A DNA stretch of 64,000 nt from Tropicibacter alexandrii. GTDB taxonomy: Bacteria; Pseudomonadota; Alphaproteobacteria; Rhodobacterales; Rhodobacteraceae. A program made the position numbers and the translations under genes. Numbering within the stretch: the stretch's first letter is position 1; each line of letters starts with the position of its first letter. The notes under the pieces are model-generated. The model worked only from the letters and a program-made list of their open reading frames with translations. It was not told the origin of the DNA and searched no databases. This document shows positions 1 through 64,000 of the stretch, piece after piece. Location of the stretch: NCBI RefSeq assembly GCF_003667315.2, contig NZ_RCTZ02000015.1, positions 1-64,000 on the forward strand, given 5' to 3'.

Positions 1-1151
1 TGATCCTGCAGGTAATTCGCCGCATCCGTCTGGTAGAGGTTGGGGTTGGCGTTGCGGCCGTCGCTGTCGGTGACCAGAACCGGCTCGACCGCGTTGCGCC
101 CGTCGAACCGCGCCTTGCCGTCGCGATAGGCCTGCGCGATGCCGTCGGTCAGCATACATTGTGTATTCACGCCCTTCAGCGCCTCGGCCGCCGCAGAGAC
201 GAAGGCGTCACCCGCCGCGCCCTTTTCGACCACGGCGATGCCGGGATTGGTGCAGAACTGCCCCGCGCCCATGGTCAGGCTCGCCGCCCAGCCCTCGCCG
301 ATCTGCGCGCCGCGCGCACTGGCCGCCTCGGGCAGCAGGAACATCGGGTTGACCGAGCCCAGCTCGCCGAAGAAGGGGATCGGCTCAGGCCGTTGTGCAC
401 ACAGATCATACAACGCGCGCCCGCCCTTGAGCGATCCGGTGAAGCCCACCGCCTTGATCAGCGGATGCTGCACCAGAGAGGTGCCGACATCGCGCTTGCC
501 ACCTTGGATCAGGCTGAAGGTGCCGGGGTGTATACCGCATGTATTCATCGCGGCGAGGATCGCCTCGGCGACGATCTCGCCGGTGCCGGGATGGGCCGAA
601 TGGCCCTTGACCACGACGGGACAGCCCGCCGCCAGCGCCGAAGCCGTGTCGCCGCCGGCGGTGGAAAAGGCCAACGGGAAGTTCGACGCGCCGAACACCG
701 CGACCGGGCCGATGGGCCGTTGGATCATCTTGAGATCGGGGCGCGGCAGGGGGGCTCGGTCGGGCAGCGCATCGTCATGACGCCGATCGCGGCAATCGCC
801 CTTGAGGATATGTTCCGCGAACAGGCGCAACTGACCGGTGGTGCGGCCGCGCTCGCCCTGCAGGCGGGCTTCGGGCAGGCCGGTTTCCTGGGTGCCGATC
901 TGGGTGATGGCCTCGGCGCGGGCCTCGATCTCGTCGGCGATGGCGTTGAGGAAGGCGGCGCGTTGTGCACTGGTTGTATACCCGTACTCCCAAAAGGCCT
1001 CCTCGGCCTTGGTGACGGCCTGATCGACCAGTTCCGGGGTGCCGATGCTGAAATCATGCGCAGGCCCATGCGCCGGTTCCGAGGCAAAGGTCTGGTCGGA
1101 CGCGCCCCACTCACCTGCGATCAGGTGGCGGCCGTGGGGGGTGAAGGTCAT
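1..1151 (-). CDS. 2,5-dioxovalerate (2-oxoglutarate semialdehyde) dehydrogenase-like aldehyde dehydrogenase, 3' end cut by window
   Basis: The minus strand is open from an ATG at 1151 to the window edge, so the C-terminus is missing; about 383 residues are visible. It is an NAD(P)-dependent aldehyde dehydrogenase. The cofactor-binding stretch reads GPVAVFGASNFPLAFS, the general-base Glu lies in FFGELGSVNPMF, and the catalytic Cys is in GAGQFCTNPG. Wording around these motifs is typical of the ketoglutarate-semialdehyde dehydrogenases that finish pentose, uronate or hydroxyproline breakdown, which is family knowledge and not proof of substrate. The start ATG is followed by TFTPHGRHLIAGEW, the usual N-terminus of this family. 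It is transcribed in the same direction as, and just downstream of, the tannase-family esterase. Several codons are unusually AT-rich for this DNA (TAT ACA, GGT ATA). Confidence 0.85.
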   Translation of the reverse strand, partial: MTFTPHGRHLIAGEWGASDQTFASEPAHGPAHDFSIGTPELVDQAVTKAEEAFWEYGYTTSAQRAAFLNAIADEIEARAEAITQIGTQETGLPEARLQGERGRTTGQLRLFAEHILKGDCRDRRHDDALPDRAPLPRPDLKMIQRPIGPVAVFGASNFPLAFSTAGGDTASALAAGCPVVVKGHSAHPGTGEIVAEAILAAMNTCGIHPGTFSLIQGGKRDVGTSLVQHPLIKAVGFTGSLKGGRALYDLCAQRPEPIPFFGELGSVNPMFLLPEAASARGAQIGEGWAASLTMGAGQFCTNPGIAVVEKGAAGDAFVSAAAEALKGVNTQCMLTDGIAQAYRDGKARFDGRNAVEPVLVTDSDGRNANPNLYQTDAANYLQD

Positions 1152-1230
1152 GCGGTATCCTCTTTCCTGTCGTACAATCGCACCGGCAGGCGGACTGCCG
1201 GTGCGATCCTGTTGCCGCGGCCTTTCGACC

Positions 1231-2856
1231 TTATTCGCAGGCGAAACTCGAGGCCTGCGCAGCGTCACCACCTTGGTAGCGGGCGATGGTCGGATAGGGG
1301 CACAGCGGCCGCGAAATGTCGCCAAGGGCGTCCTGCCCTTCGGCGTTTGCATCGGTCACATGCGCCTCTATCGCGCCGGGTGCCTCGCCGTTTTCCACCC
1401 AGTTCACCAACGGGGTCAGCATGTCGAATCCGTCCGTCGACGGCCCTCCCGCCCCGTGCGGCATCCCGGGGATGCGATAGAACACGGCAAAGCGTTCGGC
1501 CTCGTCATCGTTGTTCAGGTCAAGCCTTTCATACCAACTCGTCGTGTCCAAGACCGAAAAGACCGGATCTGCATTTCCGTGCAGGATCAACATCTTGCCC
1601 CCGGCCTCGCGGAACTCGGCCAGTTCCGGTTCACCCACCCCCGGCGGCGTCATCACCTCCATCGCGCTTTCGACAAACGTGTCATCGGTGGCAAAGATCT
1701 GGCTCGCCTCGGCTTGGATATCGAAATCCAGAAGGAACTGTTCCAGCGCCTCCGGGCTTCCCGCGACCTCTGTTGGCGGCGTGGTGAAGATCTGCGCAAG
1801 CGATGCGGCCCCCATCACCGCAATGATCGGCTTGTTGCCCCAAGGCGGAATCGGGCTTTCGATTTTCCAGAACCGCCAGTTGCCCGACGCAATGCCCGGG
1901 TCCCACGCCCAGTCGGCATAAAGCGGCTCGCCATCCTCGTCGAGGGGGCCGGTAAAGATTATATACAACGCGTTCACCTGCGCTTCGGTCAGGCAGCCGC
2001 TGCTTTGTTCGGCGCATTGCACCATCGAGGGGTCGAAGCTGGCAAGGCAGCCGTTCACATCGTAGACCAGCCCGTCCTCGAGACCGTCGAGACCGTCACA
2101 TGTCTGGCGGATGCGGTCGGCCACCAAGTTCAGGTCATCGCGGGTGAAGGCGGTCTTCAGATCACCGGAGACACCGTGAAAGGCCTGCACGTCCAGCGCG
2201 TGTTGCAGTGCCGCGCGGGGCAGGTTGAAACCGGGATAGCCGATCAGCAAACCGTCGAAGGCATCGGGCATCCGCGCCGCCGCGACCATGGCATGCCGCC
2301 CGCCATTCGATCCGCCAATACCGTATGTATACAATATCTGCTGACCGTAGAACGTCTCGGTCAGGCCGGTCGCCACCGGGTGCAGATCGCGCACCGCCGT
2401 GTAGCCATAGGCAGCCCGCGCCTGCGGATCGAAGCCGAAGCGCGCGCCACCGGCCAAGCCTGCCTCGCCAAAGGCGGCGCCGTCATGGCCCGCATCGGAC
2501 GACACGACCGCGTAGCCGCGCGCCAGCGCCGTGTCGTCCTTGAGCCCGGACAGCAGGGGGCCGAAGGCGGGTTTCACCTCGCCGTCATTGCCGCCGTTGA
2601 ACTGGTGCACGAACCGACCGTTCCATTCGTCTGGCAGACGCAGCTCGAACCGCAGGGCATAGGCCATGCCATCCACGCCCTCGCGTTCGTTCATCACCCC
2701 GGTGATCCGGCAATGCTCCCGCGGGCTTTCATCGCCTTTGGCGACCTGTTCGGCGCCCGTCAATCGGACACCGTCCGGCACTTGCAGATCGGTGGTGCAA
2801 GCGGCGAAGCCGGGTCCGGCCAGCAAGACCGCCGCGAGGCCTGTCAATATGCGCAT
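1231..2856 (-). CDS. Secreted tannase/feruloyl esterase family hydrolase
   Basis: This 541-residue protein begins with a signal peptide (MRILTGLAAVLLAGPGFAAC) and should act in the periplasm or outside the cell. It belongs to the tannase/feruloyl esterase alpha/beta-hydrolase family, which cleaves esters of aromatic acids. The nucleophile Ser183 lies in GGSNGGRHAM, the Asp in GNADPVFS and the His near 467 in GMPHGAGG. A calcium-site-like segment CDGLDGLEDG lies in the lid region. Known members carry a disulfide between Cys residues next to the catalytic Ser and His (the CS-D-HC motif); here both are replaced by Gly. It precedes the aldehyde dehydrogenase on the same strand, but no shared pathway is evident. 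The fold is clear; the substrate is not known. Confidence 0.85.
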   Translation of the reverse strand: MRILTGLAAVLLAGPGFAACTTDLQVPDGVRLTGAEQVAKGDESPREHCRITGVMNEREGVDGMAYALRFELRLPDEWNGRFVHQFNGGNDGEVKPAFGPLLSGLKDDTALARGYAVVSSDAGHDGAAFGEAGLAGGARFGFDPQARAAYGYTAVRDLHPVATGLTETFYGQQILYTYGIGGSNGGRHAMVAAARMPDAFDGLLIGYPGFNLPRAALQHALDVQAFHGVSGDLKTAFTRDDLNLVADRIRQTCDGLDGLEDGLVYDVNGCLASFDPSMVQCAEQSSGCLTEAQVNALYIIFTGPLDEDGEPLYADWAWDPGIASGNWRFWKIESPIPPWGNKPIIAVMGAASLAQIFTTPPTEVAGSPEALEQFLLDFDIQAEASQIFATDDTFVESAMEVMTPPGVGEPELAEFREAGGKMLILHGNADPVFSVLDTTSWYERLDLNNDDEAERFAVFYRIPGMPHGAGGPSTDGFDMLTPLVNWVENGEAPGAIEAHVTDANAEGQDALGDISRPLCPYPTIARYQGGDAAQASSFACE

Positions 2857-3050
2857 CTCTCCCTCCCTGTGGGCTTGTCCCGTTCAGCTTTCCCCCATTG
2901 GGCGAAATTCTCAAGGTCTTGTTCACCTTTGGCAGAAGGTCTTGGGGTCATGCACCTGCGTCTGACACCCGTCGTACCGGGAGAAGGGTGTTGCGGTCGG
3001 TGCGAATTCCTTGCAACCCTGACCGCCAAAGTTTCGAGGAAGGACACGCG

Positions 3051-3092
3051 ATGGAACGTTGCTTGAACCAGTTGCCGGGGTGCTCGTCCTGA
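3051..3092 (+). CDS. Possible 13-codon leader ORF coupled to the downstream kinase
   Basis: A short frame, MERCLNQLPGCSS, starts at an ATG placed about seven bases after a strong ribosome binding site (AGGAAGGA, 3038-3045). Its TGA stop overlaps the kinase ATG as TGATG. The kinase's own start lacks such a site, so ribosomes may enter here and re-initiate. No homology is recognised. It could instead mark a different kinase start or a sequencing frameshift. Confidence 0.3.
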   Translation: MERCLNQLPGCSS

Positions 3093-3724
3093 TGGCGCGC
3101 GACGTGGACATGGACGGGCTTCTTGCCGAAGCCCTGACGCTGCTGGATGCGCCGGGGCGGACATTTCTGGCCATCGCAGGCGCGCCCGGTTCGGGCAAGA
3201 GCACCACGGTCGAAACCCTGCATGATCGGCTGAATGCTGCGCGCCCCGGCCTGACGGCCATCCTGCCGATGGACGGGTTTCACTATGACGACGCGGTGCT
3301 GCACGCGATGAACCGCCGCCCATGGAAAGGCGCGCCGGACACGTTCGACGTGGGCGGGCTGGCCTCGGTACTGGCGCGGCTGCGCAAGGCGGATGACACC
3401 GTTGCGGTGCCGGTCTTTGACCGCGATCTGGAAATCTCGCGCGGGTCGGCGCGGCTGATCGATACGCAGGCGCGGCTGATCCTCGTCGAGGGCAATTACC
3501 TGCTTCTGGATCAGGCCCCTTGGGACCAGCTTGCCCCGCTGTTCGACAAGACGGTGATGATCGCGGTGCCCGAATCCGTTCTGGCCGAACGGCTGCGCGC
3601 CCGGTGGGTGCATTACAAGCTGTCCAACGACGAGATCGTGCAAAAGCTGGAGGATAACGACCTGCCAAACGGGCGCACGGTCCGCGACCGAAGCCGGGAC
3701 CCGGATTTCATCCTGCATCAATGA
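3092..3724 (+). CDS. P-loop kinase of the uridine kinase/phosphoribulokinase type (YggC/FrcK-like)
   Basis: The protein has about 210 residues. The Walker A motif GAPGSGKST lies near residue 33, followed by MDGFHYDD, the substrate-side motif of the uridine kinase/pantothenate kinase fold, and VEGNYLLLD as a Walker B-like strand. These point to ATP-dependent phosphorylation of a small sugar, nucleoside or pantothenate-like hydroxyl. Relatives are often encoded beside sugar ABC importers, but none is adjacent here. The start at 3092 is chosen because it overlaps the stop of a short upstream frame; an in-frame TTG at 3059 is possible but poorly spaced from the ribosome binding site. A strong terminator follows the stop at once, so the unit ends here. 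The substrate is unknown. Confidence 0.75.
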   Translation: MARDVDMDGLLAEALTLLDAPGRTFLAIAGAPGSGKSTTVETLHDRLNAARPGLTAILPMDGFHYDDAVLHAMNRRPWKGAPDTFDVGGLASVLARLRKADDTVAVPVFDRDLEISRGSARLIDTQARLILVEGNYLLLDQAPWDQLAPLFDKTVMIAVPESVLAERLRARWVHYKLSNDEIVQKLEDNDLPNGRTVRDRSRDPDFILHQ

Positions 3725-3745
3725 GGGGCCGTCACGGCCCCTTTT
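3725..3745 (+). terminator. Rho-independent terminator after the kinase
   Basis: A perfect 7-bp stem, GGGGCCG and CGGCCCC with a TCA loop, is followed by four T. It begins one base after the kinase stop codon and isolates that gene from the TRAP operon. Confidence 0.85.
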
Positions 3746-3857
3746 CCTCGACCGGCTAACAGCACCTTCCGCCCCGCGCCCGGAGGCAGCTTTCGCACTG
3801 GCATCGGAATTTCCGGTTGTCAGGGTCGCGATGCTCTGGCATGGTTTTAGAATTCAA

Positions 3858-3872
3858 TTCCACATAGTGGAA
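3858..3872 (+). promoter_or_regulatory. Candidate IclR-type operator upstream of the TRAP operon
   Basis: The sequence TTCCACATAGTGGAA is a perfect 6-bp inverted repeat with a 3-bp centre. It resembles the TGGAA/TTCCA palindromes bound by IclR-family regulators. It ends 16 bases before the start codon of the TRAP binding protein, next to the ribosome binding site, a position suited to repression. The IclR gene at 6851 in the same operon is the obvious candidate to bind it. Confidence 0.5.
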
Positions 3873-3888
3873 ATAAGGGAGGAAGCCG

Positions 3889-4935
3889 ATGAAGACCGTG
3901 ATGCAAAATGTGCTGCTGGCAACGTTTCTGGCCGGCGCGTCCGTGGCGCAGGCCGAGACGACGCTGATCTTTGGCGAGGCGGGCCCGAACCGGGGCGCCC
4001 GTGCCGAGGCGCTGAACTGGTTCACCGAAAAGGCCACCGAATTGTCGGGCGGCGAGCTGCAATTCGACACGCAATGGGGCGGCGCGCTGTTCAAGGCTGG
4101 CGCGGCGCTGAGCGGCGTGGCCGACGGCGTGGCCGATCTGGGCACCGTGATCAGCGTCTATTTCCCGCAGGAAATGGTCGCCTATGGCATCGCCGACCTG
4201 CCGCTTCAGAACGACGATGCATGGGTCGGGATGAAGGCCACCGACGAGCTGATGCGCAACAACGACCAGATCGCTGCCAGCCTTGCCGATCTGAACCTCG
4301 TCTATCTGGGCACCTTCACCACCTCGGCGGTGCATATCGGCTGCAAGGATGCCGCGATCCGCAGCGCCGATGACATTTCCGGGCTGAAAGTCCGTGGCGT
4401 CGGCGCCTATGGCAAGGCGTTCCAGGATCTGGGCGCGAACATGGTGCCGATGTCGGTCTATGACGCCTATCAGGGGCTGGATTCCGGCCTGCTGGATTGC
4501 TCGCAGGGCTACAGCTATGCCACCGCCGCGCTGAAGCAGCACGAGGTGATCGACAGCTACACCCTGCTGAACTGGGGGCAGGTCGGCGCGCTGGGGATCG
4601 TCATGAACAAGGATGCCTTCGACGTGCTGTCAGAGTCCGAACAGCAGGCGTTGCTGGATGCGGGCGCGGGTCTGCCGGATGTGCTGGGCCAGTTGATCAC
4701 CGCCGACAACGACAAGGCCATCGAGACGATGAAGGCCGCCGGTGTCGAGGTGATCGAGCTGCCCGAGGCCGAGCGCGCCAAGCTGGTCGAAGCCGGTGCG
4801 CCCTATGTCGAGGCTTGGGTCGAACAGGCCAGCGCCGCCGGTCTGGACGGCGCGACCCTGCTGGACGAGTACAAAGCGCTGATCGCCAAGTACGAGACCG
4901 AGGTCGCCGACAAGGGCTATCCCTGGACCCGCTAA
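3889..4935 (+). CDS. dctP: TRAP transporter substrate-binding protein (DctP family)
   Basis: This 348-residue protein has a cleavable signal peptide (MKTVMQNVLLATFLAGASVAQA) and belongs to the DctP family of periplasmic ligand-binding proteins. These capture organic acids and hand them to a QM membrane pair driven by the sodium or proton gradient. The LKVRGVGAYGKAFQDLGAN segment carries the Arg that usually binds the ligand carboxylate. It is preceded by a good GGGAGG ribosome site and a palindromic operator. DctQ and DctM follow directly, so the importer is complete. The IclR and beta-oxidation genes downstream suggest that the ligand is a carboxylate broken down through CoA esters; this is inference. 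Confidence 0.93.
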   Translation: MKTVMQNVLLATFLAGASVAQAETTLIFGEAGPNRGARAEALNWFTEKATELSGGELQFDTQWGGALFKAGAALSGVADGVADLGTVISVYFPQEMVAYGIADLPLQNDDAWVGMKATDELMRNNDQIAASLADLNLVYLGTFTTSAVHIGCKDAAIRSADDISGLKVRGVGAYGKAFQDLGANMVPMSVYDAYQGLDSGLLDCSQGYSYATAALKQHEVIDSYTLLNWGQVGALGIVMNKDAFDVLSESEQQALLDAGAGLPDVLGQLITADNDKAIETMKAAGVEVIELPEAERAKLVEAGAPYVEAWVEQASAAGLDGATLLDEYKALIAKYETEVADKGYPWTR

Positions 4936-4998
4936 GCTGACCTGAACGGGGTCGGCTCTGGCCGGCCCCACCTTCCCGAACACTCCAGGAGGGGCGCC

Positions 4999-5508
4999 AT
5001 GCTTCGCCGGATCGAGCGTTTGCTCGTCGATCTTTCCATTGCCGCGGTGGCGGGCCTGTGCGGGCTGATCACCCTCAACGTCGCCCTGCGCGCGCTGTTC
5101 AACGGCGGCGTGCCGGACAGCACCACGCTGGTGGCCGAGCTGATGATCGCCGCCGTGGTCCTGCCGATGGCCGCCGCAACGACCCAGCGTGCCCATATCG
5201 CGGTGGACCTGATCGCAAAGCGCCTGCCGCGTCGCGTCGGCGACGGGCTGATCATCTTTGGCTCGATCTTCGGCCTGATCGCGCTGTCGCCGTTGATCTG
5301 GGCGGGCACGCGCGAGGTTCTGGGCGTGATCGAGAAGGGATCGTTCTTCTATGGCGAATTGCAACTGCCGAAATGGCCGGGCCGCGTGCTGTTTTTGATC
5401 GGGATGGCAATCTGCTGGCTGCGCCTGCTGGTGATGGTCATCCGCGACATCCGCACCCTGCGCGCAGGCGGCAGCCTGAGCGACGACCACCCGGAGGAGG
5501 CCGCCTGA
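4999..5508 (+). CDS. dctQ: TRAP transporter small permease (DctQ family)
   Basis: The protein has 169 residues with four predicted membrane segments, the size expected of a DctQ subunit. It is an integral inner-membrane partner that docks the large permease. The start is supported by CAGGAGG seven bases upstream. Its stop codon overlaps the DctM start (TGATG), which indicates translational coupling. The 63-bp gap after dctP contains no strong terminator; only a short GC-rich repeat is seen. Confidence 0.92.
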   Translation: MLRRIERLLVDLSIAAVAGLCGLITLNVALRALFNGGVPDSTTLVAELMIAAVVLPMAAATTQRAHIAVDLIAKRLPRRVGDGLIIFGSIFGLIALSPLIWAGTREVLGVIEKGSFFYGELQLPKWPGRVLFLIGMAICWLRLLVMVIRDIRTLRAGGSLSDDHPEEAA

Positions 5509-6845
5509 TGGACGGAACGCTGATCGGCCTCGTGGCCTTTGCCGCCCTGATCGTCCTGCTGGGCGCGCGCGTGCCCATCGCCTTTGCGCTGGCCGGGGTG
5601 GCGACGCTGGGCACCTTCGTGATGTTCGCCTTCCGCACCGGGGCCTTCAACCCGGACCGGGCGATCCGGCCCACCGCGTCGATGGTGTTTTCCAACAGCT
5701 TCGACCTGATCCACAGCTACGACCTGTCGATGATCCCGCTTTTCGTTGCGCTGGGACACATCGCCTACCGGGCCGAGATCACCACCCGCATCTACTACGC
5801 CGCGCGGGTCTGGCTGTCTGCCATTCCCGGTGGCGTCGCCATGGCCAGCGTGATGGGCTGCGGCGGGTTCTCGGCGATCACCGGATCGTCCATCGCCTGC
5901 GCCTCGACCATGGGGCGGATCTGCACCCCCGAGATGCTGAACATGGGCTATGACAAGCGTCTTGCCACCGCCTCCGTCGCCGCCGGAGGGACGCTGGGCA
6001 GCCTGATCCCGCCCTCGGTGCTGTTCATCATCTACGGCATCTTCACCGAGACCTCGATCTCGCAGCTGTTCCTTGCCGGTATCCTGCCAGGGCTGATCTC
6101 GCTACTGGGGTTTTTGCTGGTGATCTGGCTTTGGGTGCGGCGCGATCCGTCCGCCGCGCCGACCCGCCCCGATGACCTGACGACCCGCCAGCGCCTGCAG
6201 GCAGCGCTGGATGCGTGGCCCGCCGCGCTGCTGTTCGTGATCATCGTCGGCGGCATCTATGGCGGCATCTTCACCGCGACCGAAGCCGCCGCCGTCTGTG
6301 TCTCGGCCACCTTGCTGATCGGCTTTGCCCAGCGGCGGCTGACCGTCGCTGCGGTGATCGAGTCGCTGCGGGAAACCGTCATTCAGACCACCTCGATCTT
6401 CATCATCGCTGCCGGGGCCAAGATCTTTGTCGCGTTCATCGCGCTGACCGGCGTGGCGGGCGACATCGTCGCGGCGGTTCAGGCCGCCGATCTGAACGTG
6501 GTCTTGCTGATGCTGGCCATCGCCGCAATCTACCTTGCGCTGGGGATGTTCCTCGACCCGATCGGGATCATGGTGCTGACCCTGCCGCTGCTGGTGCCGC
6601 TGGTCGAAGGCTATGGCCTCGACCTGATCTGGTTCGGCGTGGTGGTCATCAAGCTGCTGGAAATCGGCCTGATCACCCCGCCCGTCGGCCTGAACGTCTT
6701 CGTCATTTCGTCCGTCGTCGGCAAGGAAGTCCCCATCGACCGCATCTTTTCCGGCATCCTGCGGTTCCTGTCGGTGGACGTGATCGTGCTGGCCCTCATC
6801 ATGGCCTTCCCGATACTGTCGCTGCTGATCCCGAATTCGATGTGA
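5508..6845 (+). CDS. dctM: TRAP transporter large permease (DctM family)
   Basis: This 445-residue, very hydrophobic protein has about twelve membrane segments. It starts with MDGTLIGLVAFAALIVLLGA and contains the family's conserved inner loops, for example GGTLGSLIPPSVLFIIYGI and FLDPIGIMVLTLPLLVPL. It is the ion-coupled channel subunit of the importer. The frame is open further upstream, but the ATG at 5508, overlapping the DctQ stop, gives the correct family N-terminus. The IclR gene begins six bases after its stop. Confidence 0.93.
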   Translation: MDGTLIGLVAFAALIVLLGARVPIAFALAGVATLGTFVMFAFRTGAFNPDRAIRPTASMVFSNSFDLIHSYDLSMIPLFVALGHIAYRAEITTRIYYAARVWLSAIPGGVAMASVMGCGGFSAITGSSIACASTMGRICTPEMLNMGYDKRLATASVAAGGTLGSLIPPSVLFIIYGIFTETSISQLFLAGILPGLISLLGFLLVIWLWVRRDPSAAPTRPDDLTTRQRLQAALDAWPAALLFVIIVGGIYGGIFTATEAAAVCVSATLLIGFAQRRLTVAAVIESLRETVIQTTSIFIIAAGAKIFVAFIALTGVAGDIVAAVQAADLNVVLLMLAIAAIYLALGMFLDPIGIMVLTLPLLVPLVEGYGLDLIWFGVVVIKLLEIGLITPPVGLNVFVISSVVGKEVPIDRIFSGILRFLSVDVIVLALIMAFPILSLLIPNSM

Positions 6846-6850
6846 GGCAG

Positions 6851-7639
6851 ATGATGCAAGACCACCCCGACGCCAAGGACCGCCGCTTTGCCACCACGTT
6901 GGCCCGTGGGCTGGCGGTCCTGCGCGCCTTTCGCGCCTCTGATGACGGGCTTGGCAATGCCGACATCGCCGAGCGCACCGGCCTGCCGAAAAGCACGGTC
7001 TCGCGGCTGACCTTCACGCTGCAAAGCCTTGGGTACCTGACCCATGCCCGGCGCCATGACCGCTATCGGCCCGGGCCCGCGCTGCTGGCGCTGGGGAACG
7101 TGGCGCAGGCATCGATTTCCTTCGTCGACCTGTCCGCGCCGATCATGCAACGGCTGGCGGATGAAACCGGGACGCTGTCGCTGCTGCTGGTGCGCGACGA
7201 TACCAAGCTGCTGATCGTGCGCACATGGCGACCGCGCGGGGTGTCGTCGCTGTGGCTGGAGGTCGGGCACAGGCTGCCCTTCGTCGGGACCTCGTCCGGC
7301 CATGCCATGCTGGCCGCGATGTCCGACGACCAGTTCGCCACGCTGTCCGATGGCATGGTCGGTGCCTCTGCTGCGCGACAGGCGGCCTATGGCCAGCTGA
7401 TCACCCGTGGCTTCGCCATCACCCCGCCCGATCAGTATTACGCCGCCAATATCCATGCCGTTTCAAAGCCCTTCTTTGCCCGCGACCTTGCAGAGCCGGT
7501 CGTGTTCACCTGCGGGGCCATGCCGCAGGACCTGTCCGTCGAACGGATGGAAACCGAGGTCGGGCCGAAACTGAACGACGCCGTGAAAGAATTGGAACGC
7601 ATCATGGGGCAGCCCGCCTCGATCACGATGCGCACCTGA
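6851..7639 (+). CDS. IclR-family transcriptional regulator
   Basis: The protein has 262 residues. An N-terminal winged helix (residues about 15-75, with ADIAERTGLPKSTVSRLTFTL as the recognition region) is joined to an IclR effector domain. These regulators usually bind a small organic acid and repress or activate a neighbouring catabolic operon. The gene sits between the transporter and the enzymes of one operon, with six bases to dctM and ten to the hydratase/dehydrogenase. A second in-frame ATG at 6854 is equally possible. The likely target is the TTCCAC-ATA-GTGGAA palindrome in front of the first gene, which would make it autoregulatory. Confidence 0.9.
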   Translation: MMQDHPDAKDRRFATTLARGLAVLRAFRASDDGLGNADIAERTGLPKSTVSRLTFTLQSLGYLTHARRHDRYRPGPALLALGNVAQASISFVDLSAPIMQRLADETGTLSLLLVRDDTKLLIVRTWRPRGVSSLWLEVGHRLPFVGTSSGHAMLAAMSDDQFATLSDGMVGASAARQAAYGQLITRGFAITPPDQYYAANIHAVSKPFFARDLAEPVVFTCGAMPQDLSVERMETEVGPKLNDAVKELERIMGQPASITMRT

Positions 7640-7649
7640 AAGGAGACCC

Positions 7650-9716
7650 ATGTCAGACCCAGTCCGCTATGAACGCGAGGGCGAGATTGCCCTGATCGTC
7701 ATCGCCAACCCGCCGGTCAACGCGCTGGGACAGGCGGTGCGGCAAGGCCTGTGGGGGGCCATCGACCGTTTTGCGCAGGACGATGCGCGCATCGCCGTCA
7801 TCCTCGGCGAGGGCAAACTGTTCCTTGGCGGCGCGGATATATCCGAGTTCGGCAAGCCGATGACGGAACCCTTCCTGCCCGATCTGTGCACCCATATCGA
7901 AGGCTGCACCAAACCCGTTGTCGCCGCCATTCATGGCCCGGCGCTGGGGGGCGGCTGCGAGGTCGCCTTGGGCGCGCATTACCGGCTGGCCATGCAGGGC
8001 GCGCGGCTGGGCTTTCCCGAGGTGCATCTCGGCCTGATCCCCGGCGCGGGTGGCTCGCAACGCATGCCGCGTCTGACCGGCATTGGCCCCGCCATCGACA
8101 TGATGGCGGCTGGCGGGTCGGTCACCGCCGAAAAGGCGCTGGCCATCGGCCTTGTGGACCGTGTCGCGACCGGCGAAGTGCGCGCCGCAGGGATCGCCTA
8201 TGCGCAGGACCTGCTGGAGGACGCAGCACCTGTGCGCCGTACCGGCGACCTGCCCCGCCCCGCCTTCGACGCGGCGACCTTTGACGAGGCCCGCGCGCTC
8301 TGGACGAAGAAGGCGCGCGGCGAGGTTGCACCGCTTGTGGCCATCGACGCCGTCGAGGTCGCCACAAGGATGGACCTGGACGCGGGCATCGCCGAGGAAC
8401 GCCGCCTGTTCTTCAAGCTGATGGAGACGCCGCAGCGCGCAGGCATGATCCATGCCTTCTTCAACGACCGCAGGGTGTCGAAACTGCCCGAACTGGCGGG
8501 CATTGCCCCCCGTGAGGTGAGCCACGTCGGCGTGATCGGCGGCGGCACCATGGGCGCGGGCATCGCCACGGCCTGTCTGCTGGCCGGCCTGACCGTGACC
8601 TTGGTGGAGCGCGATGACCAAGCGGCTGACAAGGCGCGCGCCACGATCACCGGCAATCTCGACGCCGCCGTGAAACGTGGCAAGCTCGACGACCGGGATA
8701 CCGCGCTGGCCCGTCTGCGCACCGTGACCGACTATGCCGAGCTGCGCGACGCGGATCTCGCCATCGAAGCGGTGTTCGAGGATATGGACGTGAAGAAGGA
8801 CGTGTTCGCCCGGCTCGACGCGGTCCTGAAGCCCGGTGCCATCCTCGCCACCAACACCTCTTATCTGGATGTGAACGAGATCGCGCAGGCCACCGGCCGC
8901 TCCGGCGACGTGATCGGGCTGCACTTCTTCAGCCCTGCGCATGTCATGAAGCTGCTCGAAGTCGTCGTTGCCGACGCCACCGCGCCGGACGTCACCGCCA
9001 CCGCCTTTGCGCTGGCAAAGCGGCTGGGCAAGACGGCGGTCAAGGCCGGTGTCTGCGATGGCTTCATCGGCAACCGCATCCTCGCCACCTATCGCGGCGC
9101 GGCGGATCGGATGATCCTCGACGGGGCCTCGCCATGGGAGATCGACGCCGCGATCAAGGCGTTCGGCCTGCCGATGGGCCCGTTCGAGATGGGCGATCTG
9201 GCGGGGCTGGACATCGGATTTTTGACGCGCCAGCGCAAGGCGGCCACGCGCGACCCGCGCGACGTGGTGCCGACATGGGCCGACGACATGGTTCACAAGG
9301 GCTGGCTGGGGCAGAAGACCGGCACGGGCTACTATGTCTACGAGGGCCGCAAGGGCATCCCGAACGAGGCCATCCTACCCCTGATCGAGGCCGCGCGCGG
9401 CGACCGCCCGCAGCAGACCTTCACGCCCGAAGACATCCAGCGCCGCTACATGGCCGCCATGGTCAACGAGGCCGCCAAGGTCGTGGGTGACGGCATCGCC
9501 GCGCGCCCGCTCGATGTGGATGTGACGCTGCTTTACGGCTACGGCTTCCCGCGCTGGCGCGGCGGACCGATGCACTGGGCCGACACGGTCGGCCTGCCCG
9601 CCCTGCTCGATGACATCAAGTCATGGGCACAAACCGATCCGTATTTCTGGACGCCCGCACCGCTGTTGGAGCAGCTGGTGGCCGAGGGGCGTCAATTCGC
9701 CGATCTCAACACATAA
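7650..9716 (+). CDS. Enoyl-CoA hydratase/3-hydroxyacyl-CoA dehydrogenase fusion (FadJ/PimF type)
   Basis: This 688-residue bifunctional enzyme covers two steps of beta-oxidation. The N-terminal crotonase domain (to about 185) shows the oxyanion motifs GGADISEFG and HGPALGGGCEVA and the acidic residues in FPEVHLGLIPGAGG. The 3-hydroxyacyl-CoA dehydrogenase domain begins at about 290 with the NAD fold GVIGGGTMGAGIA and carries the catalytic His in GLHFFSPAHVMKLLEVV. It has the length and order of PimF of the pimelate operon and of FadJ. AAAGGAGA precedes the start. It is followed by two acyl-CoA dehydrogenases, a thioesterase and a ligase; a thiolase is not in the window. Confidence 0.92.
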   Translation: MSDPVRYEREGEIALIVIANPPVNALGQAVRQGLWGAIDRFAQDDARIAVILGEGKLFLGGADISEFGKPMTEPFLPDLCTHIEGCTKPVVAAIHGPALGGGCEVALGAHYRLAMQGARLGFPEVHLGLIPGAGGSQRMPRLTGIGPAIDMMAAGGSVTAEKALAIGLVDRVATGEVRAAGIAYAQDLLEDAAPVRRTGDLPRPAFDAATFDEARALWTKKARGEVAPLVAIDAVEVATRMDLDAGIAEERRLFFKLMETPQRAGMIHAFFNDRRVSKLPELAGIAPREVSHVGVIGGGTMGAGIATACLLAGLTVTLVERDDQAADKARATITGNLDAAVKRGKLDDRDTALARLRTVTDYAELRDADLAIEAVFEDMDVKKDVFARLDAVLKPGAILATNTSYLDVNEIAQATGRSGDVIGLHFFSPAHVMKLLEVVVADATAPDVTATAFALAKRLGKTAVKAGVCDGFIGNRILATYRGAADRMILDGASPWEIDAAIKAFGLPMGPFEMGDLAGLDIGFLTRQRKAATRDPRDVVPTWADDMVHKGWLGQKTGTGYYVYEGRKGIPNEAILPLIEAARGDRPQQTFTPEDIQRRYMAAMVNEAAKVVGDGIAARPLDVDVTLLYGYGFPRWRGGPMHWADTVGLPALLDDIKSWAQTDPYFWTPAPLLEQLVAEGRQFADLNT

Positions 9717-9728
9717 GGGGCCAAACGC

Positions 9729-10925
9729 ATGGACCTGAGCTTTACGCCTGACCAACAGGCCTTTCGCGCGGAGTTGCGCGCCTTCCTGAACGAAAACCTG
9801 CCTGCGCGCCTGTCCGACAAGGTGCGCCGGGGCCTGCGCCTGACCAAGCAGGATTACGAGGACTGGCATGCCATCCTCAACGCCCGTGGCTGGCTGGGCG
9901 TGAACTGGCCGGTCGAGCATGGCGGCACCGGCTGGGACGCCGTGCAGCGCCATATCTTCGAGGAAGAAACCACCGCCGCGCACGCCCCGCGCATCGTGCC
10001 GTTTGGCATCGCCATGCTGGGGCCGGTGCTGATGGCCTTTGGCAATGACGCGCAAAAGGCGCATTACCTGCCGCGCATCCTGAACGGCGACGACTGGTGG
10101 TGTCAGGGCTATTCCGAACCCGGCGCCGGGTCCGATCTGGCCAATGTCCAGACGACCGCCATGCGTGACGGCGACCATTACGTGGTCAACGGCCAGAAGA
10201 CTTGGACGACGCTGGGCCAGCACGCCAACATGATCTTCTGCCTCGTGCGCACCTCGAAAGAGGGCAAGAAGCAAGAGGGCATCTCGTTCCTGCTGATCGA
10301 CATGAATACGCCCGGGGTCGAGGTCCGCCCCATCGTGCTGATCGACGGCGAACCGGAGGTCAACGAGGTCTGGTTCTCGGATGTCCGCGTTCCGGTCGAA
10401 AACCTCGTGGGCGAGGAGAACAAGGGCTGGACCTATGCCAAATACCTGCTGACCCATGAACGCACGAATATCGCCGGTGTGGGCTTTGCCCGGGCGGGGC
10501 TGTCGGCGCTCAAGCGCATCGCGGGCGAGCAGATGGATGGCGGCAAGCCCCTGATCCAGAACCCGTTCTTTGCCGCCAAGGTGGCGCAGGTGGAAATCGA
10601 CCTGATGGCCATGGCCACCACCAACCTGCGCACCATCGCCGCCGCCGCTGCGGGGCAGGCGCCGGGGGCGGAATCCTCGATGCTCAAGGTCAAGGGGACG
10701 GTGATCCGCCAGACGATCAACGCCCTGACCCGGCAAGCGGTCGGGCCCTATGCGGCGCCCTTCGTATCCGAGGCGCTGGACGAAGGCTCGAACGTGGAAC
10801 CCGTGGGGCCTGAGGCGGCGATGCCCGCCACGCAGGCCTATTTCAACAACCGCAAGCTTTCGATCTACGGCGGCTCGAACGAGGTGCAGCGGCAGATCAT
10901 TTCCAAAGCGATCCTGGAGCTCTGA
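9729..10925 (+). CDS. Acyl-CoA dehydrogenase, large type (PimC-like)
   Basis: This 398-residue flavoenzyme of the acyl-CoA dehydrogenase family introduces the 2,3-double bond of an acyl-CoA. QGYSEPGAGSDLANVQT and VVNGQKTWTT are the middle-domain FAD/substrate loops, and SIYGGSNEVQRQIISKAILEL is the C-terminal flavin-binding tail. Family resemblance is to dehydrogenases acting on dicarboxyl-, aromatic- or steroid-side-chain CoAs. It sits 12 bases after the FadJ-type gene, and a second, shorter acyl-CoA dehydrogenase begins one base after its stop. This is the arrangement seen for heteromeric enzymes. Confidence 0.88.
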   Translation: MDLSFTPDQQAFRAELRAFLNENLPARLSDKVRRGLRLTKQDYEDWHAILNARGWLGVNWPVEHGGTGWDAVQRHIFEEETTAAHAPRIVPFGIAMLGPVLMAFGNDAQKAHYLPRILNGDDWWCQGYSEPGAGSDLANVQTTAMRDGDHYVVNGQKTWTTLGQHANMIFCLVRTSKEGKKQEGISFLLIDMNTPGVEVRPIVLIDGEPEVNEVWFSDVRVPVENLVGEENKGWTYAKYLLTHERTNIAGVGFARAGLSALKRIAGEQMDGGKPLIQNPFFAAKVAQVEIDLMAMATTNLRTIAAAAAGQAPGAESSMLKVKGTVIRQTINALTRQAVGPYAAPFVSEALDEGSNVEPVGPEAAMPATQAYFNNRKLSIYGGSNEVQRQIISKAILEL

Positions 10926-10926
10926 C

Positions 10927-11979
10927 ATGGATTTCCGACTGACAGACGAACGCCAGATGTTGCAGGACAGCCTGCGCCGATACCTGACCGACACGGTCAC
11001 GCCCGACGGCATCGCTGCGGCGACCGATGGCGAGGCGGGCTTTGACCGGACGGTGTGGGACGGGCTTGTCGAGATGGGCGTGCCCGCTGCGCTGTTCCCC
11101 GAGGAACAGGGCGGCTTTGGCGGTGCCGGTTTCGACCTGATGGTCGTGTTCGAGGAATTGGGCCGCGCCGGTCTGCCCGCGCCCCTCTTGGAAACGGTTC
11201 TGGTCGGGTCCTTGGCCTCGTCCGAGGACCTGATCGCCGGGCAGGTCGCGACGCTCGCCCATGCCGAACCCAGCAGCCGCTATGACCTGTCCCACGTGGA
11301 AACCCGCGCCGAGCAAGCGGACGGGGCCTACCAGCTGACGGGCCGAAAGGCGGTGGTGCCCTATGCCAGTGCCACTGAGACCCTTCTGGTCAGCGCCCGG
11401 CTGAACGACAAGATCGCCCTGTTCCAAGTCCAGCCCGATGCCGTGCAGATGCGGGACTATCCGCTGAATGGTGGTGGCCGCGCTTCCGAAATCATGCTGG
11501 ACGGGGCCGCTGCGCAGTTGGTGCAGGAGGACGCGATGGACGCCCTTCACACCGCTTTTGCTCGCGCCACAGCCGCGCAATGTGCCGAGGCGCTGGGTCT
11601 GATGGAGGCGATCAAGGCGCTGACCGTCGACTACCTGCGCAACCGCAAGCAATTCGGCCAGCCCATCGGCAAGTTTCAGGCCCTGCAACATCGCATGGCC
11701 GATGTGCTGATCGAGATCGAACAGGCGCGCAGCGCGGTCATCAACCTGTGCGGCCATCTCGACGGGCCGGAGCGTGACCTGCATGTGTCCGCGACCAAGA
11801 ACCTGATCGGGCGCACCGCCAAGCTGGTGGTCGAGGAGTCGATCCAGATGCATGGCGGCATCGGCATGACGCAGGAATACGCGCTGGGGCATCTGGCCAA
11901 GCGGCTGACCATGGTCGATCATCGCTTTGGCGATGCCGACCACCATCTCGAACGCTTCATCCGGCTGGCCGCCGCATGA
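10927..11979 (+). CDS. Acyl-CoA dehydrogenase, small type (PimD-like), probable partner subunit
   Basis: The protein has 350 residues. It keeps the fold (N-terminal helices, an abbreviated middle domain, a C-terminal FAD segment MHGGIGMTQEYALGHLAKRL), but the middle domain is short and degenerate and the tail differs from that of its neighbour. In known two-gene acyl-CoA dehydrogenases, such as the PimCD pair and mycobacterial FadE pairs, one subunit is reduced in this way and the two form a heteromer with a shared active site. The one-base spacing supports co-translation in equal amounts. The thioesterase start overlaps its stop by four bases. Confidence 0.85.
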   Translation: MDFRLTDERQMLQDSLRRYLTDTVTPDGIAAATDGEAGFDRTVWDGLVEMGVPAALFPEEQGGFGGAGFDLMVVFEELGRAGLPAPLLETVLVGSLASSEDLIAGQVATLAHAEPSSRYDLSHVETRAEQADGAYQLTGRKAVVPYASATETLLVSARLNDKIALFQVQPDAVQMRDYPLNGGGRASEIMLDGAAAQLVQEDAMDALHTAFARATAAQCAEALGLMEAIKALTVDYLRNRKQFGQPIGKFQALQHRMADVLIEIEQARSAVINLCGHLDGPERDLHVSATKNLIGRTAKLVVEESIQMHGGIGMTQEYALGHLAKRLTMVDHRFGDADHHLERFIRLAAA

Positions 11980-12395
11980 CCGAGACGATCCGCAACGAGA
12001 CCGGGGCGCAACGCAGTCTGGGCTACATCATCGAAATCGGTCACCCCGACGGCACGGCGCGCTGCATCCTCGACGTGACCGAGGCGCATGGCAACCGCCA
12101 CGGCGTGCTGCATGGCGGGCTGGCGGCGGTGCTGCTGGACAATGCGATGGGGGCGACCTCGTCGCTGACCGTGGACCAGACCGGGCGCGTGCCCTTCCTG
12201 ACCGTGTCGATGAACACCCAGTTCCTCGCGCCGGCCCATGTCGGCAAGCGTGTCACCGCCTCGGCGCGGGTCACGGGCGGCGGGCGGTCATTGCTGTTTC
12301 TCGCCTCCGAACTGGTGGACGAGGACGGACGGCTGATCGCCACTGGCACCGGCGTCTTCAAGCGCGTGCGCATGGAAACAGGGGGCGACGCATGA
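11976..12395 (+). CDS. PaaI-family hotdog thioesterase
   Basis: This 139-residue single hotdog domain has the PaaI-type motif NRHGVLHGGLAAVLLDNAMG, in which the HGG stretch and a following Asp form the active site. It hydrolyses acyl-CoA thioesters, probably to rescue CoA from dead-end intermediates of the surrounding pathway. Both ends overlap neighbours by four bases (ATGA), so it is tightly embedded in the operon. The exact substrate is unknown. Confidence 0.88.
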   Translation: MTETIRNETGAQRSLGYIIEIGHPDGTARCILDVTEAHGNRHGVLHGGLAAVLLDNAMGATSSLTVDQTGRVPFLTVSMNTQFLAPAHVGKRVTASARVTGGGRSLLFLASELVDEDGRLIATGTGVFKRVRMETGGDA

Positions 12396-13906
12396 CCGTG
12401 ACCCGCATTCACGACCTGATCGACAGAACCGCCGCCGAGCGCCCCGACGCCCCCGCGATCAAGGATTGCGACGGGCAAGTCTACACATGGCGCAGCTATG
12501 CCGAGCTGACCCACCGCGCCGCCGACCTTCTGGCGCAACAGGGCGCAGGCCCGGGCGAGCGGGTGCTGGTGGTGGGCGAGAACTGTCTCGCCCTGCCGGT
12601 GCTGATCAACGCCGCCTCGCGGATCGGGGCATGGGCGGTGCCGGTCAATGCCCGCATGTCCGGCCCCGAGATCGCGCGGATTGCCGGTCACGCAAGACCC
12701 GCACTGACGATCTATACCAGCCACATCTCGCGCGAGGCGGCCACCCATGCCGGCGATGCCGCGCCCCTCGATGCCGGGTTCGGGGCGCTGCACATGCGCA
12801 AGGGTCATCCCGATCCCGAACCGAGCGGGGACGACCCCGACCCGACCGCGATCCTGCTTTATACGACGGGCACGACCGGCGACCCCAAAGGCGTGATGCT
12901 AAGCCATGGAAACCTGCTGTTTGCCGCCAAGGCCTCTACCTGGTTGCGCGATCTTGGCCCGCAGGATCATGTCTATGGCGCGCTGCCGCTGACGCATGTG
13001 TTCGGCGTGGCCTCGATGCTGATGGCCTCGGCGCATGCGGGGGCGATGGTCGAACTGGCCACGCGCTTTGACCCTGCACGCCTCTACCGCGCCCTGCGCG
13101 AGGGGGCCACGGTCATGCCCGCCGTGCCGCAGATGCACGCCCTGCTCATGGCCTATGCGGAAACCCAAGGCCATCAGACGCTGGGCGCGGGCCGCCTGCG
13201 CTATGTCTCTTCCGGGGCGGCGCCGCTCGACCCCGCGTGGAAGCGCAAGGCCGAAAGTTTCTACGGTCTGCCCTTGCAGAACGGCTATGGCATGACCGAA
13301 AGCACAGCCGGGGTTTCCGGCACGCGCAACCCGATCGGCGATGCCGATACCAGCGTCGGCCCGCCCCTGCCCGGCGTCGAGGTTCGGCTGGACCTGACCC
13401 TTGGCGCCGACCCGGAAGTGGGCGAGGTGCTGACCCGCGGCCCCCATGTGATGAAGGGCTATTTCCGCAACCCGGAAGCCACCGCCCGCACCGTGCAGGA
13501 CGGCTGGCTGCGCACCGGCGATCTGGGCCGGATCGACGCGCAAGGGCGGCTGCACATCGTCGGCCGCGCCAAGGAGTTGATCATTCGCGGCGGCTTCAAC
13601 GTGTATCCGCCCGAGGTCGAGGCGGCGCTGAATGACCACCCGGCTGTCGTGCAATCGGCGGTGATCGGTCGGCCCGTCGGCGGTGACGAGCAGGTTCTGG
13701 CCTTCGTGCAACTGCGCGTGCCCGGCAGCGTCGGCCTCGCTGAACTGTCCGATTTCGCCGCCCGCAGCCTGAGCGGGTACAAGCGCCCCAGCCGGATCGT
13801 TCTGGTCGATGCCCTGCCCGCTGCTGCCACCGGCAAGATCCTAAAGCACCGTCTCCTGTCGGAATTCGCCGACCTGCTCGGGGAGGAAGACGCCGGCGCA
13901 ATCTGA
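12392..13906 (+). CDS. Acyl-CoA synthetase/AMP-dependent ligase (PimA-like)
   Basis: The protein has 504 residues. ATP-binding P-loop LLYTTGTTGDPKGVMLSHG lies near 150-170, motif YGMTES in the middle, the hinge aspartate in DGWLRTGDLGRID and the C-terminal catalytic Lys in PAAATGKILKHRLL. It activates a carboxylic acid to its CoA ester via an acyl-AMP. As the last gene of the operon it probably activates the acid brought in by the TRAP importer. The substrate cannot be read from sequence; a medium-chain dicarboxylate or a related cyclic acid is suggested by the pim-like context. The start overlaps the thioesterase stop. Confidence 0.9.
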   Translation: MTVTRIHDLIDRTAAERPDAPAIKDCDGQVYTWRSYAELTHRAADLLAQQGAGPGERVLVVGENCLALPVLINAASRIGAWAVPVNARMSGPEIARIAGHARPALTIYTSHISREAATHAGDAAPLDAGFGALHMRKGHPDPEPSGDDPDPTAILLYTTGTTGDPKGVMLSHGNLLFAAKASTWLRDLGPQDHVYGALPLTHVFGVASMLMASAHAGAMVELATRFDPARLYRALREGATVMPAVPQMHALLMAYAETQGHQTLGAGRLRYVSSGAAPLDPAWKRKAESFYGLPLQNGYGMTESTAGVSGTRNPIGDADTSVGPPLPGVEVRLDLTLGADPEVGEVLTRGPHVMKGYFRNPEATARTVQDGWLRTGDLGRIDAQGRLHIVGRAKELIIRGGFNVYPPEVEAALNDHPAVVQSAVIGRPVGGDEQVLAFVQLRVPGSVGLAELSDFAARSLSGYKRPSRIVLVDALPAAATGKILKHRLLSEFADLLGEEDAGAI

Positions 13907-13928
13907 CCCGATCCGCGTCCCGGCACGA

Positions 13929-13958
13929 AGCCGACGGGGCCGCGTGCGCCCGTCGGCT
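13929..13958 (+). terminator. Stem-loop at the end of the ligase operon
   Basis: AGCCGACGGG and CCCGTCGGCT form a perfect 10-bp hairpin with a 10-base loop, 23 bases after the ligase stop. No T-run follows, so it may act with Rho or mainly as a 3'-end stabiliser. Confidence 0.5.
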
Positions 13959-14087
13959 CAGGGGCGGCAGACGGCTGGCGCGGGCTGCGTACAAGAAATT
14001 CTGGTATATTAGTTGACCCAATGACACAATCTGGTCTTTCCTGAGTTTCAAGGCTACATGCAGTGCGACCACGATTTGGAGGGGGCG

Positions 14088-14807
14088 ATGCCTGCGGGGG
14101 AGAATTCGAATCTACTGGCAGGGTTCTTGGCGGCCGACACGGCCTCGGGCCAAAGCGCCTCGGCGCGGGTCTATGACGACCTGCGGCAGCGGATCATCGA
14201 CCTTGACCTGCCCCCGGACACCGTGCTGGTCCGCAACGACCTGACCGCCGCCTATGGCGTCAGCCAGACGCCTGTGCGCGAGGCCCTGCAAAAGCTGGAG
14301 CAGGACGGGCTGGTCCGGATTTACCCCCAGTCACGCACCGTCGTGGCGCGGATCAACGAACAGCAGTTGCGCGAAAGCCAGTTCATGCGCGTCGCCATCG
14401 AAACCGAAGTCGTACGGCGGCTGGCCGCCGAACATGACGAGGCCCTGCTGGCGCGCATCCGGTCCTTGGTCAAGATGCAAGAGGCCGTGCTGGACGACCC
14501 GTCGCAAATGCAGCTGTTTTCCAGCCTCGACCGGGCCTTTCACGCCACCCTGTTCGACGCGCTGAACCTGCAAGGCTTGCATACGATGCTGGCCCGTCGG
14601 CTGGGGCATCTGGCGCGCTGTCAGGCTCTGGAACTGCCGCGCACGGGCAAGATGCAACAGATCGTCGAGGATCACAGCGCCATCGTGGCGGGGATCGCCG
14701 CGCGCGACCCGGAAATGGCCGTCGATGCGATGCGCCGCCACCTGACCGGGACGATCACCCGGATCGGCGTGCTGCGCGCGGAATTTCCCGACTACTTCTC
14801 GGCCTGA
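14088..14807 (+). CDS. GntR-family regulator with FCD domain (first of two in the apiose-type cluster)
   Basis: The protein has 239 residues. An N-terminal winged helix includes the recognition helix segment TAAYGVSQTPVREALQKLEQDGLV, followed by an all-helical FCD ligand domain. The FCD domain is expected to bind a sugar acid or other carboxylate with the help of a metal. The start at 14088 is chosen because TTGGAGGGG lies just upstream; an in-frame ATG at 14058 lacks such a site. The gene converges on the RuBisCO-like gene, and their stops overlap by 16 bases. CTGGTATATTAG upstream (14001-14012) resembles the shared sites of the apiose-type cluster, so self-control is plausible. Confidence 0.85.
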   Translation: MPAGENSNLLAGFLAADTASGQSASARVYDDLRQRIIDLDLPPDTVLVRNDLTAAYGVSQTPVREALQKLEQDGLVRIYPQSRTVVARINEQQLRESQFMRVAIETEVVRRLAAEHDEALLARIRSLVKMQEAVLDDPSQMQLFSSLDRAFHATLFDALNLQGLHTMLARRLGHLARCQALELPRTGKMQQIVEDHSAIVAGIAARDPEMAVDAMRRHLTGTITRIGVLRAEFPDYFSA

Positions 14808-16036
14808 CCCCATTTGGCAAGGGCCTGCGCCAACTCGGGGTGGTCCTTGGCATAGGTGTCCAGCGGGATGTCCTGCGCGGCGGCCTCCCACGCTTGCCGA
14901 TTGGCACGAACGCCCGCCGCCATGCCACCGGGATGGCCATGCACCCCGCCCCCCGCCAGATACATCAGGTCCGTCGACCGCACCGCCTGATAGGTGTCAT
15001 AGGCCTGCCCACCCCATTGCCCGGAACACACGACCGGCAAGGGGCAATCCGCATCGGCAAACAACGGCTCGGTCACGTCATGGAAACTGCGGACGAAGCT
15101 TTCATCGCTTTCCCAGTATTTCGCGCGGATGCCGTTGATCTGGAACTGGTCGACCCCCAGCAGGCGCCAGATCTTTTGATAGGCGCGGAATTCCATCCCC
15201 AGACCGGGGTGGCGGGTCAGGATATCCCAGCCGTTGCGATGCGCGTGCAGGCACAGGGCCGAGCGTTTGCGCAAGAAGCTCATCCCGCCATAGCCGATCG
15301 AGTTGATGTTGATCACCGCCGCGTTGCCGCCAGCCTCGGCGACGATATCGTGGTTGCGCATCATGGTGTCCGGGTCGGCGCTGGAGATGCCAAAGGCATA
15401 CATCACCCGCTTGCCCGTCTTTTGCCGATGCGCCTCGATCACCGGCATGATCGCCGCAACCCGGGCCGCCAAGGGCGAATAGCCCGGCGACATCAGCTTT
15501 TCATCATCCTTGATGAAATCCACGCCCGCCTCGCACAACTGGCGGACCACCTCCGCCGTTTCCTCGGGCAGCAGGCCGAGCGATGGCTTGATGATCGAGG
15601 CGATCATGACGCCTTGCGACACGCCCATCAGGTCGCGCGAGCCCGCGATGCCGAATTGCGGGCCAGGATGGCACCGATACGCCTCCGGCAGGTCGATATC
15701 CATGACCCGCACGCCGGACAGGCCGCGCACCGCGTAGACGCCACCGATGCAGATGGTCTGCAAGGCTGCAAGGTCCGTGCCCACCGCCTCCAACGGGTAG
15801 GAGATCACCACATCCGCCCGGCTCACCGACCCCTGCCCCGGCAAGGACGGCGTGTCCTGTGGCGGCAGGTCGGTGATCTGCTCGACCCGCGCGGCGCAGC
15901 GGGCCTTGACCTCGGCGGTTTCACCCGGAAGCTCGGTGAAGGTGCCGGTGGACTGGTCCGAGGCGATCTTGGCCGCCAAAGCGCCCATGTCGCCGGTGGT
16001 TTCCAACCTGTAGGTGACGCGGATCGTGCTGGACAT
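14792..16036 (-). CDS. RuBisCO-like protein of the 3-oxo-isoapionate-4-phosphate group (OiaT/OiaX type)
   Basis: This 414-residue form IV RuBisCO homologue keeps the metal-carbamate triad in GVDFIKDDEKLMSP, the Lys of SIIKPSLGLLPEE and the His-Arg of LCLHAHRNG. The loop-6 region reads SGQWGGQAYD and lacks the Lys of true RuBisCO, so it does not fix CO2. Neighbours are a DUF1537 kinase, an ApnO-like protein and a Gfo/Idh dehydrogenase. In that setting characterised homologues either decarboxylate 3-oxo-isoapionate 4-phosphate (OiaX) or split it into 3-phosphoglycerate and glycolate (OiaT). No tetrulose-phosphate isomerase is present nearby, which favours the OiaT reaction; this is inference. 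It diverges from the dehydrogenase gene. Confidence 0.8.
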   Translation of the reverse strand: MSSTIRVTYRLETTGDMGALAAKIASDQSTGTFTELPGETAEVKARCAARVEQITDLPPQDTPSLPGQGSVSRADVVISYPLEAVGTDLAALQTICIGGVYAVRGLSGVRVMDIDLPEAYRCHPGPQFGIAGSRDLMGVSQGVMIASIIKPSLGLLPEETAEVVRQLCEAGVDFIKDDEKLMSPGYSPLAARVAAIMPVIEAHRQKTGKRVMYAFGISSADPDTMMRNHDIVAEAGGNAAVININSIGYGGMSFLRKRSALCLHAHRNGWDILTRHPGLGMEFRAYQKIWRLLGVDQFQINGIRAKYWESDESFVRSFHDVTEPLFADADCPLPVVCSGQWGGQAYDTYQAVRSTDLMYLAGGGVHGHPGGMAAGVRANRQAWEAAAQDIPLDTYAKDHPELAQALAKWGQAEK

Positions 16037-16068
16037 GGGGCCTCCGGTTCTGTCACGGTACAGTAATG

Positions 16069-16089
16069 CTCATCATACCACTTTGACAA
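16069..16089 (-). promoter_or_regulatory. Shared 21-bp regulatory site, copy 1
   Basis: It lies in the 64-bp divergent region between the RuBisCO-like gene and the Gfo/Idh dehydrogenase. On the minus strand it begins TTGTCAAAG and ends TGGTATGATGAG. Eighteen of 21 positions match the site at 20817-20837, which also lies in a divergent promoter of the same cluster. It is the likely operator for one of the two GntR/FCD regulators encoded here. Confidence 0.65.
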
Positions 16090-16100
16090 CGAGGCCCGAG

Positions 16101-17108
16101 ATGAAAATCGCCGTGATCGGCTGTGGTTTCTTTGCCCGCAACCAGATGCACGCCTGGCAGGATATCGACGGGGTCAAGCTTGTGGCCCTGTGCGACCGCG
16201 ACGCGGGGCGGCTGGCGGACGCGGCGCAGGCCTTTGGCGTGGCGCGCAGCTATACCGATGCAGCGCAGATGCTCGCGGATGGCGGCTTTGACGTGGTCGA
16301 CATCGCCACGACGGTCGACAGCCACCGCCCGCTGGTCGAGCTGGCCGCCGCCCATGGCGTGCATGTGATCTGCCAGAAACCCTTTGCCCTGACCATGGCC
16401 GATGCGCGGGCCATGGTCGCCGCCGTCGAGGCCACGGGCAAGACCCTGATGGTGCATGAGAATTTCCGCTGGCAAAGCGCCATTCGCGCGGCCATCGACG
16501 CCGTGCGCGGTGGCGCCATCGGCACGCCGTTCTTTGGCCGGGTGTCCTTCCGGTCGGGCTATGACGTGTTTTCCGGCCAGCCCTATCTGGCCGAGGGCGA
16601 ACGCTTCATCATCGAGGATCTCGGCATCCATATTCTCGACATTTCCCGCGCGCTGTTCGGCGATGTCGAGCGGATCACGGCCACGACCCGCCGCATCAAC
16701 CCCGCGATCAAGGGCGAGGACGTGGCCACCATGCTACTGGCGCACAAGGACGGCGTGACCTCGGTGGTGGATTGTTCCTACACGACGCGGCGCACGCCCG
16801 AGACCTTCCCCGAAAGCCTGCTGGAAATCGACGGGACTAAGGGCACCTTGCGGCTGGATGCCGGGTATCGGCTGACCGTCGATGGCGTGACGCGCGACGT
16901 CTCGCCCCCGGTGCTGGACTGGGCCGAGCGGCCTTGGCACAACATTCAGGAAAGCGTTCTGCTGATCCAACAGCATTTCGTCGACTGCCTGCGCGAGGGG
17001 CGGCAACCGGAAACCTCGGGGCAGGACAACCTTCAGACCTTTGCTCTGGTCGAGGCGGCGTATCTGTCGGCCCGAGAGGCGCGCAGCGTTCCCCTGTCGG
17101 AGGTCTGA
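16101..17108 (+). CDS. apsD: Gfo/Idh/MocA-family dehydrogenase, probable D-apiose dehydrogenase
   Basis: The protein has 335 residues. The N-terminal Rossmann fold starts IAVIGCGFFARNQMHAWQD, with the nicotinamide-side Lys in CQKPFALTMADA, the family's EKP-like motif. The C-terminal alpha/beta domain carries a His-containing segment EDLGIHILDISRALFG that orients the sugar. Members oxidise sugars at C1 or another carbon with NAD(P). The neighbours match the reported D-apiose route, where this step makes apionolactone, so apsD is proposed on context more than on residue evidence. It is the first gene of a rightward operon with the lactonase and a regulator; the downstream ATG follows its stop by one base. 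Confidence 0.68.
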   Translation: MKIAVIGCGFFARNQMHAWQDIDGVKLVALCDRDAGRLADAAQAFGVARSYTDAAQMLADGGFDVVDIATTVDSHRPLVELAAAHGVHVICQKPFALTMADARAMVAAVEATGKTLMVHENFRWQSAIRAAIDAVRGGAIGTPFFGRVSFRSGYDVFSGQPYLAEGERFIIEDLGIHILDISRALFGDVERITATTRRINPAIKGEDVATMLLAHKDGVTSVVDCSYTTRRTPETFPESLLEIDGTKGTLRLDAGYRLTVDGVTRDVSPPVLDWAERPWHNIQESVLLIQQHFVDCLREGRQPETSGQDNLQTFALVEAAYLSAREARSVPLSEV

Positions 17109-17109
17109 C

Positions 17110-18744
17110 ATGCAGCGGATGACCTTCGGCGAGCTGTCTTTCGCGGTGGATGGCGCGGCCCTGCGCCACATCCGCTTTGCCGGGGTCGAGGCGCTTCGGG
17201 GCATCGCCCTGCTCAGCCGGGACCGCGACTGGGGCACGATCACGCCGGAGGTCCGGGAAACCGCGCCGCTGCGCTTTGCGATGACCTTCCGCAATGGCGA
17301 CGCGAGGCTGGAGGCCGAGCTGGCGATCACCTGCTCAGACAGCACCCTGACATTGGAGGCAACAGGCACCGTCACCGGCGCGTTCGAGACCAACCGCACC
17401 GGCTTTACCCTGCTGCACCCGGCCCATGTCGCGGGGTGTCGTGCGCGGGTGACCCATTCGGACGGCACGGTCGAGGCCACACAGTTCCCCGAGTTGATCG
17501 CCCCTTGGCAGCCGATGATGGACATCACCGTTCTGGAACACGAGGCCGACGGCTTGCGCACCATCTGCCATCTCGAAGGCGACACGTTCGAGATGGAGGA
17601 TCAGCGGCAATGGGGCGATGCGTCCTTCAAGACCTACAACCGTCCGCTGGCGCTGCCATGGCCGTACCGGCTCGACCCCGGCAGCCGTTTTCACCAGAGG
17701 GTGACGGTGCGGTTCGAACGGCTTGGCGCGCCCGCGCAGGCGCGCGAAAGGCCGAACATGCGGCAAGCCGTCTTTCCCGACACCGCCCTTTTGCTGAACG
17801 CTTGGGACGCGCCGCAGGTGACGGCGCTGCCGATCCCCGCGCAGCGCCTGTTGTGTCATGTCGATACCAATCGTGACCCGGCCCCGCAGATCGCCGCGCT
17901 GGCCGCGCTGCAAGCCCGCCTGCCCGCGCCGATCTACGACCTCGAACTGGTCTGCGCCTTTGCCAAGCCGCCCGAGGTCGAATTGAGCCAGATCGCCGAC
18001 CTGCTGACGTCCACCGGCTTTCAGCCGGACAGCACGCTGGTCTGCCCAAGCGTGGACCGGCAATCGACCCCGCCCGGCTCTGACTGGCCCGACTGCCCGC
18101 CGCTGGACGACATCCACCGGATCGCGCGCAGCCTATTCCCACGCAACGGCGGTGGCATGGTCAGCTTCTTTCCCGAACTGAACCGCAAGCGCCCCCCGAT
18201 GGAACTTCTGGACTTTGCCGGGCACGGGCTGTGCCCCATCGTGCATGCCGCCGACGATCTGCATGTGATGGAAACGTTGGAGACGATCCCACATATCACC
18301 CGCTCGGCGCGGGCGATCCTTGGGGATCGCGGCTATCGCATCGGGCCTTGTACCATCGCCATGCGCCACAACCCCTATGGCGCTCGGACCATCCCCAACC
18401 CGGATGGCGCGCATGTGCCGATGGCCGATGACGACCCGCGCCACCGCAGCGCCTTTGGCGCGGCTTATGCCATCGGGCTGGCCACGGCGCTGGCCCCCGC
18501 AGGCGTCACGGTCTGGACCCCGGCGGAAATGACCGGCCCGCGCGGCCTGCATCCCGACTGGCCGATCACACAGGCGCTGACCCTGCTCGCCGGATTGGCC
18601 GGGCAACAGGTGCATGCGGCAGAGATCGCCCATGGCCTTGCCCGCCTGCATGTGGGCACGACAGAGATCCTCGCAAATCTGACCGAAGGCCCAAACACTG
18701 GCCTGCCCGCCTATGGCTGGACTTCGGCCCACAACCCGATATGA
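17110..18744 (+). CDS. apnL: Probable D-apionate lactonase (ApnL family)
   Basis: This 544-residue cytoplasmic protein has no signal peptide and no standard enzyme motif that I can name from sequence alone. Its length, the N-terminal beta-rich half (residues about 1-210) and the C-terminal half resembling a TIM-barrel, together with its place between an apiose-type dehydrogenase and the kinase/oxidoisomerase genes, match ApnL. That enzyme opens apionolactone to apionate. The start one base after the dehydrogenase stop implies coupling, and its 3' end overlaps the following regulator frame. Confidence rests mainly on context; an aldonolactonase of another branched or C4-C5 sugar is the main alternative. 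Confidence 0.55.
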   Translation: MQRMTFGELSFAVDGAALRHIRFAGVEALRGIALLSRDRDWGTITPEVRETAPLRFAMTFRNGDARLEAELAITCSDSTLTLEATGTVTGAFETNRTGFTLLHPAHVAGCRARVTHSDGTVEATQFPELIAPWQPMMDITVLEHEADGLRTICHLEGDTFEMEDQRQWGDASFKTYNRPLALPWPYRLDPGSRFHQRVTVRFERLGAPAQARERPNMRQAVFPDTALLLNAWDAPQVTALPIPAQRLLCHVDTNRDPAPQIAALAALQARLPAPIYDLELVCAFAKPPEVELSQIADLLTSTGFQPDSTLVCPSVDRQSTPPGSDWPDCPPLDDIHRIARSLFPRNGGGMVSFFPELNRKRPPMELLDFAGHGLCPIVHAADDLHVMETLETIPHITRSARAILGDRGYRIGPCTIAMRHNPYGARTIPNPDGAHVPMADDDPRHRSAFGAAYAIGLATALAPAGVTVWTPAEMTGPRGLHPDWPITQALTLLAGLAGQQVHAAEIAHGLARLHVGTTEILANLTEGPNTGLPAYGWTSAHNPI

Positions 18745-19453
18745 AAAGACCGTGACCGCTGACAAGATCATACGCCGCAAGCTGTCGGATCAGGTGCTGG
18801 ACCGCCTGCGCCAGATGCTGGCCGCGGGCGAGTTGAAACCCGGCGATACCCTGCCCTCGGAACGGGCCTTGATGGAACGCTTCGGCGTGGGCCGCCCCGC
18901 CGTGCGCGAGGCGTTGCAATCGCTGCACAACAGCGGGCTGATCACCATCAGCCATGGCGAGCGCAGCCGCGTGAACCGGATCGACGCGACCACGGTGCTG
19001 ACCCAATCGGACGATCTGGCGCGCATGGTGCTCAGCTCTGCCCCGGACAACCTGAACCACCTGCGCGAGGCACGGCGCATGTTCGAACTGGGCATGGTCC
19101 GGCAGGCCGCAGAGCGCGCCACCGACAAGGATGTCTCGGATCTGCGCGCACTGGTCGAGGCGCAGCGCGCGCAGCTGGGTCAGCCCGAGGATTTCATCGC
19201 CGCCGACATGGCCTTTCACATCCGGCTGGCCGCGATCACCGGCAACCCGATCATCGAAAGCGTCAGCCGCGCCATGCTGGGCTGGCTGTTCGAATATCAC
19301 ACGACGCTGCTGCACTGGTCCGGAAACGAGGATATCACGCTCGCCGAACATGCCCGCATCGTCGATCGGATCGCCGCGCATGACGGCGACGGCGCGGTGA
19401 CGGAAATGGCGCGGCACATGGACCGCTCTGCCGAGGCCTTTGGTCAGGCCTGA
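18713..19453 (+). CDS. GntR-family regulator with FCD domain (second in the apiose-type cluster)
   Basis: A winged-helix domain (LKPGDTLPSERALMERFGVG, then PAVREALQSLHNSGLI) is followed by an FCD effector domain. It belongs to the FadR group, which responds to sugar acids and other carboxylates. The longest frame starts at 18713 inside the lactonase gene; a GTG at 18752, just after the lactonase stop and giving VTADKIIRRKLSDQV, is the more likely start. It is the third gene of the dehydrogenase-lactonase operon and converges on the kinase gene, overlapping its end by ten bases. Which of the two GntR proteins binds the shared sites cannot be told. Confidence 0.83.
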   Translation: MAGLRPTTRYEKTVTADKIIRRKLSDQVLDRLRQMLAAGELKPGDTLPSERALMERFGVGRPAVREALQSLHNSGLITISHGERSRVNRIDATTVLTQSDDLARMVLSSAPDNLNHLREARRMFELGMVRQAAERATDKDVSDLRALVEAQRAQLGQPEDFIAADMAFHIRLAAITGNPIIESVSRAMLGWLFEYHTTLLHWSGNEDITLAEHARIVDRIAAHDGDGAVTEMARHMDRSAEAFGQA

Positions 19454-20778
19454 CGCGGGCCGCCGCCTTCCCTGATCCAGCCGAAGAAGTCCTCGGACCC
19501 CATCTGCCCGCCCTTCAGCGCGATCTCCAGCCCGTCATGCGGCCCCGCGCCATAGGCGACGTTCAGCGCCGCGCCCGGGATGGTCGGCGCGATGGCCTGC
19601 AAGGCCTCCAGCCCCAGCGCCCGCATGCCATGCCCCGAGGTATCCCCGCCCGAGATCACCGCCCGGCGCAGCCCCGTCGCGCGCAGGATGCCATCCAGAA
19701 TTCGGCCCAGCGCGGTGCCGATCATCCCGTTCGCCTTGGCCATGTCATTGGTCGCGGCGCGCAGATCGGCCACAGCCGGGTCGTCCGGCCCGGTGGCCGA
19801 ACAGATCAGCGGGCTGAGGCCGCGCCCTGCCGCCGCGATGCCCTCGGCCACGCAGCGCGCGACCTCGGCGCTTTCGTCCTGCAACGCCCGCACCGCATCG
19901 AACCGGATCACCGCAAAGCCATGCGCATCGGCCCAGTCGATCTGCCGCGCGGTCGACGGCGAAACCGACCCCGACACAACCGCGATCTGATCGACGCGCC
20001 CCGCGCCCTGCGCCACTGGCGCGGCCGGGATCACTCCGGTCTGTTGCCAATGCCGGACCAGCGCGTATTCGACCCCCTGCGAACCGGCGGCAAAGCCCAG
20101 CACGTCGCGGTTTTCCCAGATCAGCCGCCCGGCGGCGGCCTCGCTGCCGGGGTCCATGCAATCGACCGACAGGATGCGCGCCTCTTGCGCCAAGGCCTCC
20201 TCCAGCGCCGGGCCATGATCGGACCAAAGCGCCTCAAGGTCGATCACCGCGCCCTTGAGGTCCGTCTGCAAGGTCAGATGCGCCAGAAGGTCGCTTTCAT
20301 CCATCGGCGTGACGGGGTGGCGCGACATGACCGGGTGCCGATCCAGACGGAAGACCCCGTCGAAACTGCCCGCAAAAAGGTGGCCAAAGGCCTGATAGCG
20401 CCGCATCTGCGGGGCCGCCACCAGCAAGGGCGCGGCCTTTGCGCCGGTGATCTCCAACCCGATCTCGATTGCCCGGCCGATATTGCCGCTGTCCGGGGCG
20501 GAATCGAAGGTCGAGCAGACCTTGTAGTGCAGGATCGGCGCGCCCAGACCGTGCAGGAACCGGAACGGCGCGGGCAGGTGCGCCTCCATCCAGTCGGGGC
20601 CATGCGTCCGCGCGGTGGAGGCGATGCCCACCGCCCGACACCCCGCAAACCGCGCCATCATCGCGTCCGAGGGGATATCCGAGAACAGAACTGTCTCGAT
20701 CCCGGCAAAGGCCAGCACCTCCATCACGGCAGCCGAGCCGGTGAAATCATCGCCATACCACGTGATCAAGCGGGTCAT
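19444..20778 (-). CDS. oiaK: DUF1537 four-carbon acid sugar kinase family protein, probable 3-oxo-isoapionate kinase
   Basis: The protein has 444 residues. The N-terminal substrate domain starts MTRLITWYGDDFTGSAAVME with the family's DDxTG motif. The C-terminal nucleotide-binding domain has SGGDTSGHGMRALG and LKGGQMGSEDFFGW. DUF1537 kinases phosphorylate C4-C5 acid sugars with ATP. Next to an ApnO-like gene and a RuBisCO-like gene the expected substrate is 3-oxo-isoapionate, giving the 4-phosphate. The ATG at 20778 has GAGGG upstream and gives the usual N-terminus; in-frame starts at 20793 (ATG) and 20808 (GTG) would add 5-10 residues. It diverges from the ApnO-like gene across the second 21-bp site. 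Confidence 0.72.
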   Translation of the reverse strand: MTRLITWYGDDFTGSAAVMEVLAFAGIETVLFSDIPSDAMMARFAGCRAVGIASTARTHGPDWMEAHLPAPFRFLHGLGAPILHYKVCSTFDSAPDSGNIGRAIEIGLEITGAKAAPLLVAAPQMRRYQAFGHLFAGSFDGVFRLDRHPVMSRHPVTPMDESDLLAHLTLQTDLKGAVIDLEALWSDHGPALEEALAQEARILSVDCMDPGSEAAAGRLIWENRDVLGFAAGSQGVEYALVRHWQQTGVIPAAPVAQGAGRVDQIAVVSGSVSPSTARQIDWADAHGFAVIRFDAVRALQDESAEVARCVAEGIAAAGRGLSPLICSATGPDDPAVADLRAATNDMAKANGMIGTALGRILDGILRATGLRRAVISGGDTSGHGMRALGLEALQAIAPTIPGAALNVAYGAGPHDGLEIALKGGQMGSEDFFGWIREGGGPRQA

Positions 20779-20816
20779 GCCCGGCCCTCGCATTGACTCT
20801 TTACCCACATTATTAT

Positions 20817-20837
20817 CTCATCATACCAGTTGAACAA
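20817..20837 (-). promoter_or_regulatory. Shared 21-bp regulatory site, copy 2
   Basis: This site lies in the divergent region between the DUF1537 kinase and the ApnO-like gene. The minus strand begins TTGTTCAAC and ends TGGTATGATGAG, matching copy 1 at 18 of 21 positions in the same orientation relative to the minus-strand enzyme gene. Sequence flanking the site is not conserved, as expected for a regulator binding site. Confidence 0.65.
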
Positions 20838-20863
20838 GGCCGAACGGCCAGAGGAGAAAGACG

Positions 20864-21691
20864 ATGACCAATGTGGCCCTGCTGGGTGCCGGCGGCAAGA
20901 TGGGTGTGCGCCTGTCGACAAACCTTGCCAAGACCGATTTCAAGGTGCGCCATGTCGAAGTGTCCGAAGCCGGGCGCGCCCGCCTGAAAGAGGCCGTCGG
21001 CGTCGATTGCGTCGATCTGGATGCCGCGCTGGACGGGGCCGAGGTCGTCGTGCTGGCAGTGCCCGATACGCTGATCGGCAAGGTCGCCAGCGGCATCGTC
21101 GACAAGCTTGCCCCCGGAACGATGGTCGTGATCCTCGACGCCGCAGCGCCCCATGCCGGGCACCTGCCCGAACGCGACGACATCACCTATTTCGTCACGC
21201 ATCCCTGCCACCCAATGATCTTCCACAACGAGGAAACCGAGGCCGCCCGGCTGGATCGTTTCGGCGGCGTCGCCCATCCTCAAGGTGTGGTGAACGCGCT
21301 GATGCAGGGCCCCGAGGATCACTACGCGCTCGGCGATGCCATCGCCAAGGCGATCTATGCGCCCGTCCGCACCACCTATCGCGTCACCGTCGAACAGATG
21401 GCCTATCTGGAACCCGGCCTGTCGGAAACCGTCTGCGCCTCGCTTCTGGTGGTCATGAAGCAGGCGATGGACGAGGTGGTCGCGCAAGGCGTGTCCGAGG
21501 ACTGCGCCCGCGACTTCCTGCTGGGTCACATGAACATCCTCGGCGCAGTGATCTTTGGCGTGCAAGAGGGCCAGTTCTCGGATGCCTGCAACAAGGCCAT
21601 CGAATTCGGCATCCCCGCCCTGATGAAGGACGACTGGAAGCGGGTCTTCGAGCGCGACGAAATCATGGACTCGATCCGCCGGATCACCTGA
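20864..21691 (+). CDS. apnO: ApnO-like D-apionate oxidoisomerase
   Basis: The protein has 275 residues. A Rossmann dinucleotide fold (VALLGAGGKMGVRLSTNLA) is followed by a helical domain resembling the phosphogluconate/hydroxyacid dehydrogenase C-terminus. Distinct segments THPCHPMIF and VEQMAYLEPGLSETVCASLL match my memory of ApnO, which turns apionate into 3-oxo-isoapionate. The paired His residues in the first segment could hold a metal. GGAGAAAG precedes the ATG. The gene stands alone on its strand, divergent from the kinase whose substrate it would make. The family match is good; the reaction is inferred from the cluster. Confidence 0.7.
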   Translation: MTNVALLGAGGKMGVRLSTNLAKTDFKVRHVEVSEAGRARLKEAVGVDCVDLDAALDGAEVVVLAVPDTLIGKVASGIVDKLAPGTMVVILDAAAPHAGHLPERDDITYFVTHPCHPMIFHNEETEAARLDRFGGVAHPQGVVNALMQGPEDHYALGDAIAKAIYAPVRTTYRVTVEQMAYLEPGLSETVCASLLVVMKQAMDEVVAQGVSEDCARDFLLGHMNILGAVIFGVQEGQFSDACNKAIEFGIPALMKDDWKRVFERDEIMDSIRRIT

Positions 21692-21861
21692 CACGACAGG
21701 GCGCGCGACTGGCCAAATCCGGACGCGCGCCGCCCAACAAGGATGACTTTACGTTCACCAGCCGGGTTTTGCCGCGCGTATTCGTGCTGATCGGGTGCAG
21801 ACTTGCCAGATAGGCACTATAATGGCTCCCATGTACGAAGCATTTGGCAAAGCGAGCGCCC

Positions 21862-23265
21862 ATGAGTGAGATTGCATTTCCGGCGGATGGCAGCGACCAT
21901 CTCGACCTTCTCCTTGCGACCTCCGAGATCGGGATCTGGGAACTCGACGCCGCAAGTGGCAAGGCGCTGCGCAATCTCCGCCATGACCAGATCTTTGGCC
22001 ACATGACACCGCTCCCCGACTGGAGCGCGGACATCTTTCTGGCCTATGTCGCCGAAGAGGACCGTGGGCGGGTCAGGCACGCGTTGAACCGGGCGTTGGC
22101 CGAAGGTGAGCCTTGGTCCTTCGAAACCCGCATTCGCCGGGCCGACGGGGCCGAGCGGTGGATCAGCGCCAAGGGCATCCCGAAACTCACCGCGACGGGC
22201 AAGGTGTCGAAACTGATCGGCCACGTGATCGACATCACCGAGACCAAGCAGAACGAGGACCGGCTGAGACTTCTGTCGAAGGAGTTGAACCACCGCGTGG
22301 CGAATACCTTTGCGATCCTGAATTCGATGGTGCGCCACGCCAAGAAGAAATCGACGACCGTCGACGATTTCGCCGCGACCCTGCTGGAACGGCTTGGCGC
22401 CCTAGCGCGGGCCAACCGCGTCCTCGTCGCCGCCGAAGCCGAACGGGCGAGCCTGCGGGACATCCTCGAAATGGAGATGAAGGCCTTTGCCGGGTGGGGC
22501 GACCGCGTCCGGGTCGATGGCAATCCGAACATCATGTTCTCTGGCGAAGCCTCCGAGGCGTTGGCGATGATCCTGCACGAACTGCTGACCAACGCGGTGA
22601 AGCACGGGGCCCTGTCGATGCACGGGGGTTGGGTGGACCTGTCCATTGCCCAGCAGGACGGCGGTCAGGTCCGCCTATGCTGGGCCGAGACGGGCGGTCC
22701 GGTGGTGTCGCCGCCCAGCCGGGTCGGTATCGGATCGACGATCCTGCACAACGCGCTGCGCGACCAAGGCACGCTGACGCTCGACTTTGCACCGGACGGA
22801 CTGGTGTGCGACATCCTCATCAATCACGGGCAAGAGCGCGCCCTGCCCGAGATCGCCGCGCTGGAAACGGGGATACCGCAGGCGGAGCCGTCCCCGGTCG
22901 ACGATGCGACCTGCGCCGACCTGAGGATCATGGTTGTCGAGGACGACCCGATCATCGGCATGGACATTGCCGAGATCCTGCGTGCGCGGGGGGCCGAGGT
23001 GCTTGGCCCGTTCACCACCGTGGCTCAGGCTGTGCAGGCCCTGCGCGACGCCCCCGACATCGTGGTTCTGGACGTGAACCTTGGCCACGAAACGGCGGAT
23101 GATGTCGCATCGCAACTGTCCCGGACGGCGATCCCCTTCGTCGTTCTGAGCGGCCACATGGACCCCGGCGAACTGGATGTGGTGTTTCAGGACGCGCCGA
23201 TCATCAGCAAACCCTTCGCCGAAGAAGACCTTGTCCGGCACGTGATCGAGACCGCGCGCGGCTGA
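21862..23265 (+). CDS. PAS-HWE hybrid histidine kinase with C-terminal receiver
   Basis: The protein has 467 residues from the ATG at 21862; a TTG at 21844 is the alternative. An N-terminal PAS domain (about 15-140) ends with GHVIDITETKQNE. The HWE/HisKA_2 phospho-acceptor helix carries His in LSKELNHRVANTF. The ATPase domain has ILHELLTNAVKHGALS and the WAETGGP segment of the HWE family. The last 115 residues form a receiver with DD at VVEDDP, the phospho-acceptor Asp in VVLDVNLG and Lys in SKPFAEED. The PAS domain has no LOV-type Cys, so it is probably not a blue-light sensor. It has no partner gene nearby; the receiver may regulate the kinase or relay phosphate. Confidence 0.88.
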   Translation: MSEIAFPADGSDHLDLLLATSEIGIWELDAASGKALRNLRHDQIFGHMTPLPDWSADIFLAYVAEEDRGRVRHALNRALAEGEPWSFETRIRRADGAERWISAKGIPKLTATGKVSKLIGHVIDITETKQNEDRLRLLSKELNHRVANTFAILNSMVRHAKKKSTTVDDFAATLLERLGALARANRVLVAAEAERASLRDILEMEMKAFAGWGDRVRVDGNPNIMFSGEASEALAMILHELLTNAVKHGALSMHGGWVDLSIAQQDGGQVRLCWAETGGPVVSPPSRVGIGSTILHNALRDQGTLTLDFAPDGLVCDILINHGQERALPEIAALETGIPQAEPSPVDDATCADLRIMVVEDDPIIGMDIAEILRARGAEVLGPFTTVAQAVQALRDAPDIVVLDVNLGHETADDVASQLSRTAIPFVVLSGHMDPGELDVVFQDAPIISKPFAEEDLVRHVIETARG

Positions 23266-23348
23266 GCGGCGGGTTGCCACCCAGCGCAGGACCAGAGGAA
23301 CATCCTACCGAAGCGCCGCGTTTCCCCGCGAAACGAAAGGCCTGCGAC

Positions 23349-24269
23349 ATGACCAAGCTTGCACTCGCCAGCGCAATGGCGCTCTGCGTGACATCGACCT
23401 CCCTGCTTGCCAACCCGATGACCCCGCCCGGCGGCATCACCCATGCCGTGCCTCAATCCGGTCAGGTCTGGCTGGCCCAAGGCAATGGCAACGACAAGCT
23501 GCGGAAAAAGCCGAAGGGCTCGCCAAGCCAAGGCAGGGCCAATCCGGGTCACGGCAAGCCGGACCATGCCGGAGGGCCAAAACCGGCAGGCAACACGCCG
23601 CGCCCCAAAAGCCGTCCGGCCCCGGCGGCCACCCCCGGTCTGGAGAAGCGGGACATGACCCGCATCCTCGGGGCGTCCGCGCTTGTTTGGGCAACGCCGC
23701 AGCTTGGCGTCGCGGATCTATCGGCGGACGAGTTGATCACCTATGCCAACTGCCCGCCCGGCCTCGCCAAGAAGGACCCGCCCTGCGTGCCGCCGGGCTT
23801 GGCGAAGAAAGGTGTGACCTTTGACGAATGGGCCTCCTACGATCGCGAGGATTACGATGCGCTGTGGACCGAGCGCCGCGAGGAATGGCTGGAGGAACGC
23901 GAGGATATTGCCCCCGATCCCGAACGGCTGGTGCTGCAATCCGACCAGATCGCCACCCTGTACGGTCTCGACCCCGCGCCCGAGGGCCAGCAATACGCCT
24001 TGATCGACGGCTTGCCGGTGCTGCTGGACGACAAGGACCACGCCGCGCTGCTGCTGGTCAACCAGATCGCGCAGGTGGCCGATCTGGCATCAGACAGCCC
24101 CATCGCGCCCACAACCGCGCTGACCCAAGACGAGTTGGTCAATCTCTATCGGTTGCCGCACCTCGATGAGGGCCAGAACTACGCCGTGGTGAACGGGCAA
24201 CTCGTGCGCTTGGCCGATACGGAATACGAGTTGTTGCAGCTGATCCGGGTAGCGCGCGCAGTTTTCTAG
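23349..24269 (+). CDS. Secreted hypothetical protein with duplicated C-terminal module
   Basis: The 306-residue protein has a signal peptide (MTKLALASAMALCVTSTSLLA). A low-complexity Gly/Pro/Lys region (about 45-95) is followed by CPPGLAKKDPPCVPPGLAKK, in which PPGLAKK occurs twice. An acidic, Trp-rich stretch comes next (about 157-190). The last 110 residues contain two similar modules, at about 195-246 and 258-306, each with a Y(G/R)L-x-EGQ-x-YA pattern, a short hydrophobic strand and an LL-rich helix. Such modules resemble RcnB-like periplasmic repeats. Function is unknown. GAAAGG lies upstream of the ATG. It is transcribed alone, with a short gap to the convergent DUF2322-like gene. Confidence 0.75.
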   Translation: MTKLALASAMALCVTSTSLLANPMTPPGGITHAVPQSGQVWLAQGNGNDKLRKKPKGSPSQGRANPGHGKPDHAGGPKPAGNTPRPKSRPAPAATPGLEKRDMTRILGASALVWATPQLGVADLSADELITYANCPPGLAKKDPPCVPPGLAKKGVTFDEWASYDREDYDALWTERREEWLEEREDIAPDPERLVLQSDQIATLYGLDPAPEGQQYALIDGLPVLLDDKDHAALLLVNQIAQVADLASDSPIAPTTALTQDELVNLYRLPHLDEGQNYAVVNGQLVRLADTEYELLQLIRVARAVF

Positions 24270-24287
24270 ATTGGTGCCGCGCGGCGG

Positions 24288-24617
24288 TCAGGCCGTGACG
24301 CGCCGCACCTCCAGCGGCGCAGCGCCACCGGCGATCTCGAACAGGCGGTCGATATTGGGATGGGCGCCGGGGCGGGCCTTGGCGTCCTCGGTATGCTCGG
24401 CGAACACCGCGAGGCCATGGGCGGCGGCCTCTGCGTTCAGCATCCCAAAGCTATCGTGCAAATACTGGTAAACCGCCAGCGAGCCCTGCTTGCCCGGCTG
24501 GTTCTCGATCGTCGCGACGGTGTTTCCCGCCGGATCGACAAGCTCGATCCGAACCAAACCGTCGATCGATGGCATTTGTTCTAGGTTTTCCTTGAAAGAC
24601 GCAGTCGGCCGGATCAT
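24288..24617 (-). CDS. DUF2322-like conserved protein
   Basis: The product has 109 residues. Segments LVDPAGNTVATIENQPGKQG, FAEHTEDAKARPGAHPNIDR and a C-terminal beta strand are highly characteristic and match my memory of the DUF2322 family of small cytoplasmic proteins. The start at 24617 gives MIRPTASFKENLEQMPSIDG and has AAGGGA upstream; the frame is open 20 codons further. Function is not known. It is divergent from the gene at 24799. Confidence 0.72.
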   Translation of the reverse strand: MIRPTASFKENLEQMPSIDGLVRIELVDPAGNTVATIENQPGKQGSLAVYQYLHDSFGMLNAEAAAHGLAVFAEHTEDAKARPGAHPNIDRLFEIAGGAAPLEVRRVTA

Positions 24618-24798
24618 CCCGAAATCCCTTTTCCCGTGGTGCGGTCTGGATTTAGCCACTTTCTCCGCCAGCCTCAATGACCCACGGCGTTAAGGCCGAG
24701 ACAACTATGAACGCCGTAATGACTCCGCGTCGGCGCCCCATCCGTGCCATAGTTGCAACCGAAAGTATGCGTTAACCGTGTGTGGACAGGAGGCAGAT

Positions 24799-25815
24799 AT
24801 GCCGGGTCTCAAAAGTTATGTTCTGGGTGGCGCAACCTTCGTCTGCGCGCTCGGCATCGGATACGTGATGCAGTACGGCTTCAACGCGCCGCGGGGCAAG
24901 GCGCTTGTCGCACCTGCCCAGGTCGAGGTCGTCGAGATCACCGATGTATCCTCTGGCGCTGCGGCGCCGCGACCGGATGTCAGTCTCGTGCCGCGCGGCG
25001 CATCGGCGACGCTGTTGCCACAACCCGTCGCCGCGACCGAGGACCTCGATACCTCCAACCTTCCCGCAGGCTTCGGCAAGCCGCGCGCCGAGGCGCCGCG
25101 CCCCGCCGCACAGTCGGAGGTCGCCGTCGCGCAGGATTGCAAGGTCACGCTGGATGCCGAACCCGGCGCGGGCGCCATGGTCAACCTGACGCTGAACGCC
25201 CCCTGTCACCCGTCGGACCGCGTGACGATCCATCATATGGGCATGATGTTCACCACCGCGACCGACGCGGCAGGCCTGCTGTCGATCCGCGTCCCGGCGC
25301 TGGCCGAGCAGGCGGTCATGATCGCCTCGTTCGCGGATGGCACCGGTGCAACGGCCAATGCCGAGGTCAGCTCGCTGGCCTTCTACGACCGGGTCGCCGT
25401 CCAATGGCAGGGGCCAGCCGGGTTGCAACTTCACGCACGCGAGTTCACCAGCGGCTATTTCGGTCCGGGCCATATCTGGCACGATGCCACTGGCGACCTC
25501 GCCGCCGCCGCAATCGGCGAAGGCGGCTTTCTCGTCCGGCTTGGCAATGCCGCCGCCCCGGAGGCCCGGATGGCCGAGGTCTATACCTTCCCGACCGGCA
25601 CCGCCAAGCAGGCCGGTGAGGTGCTGTTGACAGTCGAGGCAGAGATCACGCCGCAAAACTGTTCGAAGGCGATCGAGGCGCAGACACTGGAATTGCGCGG
25701 CACCCAAGGCATCCGCACCCGTGACCTCGTGGTCGACATGCCCGGCTGCGACACCATCGGTGACTTTCTGGTGTTGAAAAACCTCATCGAAAACCTGACA
25801 ATCGCCGCCAGATAA
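24799..25815 (+). CDS. Membrane-anchored hypothetical protein (Roseobacter 'translocase'-type)
   Basis: The protein has 338 residues. One N-terminal membrane segment (YVLGGATFVCALGIGYVM) is followed by a Pro/Ala-rich linker and a periplasmic part rich in beta strands, with two cysteines framing the first domain (QDCKVTL and NAPCHPSDR) and two further ones (QNCSKAI, MPGCDTI). AGGAGG lies six bases upstream of the chosen ATG. It is followed 21 bases later by the binding-protein/OmpA fusion, so the two probably form an operon with a common envelope role. No enzymatic motif is visible. Confidence 0.7.
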   Translation: MPGLKSYVLGGATFVCALGIGYVMQYGFNAPRGKALVAPAQVEVVEITDVSSGAAAPRPDVSLVPRGASATLLPQPVAATEDLDTSNLPAGFGKPRAEAPRPAAQSEVAVAQDCKVTLDAEPGAGAMVNLTLNAPCHPSDRVTIHHMGMMFTTATDAAGLLSIRVPALAEQAVMIASFADGTGATANAEVSSLAFYDRVAVQWQGPAGLQLHAREFTSGYFGPGHIWHDATGDLAAAAIGEGGFLVRLGNAAAPEARMAEVYTFPTGTAKQAGEVLLTVEAEITPQNCSKAIEAQTLELRGTQGIRTRDLVVDMPGCDTIGDFLVLKNLIENLTIAAR

Positions 25816-25836
25816 ACCGAGCTTGGCAGGCCACTC

Positions 25837-27384
25837 ATGACACTCCTGCGTGCGGCGATCTTCGCCGCACTTTGCATTCTGGCCCCCCTTCTGGCCCACG
25901 CGCAGGACATCACCCTGCGCTCTCAGGATGGTGGTGTCGAATTGACCGGCACCCTTCTGGGGTTCGACGGCCAGTTCTACCGCATCCAGACCCGTTACGG
26001 CGAATTGACGGTCGATGGCTCCGGGGTCAGCTGTGACGGTGTCGGCTGCCCCTCCCTGATCGATTACGTGGCCGAACTGGACATCGTCGGTTCCGCAACC
26101 ATGGGGCGCATTCTGCTGCCCGCCTTGATCGAAGGTTTTGCCCGGCGCGGCAACATGACCGCCACCCGCGAAGCCGAAGACGACACCCACATCCAGTACA
26201 CGCTGCGCTCCGGGGACAAGACCGTCGGGCGCTTCTACGTGGCCCTGACCAACACCGATGCTGGCTTTGCCGAGTTGATCGACGACAGGGCGGACATGGT
26301 GATGGCGCTGCGCGAAATCACCCCCGAGGAAAATGCCGCCGCACTGGCCGCGGGACTGGGCGACATGACCGGCCCGCACCGCTCGCGCGTGCTGGCGCTG
26401 GACGCGATGGTGCCCATCGTCGCGCCCGGCAATCCGGCTGCCAAAATCTCGTTGGCGCAGCTTTCGGGCGTCCTGTCCGGACGTATCGACAACTGGCAGG
26501 CCTTGGGTGGTCCCGACGCACCGATCACGCTGCACCTGCGCGAACAAGGGTCGGGCCTTGTGCAAGGCCTCGAACAGCGCCTGATCCGACCGACGCGCGG
26601 CACGCTGACCGAAGCCCGGCGCCACGACAGCAATCAAGCCCTGTCCGATGCGGTGGCGCGTGACCCGTTCGGGCTGGGCATTGCCAGCTTTTCCGAGATC
26701 GGCAACGCCAAGCCGCTGGTGATCGGCGGGACCTGCGGGTTCAAGCTGAGCGCCGCGCGGCGTTCGATCAAGACCGAGGACTATCCGCTGACGGCGCCGA
26801 TGTTCCTGTATCTGCCCGCGCGCCGTCTGCCGAAACTGGCGCGCGATTTCCTCGCCTATACGCGCAGCCCGATGGCGCAGATCGTGATCCGCCGCGCCGA
26901 TTTCGTCGATCAGGCGCCCGAAGAAACTGCAATCGACCTCCAAGGCGACCGCCTCAGCAACGCGGTGCGCGTCGCTGCCGCGGCTGGTGGGCTCGAACAA
27001 TTGCAGGACATGATCGGCGCCTTGGCGGGCAAGCGTCGCCTGTCCCTGACCTTCCGGTTCGAAGCCGGGTCCTCGCGCCTCGATGCCCAGTCGCGCTCGA
27101 ATGCCGAGACGCTCGCCCTCGCGCTGGAATCCGGGGCATATGACGGGCGCGTCCTGACATTCGTCGGATTTTCCGATGGGCAAGGGCCCGCCCCGTCGAA
27201 CCTGTCGATCGCCCGCACCCGCGCAGAGGCGGTGCGCGATGCGGTGCTGGCCGAAGCACAGACCGCCGACCTGTCGCGCATCACGGTCGAGACGCGCGCC
27301 TTTGGCGAGGCGATGCCCATGGCCTGCGACGACAGTTCTTGGGGGCGACAGGTCAATCGCCGCGTCGAAATCTGGCTGGACTGA
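25837..27384 (+). CDS. Periplasmic phosphate-binding-like domain fused to an OmpA domain
   Basis: The protein has 515 residues. After the signal peptide (MTLLRAAIFAALCILAPLLAHA), the N-terminal two-thirds looks like a PstS-type solute-binding fold: VPIVAPGNPAAKISLAQLSG, then REQGSGLVQGLEQRL, then ASFSEIGNAKPL. The last 115 residues form an OmpA-type peptidoglycan-binding domain with FEAGSSRLDAQSR, FVGFSDGQG, SIARTRAEAVRDAVL and GRQVNRRVEIWLD. Such a protein would sense or store an anion, such as phosphate, while attached to the cell wall. No Pst permease is nearby. The fusion is visible in one uninterrupted frame. Confidence 0.82.
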   Translation: MTLLRAAIFAALCILAPLLAHAQDITLRSQDGGVELTGTLLGFDGQFYRIQTRYGELTVDGSGVSCDGVGCPSLIDYVAELDIVGSATMGRILLPALIEGFARRGNMTATREAEDDTHIQYTLRSGDKTVGRFYVALTNTDAGFAELIDDRADMVMALREITPEENAAALAAGLGDMTGPHRSRVLALDAMVPIVAPGNPAAKISLAQLSGVLSGRIDNWQALGGPDAPITLHLREQGSGLVQGLEQRLIRPTRGTLTEARRHDSNQALSDAVARDPFGLGIASFSEIGNAKPLVIGGTCGFKLSAARRSIKTEDYPLTAPMFLYLPARRLPKLARDFLAYTRSPMAQIVIRRADFVDQAPEETAIDLQGDRLSNAVRVAAAAGGLEQLQDMIGALAGKRRLSLTFRFEAGSSRLDAQSRSNAETLALALESGAYDGRVLTFVGFSDGQGPAPSNLSIARTRAEAVRDAVLAEAQTADLSRITVETRAFGEAMPMACDDSSWGRQVNRRVEIWLD

Positions 27385-27423
27385 TCGGCGCAGCGTGCGG
27401 GCCGGGGGTGTAACAGCGCCCCC

Positions 27424-28188
27424 TCATAGCAGGCCTTCGCTCCGAAAACTCAGTTCCCGCGATTTGCCGATCACCAGATGGTCGTGCAGCGTGATGCCCA
27501 GCGTGTCCGCCGCCATCTGGATCTGCGACGTCATCTCGATATCCGCCTCGCTGGGCGTCGGGTCGCCGCTGGGATGGTTGTGGACAAGGATCATGGCGCT
27601 GGCATTCAATTCGAGCGCGCGTTTGACGACCTCGCGCGGATAGACCGGCACGTGGTCCACCGTGCCCTTCGACTGCGCCTCGTCGGCAATCAGGACGTTC
27701 TTGCGATCCAGATAAAGAACCCGGAACTGCTCGATATCGCGATGGGCCATGGCGGTCTGACAATAATCCAGCAGCGCATCCCAGGAACTGACCACATGTT
27801 TGTTCAGGACCTTGGACCGCGCCAGCCGATGTGCGGCGGCCTCGATGATCTTCAATTCCGTGACGACGGCATCGCCCACGCCCTTCATCTCGGCCAACCG
27901 GGCCACAGGAGCAGAGAGGACGCCATTGAAGTCGCCGAACCGGTCCAGCAATTCCCGCGCGAGCGGCTTGACATCGCGCCGCGGGATGGCCCGGAACAGG
28001 ACCAGTTCGAGCATCTCGTAATCCGGCAGCGCATCCGGCCCGCCCACAAGGAAGCGTTCGCGCAGGCGCGCACGGTGATCCTTGATGTAAGAGGGCAGCT
28101 TGTCACTGGACGGCAAGGGCGCTGTCTCGGCCTCGTCAAAGGCAAAGAGCGCGGCTTGCGAGTCGGAGAAGTGGGGGCCTCTGGTCAT
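27424..28188 (-). CDS. radC: RadC/JAB-domain protein
   Basis: The protein has 254 residues. A helix-hairpin-helix half ([23 protein letters not shown]) leads to a JAB/MPN metalloprotease-like domain whose zinc ligands are visible in [14 protein letters not shown]. RadC proteins are widespread; despite the name their role in repair is uncertain, and the metal centre suggests peptidase or isopeptidase activity. Its 3' end faces the OmpA-fusion gene, with 39 bases between the stops. No partner gene is obvious. Confidence 0.93.
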
Positions 28189-28221
28189 GGCCAGAGCATC
28201 GGGGGAAAGTGGTGAAGATTT

Positions 28222-28306
28222 GGTAAACCCCGGACCATAAGGGCCCGGGGTCTTGCCGGTGATCTCCCCAAACGCTCCCCCGGAGCGTCTGCCGGGCCTG
28301 ACGGCC
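28222..28306. terminator. GC-rich hairpins between radC and dnaJ
   Basis: Two inverted repeats lie in the 130-bp gap upstream of radC and downstream of dnaJ. One pairs ACCCCGG with CCGGGGT around 28228-28254, and the other pairs CCGGGCC with GGCCCGG at 28289-28306. Neither is followed by a clear T-run on the minus strand. They are likely 3'-end structures for dnaJ mRNA. Confidence 0.4.
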
Positions 28307-28318
28307 CGGTGTGGGACA

Positions 28319-29473
28319 TCACCCCTTCATGCTATCCCAGAAGCCTTTGACAGACTTGAAGAAACTCGAGCTTTCCGGGTTGTTGTCCTCGGCGAGGCTT
28401 TCGAATTCCTTCAGCAGTTCCTTCTGGCGCGAGGTCAGGTTGACCGGGGTTTCCACCGCAAGTTCGATGAACATGTCCCCCGTGCCGCCACCGCGCAGCG
28501 CAGGCATGCCCTTGCCCCGCAGCCGCATCTGGCGTCCGGTCTGCGACCCCGCCGGAATCTTGACCCGCGACCGGCCACCATCGATGGACGGCACCTCGAT
28601 ATCACCGCCCAGCGCCGCGACAGTCATCGACACCGGCACGCGACAGTGCAGTTCGGTTCCGTCCCGCTCAAAGATCTTGTGCGGCTCGACCTCGATGAAG
28701 ATATACAAGTCACCCGGAGGCCCCCCGCGCATCCCGGCCTCGCCTTCGCCCGCAAGGCGAATGCGCGTACCTGTTTCGACACCGGCAGGAATGTTCACCG
28801 ACAGCGAGCGATCCTTGTGGACACGCCCTGCGCCCTGACATTTACGGCAAGGGTTCTTGATGATCTGGCCAAGGCCGGAACAGGTCGGACAGGTGCGCTC
28901 GACCGTGAAAAAGCCCTGCGTCGCGCGGACCTTGCCCATGCCGGAGCAGGTCGGGCAGGTGGTCGGCTCGGCACCGCCTTCGGCGCCCGATCCGTTACAC
29001 TCGCCACATTGCACCGAAGTCGGCACGTTGATCGTCTTTTGCATGCCATTATAGGCATCCTCCAGCGTCACCCGCAGGTTGTAGCGCAGGTCGGCCCCGC
29101 GTGCGGCGCGCTGACGGCCACCGCCAGCACGCCCCCCGGCAAAGTTGCCGAAGAGGTCGTCGAACACGTCGGAAAACGCGCTGGCGAAATCCGCCTGCCC
29201 GCCGCCGAAACCACCACCGGGACGGCCACCGCCGCCACCCATGCCACCTTCGAACGCGGCATGACCAAAGCGGTCATAGGCCGCCTTCTTGTCGGCATCC
29301 TTCAGGACGTCGTAGGCCTCGTTCACTTCCTTGAACTGCGCCTCGGCATCGGGGTTGTCGGAATTGCGGTCGGGGTGCAGTTCCTTGGCCTTCTTGCGAT
29401 AGGCCTTCTTGATCTCGTCGGCAGAGGCCCCCTTGGTCACGCCGAGCAAGTCGTAATAATCACGCTTGGACAT
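28319..29473 (-). CDS. dnaJ: Chaperone DnaJ
   Basis: This 384-residue type I Hsp40 has a J domain with HPD in [10 protein letters not shown], a Gly-rich linker (about 75-115), four CxxCxGxG zinc repeats ([32 protein letters not shown]) and the C-terminal substrate-binding domains. It stimulates the DnaK ATPase and delivers unfolded clients. It lies 80 bp downstream of dnaK on the same strand, separated by a GC-rich palindrome that may attenuate read-through. Confidence 0.98.
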
Positions 29474-29499
29474 ATGTGTCCTCCTTGTTCGGATACGTG

Positions 29500-29535
29500 A
29501 AAGGGCCGGCCCGGTGTCCGGACCGGCCCCTTTTC
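29500..29535 (-). terminator. Palindrome between dnaK and dnaJ
   Basis: GGGCCGG and CCGGCCC arms with an additional inner GC-rich pairing form a stable hairpin in the 80-bp gap. On the minus strand it is followed by TTTCA. It may partially terminate dnaK transcripts, leaving less dnaJ mRNA, or protect the 3' end. Confidence 0.55.
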
Positions 29536-29553
29536 GGTTCCGAAGCTATGGCC

Positions 29554-31473
29554 TCAGCCACGCTTGTTGTCACCCAGGTCCTCGAAATCGGCGTCGACGA
29601 TGTCGTCATCTGCCGGACCGGAGGCGGCATCGGCAGCCGACGGCTCGTCACCATCGGAGTCGGCCTGCGCCTTGTAGATCGCCTCGCCCAGACGCATCGC
29701 GGCCTCGGTCACGTTCTGGATGCCGGACTTCAGCTTGTCAGCCGTGACGTCGGACTTCTCCAGATCGTCCTTCAGCGCCGCGACAGCCAGTTCGATGGCC
29801 TCGACGGTGGACGGGTCGACCTTGTCGCCATGCTCCTCGACCGACTTCTCGGTCGAATGGATGAGGCTTTCGGCCTGGTTCTTCGCCTCGACCAGCTCCT
29901 TGCGGGCCTTGTCGGCTTCGGCGTTCTCCTCGGCTTCCTTGACCATCCGTTCGATATCGTCGTCCGACAGACCGCCCGACGCCTGAATGGTGATCTTCTG
30001 CTCCTTGTTGGTGCCCTTGTCCTTCGCCGAAACGGACACGATGCCGTTTGCGTCGATGTCAAAGGTCACCTCGATCTGGGGCATGCCACGCGGGGCCGGC
30101 GGGATGTCTTCGAGGTTGAACTGGCCCAACATCTTGTTGTCGGCGGCCATTTCGCGCTCACCCTGGAAGACCCGGATCGTCACGGCCGACTGGTTGTCCT
30201 CGGCGGTCGAGAAGACCTGAGACTTCTTCGTCGGGATCGTGGTGTTGCGGTCGATCAGGCGGGTGAAGACACCGCCCAGCGTTTCGATCCCCAGCGACAG
30301 CGGGGTCACGTCCAGCAGAACCACGTCCTTGACGTCGCCTTGCAGAACACCGGCCTGAATGGCGGCACCCATGGCCACGACCTCGTCCGGGTTCACACCC
30401 TTGTGCGGCTCCTTGCCGAAGAACTTGGTCACTTCCTCGATGACCTTCGGCATCCGGGTCTGACCGCCGACCAGAACGACCTCGTCGATATCCGACGTGG
30501 TCAGGCCAGCATCCTTCAGCGCGGCGGCGCAGGGCTTCAGCGAGTTCTTGATCAGGTCACCGACAAGGCTTTCCAGCTTGGCGCGGGTCAGCTTCATCAC
30601 GAGGTGCAGCGGCTGACCGTTGGACCCCATGGTGATGAACGGCTGGTTGATCTCGGTCTGGGTCGAAGACGACAGCTCGATCTTGGCCTTTTCGGCAGCT
30701 TCCTTCAGACGCTGCAGGGCCATCTTGTCACCCCGCAGGTCGACGCCGTTCTCTTTCTTGAACTCGTCGGCGAGGTAGTTGACGATCCGCATGTCGAAAT
30801 CTTCACCACCGAGGAACGTGTCGCCGTTGGTGGATTTCACTTCGAACAGGCCGTCGTCGATTTCCAGAATGGTCACGTCGAACGTACCGCCGCCAAGGTC
30901 ATAGACCGCGATGGTGCGGGTTTCCTTCTTGTCCAGACCATAGGCCAGCGCCGCGGCGGTCGGCTCGTTGATGATGCGCAGCACTTCGAGGCCAGCGATC
31001 TTGCCGGCGTCCTTGGTGGCCTGACGCTGGGCGTCGTTGAAATACGCGGGAACGGTGATGACCGCCTGCGTGACTTCCTCACCCAGATAGCTTTCCGCCG
31101 TCTCTTTCATCTTGCCGAGGATGAAGGCCGAGATCTGGCTGGGCGAATACTTCTCGCCGCGCGCCTGAACCCATGCGTCGCCATTGCCACCGTCGATGAT
31201 GGCGTAGGGGACGATGTCCTTGTCCTTGGTCACTTCGGCGTCGGTGGTGCGACGGCCGATCAGACGCTTGACCGCGAAAACGGTGGCTTCGGGGTTGGTC
31301 ACGGCCTGACGTTTTGCAGGCTGGCCGACGAGACGCTCGTCTTCGGTGAAGGCCACGATGGAGGGCGTCGTGCGCGCCCCTTCGGCGTTCTCGATCACGC
31401 GGGCCTGAGAGCCATCCATGATGGCGACGCAGGAGTTGGTCGTGCCGAGGTCGATACCGATCACTTTACCCAT
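29554..31473 (-). CDS. dnaK: Chaperone DnaK (Hsp70)
   Basis: This 639-residue protein has the expected bacterial Hsp70 length. The nucleotide-binding domain begins [20 protein letters not shown], with [18 protein letters not shown] and [13 protein letters not shown]. The substrate-binding domain follows, and the acidic tail ends [18 protein letters not shown]. It refolds proteins with DnaJ and GrpE. A heat-shock (RpoH) promoter is visible about 115-140 bp upstream. The opposite strand shows a long open frame that is only an antisense shadow of this gene's codon bias. Confidence 0.99.
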
Positions 31474-31586
31474 GATTCGATCCCTTTCTGTCTCAAGGCG
31501 ATGTCACGAGGCCCGGACCCGTTTCGGCATCCGCTCCCCGCATTGGTTTCGCGGCGCAGTGTTACCTGCTGCAGCGTTCGGAGGGT

Positions 31587-31615
31587 ATATAAGGAGGCAA
31601 ATTTCACCCTGCAAG
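31587..31615 (-). promoter_or_regulatory. RpoH (sigma-32) heat-shock promoter of dnaK
   Basis: Read on the minus strand, the -35 element CTTGCA and the -10 element CTTATAT are separated by 16 bases. The alphaproteobacterial heat-shock consensus is CTTG followed by about 17-18 bases and CYTATNT, which this fits fully. The distance to the dnaK start gives a leader of roughly 105 bases. The site also lies 69 bp before the divergent alkB gene. Confidence 0.75.
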
Positions 31616-31683
31616 CATCCCGAGCATGGCTTTTTTGCAGAAATGCCACACATTCTGCGCGCGAACCGCGAAAGGAGGCATGG

Positions 31684-32301
31684 ATGCAGAAGATCGAGCA
31701 GAAGGGCTTCGTGATTTATCCGGAATTTCTGGACCGTACCGCGCAGGAATCTATGGTCGCCGACCTGCGCGCCTGTCTGTCCGTCGCGCCGCTGTTCCAC
31801 CCGGTCACGCCGCGCGGCAAGCCGATGTCGGTGCGCATGTCCGCCGCCGGACGCTTTGGCTGGGTGACCGATCGTAAGGGCTATCGCTACGAGGAACGGC
31901 ACCCCGACGGCATGGTCTGGCCACCGATCCCGGACAGTGTGCAAGCGGTCTGGGACGCGGTGTCCGGCGTGACCCGCGCGCCGGAATGTTGCCTGATCAA
32001 CTGGTATGGCGAGGGCGCAAGGATGGGGATGCATCAGGACCGCGACGAGGCGGATTTCTCCTGCCCCGTCGTGTCGGTGTCATTGGGGGACGAGGGGCTG
32101 TTCCGCATGGGCAACCCCGAACGCGGCGGCAAGACCGAATCGATCTGGCTGCGCTCCGGCGACGTTGTGGTGATGGGTGGCGATGCGCGCCTTGCCTATC
32201 ACGGCGTCGACCGGATCAAGTTCGGCACTTCGACGCTGTTGCCCAAAGGCGGGCGCATCAACCTGACCCTGCGGGTGGTCACGGGGCAAACGGCGCCATG
32301 A
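31684..32301 (+). CDS. alkB: AlkB-type 2-oxoglutarate/Fe(II) dioxygenase
   Basis: The protein has 205 residues. The iron ligands are visible as HQDRDEADF (HxD) and AYHGVDRI (distal His); the 2-oxoglutarate and substrate Arg residues lie in GRINLTLRVV. AlkB removes methyl groups oxidatively from 1-methyladenine and 3-methylcytosine in DNA or RNA. AAAGGAGG is placed seven bases before the ATG. The same frame is open for hundreds of codons upstream because it runs antisense to dnaK, but the translation only becomes AlkB-like at this ATG. It diverges from dnaK, and its 3' end overlaps the end of the SH3-domain gene by 23 bases. Confidence 0.93.
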   Translation: MQKIEQKGFVIYPEFLDRTAQESMVADLRACLSVAPLFHPVTPRGKPMSVRMSAAGRFGWVTDRKGYRYEERHPDGMVWPPIPDSVQAVWDAVSGVTRAPECCLINWYGEGARMGMHQDRDEADFSCPVVSVSLGDEGLFRMGNPERGGKTESIWLRSGDVVVMGGDARLAYHGVDRIKFGTSTLLPKGGRINLTLRVVTGQTAP

Positions 32302-32896
32302 GGCTGCAACACCCGTTGTGAAAGGCTGGCCCGTCCGGCGTCAGCGCCCAGACCGAGGCCCGCAAGCCGTATTGCGCATCGACCATCGTGCTTTCGCATT
32401 GCGCCTGTTCGATGGCTGCGGTCACCGTCACCCCCGGTCCTTCGGCCAAAATCCCCTTGGAAAACAGATGCTCTCCGCCGCTGCGCAACGGTGAGACTGT
32501 CAGGCTGGGTCCGGTGAACTCATACCCGGCTTTGTAGCGCGCGGTTTCGCCTTGGGTGATCTCGAACCGCCACGGGCTTTCGCTGCCGAAGCAGGCGAGG
32601 AACGGCCAGTCGGGGTAAACCGCCCCCGGCTCCTCGACCATGTAGCGCATAAAGACCCAGCCCATCCCGGCCTCGCCCGCGTAGACCTGCCCCCATTTGC
32701 CGGAAGCATCGAGCGCCATGACCTGAACATGCGTTGCGTCATGCGCCAGCTCGCCCAGAATGTCCGTCCCGCTTTTCGGCTCGGCGCGAATGTTCAGGGT
32801 GTCGTCCGACGCCACGTCGGTGACATGGTACAGCTTGGGGAAGGCCAGCGCCGCGACGGGCGCCAAGGCCAGAAAAATCGCCAGAACAAATCGCAT
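32279..32896 (-). CDS. Secreted SH3-domain protein, copy 1 of a tandem pair
   Basis: The protein has 205 residues. It has a signal peptide (MRFVLAIFLALAPVAALA), a bacterial SH3 domain (about 22-85, DDTLNIRAEPKSG and MGWVFMRYM), and a COG3650-like domain with FLACFGSESPWRFEITQGE, ending in the Cys pair NGCCSLMAP. It should sit in the periplasm, and SH3 domains there often bind peptidoglycan. Start and stop codons of the two copies overlap by one base. The paralogue upstream shares the same architecture, so they arose by tandem duplication. The specific role is unknown. Confidence 0.78.
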   Translation of the reverse strand: MRFVLAIFLALAPVAALAFPKLYHVTDVASDDTLNIRAEPKSGTDILGELAHDATHVQVMALDASGKWGQVYAGEAGMGWVFMRYMVEEPGAVYPDWPFLACFGSESPWRFEITQGETARYKAGYEFTGPSLTVSPLRSGGEHLFSKGILAEGPGVTVTAAIEQAQCESTMVDAQYGLRASVWALTPDGPAFHNGCCSLMAPFAP

Positions 32897-33489
32897 CAGT
32901 TCACCTCCAAAGTGCAGCAGCCGGAATAGACCTGCATGTCATAGCCACCGATGACCACCGTCCCGTCGAAGCCGAACAGGTTGTCGGACATGCCGTCGGA
33001 ACAGATTTCCTCGGATACGACGATGGTGATGTTCTCGGCCTGCGCGCTGCCAAGGATCGCGTGCGGTTCGAACCGGCCCGAGGCGGTGGTCATGACCCCC
33101 AGCGAGAACGCCTTGTCAGACCCTTCGGGCGTCGAAAACACCGCCACATCGCCTTGGGTCACGTTCAGCGCCCAGAACGGTTCGGTCCCGAAACAGTTGA
33201 ACCGCTGCGCCGTCTCGATCTGGCTGTCGGGCACCTCCTGCAGGAAGCGCAGGCTCGCCCAGCCGGACATTCCGTCGACGTTCACACGACCCCAACCGTT
33301 CTCTTCCTCCAGCACCTCGACGCCGGTGGCATCGAAGGCCAGCGTGCCGACCACATTGGCCGAGGCCATCGGTCGCGTGCGCACATTGAGGATGTCATCC
33401 GAGGCAACGCCGGTCACGTCGTAAAGCGCGGGCAGGTCCTGCGCCGCCAAGGGCGTGGCCAGCAGAAAGGCAAAGGCAAAGCGTTTCAT
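32896..33489 (-). CDS. Secreted SH3-domain protein, copy 2 of a tandem pair
   Basis: The protein has 197 residues from the ATG at 33489, which has GGACGGAGA upstream; a start six codons earlier is possible. After the signal peptide (MKRFAFAFLLATPLAA) come an SH3 domain with DDILNVRTRPMAS and SGWASLRFL and the COG3650-like part with NCFGTEPFWALNVTQGD, ending YSGCCTLEVN. Identity with copy 1 is moderate and covers the whole length, including the terminal Cys pair. The two genes overlap and are surely co-expressed, with this one first. No function is known. Confidence 0.78.
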   Translation of the reverse strand: MKRFAFAFLLATPLAAQDLPALYDVTGVASDDILNVRTRPMASANVVGTLAFDATGVEVLEEENGWGRVNVDGMSGWASLRFLQEVPDSQIETAQRFNCFGTEPFWALNVTQGDVAVFSTPEGSDKAFSLGVMTTASGRFEPHAILGSAQAENITIVVSEEICSDGMSDNLFGFDGTVVIGGYDMQVYSGCCTLEVN

Positions 33490-33531
33490 CAAAGCGTCTC
33501 CGTCCAAAGGCCAAAACCCGACGGAGTCACC

Positions 33532-34362
33532 TTAGCGGCGGGCGCTCCAAGAGGCAGAGGCGTGCTTGCGAGTATAAAACTCGCCGATCAAACCGATCAT
33601 GATCAGGACGATACTCAGATTCAGCGAGTATTCCCAAGACGAATTTCGCGGCACGTAATTGACGAAGGCATAGCCGCGCGACTGGTCGATGGTGTGGAAC
33701 AGCGGGTTCCAGTCGAACAATACCAGCTTGGACGAGGGCAACGTGTTCGCCACGAACATCTTGCCCGAGGCGATCATGTTGGCGCGTTGGTAGATCGTCG
33801 AGGCGATGGAGATCGGCGTGGGGAACCACGGCTTTGCCGCAAGGAACACCAGCCCGATCGCCGCGCCGGAGAACCACGACAGGAACAGCATCATCAGGCA
33901 GCCAATGGGGTCGTGGATTTCGGTCATCACGAACGGGTTGAACGCCACATCATAGATGAACAGGATCGCCACCAGCGACAGCACCTGGATATAGAGCGAG
34001 CTCAGCATCGCTGCGGCAATGGCGACGGCGGTGTTCATCGGCGCGTGCTGCATCATCGGGCTGGCTGGCCCCTCCGATCCGGCGACGGCCCCCAATGTCT
34101 TGGAATGGGTCATGAACAGGAAAACGCCGGTCATGATATACAGCATGAAATCGCCGCGCACCGCCTGCCCGCGCAGGCCGAGGATCATGAACATGAAATA
34201 GAAGGTCAGCACGAAGATGATCGTCTGAAGCATGTTCATGAAGATCGCCATGAAGGCGTTGCCATGCGTCTTGCGCACCGCCCGGACCGAGTTGTGATAC
34301 ACCAGTTCGGCGAAATACATGGCCGAGGACAGCCGCGTCCGCGGCACGGTGGTCTGAAACAT
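33532..34362 (-). CDS. ABC-2 type polysaccharide export permease (KpsM/Wzm-like)
   Basis: The protein has 276 residues with six likely membrane segments. The conserved middle region FYFMFMILGLRGQAVRGDF and the C-terminal motif LFDWNPLFHTIDQSRGYAFV are typical of ABC-2 permeases that export capsular or O-antigen polysaccharides. The start at 34362 has AGGAG upstream and gives MFQTTVPRTRL; the frame runs 20 codons further. No KpsT-like ATPase is adjacent, so the partner must be elsewhere. It diverges from cysQ and opens the presumed surface-polysaccharide locus. Confidence 0.85.
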   Translation of the reverse strand: MFQTTVPRTRLSSAMYFAELVYHNSVRAVRKTHGNAFMAIFMNMLQTIIFVLTFYFMFMILGLRGQAVRGDFMLYIMTGVFLFMTHSKTLGAVAGSEGPASPMMQHAPMNTAVAIAAAMLSSLYIQVLSLVAILFIYDVAFNPFVMTEIHDPIGCLMMLFLSWFSGAAIGLVFLAAKPWFPTPISIASTIYQRANMIASGKMFVANTLPSSKLVLFDWNPLFHTIDQSRGYAFVNYVPRNSSWEYSLNLSIVLIMIGLIGEFYTRKHASASWSARR

Positions 34363-34479
34363 GGCGCTGCTCCTGCGGCCTCGGGTGACGGCATCCTTGC
34401 CGTTCTGGTTGCGAGGCACCATAAGACGGAGAAGTTTTCAAATCAATGAATCCGACCGGCTCGGAAAGGGATGTTGCCC

Positions 34480-35277
34480 ATGAATTACTCTGACTTGACC
34501 ACGACCCTGCGTCGGCTCGCGCTGTCGGGCGGGGAGAAGATCATGGAAATCTACAATTCCGACGATTTCGAGGTGAAGGTCAAATCCGACGACAGCCCCG
34601 TCACCGAAGCCGACGAAGCCGCCGACGCGATCATCTCGGCGGGTCTGCGCGAGGCCTTCCCGGATGTGGCGCTGGTGACCGAAGAGCAGGCCGCCAGCCA
34701 CGACACGGATGCGCGGACCTTCCTCATCGTCGACCCGCTGGACGGCACCAAGGAATTCATCAAGCGACGCGGCGACTTCACCGTGAACATCGCGCTGGTC
34801 GAGGATGGCGTGCCGACGCGTGGCGTCGTCTATGCGCCCGCCAAGGGCCGCATGTTCTACACCGACTCCACCGGGCGCTCGGTCGAGGAGATCGGCCCCT
34901 TCGATCTGGACGAGGTGGGCGAGACCAAGCCGATCCACGTGTCCGAACCCAACAACAGCGCGCTGATGGTCGTCGCGTCGAAATCGCACCGCGACGAGGC
35001 GACGGATGCCTATATCTCCAAGTATGACGTCGCCGATATGAAAAGCGCCGGGTCTTCGTTGAAATTCTGCCTCGTCGCCACCGGCGAAGCGGATATCTAC
35101 CCGCGTGTCGGTCGCACCATGGAATGGGACACCGCCGCAGGTCATGCGGTGCTGAACGGCGCGGGCGGGCGCGTCGTCCGCTTTGACGACCATACGCCGC
35201 TGGCCTATGGCAAGCCCGGTTTTGCCAACCCGTTCTTCATCGCCTTCGCGCCCGGCGTCGACCTGAAAGAGGCCTGA
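34480..35277 (+). CDS. cysQ: 3'(2'),5'-bisphosphate nucleotidase CysQ
   Basis: This 265-residue enzyme of the inositol monophosphatase fold has metal-binding residues in VTEEQA and VDPLDGTKEFIKRRGDF, and the terminal motif EWDTAAGHAVLNGAGG. CysQ hydrolyses 3'-phosphoadenosine 5'-phosphate (PAP), the by-product of both sulfate assimilation and PAPS-dependent sulfotransferases. AAAGGG lies about ten bases before this ATG, which makes the ATG at 34471 less likely. It heads an operon with glycosyltransferases, and sulfotransferase genes follow in the same locus, so it probably clears PAP made by polysaccharide sulfation. Confidence 0.93.
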   Translation: MNYSDLTTTLRRLALSGGEKIMEIYNSDDFEVKVKSDDSPVTEADEAADAIISAGLREAFPDVALVTEEQAASHDTDARTFLIVDPLDGTKEFIKRRGDFTVNIALVEDGVPTRGVVYAPAKGRMFYTDSTGRSVEEIGPFDLDEVGETKPIHVSEPNNSALMVVASKSHRDEATDAYISKYDVADMKSAGSSLKFCLVATGEADIYPRVGRTMEWDTAAGHAVLNGAGGRVVRFDDHTPLAYGKPGFANPFFIAFAPGVDLKEA

Positions 35278-35280
35278 GCC

Positions 35281-36519
35281 ATGCTGCCCGTCAGCGTGAT
35301 CGTCGTCAGCCGGGGCCGTCCCTCGGCGCTGATGCGGTGCCTGACGGGCCTGTCACAACTGGACTACGCCCCGCTGGAAATCGTCGTCGTCGCCTGCCCC
35401 GAAGGCGCAGAGGCCGTCAAGGCGCGCAGCGATGCCGACCGGATCAAGCTGATCGAGTTTGACGAGGCGAACATCTCGGCGGCGCGCAATCTGGGGCTGG
35501 CGCAGGCGGGCGGCGATCTCGTCGCCTTCATCGATGACGACGCGGTGCCCGAACCGCTCTGGCTGCGCCACCTGACCGCGCCACTGGCCGAGGGCGCCGC
35601 AGCATCAGGCGGCTATGTCATTGGCCGCAATGGTATTTCCTACCAATGGACGGCGCGCAGCATCGACAGGCTTGGCGCATCTCATCCGCTGGACATCGTC
35701 GGCGAGGACCCTGTCATACCGACCCCGCCCAAAGGCCATGCCGTCAAGACCGAGGGCACCAACATGGCCTTTCGGCGCGAGGTGCTGGCCGCGATCGGTG
35801 GCTTTGACCCGGCCTTTCACTTTTACCTCGATGAAAGCGACGTGAACCTGCGGCTGGCCGAGGCCGGGCATGACACCGCCATCGTGCCCTTGGCGCAGGT
35901 CCATCACGGTTTCGCCGAAAGCGCCCGCCGCTGCCGCGACCGCACCCCGCGCGACCTGTACGAGATCGGGGCCTCGCAACGCGTGTTTCTGGCCAAGCAC
36001 GCGCCGGGCCGGGCAGGTCGCCGCGCATGGGCCGAGTTCCGCAAGGAACAACGTACCCGCTTGCTGCGCATGATGCAGCGCGGCCCTCTGGGCGCTGACG
36101 AGGTCGCGCGCCTGATGCGCCGCCTGTCCAAGGGCGCACGCGACGGGGCCAAGCGCACCCACAGCGCCACGCCGCCCATCGCCGAGGCCGATCTGTTCCT
36201 GCCCTACCCGACCCGGCCAGATGCGCCCCGCGTCACCCTGTCGGGCCGCCCATGGCAAGCCCGCCGCCTGCGCGAGGACGCCCGGCAATCCGTGGCAAAC
36301 GGCGCGATCACCAGCCTCTTTCTGTTTTCGCCGACGGCGCTGTTTCACCGTGTCAGGTTCACCGATGACGGTTTCTGGCAACAGTCCGGGGGTCTTTTCG
36401 GAAGAAGCCTGCGCAGCGGGAGGTTTTTCCGTTTCCGCTCATTCCGCTCTCGGTTAAGGCTTGAACTGTCCCGAGTGGTTCGCGTTCGCGGAACAACGCA
36501 CGATTCTGACGCAAATTAG
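35281..36519 (+). CDS. Family 2 glycosyltransferase
   Basis: The protein has 412 residues. The GT-A fold occupies the first 230: VSVIVVSRGRPSALMRCL at the nucleotide end, the DxD-like FIDDDAVPEPLW near 80, and FHFYLDESDVNLRLAEAG with the catalytic acidic residues. The C-terminal 170 residues are Arg-rich and not assignable. It transfers a sugar from a nucleotide donor, probably in exopolysaccharide assembly. It starts three bases after cysQ, which implies co-transcription. Donor and acceptor cannot be told. Confidence 0.88.
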   Translation: MLPVSVIVVSRGRPSALMRCLTGLSQLDYAPLEIVVVACPEGAEAVKARSDADRIKLIEFDEANISAARNLGLAQAGGDLVAFIDDDAVPEPLWLRHLTAPLAEGAAASGGYVIGRNGISYQWTARSIDRLGASHPLDIVGEDPVIPTPPKGHAVKTEGTNMAFRREVLAAIGGFDPAFHFYLDESDVNLRLAEAGHDTAIVPLAQVHHGFAESARRCRDRTPRDLYEIGASQRVFLAKHAPGRAGRRAWAEFRKEQRTRLLRMMQRGPLGADEVARLMRRLSKGARDGAKRTHSATPPIAEADLFLPYPTRPDAPRVTLSGRPWQARRLREDARQSVANGAITSLFLFSPTALFHRVRFTDDGFWQQSGGLFGRSLRSGRFFRFRSFRSRLRLELSRVVRVRGTTHDSDAN

Positions 36520-36644
36520 GCAGGAAAATTAATCGAAATGCATGGTTTTTCGCCGATACCGGATGAATCACGGGACAGAATTTGCAGGCTGTGCGACAAT
36601 CGCGCATAGAATACGCTCGAAAGATATTATGAAGGAGCAGGTGG

Positions 36645-37541
36645 ATGCGTAAAAAGGTCACCAAGGCAATTTTCCCGGTGGCAGGCATGGGGACCCGTTT
36701 CCTCCCCGCCACGAAATCCGTGCCCAAGGAAATCATGACGCTGGTCGACCGCCCGCTGGTGCAATACGCCATCGACGAGGCACGCGCCGCCGGCATCAAG
36801 GAATTCATTTTTGTCACCTCGCGGGGCAAGGGCGCGCTTGAAGATTACTTCGACGTGGCCCCCACGCTTGAGCAGGAGCTCAAGAAAAAGGGCAAGGACG
36901 AGCTGCTGGAGATCCTGAAATCCACCAACATGGATTCCGGCGAGATCGCCTATATCCGCCAGCACAAGGCGCTTGGTCTGGGCCATGCCATCTGGTGCGC
37001 GCGCCGTCTGGTGCATAACGAACCCTTTGCGGTGATGCTGCCCGATGACGTGATCGCCGCCGAAAAGCCCTGCCTTCAGCAGATGGTCGAGGCCTATGAG
37101 GAAACCGGCGGCAACATGGTCGCCGCGATGGAGGTCCCGCAGGACCGTGTTTCGTCCTACGGCGTGCTCGATGTCGAAGAGGACATGGGCTCGATGGTCA
37201 AGGTCAAGGGCATGGTCGAAAAGCCCAAGACCGAGGACGCGCCGTCGAACCTCGCCGTGATCGGCCGCTATATCCTGTCGCCCAACATCTTCAAGAACCT
37301 CAACAAGATGAAAGCCGGTGCCGGCGGTGAAATCCAGCTGACCGATGCGATTGCGCAGGAAATCGACAACCCCGAAGCGGGCGTCTATGGCTACCGCTTC
37401 CGGGGTCAGCGTTTTGACTGCGGGTCCAAGGCCGGGTTCCTTCAGGCCACCGTCGCCTTCGGCCTTGCGCGCGACGATCTGCGTGACGACCTCGAAGGTT
37501 ACCTGCACGAGGTGATGGCCTCGCGGAAGGCTGCGGAATAA
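36645..37541 (+). CDS. galU: UTP-glucose-1-phosphate uridylyltransferase GalU
   Basis: The protein has 298 residues. It begins with the nucleotidyl-transfer signature FPVAGMGTRFLPATKSVPKE, has LPDDV for metal binding and the sugar-binding VEKPKTEDAPSNLAVIGRYI. It makes UDP-glucose, the donor or precursor for surface polysaccharides. AAGGAGCAGG stands before the ATG. A 125-bp AT-richer gap upstream may hold its promoter (TAGAAT at about 36606-36611). galE follows three bases after the stop. Confidence 0.97.
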   Translation: MRKKVTKAIFPVAGMGTRFLPATKSVPKEIMTLVDRPLVQYAIDEARAAGIKEFIFVTSRGKGALEDYFDVAPTLEQELKKKGKDELLEILKSTNMDSGEIAYIRQHKALGLGHAIWCARRLVHNEPFAVMLPDDVIAAEKPCLQQMVEAYEETGGNMVAAMEVPQDRVSSYGVLDVEEDMGSMVKVKGMVEKPKTEDAPSNLAVIGRYILSPNIFKNLNKMKAGAGGEIQLTDAIAQEIDNPEAGVYGYRFRGQRFDCGSKAGFLQATVAFGLARDDLRDDLEGYLHEVMASRKAAE

Positions 37542-37544
37542 GTC

Positions 37545-38505
<961 letters not shown>

Positions 38506-38525
<20 letters not shown>

Positions 38526-39657
38526 GGTCCTCGACCTGACGCGGCTCATCAGCCGCGCGGGTCGCCCCATGACCGGCGTGGATCGGGTCGAATACGCCTA
38601 TCTGGAGAACCTCCCCGATGTGTGGGGATTGGTGCGGACCTCGCTGGGCTATGTGTTGCTGGACCCTTCCGGGTGCCGTGCCTTGCGCGCCAAAATCCGC
38701 GACAATGTGTGGGGCGCGCCTGACTGGCTGTCGCGCAGGCTCGACCCGATGCGCGCAGGCGCCGAAGCCGATCTGCGCCGGTTGTGCGTGGCGCGCTGCC
38801 TGCCGGTCGGCCTGAAACGGATGCTGCGTCGGCACCTGCCGCGTGGCGTCACCTATGTGAATACCGGCCACACCAACCTGACCGACCGCGTTCTGCGCGC
38901 ATTGGGCGCGGTCGAGGCCCGCATCGCCGTGCTGATCCACGACACGATCCCGCTGGACCATCCCGAATTCCAACGCCCCGAAACGGTGGCGCGGTTTCGC
39001 ACCTTCCTGACCCGCGCCGCCGATCATGCCGATCTGCTGATCTGCAACTCCCGCCAGACCGAGGCCGACCTGCGCCGTCACGCACCGCAAGCCCGCGCCA
39101 CGGTCGTCGCGCCGTTGGGGGTGCCCATGCCTCAACCCGGCACCGCCCCGCACGGCCCGTGGACGACGCCGTATTTCGTGACGCTCGGCACCATCGAACC
39201 ACGCAAGAACCACGCCCTGCTGCTGGACCTCTGGCCGGAAATCGACGCCGACCTGCTGATCCTCGGACAGCGCGGTTGGGAAAACCATGACACTTTCGCC
39301 CGGCTCGACGCCAAGCCCGCACGCATCCACGAACTGAACGGCTTGCCCGACGATCAGGTCTTTGCTCTGCTGAAAGGCTCCGCCGGGCTGTTGTTTCCAA
39401 GTTTCGCCGAAGGCTATGGCCTGCCCCCGGTCGAGGCCGCCGCGCTGGGGGTGCCGGTTTTGTGCAACGATCTTCCCATCTATCGGGAGATATTGGGGAA
39501 TATACCCGTTTACGCAAACGTTTCGGATCGTTATCTTTGGCAATCAAAGATTATCGAACTGGCCCAGTGTCTTCGCGCAGGAAACAATAGCAGCCGCAAG
39601 AAATTCACGCCCCCCGATTGGGACGCGCATTTCAAGGCCGTGTTAACGCTGCTCTGA
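38506..39657 (+). CDS. Family 4-like glycosyltransferase (group 1)
   Basis: The protein has 383 residues with a GT-B fold. The C-terminal donor domain shows TLGTIEPRKNHALLLDLW, then LILGQRGWEN, then FAEGYGLPPVEAAALGVPVL, whose two Glu residues are the E-x7-E-type motif. N-terminal acceptor side VLIHDTIPLDHPEFQRPE is typical of mannosyl- or related transferases. The start at 38506 overlaps galE; a later ATG at 38569 would shorten the N-terminus and remove part of the first strand. It belongs to the polysaccharide operon. Confidence 0.87.
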
Positions 39658-39705
39658 TACCAACCAGTCAAGGGCCGGGACGCCGGTCGACAAGAGGGCA
39701 CCTGA

Positions 39706-40716
39706 TTGGGCGCATGGCAGTCATACCGTTTGCGGCTTCGGCGACGCCGCTGGCGTATTCGCGCCTTTCGCAAGCGTCGGGAACTCCGCCCGGTGACGAA
39801 CCGCACATCTGACATCAAACCCTCGGATTTGCTGGTCTTTTCCACCCAGCGCAACGAGGGTGTGCGCCTGCCCTACTTCCTCGATTACTACCGGGATATG
39901 GGGGTCAATCATTTCCTGATCGTGGACAATGATTCCACCGACGGCTCATTGGACTACCTGGCGCGACAGCCGGATGTCTCTGTCTGGTCAACGCAAGCCA
40001 GCTACAAACGGTCCCGTTTTGGCGTCGACTGGATGAACTGGCTGTTGATGAGATACGGCCACGGCCACTGGTGCCTGACCGTCGACCCGGACGAACTGTT
40101 CCTGTACCCGTTCTGCGACACGCGCCCCCTGCGCGCCCTGACCGACTGGCTGGATGCCTCCTCGATCAAGTCGTTCTCGGCAATGTTGCTGGACATGTAT
40201 CCCAAGGGCCGCATGGACCAGACGCCCTACATGCCCGGTCAGAACCCGCTGGAAATCGCGTCCTGGTTCGACAGCGGCAATTACACGATCCAGAAGAACC
40301 CCGAACTGGGCAACCTGTGGATACAGGGCGGCCCGCGCGCGCGGGTCTTCTTTGCGAACAAGCCGGAACTGGCGCCCGCGCTGAACAAGATCCCGTTGGT
40401 GCGCTGGGACCGGCGCTATGCCTATGTGTCCTCAACCCATAACCTGCTGCCACGCGGGCTGAATCTTGTTTACGACGAATGGGGCGGGGAAAAGGCCAGC
40501 GGCATCCTGCTGCACACGAAATTCCTGTCCACCTTTGCCGACAAAGCCGAAGAGGAACTGACCCGCGGACAGCATTACGGGGCCAGCCGGGAATACATCG
40601 CCTACGCAGATGCGGTGCAGGACAATCCGGACCTGTGGTGCAAGTGGTCCGAGAAATACATCAACTGGCGGCAACTCGAAATCCTCGGCCTGATGTCCAA
40701 GGGGAACTGGGCATGA
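39706..40716 (+). CDS. Glycosyltransferase of the Glyco_tranf_2_4/GT92-like type
   Basis: The protein has about 336 residues. Segments STQRNEGVRLPYFLDYYRDM, FLIVDNDSTDGSLDYL and LTVDPDELFLYPF give the nucleotide site and the DxD motif of this glycosyltransferase group. An Arg-rich N-terminus (RLRLRRRRWRIRAFRKRR) precedes the domain and may interact with the membrane. The longest frame starts with TTG at 39706 after AGAGGG; a GTG at 39793 near the domain edge is possible. It ends four bases into the next gene (ATGA). Confidence 0.8.
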   Translation: MGAWQSYRLRLRRRRWRIRAFRKRRELRPVTNRTSDIKPSDLLVFSTQRNEGVRLPYFLDYYRDMGVNHFLIVDNDSTDGSLDYLARQPDVSVWSTQASYKRSRFGVDWMNWLLMRYGHGHWCLTVDPDELFLYPFCDTRPLRALTDWLDASSIKSFSAMLLDMYPKGRMDQTPYMPGQNPLEIASWFDSGNYTIQKNPELGNLWIQGGPRARVFFANKPELAPALNKIPLVRWDRRYAYVSSTHNLLPRGLNLVYDEWGGEKASGILLHTKFLSTFADKAEEELTRGQHYGASREYIAYADAVQDNPDLWCKWSEKYINWRQLEILGLMSKGNWA

Positions 40717-42413
40717 CCGTCGGCATCGTCATGTTGGTCCATACGGCTTTGGGCCGGGCCGAGCAGGTCGCCCGGCATTGGGCGCGCGGCGGCTGCCCGG
40801 TGGTCATTCATGTCGACCGCAACGTGTCGCGCAAGACCTATGACGCCTTCGTTGCGCGCTTGCAGGACGAACCCTCGGTGCTGTTTTCCAAGCGGCATCG
40901 CTGCGAATGGGGCAGTTGGGGGCTGGTCGCCGCCTCTCAGGACGCATCCGAACTGATGCTGGAGCGCTTTGAAGAGGTGCGCCATGTCTACCTTGCCTCC
41001 GGGTCCTGCCTGCCGCTGCGCCCGGTCGAGGAACTGGTCGAATACCTCGCGCACCGCCCCCGCACCGACTTCATCGAAAGCGCCACGACAGCGGATGTGC
41101 CATGGACGGTGGGCGGGCTGGACCATGAGCGCTTCACCCTGCATTTCCCGTTTTCGTGGCGGCAAAACCGCTACCTGTTCGACAAGTTCGTCGAGTTGCA
41201 GCGCCTTGTCGGCTACAAACGGCGCATTCCCGGCGGAATCGTTCCGCATATGGGCAGCCAGTGGTGGTGCCTCACGCGCCAGACCCTGAGCGCAATCCTG
41301 CAAGACCCCGAACGCCCATCCTTCGACGCCTATTTTCGGCGGGTCTGGATTCCGGACGAAAGCTATTTCCAGACGCTCGCCCGGCTCTATTCGACCAAGA
41401 TCGAGAGCCGCTCGCTGACGCTGTCCAAGTTCGACTTTCAGGGCAAACCGCATATCTTCTACGACGATCACCTGCAATTGCTGCGCCGGTCCGACTGTTT
41501 CGTCGCGCGCAAGATATGGCCACATGCGGACCGCCTGTACGAAAGCTTTCTGACCGACCCGAACCGCGCCATGTCGCGGCAGGAACCCAACCCCGGCAAG
41601 ATCGACCGCATCTTTGCCAAGGCCGTCGACCGCCGGACCCGTGGCCGCCCCGGTCTGTTCATGCAATCCCGCTATCCCAACTATGGCTGGGAAAACGGGC
41701 TGACCGCCGGGAAATACTCGGTTTTTCAGGGCTTTTCCGAACTGTTCGAGGAATTCGAGGGATGGCTTGGCCGCGCCACCGGCGCGCAGGTCCACGGCCA
41801 TCTCTTTGCGCCTGAACGCGCGGAATTCGCCGGGGGCCAGACGGTTCTGAACGGCGCCCTGTCCGACAATGCCCTGCTGCGCGACGCCAACCCGTTGGCT
41901 TTTCTGACCAATCTGTTGTGGAACACGCGTGGCGAGCGGCAGTGTTTTCAATACGGGCCGCGCGACAACCCCAAGATCAACTGGCACATGTCGCGCGACC
42001 CCAATGCCCAGATCAGCGTGATCTCGGGCGCTTGGGCCGTGCCGCTGTTCAAGTCGAACGCCAATTTCGCCGACCTCCGCGCCACCGCCGCCAAGCTGCA
42101 AAAGATCGAAAGCCGGATGCTGGACGAATTGCGCAGCCCCGACGTGAAGGCACGCGTGCGCATCTGGACCATGGCCGAGTTCATCGAAAGCCCGATGGAA
42201 CCGCTTCAGGTCATCATCGACGAGATCGGCCAGAAATCCCTGCGCCGACTGGCCGAGGCGCCGAGGCTGGAAAACCTCAACGGATTTGGGCAATTCCTGC
42301 AAAACCTGAAGAATCAGGGCATGCACCCCTATCTCATGGGCGATTTCCCGGTTGACCCCGCCCCCAGAAACACGCGTTCTGGCCCTCGCAAACCCTATCT
42401 GATCAAGAAGTGA
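40713..42413 (+). CDS. GT14-like (core-2/I-branching) glycosyltransferase with extra C-terminal domain
   Basis: The protein has 566 residues. The first 280 match the beta-1,6-N-acetylglucosaminyltransferase-like family: HVYLASGSCLPLRPVEEL, then GSQWWCLTRQTLSAI and WIPDESYFQTLARLY. The remaining 280 form a domain found after this fold in Rhodobacterales (DUF5928-type by memory), with no known activity. It is a clear paralogue of the protein at 60032-61609, sharing the GSQWWC and WIPDE(S/T)xFQTL motifs. It is followed 11 bases later by a sulfotransferase, as the other copy is accompanied by one. Confidence 0.82.
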   Translation: MTVGIVMLVHTALGRAEQVARHWARGGCPVVIHVDRNVSRKTYDAFVARLQDEPSVLFSKRHRCEWGSWGLVAASQDASELMLERFEEVRHVYLASGSCLPLRPVEELVEYLAHRPRTDFIESATTADVPWTVGGLDHERFTLHFPFSWRQNRYLFDKFVELQRLVGYKRRIPGGIVPHMGSQWWCLTRQTLSAILQDPERPSFDAYFRRVWIPDESYFQTLARLYSTKIESRSLTLSKFDFQGKPHIFYDDHLQLLRRSDCFVARKIWPHADRLYESFLTDPNRAMSRQEPNPGKIDRIFAKAVDRRTRGRPGLFMQSRYPNYGWENGLTAGKYSVFQGFSELFEEFEGWLGRATGAQVHGHLFAPERAEFAGGQTVLNGALSDNALLRDANPLAFLTNLLWNTRGERQCFQYGPRDNPKINWHMSRDPNAQISVISGAWAVPLFKSNANFADLRATAAKLQKIESRMLDELRSPDVKARVRIWTMAEFIESPMEPLQVIIDEIGQKSLRRLAEAPRLENLNGFGQFLQNLKNQGMHPYLMGDFPVDPAPRNTRSGPRKPYLIKK

Positions 42414-42424
42414 TTGGCCGCTGA

Positions 42425-43855
42425 ATGTCCCATGGTTTCGACTGCTTCGTCGTCTTTGCCGAAATGCGCACCGGGTCGAATTTTCTCGAGGCGAACCTGA
42501 ACGCCTTTGACGGGATCACCTGCCATGGCGAGGCGTTCAACCCGCATTTCATCGGCTACCCGAATTCCGAAGACATCCTTGGCATCACCCTAGCGGAACG
42601 CGACCACGATCCGACGCGCCTGCTGGGCCAGATCCGCCATGCCACACCCGGCGGGATCGGCGGCTTTCGCTACTTTCACGACCACGACCCGCGCGTGCTG
42701 GATGCGCTGACCCGTGACCCGAAGGTCGCCAAGATCGTGCTGACCCGGAACCCCGCCGAAAGCTATGTCAGCTGGAAGATCGCCCGCGCCACCAACCAAT
42801 GGAAACTGACCAACGTCAAACGCCGGAAAGAGGCGCAGGCGCATTTCGACGCGCAGGAATTCGAGGACCATCTGGCGGCCTTGCAGACCTTTCAGGTCAT
42901 GCTGATGAACGCCCTGCAAAAGACCGCGCAGACCGCGTTCTATATCGATTACGACGACCTTCAGGACGTCGAGATCATGAACGGGCTGGCGCGCTGGCTG
43001 GGGGCGAAATCGCAGCTCGACAGCCTGAATACGGCGCTCAAGGTCCAGAACCCCGAACCGCTGTCGCAAAAGGTCGAGAACTTCTCCGAGATGGAGCGGG
43101 CCTTGGCGAGGATGGACCGCTTCAACCTGTCGCGCACCCCGAATTTCGAACCGCGCCGGGGGCCGGTCGTGCCGTCTTATGTGGCCGCCCCGCGCACTCC
43201 GCTTTTGTATATGCCGATCCGGTCGGGGCCGGAGGTGGCCGTGCAACGCTGGCTCTGCGCGCTCGACGATGTCGGCCAAAAGGACCTGCTTGGCGACTTT
43301 TCCCAAGGCACGCTGCGCGCTTGGAAAAAGGACAACCCCGGCCATCGCAGCTTTACCGTGATCCGGCACCCGCTGGCCCGCGCGCATGAGGCGTTCTGCA
43401 CCAAGATCCTGACCACCCGGCAGGGCAGCTTCAAGGGCATCCGCAAGACCCTGCGCCGCGCCCACAACCTGCCCATCCCCGAGGATGAACCGGGGTCGGA
43501 TTACGACGTGAACGCCCATCGCGAGGCGTTCACATCCTTCCTCGCATGGGTCAAGGCGAACCTGCAGGGGCAGACCGCCGTGCGGGTCGATGGACATTGG
43601 GCGACGCAGGCGCAGTGCATTCAGGGCATGGCGGAGTTCACCTTGCCCGACATGATCGTGCGCGAGGACGAGATGGCCAGCTACCTGCCTGCGCTGGCGA
43701 TGCAGGTCGGCCATGCCAGCCCGCCCGATCCGGCCAGCGTGCCGAATGCCGCGCCGTTTTCGCTGGCGGAAATCTATGATGACCAGATCGAGGCATTGGC
43801 GCGTGACGCCTATGCCCGTGACTACATCATGTTCGGGTTCGGGGATTGGGGCTGA
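42425..43855 (+). CDS. Two-domain sulfotransferase
   Basis: The protein has 476 residues. The N-terminal half (about 1-240) is a Stf0/NodH-like sulfotransferase: FAEMRTGSNFLEANLN is the 5'-phosphosulfate loop and IVLTRNPAESYVSWK the 3'-phosphate motif. The C-terminal half (about 255-476) repeats the plan with YMPIRSGPEVAVQRWL and FTVIRHPLARAHEAFCTKIL, the style of Sulfotransfer_2. The second 5' loop lacks the usual Lys, so it may be inactive or act on another acceptor. PAPS is the expected donor. It closes the glycosyltransferase operon, whose first gene cysQ would remove PAP. Confidence 0.82.
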   Translation: MSHGFDCFVVFAEMRTGSNFLEANLNAFDGITCHGEAFNPHFIGYPNSEDILGITLAERDHDPTRLLGQIRHATPGGIGGFRYFHDHDPRVLDALTRDPKVAKIVLTRNPAESYVSWKIARATNQWKLTNVKRRKEAQAHFDAQEFEDHLAALQTFQVMLMNALQKTAQTAFYIDYDDLQDVEIMNGLARWLGAKSQLDSLNTALKVQNPEPLSQKVENFSEMERALARMDRFNLSRTPNFEPRRGPVVPSYVAAPRTPLLYMPIRSGPEVAVQRWLCALDDVGQKDLLGDFSQGTLRAWKKDNPGHRSFTVIRHPLARAHEAFCTKILTTRQGSFKGIRKTLRRAHNLPIPEDEPGSDYDVNAHREAFTSFLAWVKANLQGQTAVRVDGHWATQAQCIQGMAEFTLPDMIVREDEMASYLPALAMQVGHASPPDPASVPNAAPFSLAEIYDDQIEALARDAYARDYIMFGFGDWG

Positions 43856-43859
43856 GGGC

Positions 43860-44324
43860 TCAGGCGGCCTTCACCGCCGCATCCTCGGTCAGGATGGTGT
43901 AAAGCGTCTGCGGATCCCGGTTGGCGCGCAGCTTGGCACACAGCGTTTCTTGACGCAGCGATCGGGACACCAGCGCCAGCGCCTTGAGATGCTCGACGCC
44001 CGCCTCTTCGGGGGCGAACAGGCCAAAGATCACGTCGACCGGCTGACGATCGACCGCCTCGAAATCGATGGGCTTTTCCAGAAGGATGAACGCGCCGACG
44101 ACCTGTTCAAGGCCGCTGACGCGCGCATGTGGCAGCGCCACGCCGTGGCCGACACCGGTCGGCCCCAGCGTTTCGCGTTCCATCAGGGCCTCGACCACGG
44201 TCGGGGCGTGCAGGCCATAGGCGCTCTCTGACAGCTCCGCGACATCATGCATCAGACGTTTCTTCGAGGAAACGGCAGAAATGACTTTCACGGCCTCGGG
44301 CTTGAGGAGATCAGAGAACTTCAT
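43860..44324 (-). CDS. ptsN: PTS IIA-like nitrogen-regulatory protein PtsN
   Basis: This 154-residue EIIA-Ntr domain has the phospho-accepting His in GVGHGVALPHARVSGL. It works in the PTS-Ntr phosphorelay that controls potassium, nitrogen and carbon responses and does not transport sugar. It is the last gene of the conserved block and follows hpf by 42 bases. It faces the sulfotransferase gene with only four bases between stops, so the block ends abruptly at the polysaccharide locus. Confidence 0.95.
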   Translation of the reverse strand: MKFSDLLKPEAVKVISAVSSKKRLMHDVAELSESAYGLHAPTVVEALMERETLGPTGVGHGVALPHARVSGLEQVVGAFILLEKPIDFEAVDRQPVDVIFGLFAPEEAGVEHLKALALVSRSLRQETLCAKLRANRDPQTLYTILTEDAAVKAA

Positions 44325-44366
44325 GGAGTTAACCTGCCTGACTGGGCGCTTGCGCCGCCTGCTCTG

Positions 44367-44930
44367 TTACGGATCGATCCAGCCGATATTGCCGTCATCC
44401 CGGCGATATACGACGTTCACGCCATCTTTCTTCTCGTTGCGGAAGACCAGCACCGGGGCGCCCGCGAGTTCCATCTGCATCACCGCTTCGCCGACGGACA
44501 GGGACGGAATCTTGGTTTCCATCTCGGCCACGATCATCGGTTGCAGCGAGTCCGGCTCGTCATCATGCGAATCCGGCTCTCCGGCGAGGATATACGAGGA
44601 GCCCATCAAATGTTCAACGGGGTCTGGGCGATCCTTGTGGTGATCCTTCAGGCGGCGCTTGTAGCGGCGCAGTTGTTTGTCCATTTTCTCACCGCATTCG
44701 TCGAACGCGGCGTAGATCTCGGTGGCGCGCGCCTTGGCGGCGGCGTTCAGGCCGCTCGACAGATGGACGACCACTTCACATACGTATTCATGGGCGTCCT
44801 TGGAAAAGATCACGGTGCCGTCTGTCGGACGTTGCCCGTACTTCTCCAAAACCTCCCCCAGTTCGTTCCTCACATGGGTCTGAAGCGCCTCGCCGATGTC
44901 GATATGCTTGCCCGTGATCTGATAACGCAT
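44367..44930 (-). CDS. hpf: Long-form ribosome hibernation promoting factor
   Basis: The protein has 187 residues. The N-terminal ribosome-binding domain (MRYQITGKHIDIGEALQTHV, then HLSSGLNAAAKARATEIYAA) is joined to a C-terminal dimerisation domain (SLSVGEAVMQMELAGAPVLV, then NEKKDGVNVVYRRDDGNIG). Long HPF dimerises 70S ribosomes to 100S particles at low growth rate. The start at 44930 matches the family; the frame is open 20 codons earlier. Confidence 0.95.
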   Translation of the reverse strand: MRYQITGKHIDIGEALQTHVRNELGEVLEKYGQRPTDGTVIFSKDAHEYVCEVVVHLSSGLNAAAKARATEIYAAFDECGEKMDKQLRRYKRRLKDHHKDRPDPVEHLMGSSYILAGEPDSHDDEPDSLQPMIVAEMETKIPSLSVGEAVMQMELAGAPVLVFRNEKKDGVNVVYRRDDGNIGWIDP

Positions 44931-45188
44931 GTTCGGTCCTTTTCTCTTTACGACCATACCACACGCCGAGGGCTGGCGCCCCCGCCGCAATCAGGCAGTG
45001 ATGGTCCGGGAAAGGCCCGCCGTTCCTGCGGTTTGATCTCGACCGTCCCCGGAAACAAGGAAGCGGTCGATCAGCACTGCAACAGAACGAAGAGCCATAC
45101 CTATATGAAGGTACGATGACGTGCGTCTGTCAATGGAGGCCGCGCTCAAAATTTCGCTTTCCGGCAAACAATCTGTCGCCGCCGCGTG

Positions 45189-45947
45189 TCAACCGATACG
45201 GAAGTTGTCGCCCAGATACACACGGCGCACATTTTCGTTGCGCACCACCTCGTCGGGCGTGCCGGACATCAACACATGCCCGTCATGCAGGATATAGGCA
45301 CGGTCGACGATTTCCAGCGTTTCCCGCACGTTGTGGTCGGTGATCAGCACACCGATGCCGCGCGTCTTGAGGTCGGCCACGAGGTGGCGGATGTCCCCGA
45401 CGCTGATCGGATCGACCCCGGCAAAGGGTTCGTCCAGCAGCAGGTATTTCGGATCGGCCGCCAGACAGCGGGCGATCTCCACCCGGCGGCGTTCCCCACC
45501 GGACAGCGCCAGCGCAGGCGCGCGGCGCAGGTGTTCGATGGAAAATTCGCCCAACAGCTCCTCCAGCCGCTCGCGGCGGCGGTGGCTGTCCTTTTCGGCG
45601 ATGTCCAGAACGGCCCTGATGTTGTCCTCGACGCTGAGCCCCCGAAAGATCGACATCTCCTGCGGCAAGTAGCCGATCCCCAGCCGCGCGCGCCGATACA
45701 TCGGCAGCCACGTAGCGTCGCGCCCGTCGATCATCACCTGCCCCGCATCGGGGTTCACCAGACCGGCAATCGCGTAGAAGGACGTCGTCTTGCCCGACCC
45801 GTTCGGCCCCAGCAGGGCCACGACCTCGCCCCGGTCCAGCGTCATCGTGACGTCGCGGATCACCACGCGCTTGCGATAGCTCTTGCGCAGATGCTTGACG
45901 CGCAGGCCCGAAGAGCCCTCGGTGACGGAAAATTCAGGACGCGCCAT
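45189..45947 (-). CDS. lptB: LPS export ABC transporter ATPase LptB
   Basis: The protein has 252 residues. Walker A GPNGSGKTTSFY, the signature LSGGERRRVEIARCL, Walker B YLLLDEPFAGVDP and the switch His in LITDHNVRETLEI are all present. It powers extraction of lipopolysaccharide by LptFG. The start is directly at the lptA stop, so translation is coupled. In many proteobacteria rpoN follows lptB; here the next gene is hpf after a 258-bp gap without an apparent gene. Confidence 0.97.
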   Translation of the reverse strand: MARPEFSVTEGSSGLRVKHLRKSYRKRVVIRDVTMTLDRGEVVALLGPNGSGKTTSFYAIAGLVNPDAGQVMIDGRDATWLPMYRRARLGIGYLPQEMSIFRGLSVEDNIRAVLDIAEKDSHRRRERLEELLGEFSIEHLRRAPALALSGGERRRVEIARCLAADPKYLLLDEPFAGVDPISVGDIRHLVADLKTRGIGVLITDHNVRETLEIVDRAYILHDGHVLMSGTPDEVVRNENVRRVYLGDNFRIG

Positions 45948-46430
45948 TTACTGGCCCTCATCCCCGGCTGGCTGGAGCACGGTGCGCACCCGGCCATCCA
46001 TTTGCGCGGTGCCGCTTTCCAGATCGACCACCAGCCGTTCGGATGTCAGCGCGTTCTCGCCTTGAGTCAGCAGGACATTGCCGCTCATCACCACGGACCC
46101 GGCATCGATGTCGTAATCGGCGCGCTGCGCCTCGGCGGCCTCTTCGCCGCTGACCAGCGTGACGCCGCCCGTGGCCTCCAGCCGCTCGATCCGGCCACCG
46201 CCCTTGACATAGACGACAAGCACGCGTGGCGCGGCCAGCCGCATCTGGCCCTGAATAATGACCACGTTCCCGGTATACAGCGCCGTGCCGTCGGACTGGT
46301 TGACCGACAACGCATCTGCCGTCACCTCGACCGGGGCACTGGTATCCTGTTGCATCGAGCCGAACGCCACCTGCTGGGCCAGTGCGACAGACGGGAACAT
46401 GACGGCCAGAACGGCAAGAACACGGATCAT
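45948..46430 (-). CDS. lptA: LPS transport periplasmic protein LptA
   Basis: The protein has 160 residues with a signal peptide (MIRVLAVLAVMFPSVALA) and an OstA/LptA beta-jellyroll made of repeated strands, with ALSVNQSDGTALYTGNVVII being typical. It forms the periplasmic bridge that carries LPS from LptC to LptD. It overlaps the lptC stop (ATGA) and abuts lptB. Confidence 0.93.
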   Translation of the reverse strand: MIRVLAVLAVMFPSVALAQQVAFGSMQQDTSAPVEVTADALSVNQSDGTALYTGNVVIIQGQMRLAAPRVLVVYVKGGGRIERLEATGGVTLVSGEEAAEAQRADYDIDAGSVVMSGNVLLTQGENALTSERLVVDLESGTAQMDGRVRTVLQPAGDEGQ

Positions 46431-47044
46431 TGGGCAGCTTTCTCTTCTGATCTGGGCCGATATACCAGTTTTACGCCCCCGGTGAACAGCATTTGCACAT
46501 CGCCACCATCCTCGGTCGGCTGGATGCGCATCTTGCCCGCCTCAAGCGTGCCCAGCGGGCCCTCGCCCCGCACTGGCCCCAGTGTTTCGGCTTCGACACT
46601 GTCCAGCCCGGAAATCATCGCATCGGTCGTCACCACATAGCCCTGAGAGCTTTCGATCCGGACCCCGCCTTGCAGGTGAGCCTTGCGTTCGTCGTCGCGC
46701 ACCGTGGCCTCGGCGGAATCGAGCAGGATTTCGCCACCGGACTGCAGGCGCAGGCGGGCCTCAAGCTGGTCAGCGCGAATCACGCCTTCGGCTTCGGGCC
46801 GGGCGGTGCGCGCGGTCATCGTCAGGATGTCCCCGCGATCCGTGGTGCCGGCGTAGTACGGCGCGCCGACCTGCTGGCGTGCGGTCTCGGTCCCGGACAG
46901 CGCATCGGCAAAGGGCACGCTGGTCGCGGGTTCGCGCTGGCTCGACAGCATGAACATGGTCGACAGCATCGCCAGCGCCACCAGCGGCAGCCCGATCTTG
47001 AGCCCCGCGATCACGTGGGAATAGATGCCGTCCGGCCGCGCCAT
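46427..47044 (-). CDS. lptC: LPS export membrane protein LptC
   Basis: The protein has 205 residues. A single N-terminal membrane helix (AGLKIGLPLVALAMLSTMFM) is followed by a periplasmic LptC jellyroll. It links the LptB2FG engine with LptA. The frame is open far upstream through the end of the ribonuclease D gene, but the ATG at 47044 (MARPDGIYSHVIAGLKIG) gives the family N-terminus. It lies 11 bases downstream of rnd. Confidence 0.9.
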   Translation of the reverse strand: MARPDGIYSHVIAGLKIGLPLVALAMLSTMFMLSSQREPATSVPFADALSGTETARQQVGAPYYAGTTDRGDILTMTARTARPEAEGVIRADQLEARLRLQSGGEILLDSAEATVRDDERKAHLQGGVRIESSQGYVVTTDAMISGLDSVEAETLGPVRGEGPLGTLEAGKMRIQPTEDGGDVQMLFTGGVKLVYRPRSEEKAAQ

Positions 47045-47055
47045 GTCAGTCACGC

Positions 47056-47670
47056 TCAGCCATGGGCAAAGATGTCGGTTTCGGCCCAGCCCGACAGGTC
47101 CAGCCGGGCCCGCGTCGGCAGGAAATCGAAACAGGCCTGCGCAAGGTCGCTGCGGTCTTCGCGTTCCAGCATCTCGGTCAGCGCGTCGCGCAGCCGGTGC
47201 AGGTGCAGCACGTCCGAGGCCGCGTAGGACAGCTGCGCGTCGGTCAGCGTGTCCGCCCCCCAGTCGCTGGATTGCTGCTGCTTGGAGATATCGGTTCCCA
47301 GCAACTCCTGCACGAGCGAGCGCAAGCCGTGCCGGTCCGTATAGGTGCGCACCAGACGGCTGGCGATCTTGGTGCACCAGACCGGCGCGGCGAGCGCGCC
47401 AAAGGTCTGGTACATGGCGGCGATATCGAAGCGCCCGTAGTGGAATAGCTTGAGCACCTGCGGATCGGCCAGCAAACGGCACAGGTTGGGCGCTGCGGTC
47501 TGACCCTTGGCGATCTGGACGAGATGCGCATGGCCGTCGCCCGACGACAGTTGCACCACGCAAAGCCGGTCGCGATGCGGGTTTAGCCCCATGGTTTCGC
47601 AATCGATGGCGACCACCGGCCCCAGGTCGAGATCGTCGGGCAGGTCTCCCTTGTACAGATGGTTTGCCAC
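47056..47670 (-). CDS. rnd: Ribonuclease D-like 3'-5' exonuclease
   Basis: The protein has 204 residues with a DEDD exonuclease domain: VVAIDCETMGLNPHRDRL supplies the first Asp and Glu, KLFHYGRFDIAAMY the second Asp, and QLSYAASDVLHLHRL the last Asp. It lacks the HRDC domains of full-length RNase D, as is usual for this short alphaproteobacterial form. The start is a GTG at 47670 with AGGAAG eight bases upstream; no ATG gives the right N-terminus. It leads the rnd-lptCAB block. Confidence 0.9.
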   Translation of the reverse strand: MANHLYKGDLPDDLDLGPVVAIDCETMGLNPHRDRLCVVQLSSGDGHAHLVQIAKGQTAAPNLCRLLADPQVLKLFHYGRFDIAAMYQTFGALAAPVWCTKIASRLVRTYTDRHGLRSLVQELLGTDISKQQQSSDWGADTLTDAQLSYAASDVLHLHRLRDALTEMLEREDRSDLAQACFDFLPTRARLDLSGWAETDIFAHG

Positions 47671-48600
47671 GGACAGCCTTCCTGTTTTGACAATGGGCCG
47701 GACATAGACCCCTGCTTGGTTGCTTTCAACTCTGGCAAACGGGGCAAACCCGTCACATTTGACCGACCACCCCCGGAATCTGGGCGAGATTCGGACCAAA
47801 TGCGGCAGGAATTTGGCCCGGAGGCGCCCCGATTCGGGCGCGTTTCTCGCAAGTTCTGATAAATTGTAACATTTCGTGAGCGGAAACGTTCCCCCTAGGA
47901 TTGTCCGAGAGGCCCGTCCCGACCTGCCGCCAAACAGCGCCAGACGCAGTTGCGGGCGATCCGGCAGGATGCCGGGAATCGCCTGATCCCAAGCATTTGC
48001 ACGCATGTCGATTGTTTCCTGCTGAAACGCGTCCAAGGGGCACTTACCGGCATTCGCAGCAAATTTTCGCCGATTCAGCCGCGTTATTTCCAGATTCCAC
48101 ATTCATTGTTTCTTAACCGGCAACAAATGCCCGTTGGGCGCCAAAGGAATTGTTCGCTGACGTACATCAATTGAGCGTAAGCCTCGGGCGCGGCAATGCC
48201 AAGGGACAGCGCGCTGACCCCGTCACCCCGCGTGGAAAAACATCCGCAAAAACAGTGGCGTATTAACCATGTTGCACTGGTCGGCGCCATCCTGTCGCCA
48301 ACCAGAGACACAACCCAAAGGTGCAGCGCCATGTCTTTGTTGACGTGTCAGAGGAGCAGCGTCATAACTGAATGTGTCGAGCGTAAGAACATAATCTTGT
48401 CTTATTTCGCGTAGCCACGGCACTTGGGGGTTGGTGCTTCCACTTGGGAGTTGAACGGTAAGTCTGATACGATCTGCCTGAACGGGTGGGTGAATGACAC
48501 GGCCTCGTGCCGTAATGGTTGAACGGTGCGGATGCTCCGAACGGCTCTCATACGCCTTGGAAAGTAGAATTGATTTACCGATCGTTGCTCTCGTCAACGC
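47671..48600. other. 930-bp non-coding region between rnd and the sugar transferase
   Basis: I see no credible gene here: open frames are short and have unusual codon use, and base composition is clearly more AT-rich than the flanks. Near the right end, CACTTGGGGGTTG (48421-48433) and CACTTGGGAGTTG (48441-48453) are direct repeats exactly 20 bp apart, suited to a regulator binding one helix face. A palindrome-rich stretch surrounds 48260-48340. The length and composition suggest a complex promoter for the exopolysaccharide gene, or a small RNA. Confidence 0.5.
48421..48453 (+). promoter_or_regulatory. Phased direct repeats upstream of the sugar transferase
   Basis: Two 13-base copies differ at one position and start 20 bp apart, two helical turns. 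They lie about 150-180 bp before the sugar transferase start. This looks like a tandem activator or repressor site; the binding protein is unknown. Confidence 0.4.
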
Positions 48601-49308
48601 ATGACTTGGGAGGTCATCTTGACACTGCATTTTCGCCAGCCGCTGCCGACGGCAAAATTCGAAGCCTTGATCGAGGACGCTCTGCGCCCCGATCGCGCCC
48701 CGACCCCATATCGTGACACCTTCAAGCGCGTGCTTGACGTCACCCTCGTCCTCATGGCGGCCCTGCCGGTCCTGATGATGACCTTGGCCTTTGCCGCGGT
48801 GATCGCCCTTGACGGCAAGTCGCCCTTCTATCGTCAGGAACGCGTCGGCCGCAACGGCACGACCTTCTTCATGTGGAAGCTGCGCTCGATGGTGCCGAAC
48901 GCGGATCGCCTGCTGGATGCCTATCTGGCCGACAATCCCGCCGCCCGCGCCGAGTGGGACCGCGACCAAAAGCTGCGCCACGATCCGCGCATCACCCCGA
49001 TTGGCCACGTGATCCGCAAGACCTCGATCGACGAGCTGCCGCAGCTGTGGAACGTGCTGCGCGGGGACATGTCGCTGGTCGGTCCGCGTCCGATGATGCC
49101 CTGCCAGCAGGAGATCTATCCCGGCACCGCGTACTACGCGCTGCGCCCCGGCATCACGGGCTTCTGGCAGACTTCGGTCCGCAACGAAAGCAGCTTTGCC
49201 CAGCGCGCCGAGTTCGACGGGGATTACCTGCGCAAGCTGTCCTTTGGCACCGACCTGCGTATCCTGCTCAAGACCGTGCGCGTCGTGATCCGCGGCACTG
49301 GCTACTAA
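48601..49308 (+). CDS. Undecaprenyl-phosphate sugar phosphotransferase (ExoY-type bacterial sugar transferase)
   Basis: The protein has 235 residues. One membrane helix (VTLVLMAALPVLMMTLAFAAVIAL) precedes the polyprenyl-phosphate hexose-1-phosphate transferase domain, with FFMWKLRSMVPNAD, then KTSIDELPQLWNVLRGDMSL, VGPRP and ALRPGITGFWQ. It loads the first sugar onto the lipid carrier and so starts an exopolysaccharide or capsule repeat. The longest frame begins at the ATG at 48601; a TTG at 48619 just after GGGAGGT may be the real start. A strong terminator follows, so it is a single-gene unit. Confidence 0.92.
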   Translation: MTWEVILTLHFRQPLPTAKFEALIEDALRPDRAPTPYRDTFKRVLDVTLVLMAALPVLMMTLAFAAVIALDGKSPFYRQERVGRNGTTFFMWKLRSMVPNADRLLDAYLADNPAARAEWDRDQKLRHDPRITPIGHVIRKTSIDELPQLWNVLRGDMSLVGPRPMMPCQQEIYPGTAYYALRPGITGFWQTSVRNESSFAQRAEFDGDYLRKLSFGTDLRILLKTVRVVIRGTGY

Positions 49309-49333
49309 ACACACCTCCCAGATGCGTTGACAG

Positions 49334-49357
49334 GCCCCGCCATTGGCGGGGCTTTTT
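49334..49357 (+). terminator. Rho-independent terminator after the sugar transferase
   Basis: GCCCCGCC and GGCGGGGC form an 8-bp stem with an ATT loop, followed by five T. It begins 25 bases after the sugar transferase stop and ends where the convergent hydratase gene ends. Confidence 0.88.
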
Positions 49358-50154
49358 CATGCGACGGTGGCGGTCATGCATTGCCGCCCATCCGGCCCAC
49401 GCACCCACATATCCGACCCGTTCCGACAGAACGTGCCACGCTCGAAATGGATCAAAGGCGACGAGGCGCGGAAATCGAACCGCGCCACCGGCCCGGCAGC
49501 CTCGGCCATCAGCATCAGCTTTTGCGCCAGCAAAGGCCCATGCACCACCAGCCCGCCATAGCCTTCGACATCGCGGGCATAGTCCAGATCATAGTGAATG
49601 CGATGGCCGTTGAAGGTCAGCGCCGAGTAGCGGAACAAGAGCGTGCTGTCGAAGCCCGCCTCCTGCGCCTCTGCTTCGTCGGTGCGCGCCATGGGCGGCA
49701 CGGGGCCCGGCGCGGCCGGGTCCGGGTCCTCGCGATAGACGAGGTCCTGCCGTTCGGACACACATAGCGCACCGTCCTGAAACACCTCGTGCCGCAGGGT
49801 GACAAAGCCCAAGGGCCCGCTGCGCCCCTCTTTCCGTGCGGTGTTTTCGACCCGCGTGACTTTTTCCGCCAAGATGCCGGCACGCAGTGGTGCGTGAAAC
49901 TCCAACGCGCCCCCCGCCCACATGCGGCGGGGCAGGCCCATATCGGGGATCAAGCCGCCGACCTTCGGATGGCCGTCACGCCCCAACGCCTCGGGTGCTC
50001 GGGCGTCCCAGAAATAGATCTGATGGAAGAACGTGGGCAGCACCGTGCCCCGCATGACCTCCCCGCCCATTCCAAGCGCGATCCGCAGCGCCTGCGCGCG
50101 GCTTGGGTCCATCACATCGGTTTGACGGTGTTCCACCGGGGCGGCATCTTGCAT
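49357..50154 (-). CDS. MaoC/FAS1-like dehydratase (mesaconyl-C4-CoA hydratase type)
   Basis: The protein has 265 residues. The N-terminal hotdog half is degenerate; the C-terminal half has the hydratase segment FNGHRIHYDLDYARDVEGYGG with Asp and His placed as in R-specific hydratases, then LVVHGPLLAQ. Relatives hydrate mesaconyl-C4-CoA or similar C4-C5 CoA esters. The start at 50154 has AAAGGAGA upstream and gives MQDAAPVEHRQTDV. It diverges from the small VOC gene, separated by 30 bases. Confidence 0.8.
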   Translation of the reverse strand: MQDAAPVEHRQTDVMDPSRAQALRIALGMGGEVMRGTVLPTFFHQIYFWDARAPEALGRDGHPKVGGLIPDMGLPRRMWAGGALEFHAPLRAGILAEKVTRVENTARKEGRSGPLGFVTLRHEVFQDGALCVSERQDLVYREDPDPAAPGPVPPMARTDEAEAQEAGFDSTLLFRYSALTFNGHRIHYDLDYARDVEGYGGLVVHGPLLAQKLMLMAEAAGPVARFDFRASSPLIHFERGTFCRNGSDMWVRGPDGRQCMTATVA

Positions 50155-50184
50155 GGGTCGTCTCCTTTGACCGGAGTTATCCTC

Positions 50185-50580
50185 ATGAAAGCGCCCGCCG
50201 TCCAGTCGCTCGATCATCTTGTCCTGACCGTGGCCGATCTGGACGCCACGATCCGCTTTTACACCGCGCTCGGGATGCAGGCCGAGGCGTTCACCGTGGC
50301 CGATGGCAGCACCCGCACCGCGCTGATATTTGGCGCGCAAAAGATCAACCTGCACCCCCTGCCCGGTTTCGAGCCAAAGGCGCAGAAGGCAACGCCGGGC
50401 AGCGCCGACCTGTGCTTTCTCTCGGACACGCCCCTGATCGATTGGCAAGAGCACCTCGGCAGCAAAGGCCTAACCGTGATCGAAGGCCCAATCCGCCGCA
50501 CCGGCGCAACCGGGCCGATCCTGTCCATCTACCTTCGGGACCCCGATGGCAACCTGATCGAGATCGCGAACCCGGCCTAG
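50185..50580 (+). CDS. VOC/glyoxalase-family protein
   Basis: This 131-residue vicinal-oxygen-chelate fold begins VQSLDHLVLTVADLDATIRF, with a metal His, and ends YLRDPDGNLIEIANPA, with a metal Glu. Relatives include glyoxalases, dioxygenases and resistance proteins; this short single-domain form is often named a virulence or bleomycin-resistance-like protein. Substrate unknown. Its stop codon overlaps that of the convergent FMN reductase within the palindrome CTAG. Confidence 0.85.
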   Translation: MKAPAVQSLDHLVLTVADLDATIRFYTALGMQAEAFTVADGSTRTALIFGAQKINLHPLPGFEPKAQKATPGSADLCFLSDTPLIDWQEHLGSKGLTVIEGPIRRTGATGPILSIYLRDPDGNLIEIANPA

Positions 50581-51125
50581 GCGCGCAGCTTCACCGCCGC
50601 GTGCAGCTCTTCCATCAGCTCCTTCAGCAGCTTGGTCGCGAATTCGTCGGTCAGGCGACCGTCGTCGTCCCATTGCTTCGAGGTCTGCGCCACAAACACC
50701 TCCGGTCCGGGGATGACATGCGGACGGAACGGGTTCAGCGCCAGCCGCGCCATGCTTTGCGAGCGTTCGCCCCCCGCGCGCCCCGCTGCGGCGCTGACGA
50801 GGGCCACAGGCTTGTCCCGCCACGGATTGCCCTCCACCCGCGACACCCAGTCAAAGGCATTCTTGAGCACGCCGGTGATGCCCTTGTTGTATTCCGGGCT
50901 GGCGACGACGATGGCATCGGCCTGCGCGATCTGGTCCGCCAGCGTCTTGACCTTGGCCGGAATACCCTCGGCATTCTCCAGATCCTGATCGAAGAGCGGA
51001 AAGTTGATATCGGCCTCGATATACTGCGCCGGGTCGAAATGGCGGGCGGCTTCGCGCAGGAGCAGCCGGTTGGTCGAGGCCTTGCGGAGCGAGCCGCTGA
51101 TACCGAGAAGGGTCAAGTCACTCAT
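50577..51125 (-). CDS. NADPH-dependent FMN reductase family protein
   Basis: This 182-residue flavodoxin-like fold has the phosphate loop GISGSLRKASTNRLLL and the SPEYNKGITGVLKNAFDWVS segment that packs on the isoalloxazine ring. Members reduce FMN, quinones, azo compounds or chromate with NAD(P)H. The start at 51125 follows AAAGGTGACC. No partner oxygenase is nearby, so a quinone or chromate reductase-like stress role is most likely. Confidence 0.88.
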   Translation of the reverse strand: MSDLTLLGISGSLRKASTNRLLLREAARHFDPAQYIEADINFPLFDQDLENAEGIPAKVKTLADQIAQADAIVVASPEYNKGITGVLKNAFDWVSRVEGNPWRDKPVALVSAAAGRAGGERSQSMARLALNPFRPHVIPGPEVFVAQTSKQWDDDGRLTDEFATKLLKELMEELHAAVKLRA

Positions 51126-51168
51126 GTGGTCACCTTTGGATTTGTGCGTTGACCCATGACATGGCCGC

Positions 51169-51196
51169 AAAAAACGCCGCGGCAAGCCGCGGCGTT
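51169..51196 (-). terminator. Terminator after the OmpA lipoprotein gene
   Basis: ACGCCGCGGC and GCCGCGGCGT form a 10-bp stem with a two-base AA centre. The minus strand continues with six T. It lies 29 bases past the OmpA-type gene's stop. Confidence 0.85.
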
Positions 51197-51224
51197 TCAT
51201 AGGTTGGGTGCGTCAGCGCACAGA

Positions 51225-51893
51225 TCAGGCGTTGGGCAGGATCACGATCTCGACCCGGCGGTTCTGCGCCTTGCCTTCGGGCGTCAGGTTCGACGCGATC
51301 GGCTGATCCTCGCCGCGACCGATGACCTGCAGGCGGGACGACGGCACACCGGAGCCGGTCAGAACATTGGCGACGGATTGCGCGCGGCGCTGCGACAGGT
51401 TCTGGTTATAGGCCGCGTCGCCGTCGGAATCGGTGTGCCCGATGACTTGCGCCGTGGTGTTCGGATAGGCCAGAAGGCTCTGCGCCACATCGCGCAGGTC
51501 GGGGATCAGGCCCGGACGCAGATCGGCGCTGTCGGTGGCAAACAGGATATCCTGCGGCATGGTCACGATCAGCCGATCACCGGTGTTGCGGATCGACGTG
51601 TCCGGCCCAAGCTGCTGGCGCAGTTCGGCCTCTTGCTTGTCCAGCTGGTTGCCGATGGCGGCACCGGCGGCGGCACCAACCAAGGCACCAGCGACGGTGG
51701 CGCGGTTGCGCTCGCCCTTGTCGCCGCCACCCAGCGCGCGCCCGGCAAGCGCGCCCACGGCAGCGCCGGCCAGTGCGCCGGTCTTGGCCTGACGGTTGGG
51801 GTCGTTCTGGTCGAACATGGGGCCGGTGGTGCAGGCCCCAAGGGTCATGGCACCGACAACGGCCAGAATGATGGGTTTGGATGCTCGGATCAT
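51225..51893 (-). CDS. OmpA-family lipoprotein (YiaD/Pal-like)
   Basis: The protein has 222 residues. A lipoprotein signal ends in LGAC, a Gly-rich glycine-zipper region (TGALAGAAVGALAGRALGGG, then GALVGAAAGAAIGNQ) may insert in the membrane, and a C-terminal OmpA domain (FATDSADLRPGLIPDL, VIGHTDSDGDAAYNQNLSQR, KAQNRRVEIVI) binds peptidoglycan. It probably tethers the outer membrane. The start at 51893 follows AGAGAGA; the open frame upstream is not part of the gene. Confidence 0.92.
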   Translation of the reverse strand: MIRASKPIILAVVGAMTLGACTTGPMFDQNDPNRQAKTGALAGAAVGALAGRALGGGDKGERNRATVAGALVGAAAGAAIGNQLDKQEAELRQQLGPDTSIRNTGDRLIVTMPQDILFATDSADLRPGLIPDLRDVAQSLLAYPNTTAQVIGHTDSDGDAAYNQNLSQRRAQSVANVLTGSGVPSSRLQVIGRGEDQPIASNLTPEGKAQNRRVEIVILPNA

Positions 51894-52062
51894 CTGTCTC
51901 TCTCTTCGCCTCGATTGCAGCCCTTCACGGGTCGCGGTCATGATTAACCACACAGTAGGGCCGCGACCATGGGGGGTGAAGGGGAAAATCGGCGGGACTC
52001 CGCGCATCATCGCCGTGAAGCCGGGTTAAAGCATTTGGAACCAAAGGCTTGCGAGGCGCCCG

Positions 52063-52917
52063 TTATCCGATAGCAGCCTCCGTCTCGCCCTCGAGTCTGG
52101 CGGCTTCCCACGCAAGGATCTGGCGTTTCACCGGAATCCCCCAGTGATAGCCACCCAAGCCCCCCGATTTGCGCAGCGCGCGATGGCAGGGGATCAGGTA
52201 GCTGATCGGGTTGCGCCCCACGGCCGTGCCGACCGCGCGGACCGCCTTGGGGTGGCCGATGGATTGGGCGATCTCGGAATAGCTGGTCACGTGGCCGGAC
52301 GGGATGCGCATCAGCGCCTCCCAGACCTTGATCTGGAACGGCGCGCCGATCAGGAAGAGCGGCACTTCGCCCTCTTCCTGCAGGCCAAACGCCGCCTGCA
52401 CCCAAGGCCGCAGCCGCATCGGGTCCTCGACATAGTCCGCAAGGGGCCAGCGCGATACAAGGTCTTCCATCGCATGTTCGGCGGTGGTCTCGGCTGCGAA
52501 GCCGATGCCGCAGATGCCCTTGTCTGTGCCCATGACCAAGGCCGGACCAAAGGGGCTTTCGAACCAGCCCCAATAGATCACCAAGCCCGCGCCGCTGCGG
52601 GCGAAGTCACCGGGGCTCATCGCCTCCCACCGCAGGAACAGGTCATGCAGGCGGCCCGACCCGGACAGGCCGCTGGCATGGGCGGTCTCCAGCGTCGTGA
52701 ACCTGTTGGCCAGCAGCGCCTTGGCATGGCCCAGCGTCAGGTATTGCTGATACCGCTTGGGCGACACGCCCGCCCATCTTGAAAACACCCGCTGGAAATG
52801 CGCCGGGGACAGGCCGATCTCGCTTGCGATCTGGTCGAGGCTGGCCTGCGGGCCCAGCCGGTCGACCGCCTCGATGGCACGCGCCATGACCTTGTAATGA
52901 TAGCCTTCGGTGTCCAT
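52063..52917 (-). CDS. Ada-like O6-methylguanine-DNA methyltransferase with AraC domain
   Basis: The protein has 284 residues. An AraC-type helix-turn-helix (about 25-115, LSPAHFQRVFSRWAGVSPKRYQQY) is joined to the methyltransferase domain, with the acceptor Cys in NPISYLIPCHRALRKSGG. The N-terminal zinc domain of E. coli Ada, whose methylated Cys turns on transcription, is absent. It therefore repairs O6-methylguanine by suicide transfer; any regulatory role must be triggered differently. It is divergent from nth. Confidence 0.9.
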   Translation of the reverse strand: MDTEGYHYKVMARAIEAVDRLGPQASLDQIASEIGLSPAHFQRVFSRWAGVSPKRYQQYLTLGHAKALLANRFTTLETAHASGLSGSGRLHDLFLRWEAMSPGDFARSGAGLVIYWGWFESPFGPALVMGTDKGICGIGFAAETTAEHAMEDLVSRWPLADYVEDPMRLRPWVQAAFGLQEEGEVPLFLIGAPFQIKVWEALMRIPSGHVTSYSEIAQSIGHPKAVRAVGTAVGRNPISYLIPCHRALRKSGGLGGYHWGIPVKRQILAWEAARLEGETEAAIG

Positions 52918-53042
52918 GACATGTCTCCTTTGACGCCAGAATACGCCGGAGGCGCGGGCACAATCGACCCGAATATTGCGCTTTTGACGGCTGCGGCCTT
53001 GTATCGCTTGCGACCCTGCGCGCAGGCGGGCATAGCTGCGGC

Positions 53043-53687
53043 ATGGCCAAGCAGCTTGATTATCACACGATCCGCGAGATCTTTACCCGCTTCGAGGCGT
53101 CGGAACCCGAGCCCAAGGGCGAGTTGAACCATGTCAACGCCTACACGCTGGTGGTGGCGGTCGCGCTGAGCGCGCAGGCCACCGATGCGGGCGTGAACAA
53201 GGCCACGGAAAAGCTGTTCCAGATCGCCGATACACCGGAAAAGATGCTCGCCTTGGGTGAAGAGGGCGTGATCGAGCATATCAAGACCATCGGCCTTTTC
53301 CGCAACAAGGCCAAGAACGTCATCAAACTGTCGCGCATCTTGGTCGAGGAATACGGCTCCGAAGTGCCCTGTTCCCGCGCCGCGTTGGAAAGCCTGCCGG
53401 GCGTGGGCCGCAAGACCGCCAATGTCGTGCTGAACATGTGGTGGCGCTATCCCGCGCAGGCCGTCGACACCCATATCTTTCGCGTCGGCAACCGCACGGG
53501 CATTTGCCCGGGCAAGGACGTTGTCGCCGTCGAACGCGCGATCGAGGATCACATCCCGGTCGATTTCCAGCAACACGCGCATCACTGGCTGATCCTGCAC
53601 GGCCGCTATATCTGTGTCGCGCGCAAACCCAAATGCAAGGCGTGTCTGATCGCCGATCTCTGCCAATTCGAGGAAAAAACCGCATGA
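53043..53687 (+). CDS. nth: Endonuclease III
   Basis: This 214-residue DNA glycosylase/AP lyase acts on oxidised pyrimidines. The helix-hairpin-helix and catalytic Lys lie in LPGVGRKTANVVLN, the catalytic Asp in VDTHIFRVGNRTG, and the [4Fe-4S] cluster cysteines in CVARKPKCKACLIADLC. The adenosine kinase-type gene overlaps its 3' end (ATGA). Confidence 0.96.
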   Translation: MAKQLDYHTIREIFTRFEASEPEPKGELNHVNAYTLVVAVALSAQATDAGVNKATEKLFQIADTPEKMLALGEEGVIEHIKTIGLFRNKAKNVIKLSRILVEEYGSEVPCSRAALESLPGVGRKTANVVLNMWWRYPAQAVDTHIFRVGNRTGICPGKDVVAVERAIEDHIPVDFQQHAHHWLILHGRYICVARKPKCKACLIADLCQFEEKTA

Positions 53688-54679
53688 GCCAGAAGAAATA
53701 CCAGGTCGTCGGCATCGGGAATGCCGTGGTCGACGTGATCGCCCGCGCCGAGGATACCTTTCTTGACCATATGGGCATCGAAAAGGGCATCATGCAGCTG
53801 GTCGAGCGCGAGCGCGGCGAGGTCCTGTATGCCGCCATGGGCAACCGCATCCAGACGCCCGGCGGCTCGGTCGCCAACACCATCGCGGGCGCGGGCAATC
53901 TGGGCCTGCGCTCTGCATTCATCGGGCGGGTCAAGGACGACGCGCTGGGGCATTTTTACGCCGATGCGATGACCAATGACGGCATCGATTTCGTCAATGC
54001 GCCGGTCGAAGGGGGCGAACTGCCCACCTCGCGCTCGATGATCTTCGTCTCGCCCGATGGCGAGCGGTCGATGAACACCTATCTGGGTATCTCCGCGGAA
54101 CTCGGCCCCGACGACGTGGCCGAGGATGTGGCGGGCAATACCGACGTGATCTTCCTCGAAGGGTATCTGTTCGACAAGGACAAGGGCAAGGATGCCTTCC
54201 TGCGCGCCGCCCGCACCTGCCGCGCCAAGGGCGGCAAGGCCGGGATCGCGATTTCCGACCCGTTCTGCGTCGAACGCCACCGCGAGGATTTCCTGCGCCT
54301 GATCGCCAACGAGATGGATTTCGTCATCGGCAACGAGGACGAGATCAAGTCGCTGTTCCAGAACAATGATCTGGACAAGGACCTCGCCGCCGTCGCCGCC
54401 ACCTGCCCGCTGGTGGTCTGCACCCGCTCGGGCGATGGTGTGTCGATCATGCGCGACGGCGTGCGCACCAATGTGCCAGTGACCAAGGTCGTGCCTGTTG
54501 ATGCCACCGGCGCGGGCGACCAGTTCGCCGCCGGCTTCATCTATGGGCTCGTGACCGGCGCGGATATGCAGACCGCCGGGCAGATGGGCTCGGCTGCTGC
54601 TGGCGAAGTCATCAGCCATATCGGCCCACGCCCGGAACGCGATCTGAAAGAGTTGTTCCGCGAAAAGGGCCTGATCTGA
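53684..54679 (+). CDS. PfkB-family carbohydrate/adenosine kinase
   Basis: This 331-residue ribokinase fold begins KYQVVGIGNAVVDVIARAED, has the Gly-rich substrate motif GGSVANTIAGAGNLG and the PfkB signature VDATGAGDQFAAGF with the catalytic Asp. Alphaproteobacterial proteins of this length are usually called adenosine kinase, but the family also phosphorylates sugars. It overlaps nth by four bases and is followed by the large palindromic repeat. Confidence 0.9.
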   Translation: MSQKKYQVVGIGNAVVDVIARAEDTFLDHMGIEKGIMQLVERERGEVLYAAMGNRIQTPGGSVANTIAGAGNLGLRSAFIGRVKDDALGHFYADAMTNDGIDFVNAPVEGGELPTSRSMIFVSPDGERSMNTYLGISAELGPDDVAEDVAGNTDVIFLEGYLFDKDKGKDAFLRAARTCRAKGGKAGIAISDPFCVERHREDFLRLIANEMDFVIGNEDEIKSLFQNNDLDKDLAAVAATCPLVVCTRSGDGVSIMRDGVRTNVPVTKVVPVDATGAGDQFAAGFIYGLVTGADMQTAGQMGSAAAGEVISHIGPRPERDLKELFREKGLI

Positions 54680-54690
54680 GGCAACACCCG

Positions 54691-54758
54691 CCCCGGGCCT
54701 GACCCGGGGCCTCATGGTCAAGGTGCATCAAGGTGGAGGCCCCGGGTCAAGCCCGGGG
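54691..54758. repeat. Large GC-rich inverted repeat (REP-like) between the kinase and polA
   Basis: Left arm 54691-54713 and right arm 54736-54758, 23 bp each, pair with one mismatch and a 22-base spacer. Each arm is itself built around CCCGGG. No T-run follows. It sits between two convergent genes and probably acts as a bidirectional transcript end; similar CCCGGG-rich palindromes are common between genes of this order. Confidence 0.75.
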
Positions 54759-54766
54759 CGCGAAGG

Positions 54767-57565
54767 TCAATGGGCCTCGGCCCAATTCGCCCCCTTCCCG
54801 GCATCGACGACCAAAGGCACGTCGAGCTTGATCACCGGGTCGGCTGCGTTTTCCATGACGTCACGCGCGGTGCCGATCAGGTCATCGACCGCGCCCGTCT
54901 CGACCTCGAAGATCAGTTCGTCATGCACCTGCAGCAGCATCTTGGCGGGCAGACCCGCAATCGCGTCGGGCATACGCACCATGGCGCGCCGGATGATATC
55001 CGCCGCCGTGCCTTGAATGGGCGCGTTGATCGCGGCGCGCTTGGCAAAGCCCGCGCGCGGCCCCTTGGCCCCGATCTCCGGCGTGTGGATGATGCGGCCG
55101 AACAGCGTCTCGACCCGTTTGTGTTCCTGCGCAAAGGCGATGGTGTCGTCCATATAGGTCTTGATGCCGGGGAAACGCTCAAAATAGCGGTCGATGAAGC
55201 CCTGCGCCTCGGCACGCGGAATGCGCAAATTGCGCGCCAGACCAAAGCCTGAAATCCCATAGATCACGCCAAAGTTGATCGCCTTGGCCTGCCGCCGGAT
55301 ATCCGGCGTCATCTCGTCCAGCGGCACGTTGAACATCTCTGACGCGGTCATGGCGTGAATGTCCTGCCCCTCGCGGAAGGCCTGTTTCAGCGCGTCGATC
55401 CCGGCCATATGCGCCAGAATGCGCAATTCGATCTGGGAATAATCGAGCGAAACCAGAACCTTGCCCTCGGGCGCGACAAAGGCCTCGCGGATGCGGCGGC
55501 CTTCCTCGCTGCGCACGGGGATATTCTGCAGGTTCGGATCGGTCGAGGCGAGACGCCCAGTGCTGGCCCCGGACTGCACATAGGACGTGTGCACGCGGCC
55601 CGTCTCGGCGTTGATATGTTCCTGCAACGCATCCGTGTAGGTCGATTTCAGCTTCGACAATTGCCGCCAGTCCAGCACGCGGCCCGGCAATTCGTGCTCG
55701 GTCGCGAGGTCCTCAAGGATATCAGCGCCGGTGGCATAGGCCCCGGTCTTGCCCTTTTTGCCGCCGGGCAGGGACATCTTGTCGAACAGGATTTCGCCCA
55801 ACTGCTTGGGCGAGCCGACGTTGAACTTTTCCCCGGCCAGCTCGTGAATTTCCTCTTCCAGCTGCGCCATCTTCTGCGCGAAGGCCCCGGACATGCGCGA
55901 CAGCGTCCCGCGATCCACCTGCACCCCGGCCATTTCCATCGCCTTCAGAACCGGCACAAGCGGGCGTTCCATCGTCTCGTAGACCCGCGTCACGCGCACC
56001 TGATGCAGTTGCGGTTTGAAGGTCATCCACAGGCGCAGGGTGATATCCGCATCCTCGGCGGCGTATTTCACCGCGTCCTCCAACGGGACCAGATCAAAGG
56101 TGATCTGCTTCTTGCCAGTTCCCAGCAAGTCCTTGATCGGAATGGGCGTATGGTTCAAATAGCGTTCCGACAGCGCGTCCATCCCATGCCCATGCAGCCC
56201 GGCATGCATGGCGTAGGACATCAGCATCGTGTCGTCGATCGGCGCGACCTCGATCCCGTAGCGCGAAAAGACCTTCGCGTCGTATTTCATGTTCTGGCCG
56301 ATTTTCAGAACACTGGCATCCTCGAACAGCGGCTTCAGCGCGGCCAGCGCCTCGTCCAGCGCAATCTGCCCCGGCAACAGCGAGTGATCGGCGAACAGGT
56401 CGTCGCCGCCCTGCGCCTTGTGTGTCAGCGGGATGTAGCAGGCCTCGCCCGGATCGATGGCCAAGGAAATCCCGACCAGATCACAGGTCATCTCGTTCAG
56501 GCCCGTCGTTTCGGTATCCACCGCCACGTAACCGCGTTCATGCGCCCGCGCGATCCAGCGGTTGAGCGCCTCCATATCGCTGACCTGCTCGTAGTTCGAC
56601 GGGTCGATGGCGGGCCAGTCCGGCGCGTCGGGGGCATCGGCCACGGGGGCCGGTTCGGGGATCGTAGGGGCCTCGACCCCGATACTGTCGGCGATCCGCT
56701 TGGTCAGGGTGCGGAATTCCATCGCCGTCAGAAACGCCATCAGCTTTTCGGGATCAGGGTCACGCACCTCCAGATCGTCCAGCGTAAAGGGCAGGTCCAT
56801 GCCCTCATCCAACTGCACCAGCTTCTTCGACAGTTCGATCTGCGCGCGCTTTTCGATCAAGGTCTGACGGCGTTTGGGCTGCTTGATCTCTTCGGCCCGG
56901 TCCAGCAACACCTCGAGTGACCCGAATTCGTTGATCAGCAACGCCGCCGTCTTGATCCCGATCCCCGGCGCGCCCGGCACGTTATCGACGCTGTCGCCCG
57001 CCAAAGCCTGCACGTCCACCACACGCTCGGGTCCGACACCGAATTTCTCGATCACGCCCTCGCGGTCGATCAGCTTGTTCTTCATCGGGTCGAGCATCTC
57101 GACCCCGTCGCCCACCAACTGCATCAGGTCCTTGTCCGAGGACAGGATCGTCACCCGCCCCCCGGCCTCGCGCGCCTGACAGGCCAGCGTCGCCATGATG
57201 TCGTCGGCCTCGAAACCCTCGATCTCCTTGCAGGCGATGTTGAAGGCCTCGGTCGCCTCGCGCGTCAACGGGATCTGCGGGCGCAGGTCCTCTGGCATGG
57301 CCTCGCGATTGGCCTTGTACTGGTCATACAGATCGTTGCGGAAGGTGTGCGAGCCTTTGTCAAAGATCACCGCCACATGGGTCACATCGCCCCCGGCATT
57401 GCCCTCGACATAGCGTTGCAGCATGTTGCAAAACCCCGACACGGCGCCAATCGGCAACCCGTCGGATTTGCGCGTCAGCGGCGGCAGGGCATGGAACGCC
57501 CGAAAGATGAAGGCCGAGCCGTCGATCAGATGCAGATGGCATCCCTTGCCAAAGTTCCCCGCCAT
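54767..57565 (-). CDS. polA: DNA polymerase I
   Basis: The protein has 932 residues and carries all three parts. The 5' nuclease domain spans about 1-290 (HLIDGSAFIFRAFHALPPL). The 3'-5' proofreading domain has its acidic residues in VAVDTETTGLNEM and YAAEDADITLRLW. The polymerase domain has DYSQIELRILAHM, the O-helix RRQAKAINFGVIYGISGFGL and QVHDELIFEV. The start at 57565 (MAGNFGKGCHLHL) is preferred; the frame continues ten codons upstream. It replaces RNA primers and fills repair gaps. Confidence 0.97.
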   Translation of the reverse strand: MAGNFGKGCHLHLIDGSAFIFRAFHALPPLTRKSDGLPIGAVSGFCNMLQRYVEGNAGGDVTHVAVIFDKGSHTFRNDLYDQYKANREAMPEDLRPQIPLTREATEAFNIACKEIEGFEADDIMATLACQAREAGGRVTILSSDKDLMQLVGDGVEMLDPMKNKLIDREGVIEKFGVGPERVVDVQALAGDSVDNVPGAPGIGIKTAALLINEFGSLEVLLDRAEEIKQPKRRQTLIEKRAQIELSKKLVQLDEGMDLPFTLDDLEVRDPDPEKLMAFLTAMEFRTLTKRIADSIGVEAPTIPEPAPVADAPDAPDWPAIDPSNYEQVSDMEALNRWIARAHERGYVAVDTETTGLNEMTCDLVGISLAIDPGEACYIPLTHKAQGGDDLFADHSLLPGQIALDEALAALKPLFEDASVLKIGQNMKYDAKVFSRYGIEVAPIDDTMLMSYAMHAGLHGHGMDALSERYLNHTPIPIKDLLGTGKKQITFDLVPLEDAVKYAAEDADITLRLWMTFKPQLHQVRVTRVYETMERPLVPVLKAMEMAGVQVDRGTLSRMSGAFAQKMAQLEEEIHELAGEKFNVGSPKQLGEILFDKMSLPGGKKGKTGAYATGADILEDLATEHELPGRVLDWRQLSKLKSTYTDALQEHINAETGRVHTSYVQSGASTGRLASTDPNLQNIPVRSEEGRRIREAFVAPEGKVLVSLDYSQIELRILAHMAGIDALKQAFREGQDIHAMTASEMFNVPLDEMTPDIRRQAKAINFGVIYGISGFGLARNLRIPRAEAQGFIDRYFERFPGIKTYMDDTIAFAQEHKRVETLFGRIIHTPEIGAKGPRAGFAKRAAINAPIQGTAADIIRRAMVRMPDAIAGLPAKMLLQVHDELIFEVETGAVDDLIGTARDVMENAADPVIKLDVPLVVDAGKGANWAEAH

Positions 57566-57636
57566 GTCCGGCCTCCCGCGCGTGTCGTTTCGCAACTATG
57601 TGCCACGATCCTGCGGCGCGTGCCAGTCGCAGTCTG

Positions 57637-58290
57637 TCAGCTTGAGTGATGGATGAGACGCGACACCGTCACCGCGTAGGGGGTTGGCGTCCACCTGCCA
57701 AAGCGCAGCCCCGCCGCGCGCAGGACCTCGGCCACCCAGACATTGCAGGTGCGCAAAAGATGAAACCGCCCCTCGGCCTCGAAAAACGCATCCCATTCTG
57801 AAAACCCTGCCCCCGGAATCGGCGTCGGATCGGGGGCGGTGGACAAGATCGCGGCACGCAACGCGCGATATTCCTGTGCGGTCAGGCTCAGCTGACGGTC
57901 GACATGCCCTGTCACGTCACCGGCGACAGACACGTGCAAGACAGACCGATCCCCGGTCGCAGGCCTCCAAACGGTTCCAAGGCTCAGGTCGCTGTAACCG
58001 CCGGTCGCCGTGTAAAAGGCCCGCGAGCCCCAGCCGACGACAACCCAATCCACGCCCGGCGCGTCCAATGGCACATGACCTTTCGCAAAGTGGAAGGCTT
58101 CAAGGGTTTCCGCATCGGCAGGCAGCAGGAAATCATAATGGATCGGGCCTGCGACGAGATACACCGTCACCTCTCCCGCCCCACCGCCAGTTTCGCCGTT
58201 GGGCCAGAGGGCGCCGATCAAGGCCGCGATCAAATAGGCGATGATCGCGCCGGGCAAAAGCCAAGCGGCACGCCAGACCGACCGGCGCAG
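57637..58290 (-). CDS. DUF2459-like membrane-anchored protein
   Basis: The protein has about 215 residues with one N-terminal membrane segment (WLLPGAIIAYLIAALIGALW) and a periplasmic domain. HYDFLLPADAETLEAF, then DWVVVGWGSRAFY, then LLRTCNVWVAEVLRAAGLR match TIGR02117/DUF2459. In this group a conserved His and Cys suggest a papain-like fold. The start is unresolved: no good ATG lies between the membrane segment and the upstream zinc-finger gene; CTG at 58290 or TTG at 58257 are candidates, and coupling to the upstream stop is likely. Function is not known. Confidence 0.7.
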   Translation of the reverse strand: MRRSVWRAAWLLPGAIIAYLIAALIGALWPNGETGGGAGEVTVYLVAGPIHYDFLLPADAETLEAFHFAKGHVPLDAPGVDWVVVGWGSRAFYTATGGYSDLSLGTVWRPATGDRSVLHVSVAGDVTGHVDRQLSLTAQEYRALRAAILSTAPDPTPIPGAGFSEWDAFFEAEGRFHLLRTCNVWVAEVLRAAGLRFGRWTPTPYAVTVSRLIHHSS

Positions 58291-58294
58291 ATCC

Positions 58295-58474
58295 TCAGAC
58301 CTTGCCTTCGAAATCCTTGTGCACGTATTTGGCGTCGCAATAGCCGCACTCGACGAACCCCTCGTCATGCGGAATGGCCAGCCAGACGCGCGGATGTCCC
58401 AACGCCCCCTCGCCGCCATCACAGGCGACGCGCCAGGTGTTGACGATCTTGGTCTCGGGGGCTTCGATGGTCAT
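58295..58474 (-). CDS. Small zinc-finger protein (zf-CHCC, NDUFS6-like)
   Basis: This 59-residue protein has C-x9-H and CGYC-type ligands in [17 protein letters not shown] and [13 protein letters not shown]. In alphaproteobacteria it is the counterpart of the complex I accessory subunit NDUFS6. The ATG at 58474 follows AAAAGGGAATGATCCC. It overlaps or abuts the DUF2459-like gene and diverges from the ABC ATPase. Confidence 0.88.
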
Positions 58475-58548
58475 GGGATCATTCCCTTTTTGTGGCTGAC
58501 GTCCTATGTGCCTTATGAGGCAAGCAACGGCACAGGGCAAGAGACGGC

Positions 58549-59466
58549 ATGACACAGGACGCGATCCGCATCAACGGGCTGAAGAAAACCTACGAGGGTG
58601 GCAAACAGGCCCTCAAGGGGATCGACCTCTCCGTCCCCGCTGGATCGATCTTTGGCCTGCTCGGCCCCAATGGCGCGGGCAAGTCGACCCTGATCAACAT
58701 CCTCGCCGGTCTGGTGACCAAGACCCACGGCAAGGTGCAGATCTGGGGCTGGGATCAGGACGAGAACCCCCGCCAAAGCCGCGCCGCCATCGGCGTCATG
58801 CCGCAGGAGCTGAACCTCGACCCGTTCTTCACCCCGCGCGGCGCGCTGGAGGTGCAGGCCGGTCTGTACGGCGTGCCGAAATCCCAGCGCCGCACGGCGG
58901 ATATCCTTGAAATGGTGGGCCTCTCCGACAAGGCCGAGGCCTATGCCCGCACCCTCTCGGGTGGCATGCGCCGCCGCCTGCTGCTGGCCAAGGCGCTGGT
59001 CCATCACCCGCAGGTCCTCGTCCTCGACGAGCCCACCGCAGGCGTCGATATCGAACTCCGCCAGATGCTCTGGCGCAATGTCCGCCGCCTCAACGAGGAA
59101 CGCGGCATGACGATCATCCTGACCACCCATTACCTCGAAGAGGCCGAGGAAATGTGCGACGAGATCGCCATCATCAACCACGGCGAACTGGTCGCTCACG
59201 ACACCAAGACCAACCTGCTGGGCCAGATCACCGCGAAAACGATGGTCATCACCCCCGACAGTGCGCCCGCCTCGCTCCCGGATCAGCCGGGAATCACCGT
59301 CGAGCAGCGCCGCGACGGCACGCTGGCCTTCACCTACAACGCCTCCGACACCTCTGCCGAACAGGTGCTCGACCTTGCCAAGACAACCGGCTTGACCATC
59401 CGCGACGTCCGCACCGAACAGGCCGACCTTCAAGAAGTCTTCCTGTCTCTCACAAGTTCGCGCTGA
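58549..59466 (+). CDS. ABC transporter ATP-binding protein (ABC-2 exporter type)
   Basis: This 305-residue ATPase has Walker [16 protein letters not shown], signature [16 protein letters not shown], Walker [13 protein letters not shown] and switch His in [14 protein letters not shown] 75-residue C-terminal extension is typical of YadG/CcmA-like exporters. No permease gene follows: the next 143 bp contain only GC-rich repeats. The membrane partner must be elsewhere. Confidence 0.92.
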
Positions 59467-59490
59467 TCCCGGCTTCTTCGGTCCTCAAAT

Positions 59491-59555
59491 ACCTCGGGGT
59501 GAGGCCGCAGGCCGAGGGGCAGAGCCCCTGAAGGGGGTCCGGGGCACAGCCCCGG
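59491..59555. repeat. Cluster of GC-rich palindromes (REP-like)
   Basis: Three hairpins follow each other: CCTCGG/CCGAGG (59492-59517), GGGGC/GCCCC (59516-59528) and CCGGGGC/GCCCCGG (59539-59555). They fill the gap between the ABC ATPase and the HIT gene, both of which end here, and the following 55 bp are also GC-rich. It is likely a bidirectional terminator and a repeat family of the genome. Confidence 0.65.
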
Positions 59556-59609
59556 CGCACGCGGCGCGCAGCCGCAAACCAACCTGCGCGGCGCAGCCGC
59601 CCCGGCAGG

Positions 59610-59978
59610 TCAGGCGCGGGCCAGCATCCGGCCCAGTCCACGGCCCGCAAGGATGTGCACATGCAGATGCGGCACTTCCTGCACGCCGTCGCGCCCCGCA
59701 TTGGCGATCAGACGAAACCCGTCCGCCTCCAGCCCGTTCAACTTGCAGACCTCGCCCACCGCGCGCACGTAATCGACGATTTCCGCATCCGATGCCTCCT
59801 GCGCGAAATGGTCGAAACACACATACGGCCCCTTGGGGATCACCAGCACATGCACCGGCGCCTGCGGCTGGATGTCCTCGAAAGCCAGCGTGTGCTCGGT
59901 CTCCAGCACGGTCTTGTTGGGAATCTCGCCGCGCAGGATCTTGGCGAAGATGTTCTGATCGTCGTAAGCGTAGGCCAT
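59610..59978 (-). CDS. HIT-family nucleotide hydrolase (HINT-like)
   Basis: The protein has 122 residues. The HIT triad is VPHLHVHILAG near the C-terminus, and the N-terminus AYDDQNIFAKILRGEIPNKT is typical of Hint1-like adenosine 5'-monophosphoramidases. The start at 59978 follows CGGAGAG; the open frame runs 19 codons further. It is followed by GC-rich palindromes. Confidence 0.94.
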   Translation of the reverse strand: MAYAYDDQNIFAKILRGEIPNKTVLETEHTLAFEDIQPQAPVHVLVIPKGPYVCFDHFAQEASDAEIVDYVRAVGEVCKLNGLEADGFRLIANAGRDGVQEVPHLHVHILAGRGLGRMLARA

Positions 59979-60031
59979 GTCACTCTCCGAAAGGTCTTTG
60001 ACGCCTGTTGTCACCCAATCCGCGCACAGGC

Positions 60032-61609
60032 TCAATCGGCAAAGAGATGATCCAGCGCCACGATCTCGCGCGCCTTCTCCTCCGGCACGGTCAGGAATTG
60101 CGACACCGCCCGCGCGTTGATCTCGACCCCGTCGATCTCGCGCATGTGCAGGTGATTGTCGAAATCCGCATCCCGGATGCGGTCGCTCTCATGGACCATG
60201 TCATTGCGCACCGTCGGCAACAGCCGCATCAGCGTCTCATACGGGGTGCGGTCCCCGGCCAGCCCGACGCGCATGGCGTGGCCGATCAGGTAGTCGTCCG
60301 AGAACTGGCACTCGATCTCCAAGATCCGCGTCAAGGACCGGTCATTGCCGAAATCCTCCAACAGGTCGAGGTTCGCAGGGTCCATGCAGACCACCAGCCG
60401 GTCGGTGTCGTAATAATCGAACAACATCCGCATCAGCGCCCGCCGATGCCGGTGCCGCTTGCCCATCGTCGACTGGATGCCGCCCAGATCAGGCAGGAAA
60501 CAGCTTTCCTCGTTGAACAGGTACTCGATACACGGGATGTTGGTCATCGTGCGAATGCGATCCACCAACCGCTTGGCCACGTGCCATTTCTTGCACACCA
60601 CGATCAGCAATTCGCGTTCGCGCCCGAGCGAGCTTTCCTTTTCCCAGAACCGCGGGGCAAAGCGCCGCCCGATCCGGCCCTTGGTCGACAGGAACTTGTA
60701 CAGCGACCGCCCCTCGTTCGAGATCTGGAACTTCGTTCCGTCCGATGCGTATAGCACGCCCAGCCGCCGTTTCAGATCGGCCGCCTCGGGGCTGATCTTG
60801 CGCGCGAACAGGAAATCCTGAGACAGCAGCAAGTCATAGTGATCGTTGTAGAACGTCACCGGCAGGCCATAATCCGTGAACATCAGGAAGGTCAGCGTGC
60901 GCGACTGAATCTCATGCTCTGGCACCAGATGGCGCACCAAGGTCTGAAAGAACGTCTCGTCGGGAATCCATGTGGTCGCGAAGAACCGCATCACGTCGCG
61001 GCGCTGCTTGATGAAGTCGAGAATCCATTCGATCGTCCGCCGCCGCAGGCACCACCATTGGCTGCCGATCATCACCTCGATGTCCTGCGGGATCTCGCGG
61101 GTCAGGCCCAGCCGTTTCTGGATCTCGAACATCGCGTAAAACCGGCGTTTCTGCGTGCGTTCGTTGAACCAGTGGCGATAGATCAGCCGCTCTTCCTTCC
61201 AGCCGGTCTTGATCCAGTCGGACTGGAAATAGTCAAAGCTTTCAACATAGTCGCAATCGCGCCGGTCGAGGAACTCATGCGCGTATTCCGCCGACTTGAT
61301 CGCCATGCAATCGCCCGAGAGCATGTAGAAATGCGTGGCGCGCGGGAAGGCCTCGACCGCCGATTGCACCGCGTAGATCGTCGCCTCGACCAGCGACCAT
61401 TCCCCCCAGCCGCATTTGATGCGTTTATGGGCAAAGGTCACGTTGGGGTTGTCGTCCAGCGCGTTGCGGATCTTGCGATAGGCCTCGGGTTTGGCGCGCG
61501 CGTCGAAATGGATCGAAATGTAATCACCGACAGCCGTCAGGCTCTGCGCCTGCTTGATGATGGCGTCAGGGTCCTTATGACACAGCAGTATGAAGGCGAT
61601 TTTTGCCAT
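60032..61609 (-). CDS. GT14-like (core-2/I-branching) glycosyltransferase, second copy
   Basis: The protein has 525 residues. AFILLCHKDPDAIIKQAQSL begins the family domain; HFYMLSGDCMAIKSAEYAHE, GSQWWCLRRRTIEWILDFI and WIPDETFFQTLVRHLVP match the paralogue at 40713. The C-terminal 240 residues are a different unknown domain, with CKKWHVAKRLVDRIRTM and RIRDADFDNHLHMREIDG. It diverges from a sulfotransferase gene across 144 bp of AT-rich DNA. Both copies of this glycosyltransferase in the window therefore have a sulfotransferase neighbour. Confidence 0.8.
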   Translation of the reverse strand: MAKIAFILLCHKDPDAIIKQAQSLTAVGDYISIHFDARAKPEAYRKIRNALDDNPNVTFAHKRIKCGWGEWSLVEATIYAVQSAVEAFPRATHFYMLSGDCMAIKSAEYAHEFLDRRDCDYVESFDYFQSDWIKTGWKEERLIYRHWFNERTQKRRFYAMFEIQKRLGLTREIPQDIEVMIGSQWWCLRRRTIEWILDFIKQRRDVMRFFATTWIPDETFFQTLVRHLVPEHEIQSRTLTFLMFTDYGLPVTFYNDHYDLLLSQDFLFARKISPEAADLKRRLGVLYASDGTKFQISNEGRSLYKFLSTKGRIGRRFAPRFWEKESSLGRERELLIVVCKKWHVAKRLVDRIRTMTNIPCIEYLFNEESCFLPDLGGIQSTMGKRHRHRRALMRMLFDYYDTDRLVVCMDPANLDLLEDFGNDRSLTRILEIECQFSDDYLIGHAMRVGLAGDRTPYETLMRLLPTVRNDMVHESDRIRDADFDNHLHMREIDGVEINARAVSQFLTVPEEKAREIVALDHLFAD

Positions 61610-61753
61610 TCAGGAAACACGATCCCCAGAATTTTCCCGATTGTTTACCGTGATAAGCATGAACGAGCGTTGAATAAACCTGCTTTCTTTGGTTTTTTGT
61701 AACGAGTAAAGCGCCAAAAAGAACAAAGGCGCAGCAAGCCGGAGGCAACGGGC

Positions 61754-62572
61754 ATGGGTTTTCCAGGCACTTGGATGACCGAGAGTGAGAGTATGGTGTA
61801 TCGGGTCGTGCCGAAATGCGCCTGTTCGACCATCGGCCAGATCATGTATTACAGCGATCATGGCGAATTCTTCGACGGCGACATTCACGACGCCACGGGG
61901 GGCCTGCACAAGTGGGCGCGCGAGGAAAGCCAAGCCGCGATCAAGGCCAACGTCAAGACGCGCACCTCGTACACCTTCACCTGCGTGCGCAATCCCTACA
62001 CGCGCATCCTGTCATCCTTCTTCGACAAGATCTGCGGCATCCAGCGCAACGGCCGGCGCTATCGCGGCAACCTCGTGCCGCTTCTGATCCAGAAATACGG
62101 GATCGAGGTCGGCGGCGATGACGGCAAGCAGGAGTTCGACCAGATCCGCAGTTTCCGCCGATTCCTGCTGTTCACCCGCGACACCATCCGCTGGCGCCGC
62201 CCGATGGAGCCCGACATTCACTGGTCGGCCATGGCGGGCCATGTCTCGACCTTCATCGTCAATGGCGGGCGCTACAACAACATCTTCTGGACGGAGAAGT
62301 TCAACGAGGGCATGCAAAGCGTGCTCGACCATGTGAACACGCCCCAGACCATCGACTTGGCCAGCATCCCGCGCTTCAACGAATCCGAGGGGCACGGGCC
62401 GAAACGCGCCCACCCGGTCGAGGATTACTTTGACGACCTGTCGATGCACCTGATGAAGGAAATCTATCATCGGGATTTCGCGCTGTTCAAATACGACTTC
62501 GACGATCCGTCCAACAAGATGCCGATCGGCGAGATCGACTTGGACGAGGTCCACGCCAAGCTGGGCGATTAG
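61754..62572 (+). CDS. Sulfotransferase family 2 protein
   Basis: The protein has 272 residues. The 5'-phosphosulfate loop is RVVPKCACSTIGQIMYYSD and the 3'-phosphate motif FTCVRNPYTRILSSFFDKI, both as in carbohydrate sulfotransferases. No membrane segment is seen, so it acts in the cytoplasm with PAPS. GGAGGC lies before the ATG at 61754; a later ATG at 61793 is possible. It ends four bases into the convergent DUF2798 gene. Confidence 0.88.
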   Translation: MGFPGTWMTESESMVYRVVPKCACSTIGQIMYYSDHGEFFDGDIHDATGGLHKWAREESQAAIKANVKTRTSYTFTCVRNPYTRILSSFFDKICGIQRNGRRYRGNLVPLLIQKYGIEVGGDDGKQEFDQIRSFRRFLLFTRDTIRWRRPMEPDIHWSAMAGHVSTFIVNGGRYNNIFWTEKFNEGMQSVLDHVNTPQTIDLASIPRFNESEGHGPKRAHPVEDYFDDLSMHLMKEIYHRDFALFKYDFDDPSNKMPIGEIDLDEVHAKLGD

Positions 62573-62796
62573 GCCTTGCGCGTGTGCCGCTCGACAAGGC
62601 GGCGCACGTTTGGCGCGACGATCAGGACCGTCGGAAAGGCGATCAGCCAGCTCGACGCCCATGCGCTCATCCACAGGCCAAAGACGCCGTCGACCAGACC
62701 GACCGCGCGCACGGTCGCCACGCCGGACACGACAAGCGACATCAACCCGGACAGAAGCAGGCCGAAAACGACAGGGGCAAATCGGGGTGGAATCAT
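62569..62796 (-). CDS. DUF2798-like small membrane protein
   Basis: The protein has 75 residues with two membrane helices (FGLLLSGLMSLVVSGVATV and AWASSWLIAFPTVLIVAP) and a basic C-terminus (RRLVERHTRKA). The arrangement matches DUF2798. No function is known. It shares four bases with the end of the sulfotransferase gene. Confidence 0.82.
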   Translation of the reverse strand: MIPPRFAPVVFGLLLSGLMSLVVSGVATVRAVGLVDGVFGLWMSAWASSWLIAFPTVLIVAPNVRRLVERHTRKA

Positions 62797-62838
62797 CTTG
62801 GGGCTCCGGTTCAGCGCCCCTTAACTGCACCGATCACG

Positions 62839-63420
62839 TCACCCGGGCAACTCATCCGACGGAATGATCCGAAAGAATGCGCCCTGCGACCACAGCCCGA
62901 ACCAACCATCGTGATGCGCACCGATCTCGACCAGCCGGTAAAAGGACTTGCGGTCGATCAACGCCTCCAGCCCGGCGCGCACATGCACATAGGGCGACGG
63001 CTCGCCGGTCTCGGGGTCACGCTCGACGCGAATGGGGTTGTCCGGCCCGGCCACGGTCTCGTCGCCCACATGGGTGGTGAAGGTCAGCACCTGCGCCGTG
63101 CCTTCGCCGCTCGCCGTGAAATCCACGGCGACGAACGGCGCGTCGTCCACGGTGATCCCGACCTTTTCGACCGGCGTGACAAGGAAATACTTGCCGTCTT
63201 CCATCTTGAGGATGGATGAGAACAGCTTGACCAGTTCGAACCGTCCAATCGGTGTGCCAAGGTAGAACCACGTCCCGTCCCTAGCGATGCGCATATCGAG
63301 GTCGCCGCAGAACGGCGGATTCCACAAATGCACAGGCGGCAGGCCCTTGCCCTTTTTCGCGGCACGGGCCGAGGCGGCGAGGCCTTCGGCGTCAACAGTC
63401 ACATTCTTTTGTTCGGACAT
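62839..63420 (-). CDS. DUF1285 family protein
   Basis: The protein has 193 residues. LPPVHLWNPPFCGDLDMRIA, then GTWFYLGTPIGRFELVKLFS, then KYFLVTPVEKVGITVDDAPF are hallmark segments of DUF1285, a two-domain fold of unknown function that is often encoded beside MoxR. It diverges from the moxR-type gene 71 bp away, an arrangement conserved in many alphaproteobacteria. Confidence 0.9.
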   Translation of the reverse strand: MSEQKNVTVDAEGLAASARAAKKGKGLPPVHLWNPPFCGDLDMRIARDGTWFYLGTPIGRFELVKLFSSILKMEDGKYFLVTPVEKVGITVDDAPFVAVDFTASGEGTAQVLTFTTHVGDETVAGPDNPIRVERDPETGEPSPYVHVRAGLEALIDRKSFYRLVEIGAHHDGWFGLWSQGAFFRIIPSDELPG

Positions 63421-63491
63421 AGTTCTTTTGCCATTTCGACTCTGGGCGATACACTCCTACCTAATCACCTAGGGTGCAAACGGAGAAATGA

Positions 63492-64000
63492 CATGGCCGA
63501 AGACCTGATTGCCGAGATCGAAGCGTTGGAAGACAAGCTGGCAAGTGCCAGAAAGTCGATCGAGGCGAGGTTCATCGGTCAGGAACGCGTCGTCGAGCTG
63601 GTGCTGGCGTCTTTGCTGTGCGGCGGGCACGCGCTGCTGATCGGCCTGCCCGGTCTGGGCAAGACACGACTGGTGGAAACGCTGAGCACCGTGATGGGGC
63701 TGAAGGGCAATCGCGTGCAGTTCACGCCCGACCTGATGCCCGCCGATATCCTCGGCTCCGAAGTGCTGGAAACCGGCGCGGACGGGCAGCGCACGTTCAA
63801 GTTCATCGGCGGCCCGATCTTCTGCCAATTGCTGATGGCGGACGAGATCAACCGCGCCTCGCCCCGGACTCAGTCGGCGCTGTTGCAGGCGATGCAGGAA
63901 AAGCAGGTGACCGTGGCCGGGGAAACCCGCGGTCTGGAGGCGCCGTTCCACGTTCTGGCCACCCAGAACCCGATCGAGCAGGAGGGCACTTACCCCCTGC
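63492..64000 (+). CDS. MoxR-type AAA ATPase, 3' end cut by window
   Basis: About 169 residues are visible from an ATG with GGAGAAATG just upstream. Walker A is GLPGLGKTRLVE, the sensor region FTPDLMPADILGSEVLE, and Walker B LLMADEINRASPRTQSALLQ. These are the MoxR subfamily signatures; such ATPases work as chaperones for metal insertion or with VWA proteins, whose genes usually follow. The frame is open to the window edge. Confidence 0.93.

Follow-up and report, generated by a model that had tools for sequence, protein, structure and literature searches.

A predicted sulfotransferase fused to a probable pseudo-sulfotransferase in Rhodobacteraceae

In principle, a protein with two sulfotransferase-type halves can be read as an enzyme with two active sites or with one. 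For protein P0001 of Tropicibacter alexandrii, the second reading is probably correct: an active sulfotransferase (the N half) is fused to a pseudo-sulfotransferase (the C half) that is under purifying selection and kept as a non-catalytic module, likely partnered by a DUF5927 domain. One site is preferred over two because the position of the catalytic lysine in the C half is never basic, and the serine of its 3′-phosphate site is mostly gone. The protein offers a testable, family-wide case of a pseudo-sulfotransferase, in which live and dead sulfotransferases that differ in ancestry share one chain in most genera sampled, and predicts a single site to mutate.

Gene, distribution and the N-terminal half

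The window, i.e. the whole stretch of 64,000 nucleotides that was analysed, is the first part of contig NZ_RCTZ02000015.1, and all positions without another locus refer to it. The open reading frame is exact, running from ATG at 42425 to the stop at 43855 on the + strand, and encodes 476 amino acids. Matches at E ≤ 0.001 are found in 248 of 295 Rhodobacteraceae genomes, and among the matches listed all span both halves; the fusion protein is near-core in this family, whose members are mostly marine. Named loci include those of Tropicibacter, Leisingera, Phaeobacter, Sulfitobacter and Roseovarius. Among 16 genomes that were re-examined, picked mainly for weak matches, several have just one half or a mere fragment. 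A draw of 385 genomes from across the class gave seven matches, namely five from the same family with both halves and two others with the N half only; both halves occur in none of the 380 drawn from outside the family. The match in Mameliella sp. MMSF_3455 (locus L116, 4001-6139) spans 2139 nt instead of the usual ~1425, which looks like an insertion.

Conservation was followed in two sets of relatives. Set A1 holds 38 diverse sequences, whose identity to the window protein can be as low as 31%; set A2 holds 74 named sequences and is rich in roseobacters. The four motif strings named in the preliminary description are all present: MRTGSNF (residues 14-20), TRNPAESYVSWK (107-118), PIRSGPEVAVQRWL (264-277) and IRHPLARAHEAF (313-324). 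Its further claim, that both halves possess a 5′-phosphosulfate loop and a 3′-phosphate motif, is borne out for the N half; the C half has these motifs only formally, since its lysine position carries no basic residue and the 3′-site serine is mostly lost.

The N half (residues 1-230; 42425..43114, +) is of the NodH/Stf0 type. It matches the solved LPS sulfotransferase NodH (pdb 9vki) with E 3.1e-7 by sequence (residues 7-151) and 2e-14 as a profile. In the full-length AlphaFold2 model, VIA aligns residues 3-233 with mycobacterial Stf0 (1tex_D; Z 12.9, 194 residues, 3.6 Å), and the 3-O-sulfotransferase 1zrh follows with Z 12.5. Pfam Sulfotransfer_3 (PF13469, cutoff 27) is missed by the window protein, which scores 14.7 bits over residues 12-44, and by the N half alone (16.5); the same family matches 14 of the 38 A1 relatives at E ≤ 0.01. 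A 2024 review (PMC11625862) lists as sulfotransferase hallmarks a lysine in the 5′ loop, a serine on the 3′-phosphate helix and the β-sheet architecture, and gives Arg in place of the loop lysine in Stf0 and R-x-G in NodH. In the loop MRTGSNF (42464..42484, +), R15, G17, S18 and N19 are invariant in both sets (38/38 and 74/74), as are R108 and S116 of the 3′-phosphate motif TRNPAESYVSWK (42743..42778, +). The combination R15/G17/R108/S116 is complete in every sequence of A1 (38/38) and A2 (74/74). The N half is therefore predicted to be a PAPS-dependent sulfotransferase domain that looks intact.

Ancestry, fold and lost residues of the C-terminal half

The C half (residues 257-476; 43193..43852, +) descends from a different family. 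Pfam Sulfotransfer_2 (PF03567) passes its cutoff here, with 26.4 bits against 22 (residues 306-472), and is matched by 70 of the 74 A2 members at E ≤ 0.01 and by 25 of 38 in the wider set A1. As a profile, the C half matches the intact tandem Sulfotransfer_2 protein of locus L096 (98%, 3.8e-14) and the intact Sulfotransfer_2 protein encoded at 61754 in the window (97%, 8.5e-11). A PDB sequence search with the C half alone gave nothing significant (best E 0.65, not a sulfotransferase).

The full-length model, built from 74 sequences, has a mean pLDDT of 86.8, a pTM of 0.53 and pLDDT below 50 at residues 232-244, so that the relative placement of the two halves is uncertain. Since the VIA matches listed for this model covered the N half, residues 249-476 were modelled separately (pLDDT 95.8, pTM 0.91). 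The preliminary description depended on a sulfotransferase fold in this half, and such a fold was found: among the VIA matches listed, 50 of 50 are sulfotransferases, with Z from 8.4 down to 6.7. The best is a heparan sulfate 6-O-sulfotransferase (Z 8.4, 173 residues, 4.5 Å). Foldseek is weak, with a best E of 0.066, and its top 18 matches are sulfotransferases. Z-scores near 8 are middling by themselves, but they agree with Pfam and the profile comparison on descent from Sulfotransfer_2. These modest structural scores are what a chance likeness of motifs in an unrelated domain would have in its favour; set against the Pfam matches in nearly all A2 members, the profile probabilities and the uniform VIA result, an origin outside the sulfotransferases is very improbable.

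The two halves are also not copies of each other. Internal duplication of one domain was ruled out by comparing the N and C profiles, which gave a probability of 19% over 49 columns. The initial view of two sulfotransferase halves in different styles holds on this point, the C half being of the Sulfotransfer_2 type and the N half of the NodH type.

Three intact Sulfotransfer_2 domains, namely that at 61754 in the window and both halves of the L096 tandem protein, served as reference for the catalytic residues. Their catalytic lysine falls on S267 of the window protein, their S-T pair on E270-V271 and their 3′-site serine on E322. The second 5′ loop, PIRSGPEVAVQRWL (43214..43255, +), had been described as an unusual loop of the 5′-phosphosulfate type; by this alignment it is not a standard one, and Pro269-Glu270 stand where the intact relatives have small or hydroxyl residues. 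No basic residue occurs at position 267 in either set (0/38 in A1, 0/74 in A2). In the second 3′-phosphate motif, IRHPLARAHEAF (43361..43396, +), R314 is mostly kept (73/74 in A2, 32/38 in A1), and position 322, Glu in the window protein, is Ser or Thr in only 5 of 38 A1 and 7 of 74 A2 sequences. H391, the histidine of an H-W motif, is present in 7/38 and 33/74, respectively. The motif [RK]266-x-G268 is found in 66 of 74 A2 members but in just 20 of 38 in A1, and several divergent members retain mere remnants of the C half.

The bifunctional alternative holds that both halves bind PAPS and sulfate different glycan positions, the C half by means of its R-x-G-P-E loop. It draws on the retention of [RK]266-x-G268 and R314 in close relatives, on the purifying selection described below, and on the fact that R-x-G is the loop type given for NodH in PMC11625862. 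The alignment of the catalytic lysine with S267 and the replacements at 269-270 argue against it, as does the erosion of R/K-x-G in A1; loop and 3′-site Ser/Thr are complete together in only 2 of 38 A1 and 6 of 74 A2 sequences, as compared with 38/38 and 74/74 for the N half. This alternative is unlikely. Retention of the loop and of R314 in close relatives does imply that a residual anion or nucleotide site in the C half is possible on sequence grounds. A regulatory sensor could be built on such a site, with PAP (or another anion) bound without catalysis and gating the N half. The near-invariance of R314 in close relatives and the preserved fold would suit it; the widespread loss of the 3′-site serine, the lack of R314 in 6 of 38 A1 sequences and the members with C-half remnants only do not, and the idea is judged improbable.

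Selection on the protein was estimated from 12 pairs of relatives. dN/dS is 0.07-0.26 for the C half (11 pairs with finite dS) and 0.08-0.18 for the N half (11 of 12 pairs), values that are rough because many dS exceed 1. By these ratios, the C half is constrained by purifying selection. In A2, mean identity to the window protein is 0.668 for the N half and 0.585 for the C half. The preliminary description had left three options for the second loop, namely that it is inactive, regulatory or specific for another position; the missing lysine, the mostly lost serine and the lower conservation of the C half favour a catalytically inactive domain.

The segment between the two domains (FNLxRTPNFEPRRGP, residues 231-256; 43115..43192, +) outdoes both in conservation, with a mean identity of 0.826, despite being poorly modelled at low pLDDT. 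It may reach into a partner protein or into the active site.

Neighbouring genes and the DUF5927 domain

Directly upstream lies a gene for a Branch-type glycosyltransferase with a C-terminal DUF5927 domain (40710..42413, +; PF02485 59.2 bits, PF19349 541.8 bits). It is preceded by genes for a GT2-family glycosyltransferase (Glyco_tranf_2_4; 39751..40716, +; PF13704 119.9 bits), which is a conserved neighbour by synteny and whose listed open reading frame begins at an in-frame TTG at 39706, and for a GT4-family glycosyltransferase (38506..39657, +; PF00534 49.1 bits). Across loci, the upstream order comprises the GT2 gene and often also GT4, galE and galU genes; downstream, on the opposite strand, are ptsN, hpf, lptB and lptA. 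Such galU, galE and glycosyltransferase neighbours may be common to several pathways. A sugar transferase of the WcaJ type, encoded ~4.7 kb downstream at 48601-49308 (Bac_transf, 196.7 bits), might initiate a polysaccharide pathway.

In all 80 named loci, the Branch/DUF5927 gene precedes the sulfotransferase gene by 2-43 nt. It also adjoins it in 35 of 40 loci chosen for spread or divergence; the five without a DUF5927 neighbour (L096-L100) are single-half matches. Of the 295 family genomes, counted without correction for relatedness, 244 have both sulfotransferase and DUF5927 and 45 have neither. Four have the sulfotransferase without DUF5927 (G133, G148, G176, G263), and two have DUF5927 without the sulfotransferase (G057, G236). 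Within the 244, the sulfotransferase matches in G074, G171, G178 and G248 are weak and partial; the presence of DUF5927 in genomes with such matches (e.g. G171 and G178) means that the pairing is not obligatory.

DUF5927 itself (41508..42407, +) is probably a degenerate NodH-type sulfotransferase by ancestry. This placement, new here, stems from profile comparisons and was not seen in database-wide searches; it offers an identity for DUF5927. In hhalign, a 24-member N-type profile matches DUF5927 with 93.5% and E 2.2e-7 (reverse 90.1%, 1.6e-6), and the alignment is in register at the GE-x-FNP and D-P-x-x-L-L regions. Controls for both of these diverse profiles, i.e. ten unrelated neighbour profiles each and the C half, reach E 0.078 or worse. 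The same comparison with a less diverse N profile gives E 7e-4; with profiles of close relatives only, the match falls to 24%, barely above the N-versus-C comparison. An HMM of only five stand-alone sulfotransferases from outside the locus detects 105 of the 113 DUF5927 sequences at 1e-3, as against Branch domains 0/115, GT2 proteins 0/113 and shuffled sequences 1/565, and a 24-member HMM finds 110/113 as against 2/565 shuffles. These counts use single-sequence E-values and are not independent, because the 113 sequences are related. At the aligned place in DUF5927, neither the R-x-G loop nor the 3′-site Arg is conserved among the sequences listed. None of 35 DUF5927 members has a Pfam sulfotransferase match at E ≤ 1, and a PDB profile search with DUF5927 returned no sulfotransferase.

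A second Branch glycosyltransferase gene, with DUF5928 (−), adjoins a single-domain, intact Sulfotransfer_2 gene (61754-62572, +; 123 bits) in the window at 60032-62572. Of 30 loci, the window locus included, 29 have a homologue of the latter at 73-100% identity next to DUF5928. A sulfotransferase reading of DUF5928 found no support (profile against N2, E 0.07; against the C half, 0.49), and its likeness to DUF5927 is weak (15%, 165 columns).

Proposed function and relation to known systems

In the proposed mechanism, the protein would be a glycan (or glycolipid) sulfotransferase with a single active site. R15-T-G-S of the N half would bind the 5′-phosphosulfate of PAPS, with R108 and S116 binding the 3′-phosphate, and sulfate would be moved from PAPS onto a hydroxyl group of a sugar that the neighbouring glycosyltransferases assemble. 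An APS kinase is encoded in the organism's own genome, so PAPS is available in principle. The C half would be a former Sulfotransfer_2 enzyme that has kept its fold and lost the catalytic Lys, the loop S-T and the 3′-site Ser. Perhaps together with DUF5927, it may position the acceptor or dock a partner, for which the upstream Branch-type glycosyltransferase with DUF5927 is the likely candidate. Branch sugar and sulfate would then be attached by the pair to one and the same surface glycan; a sulfated, branched glycan of this kind is suggested as a near-core trait of the family. PAPS binding is a prediction, and the glycan acceptor, the docking and the coupling of branching to sulfation are inferred from operon and domain anatomy.

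A more far-reaching version is tentative and rather doubtful. It takes the two genes as a unit that is near-core to Rhodobacteraceae and comprises three domains of sulfotransferase fold, one of them alive; the dead ones would form a heteromeric device for docking or for gauging the acceptor, so that one surface glycan common to the lineage would be sulfated and branched in a single coupled step.

Pairs of a pseudoenzyme and an active enzyme, in which a dead homologue is retained beside a live one, are a known arrangement. A literature search, with subscription journals and preprints outside its scope, found no fused pseudo-sulfotransferase, nothing on the window protein and no mention of DUF5927. 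Among the closest known systems, the NodH/LPS sulfotransferase (Sulfotransfer_3-like, 9vki) and mycobacterial Stf0 (1tex) are like the N half in the R-x-G loop, the 3′-site Arg and Ser, and the fold; both align to this half only, whereas the window protein adds a degenerate second half and a conserved linker. Carbohydrate sulfotransferases of the Sulfotransfer_2 family (PF03567) resemble the C half in Pfam, profile and fold comparisons; its best VIA matches include heparan sulfate 6-O- and 2-O-sulfotransferases. The C half lacks their catalytic Lys, loop S-T and 3′-site Ser.

The tandem protein of L096 also carries two sulfotransferase halves per chain, and by profile comparison its domains are closely related to the C half. 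It differs in that its halves belong to the same family, both have a P-x-x-K loop, and no DUF5927 gene adjoins it. This 676-residue protein is encoded at 5649-7676 (−) in family genome G162, and the Lys loops of its two Sulfotransfer_2 domains look intact. A different tandem arrangement is seen at L098 (6743-8243, +) in genome G074, where two genes for N-type (Sulfotransfer_3) sulfotransferases lie side by side.
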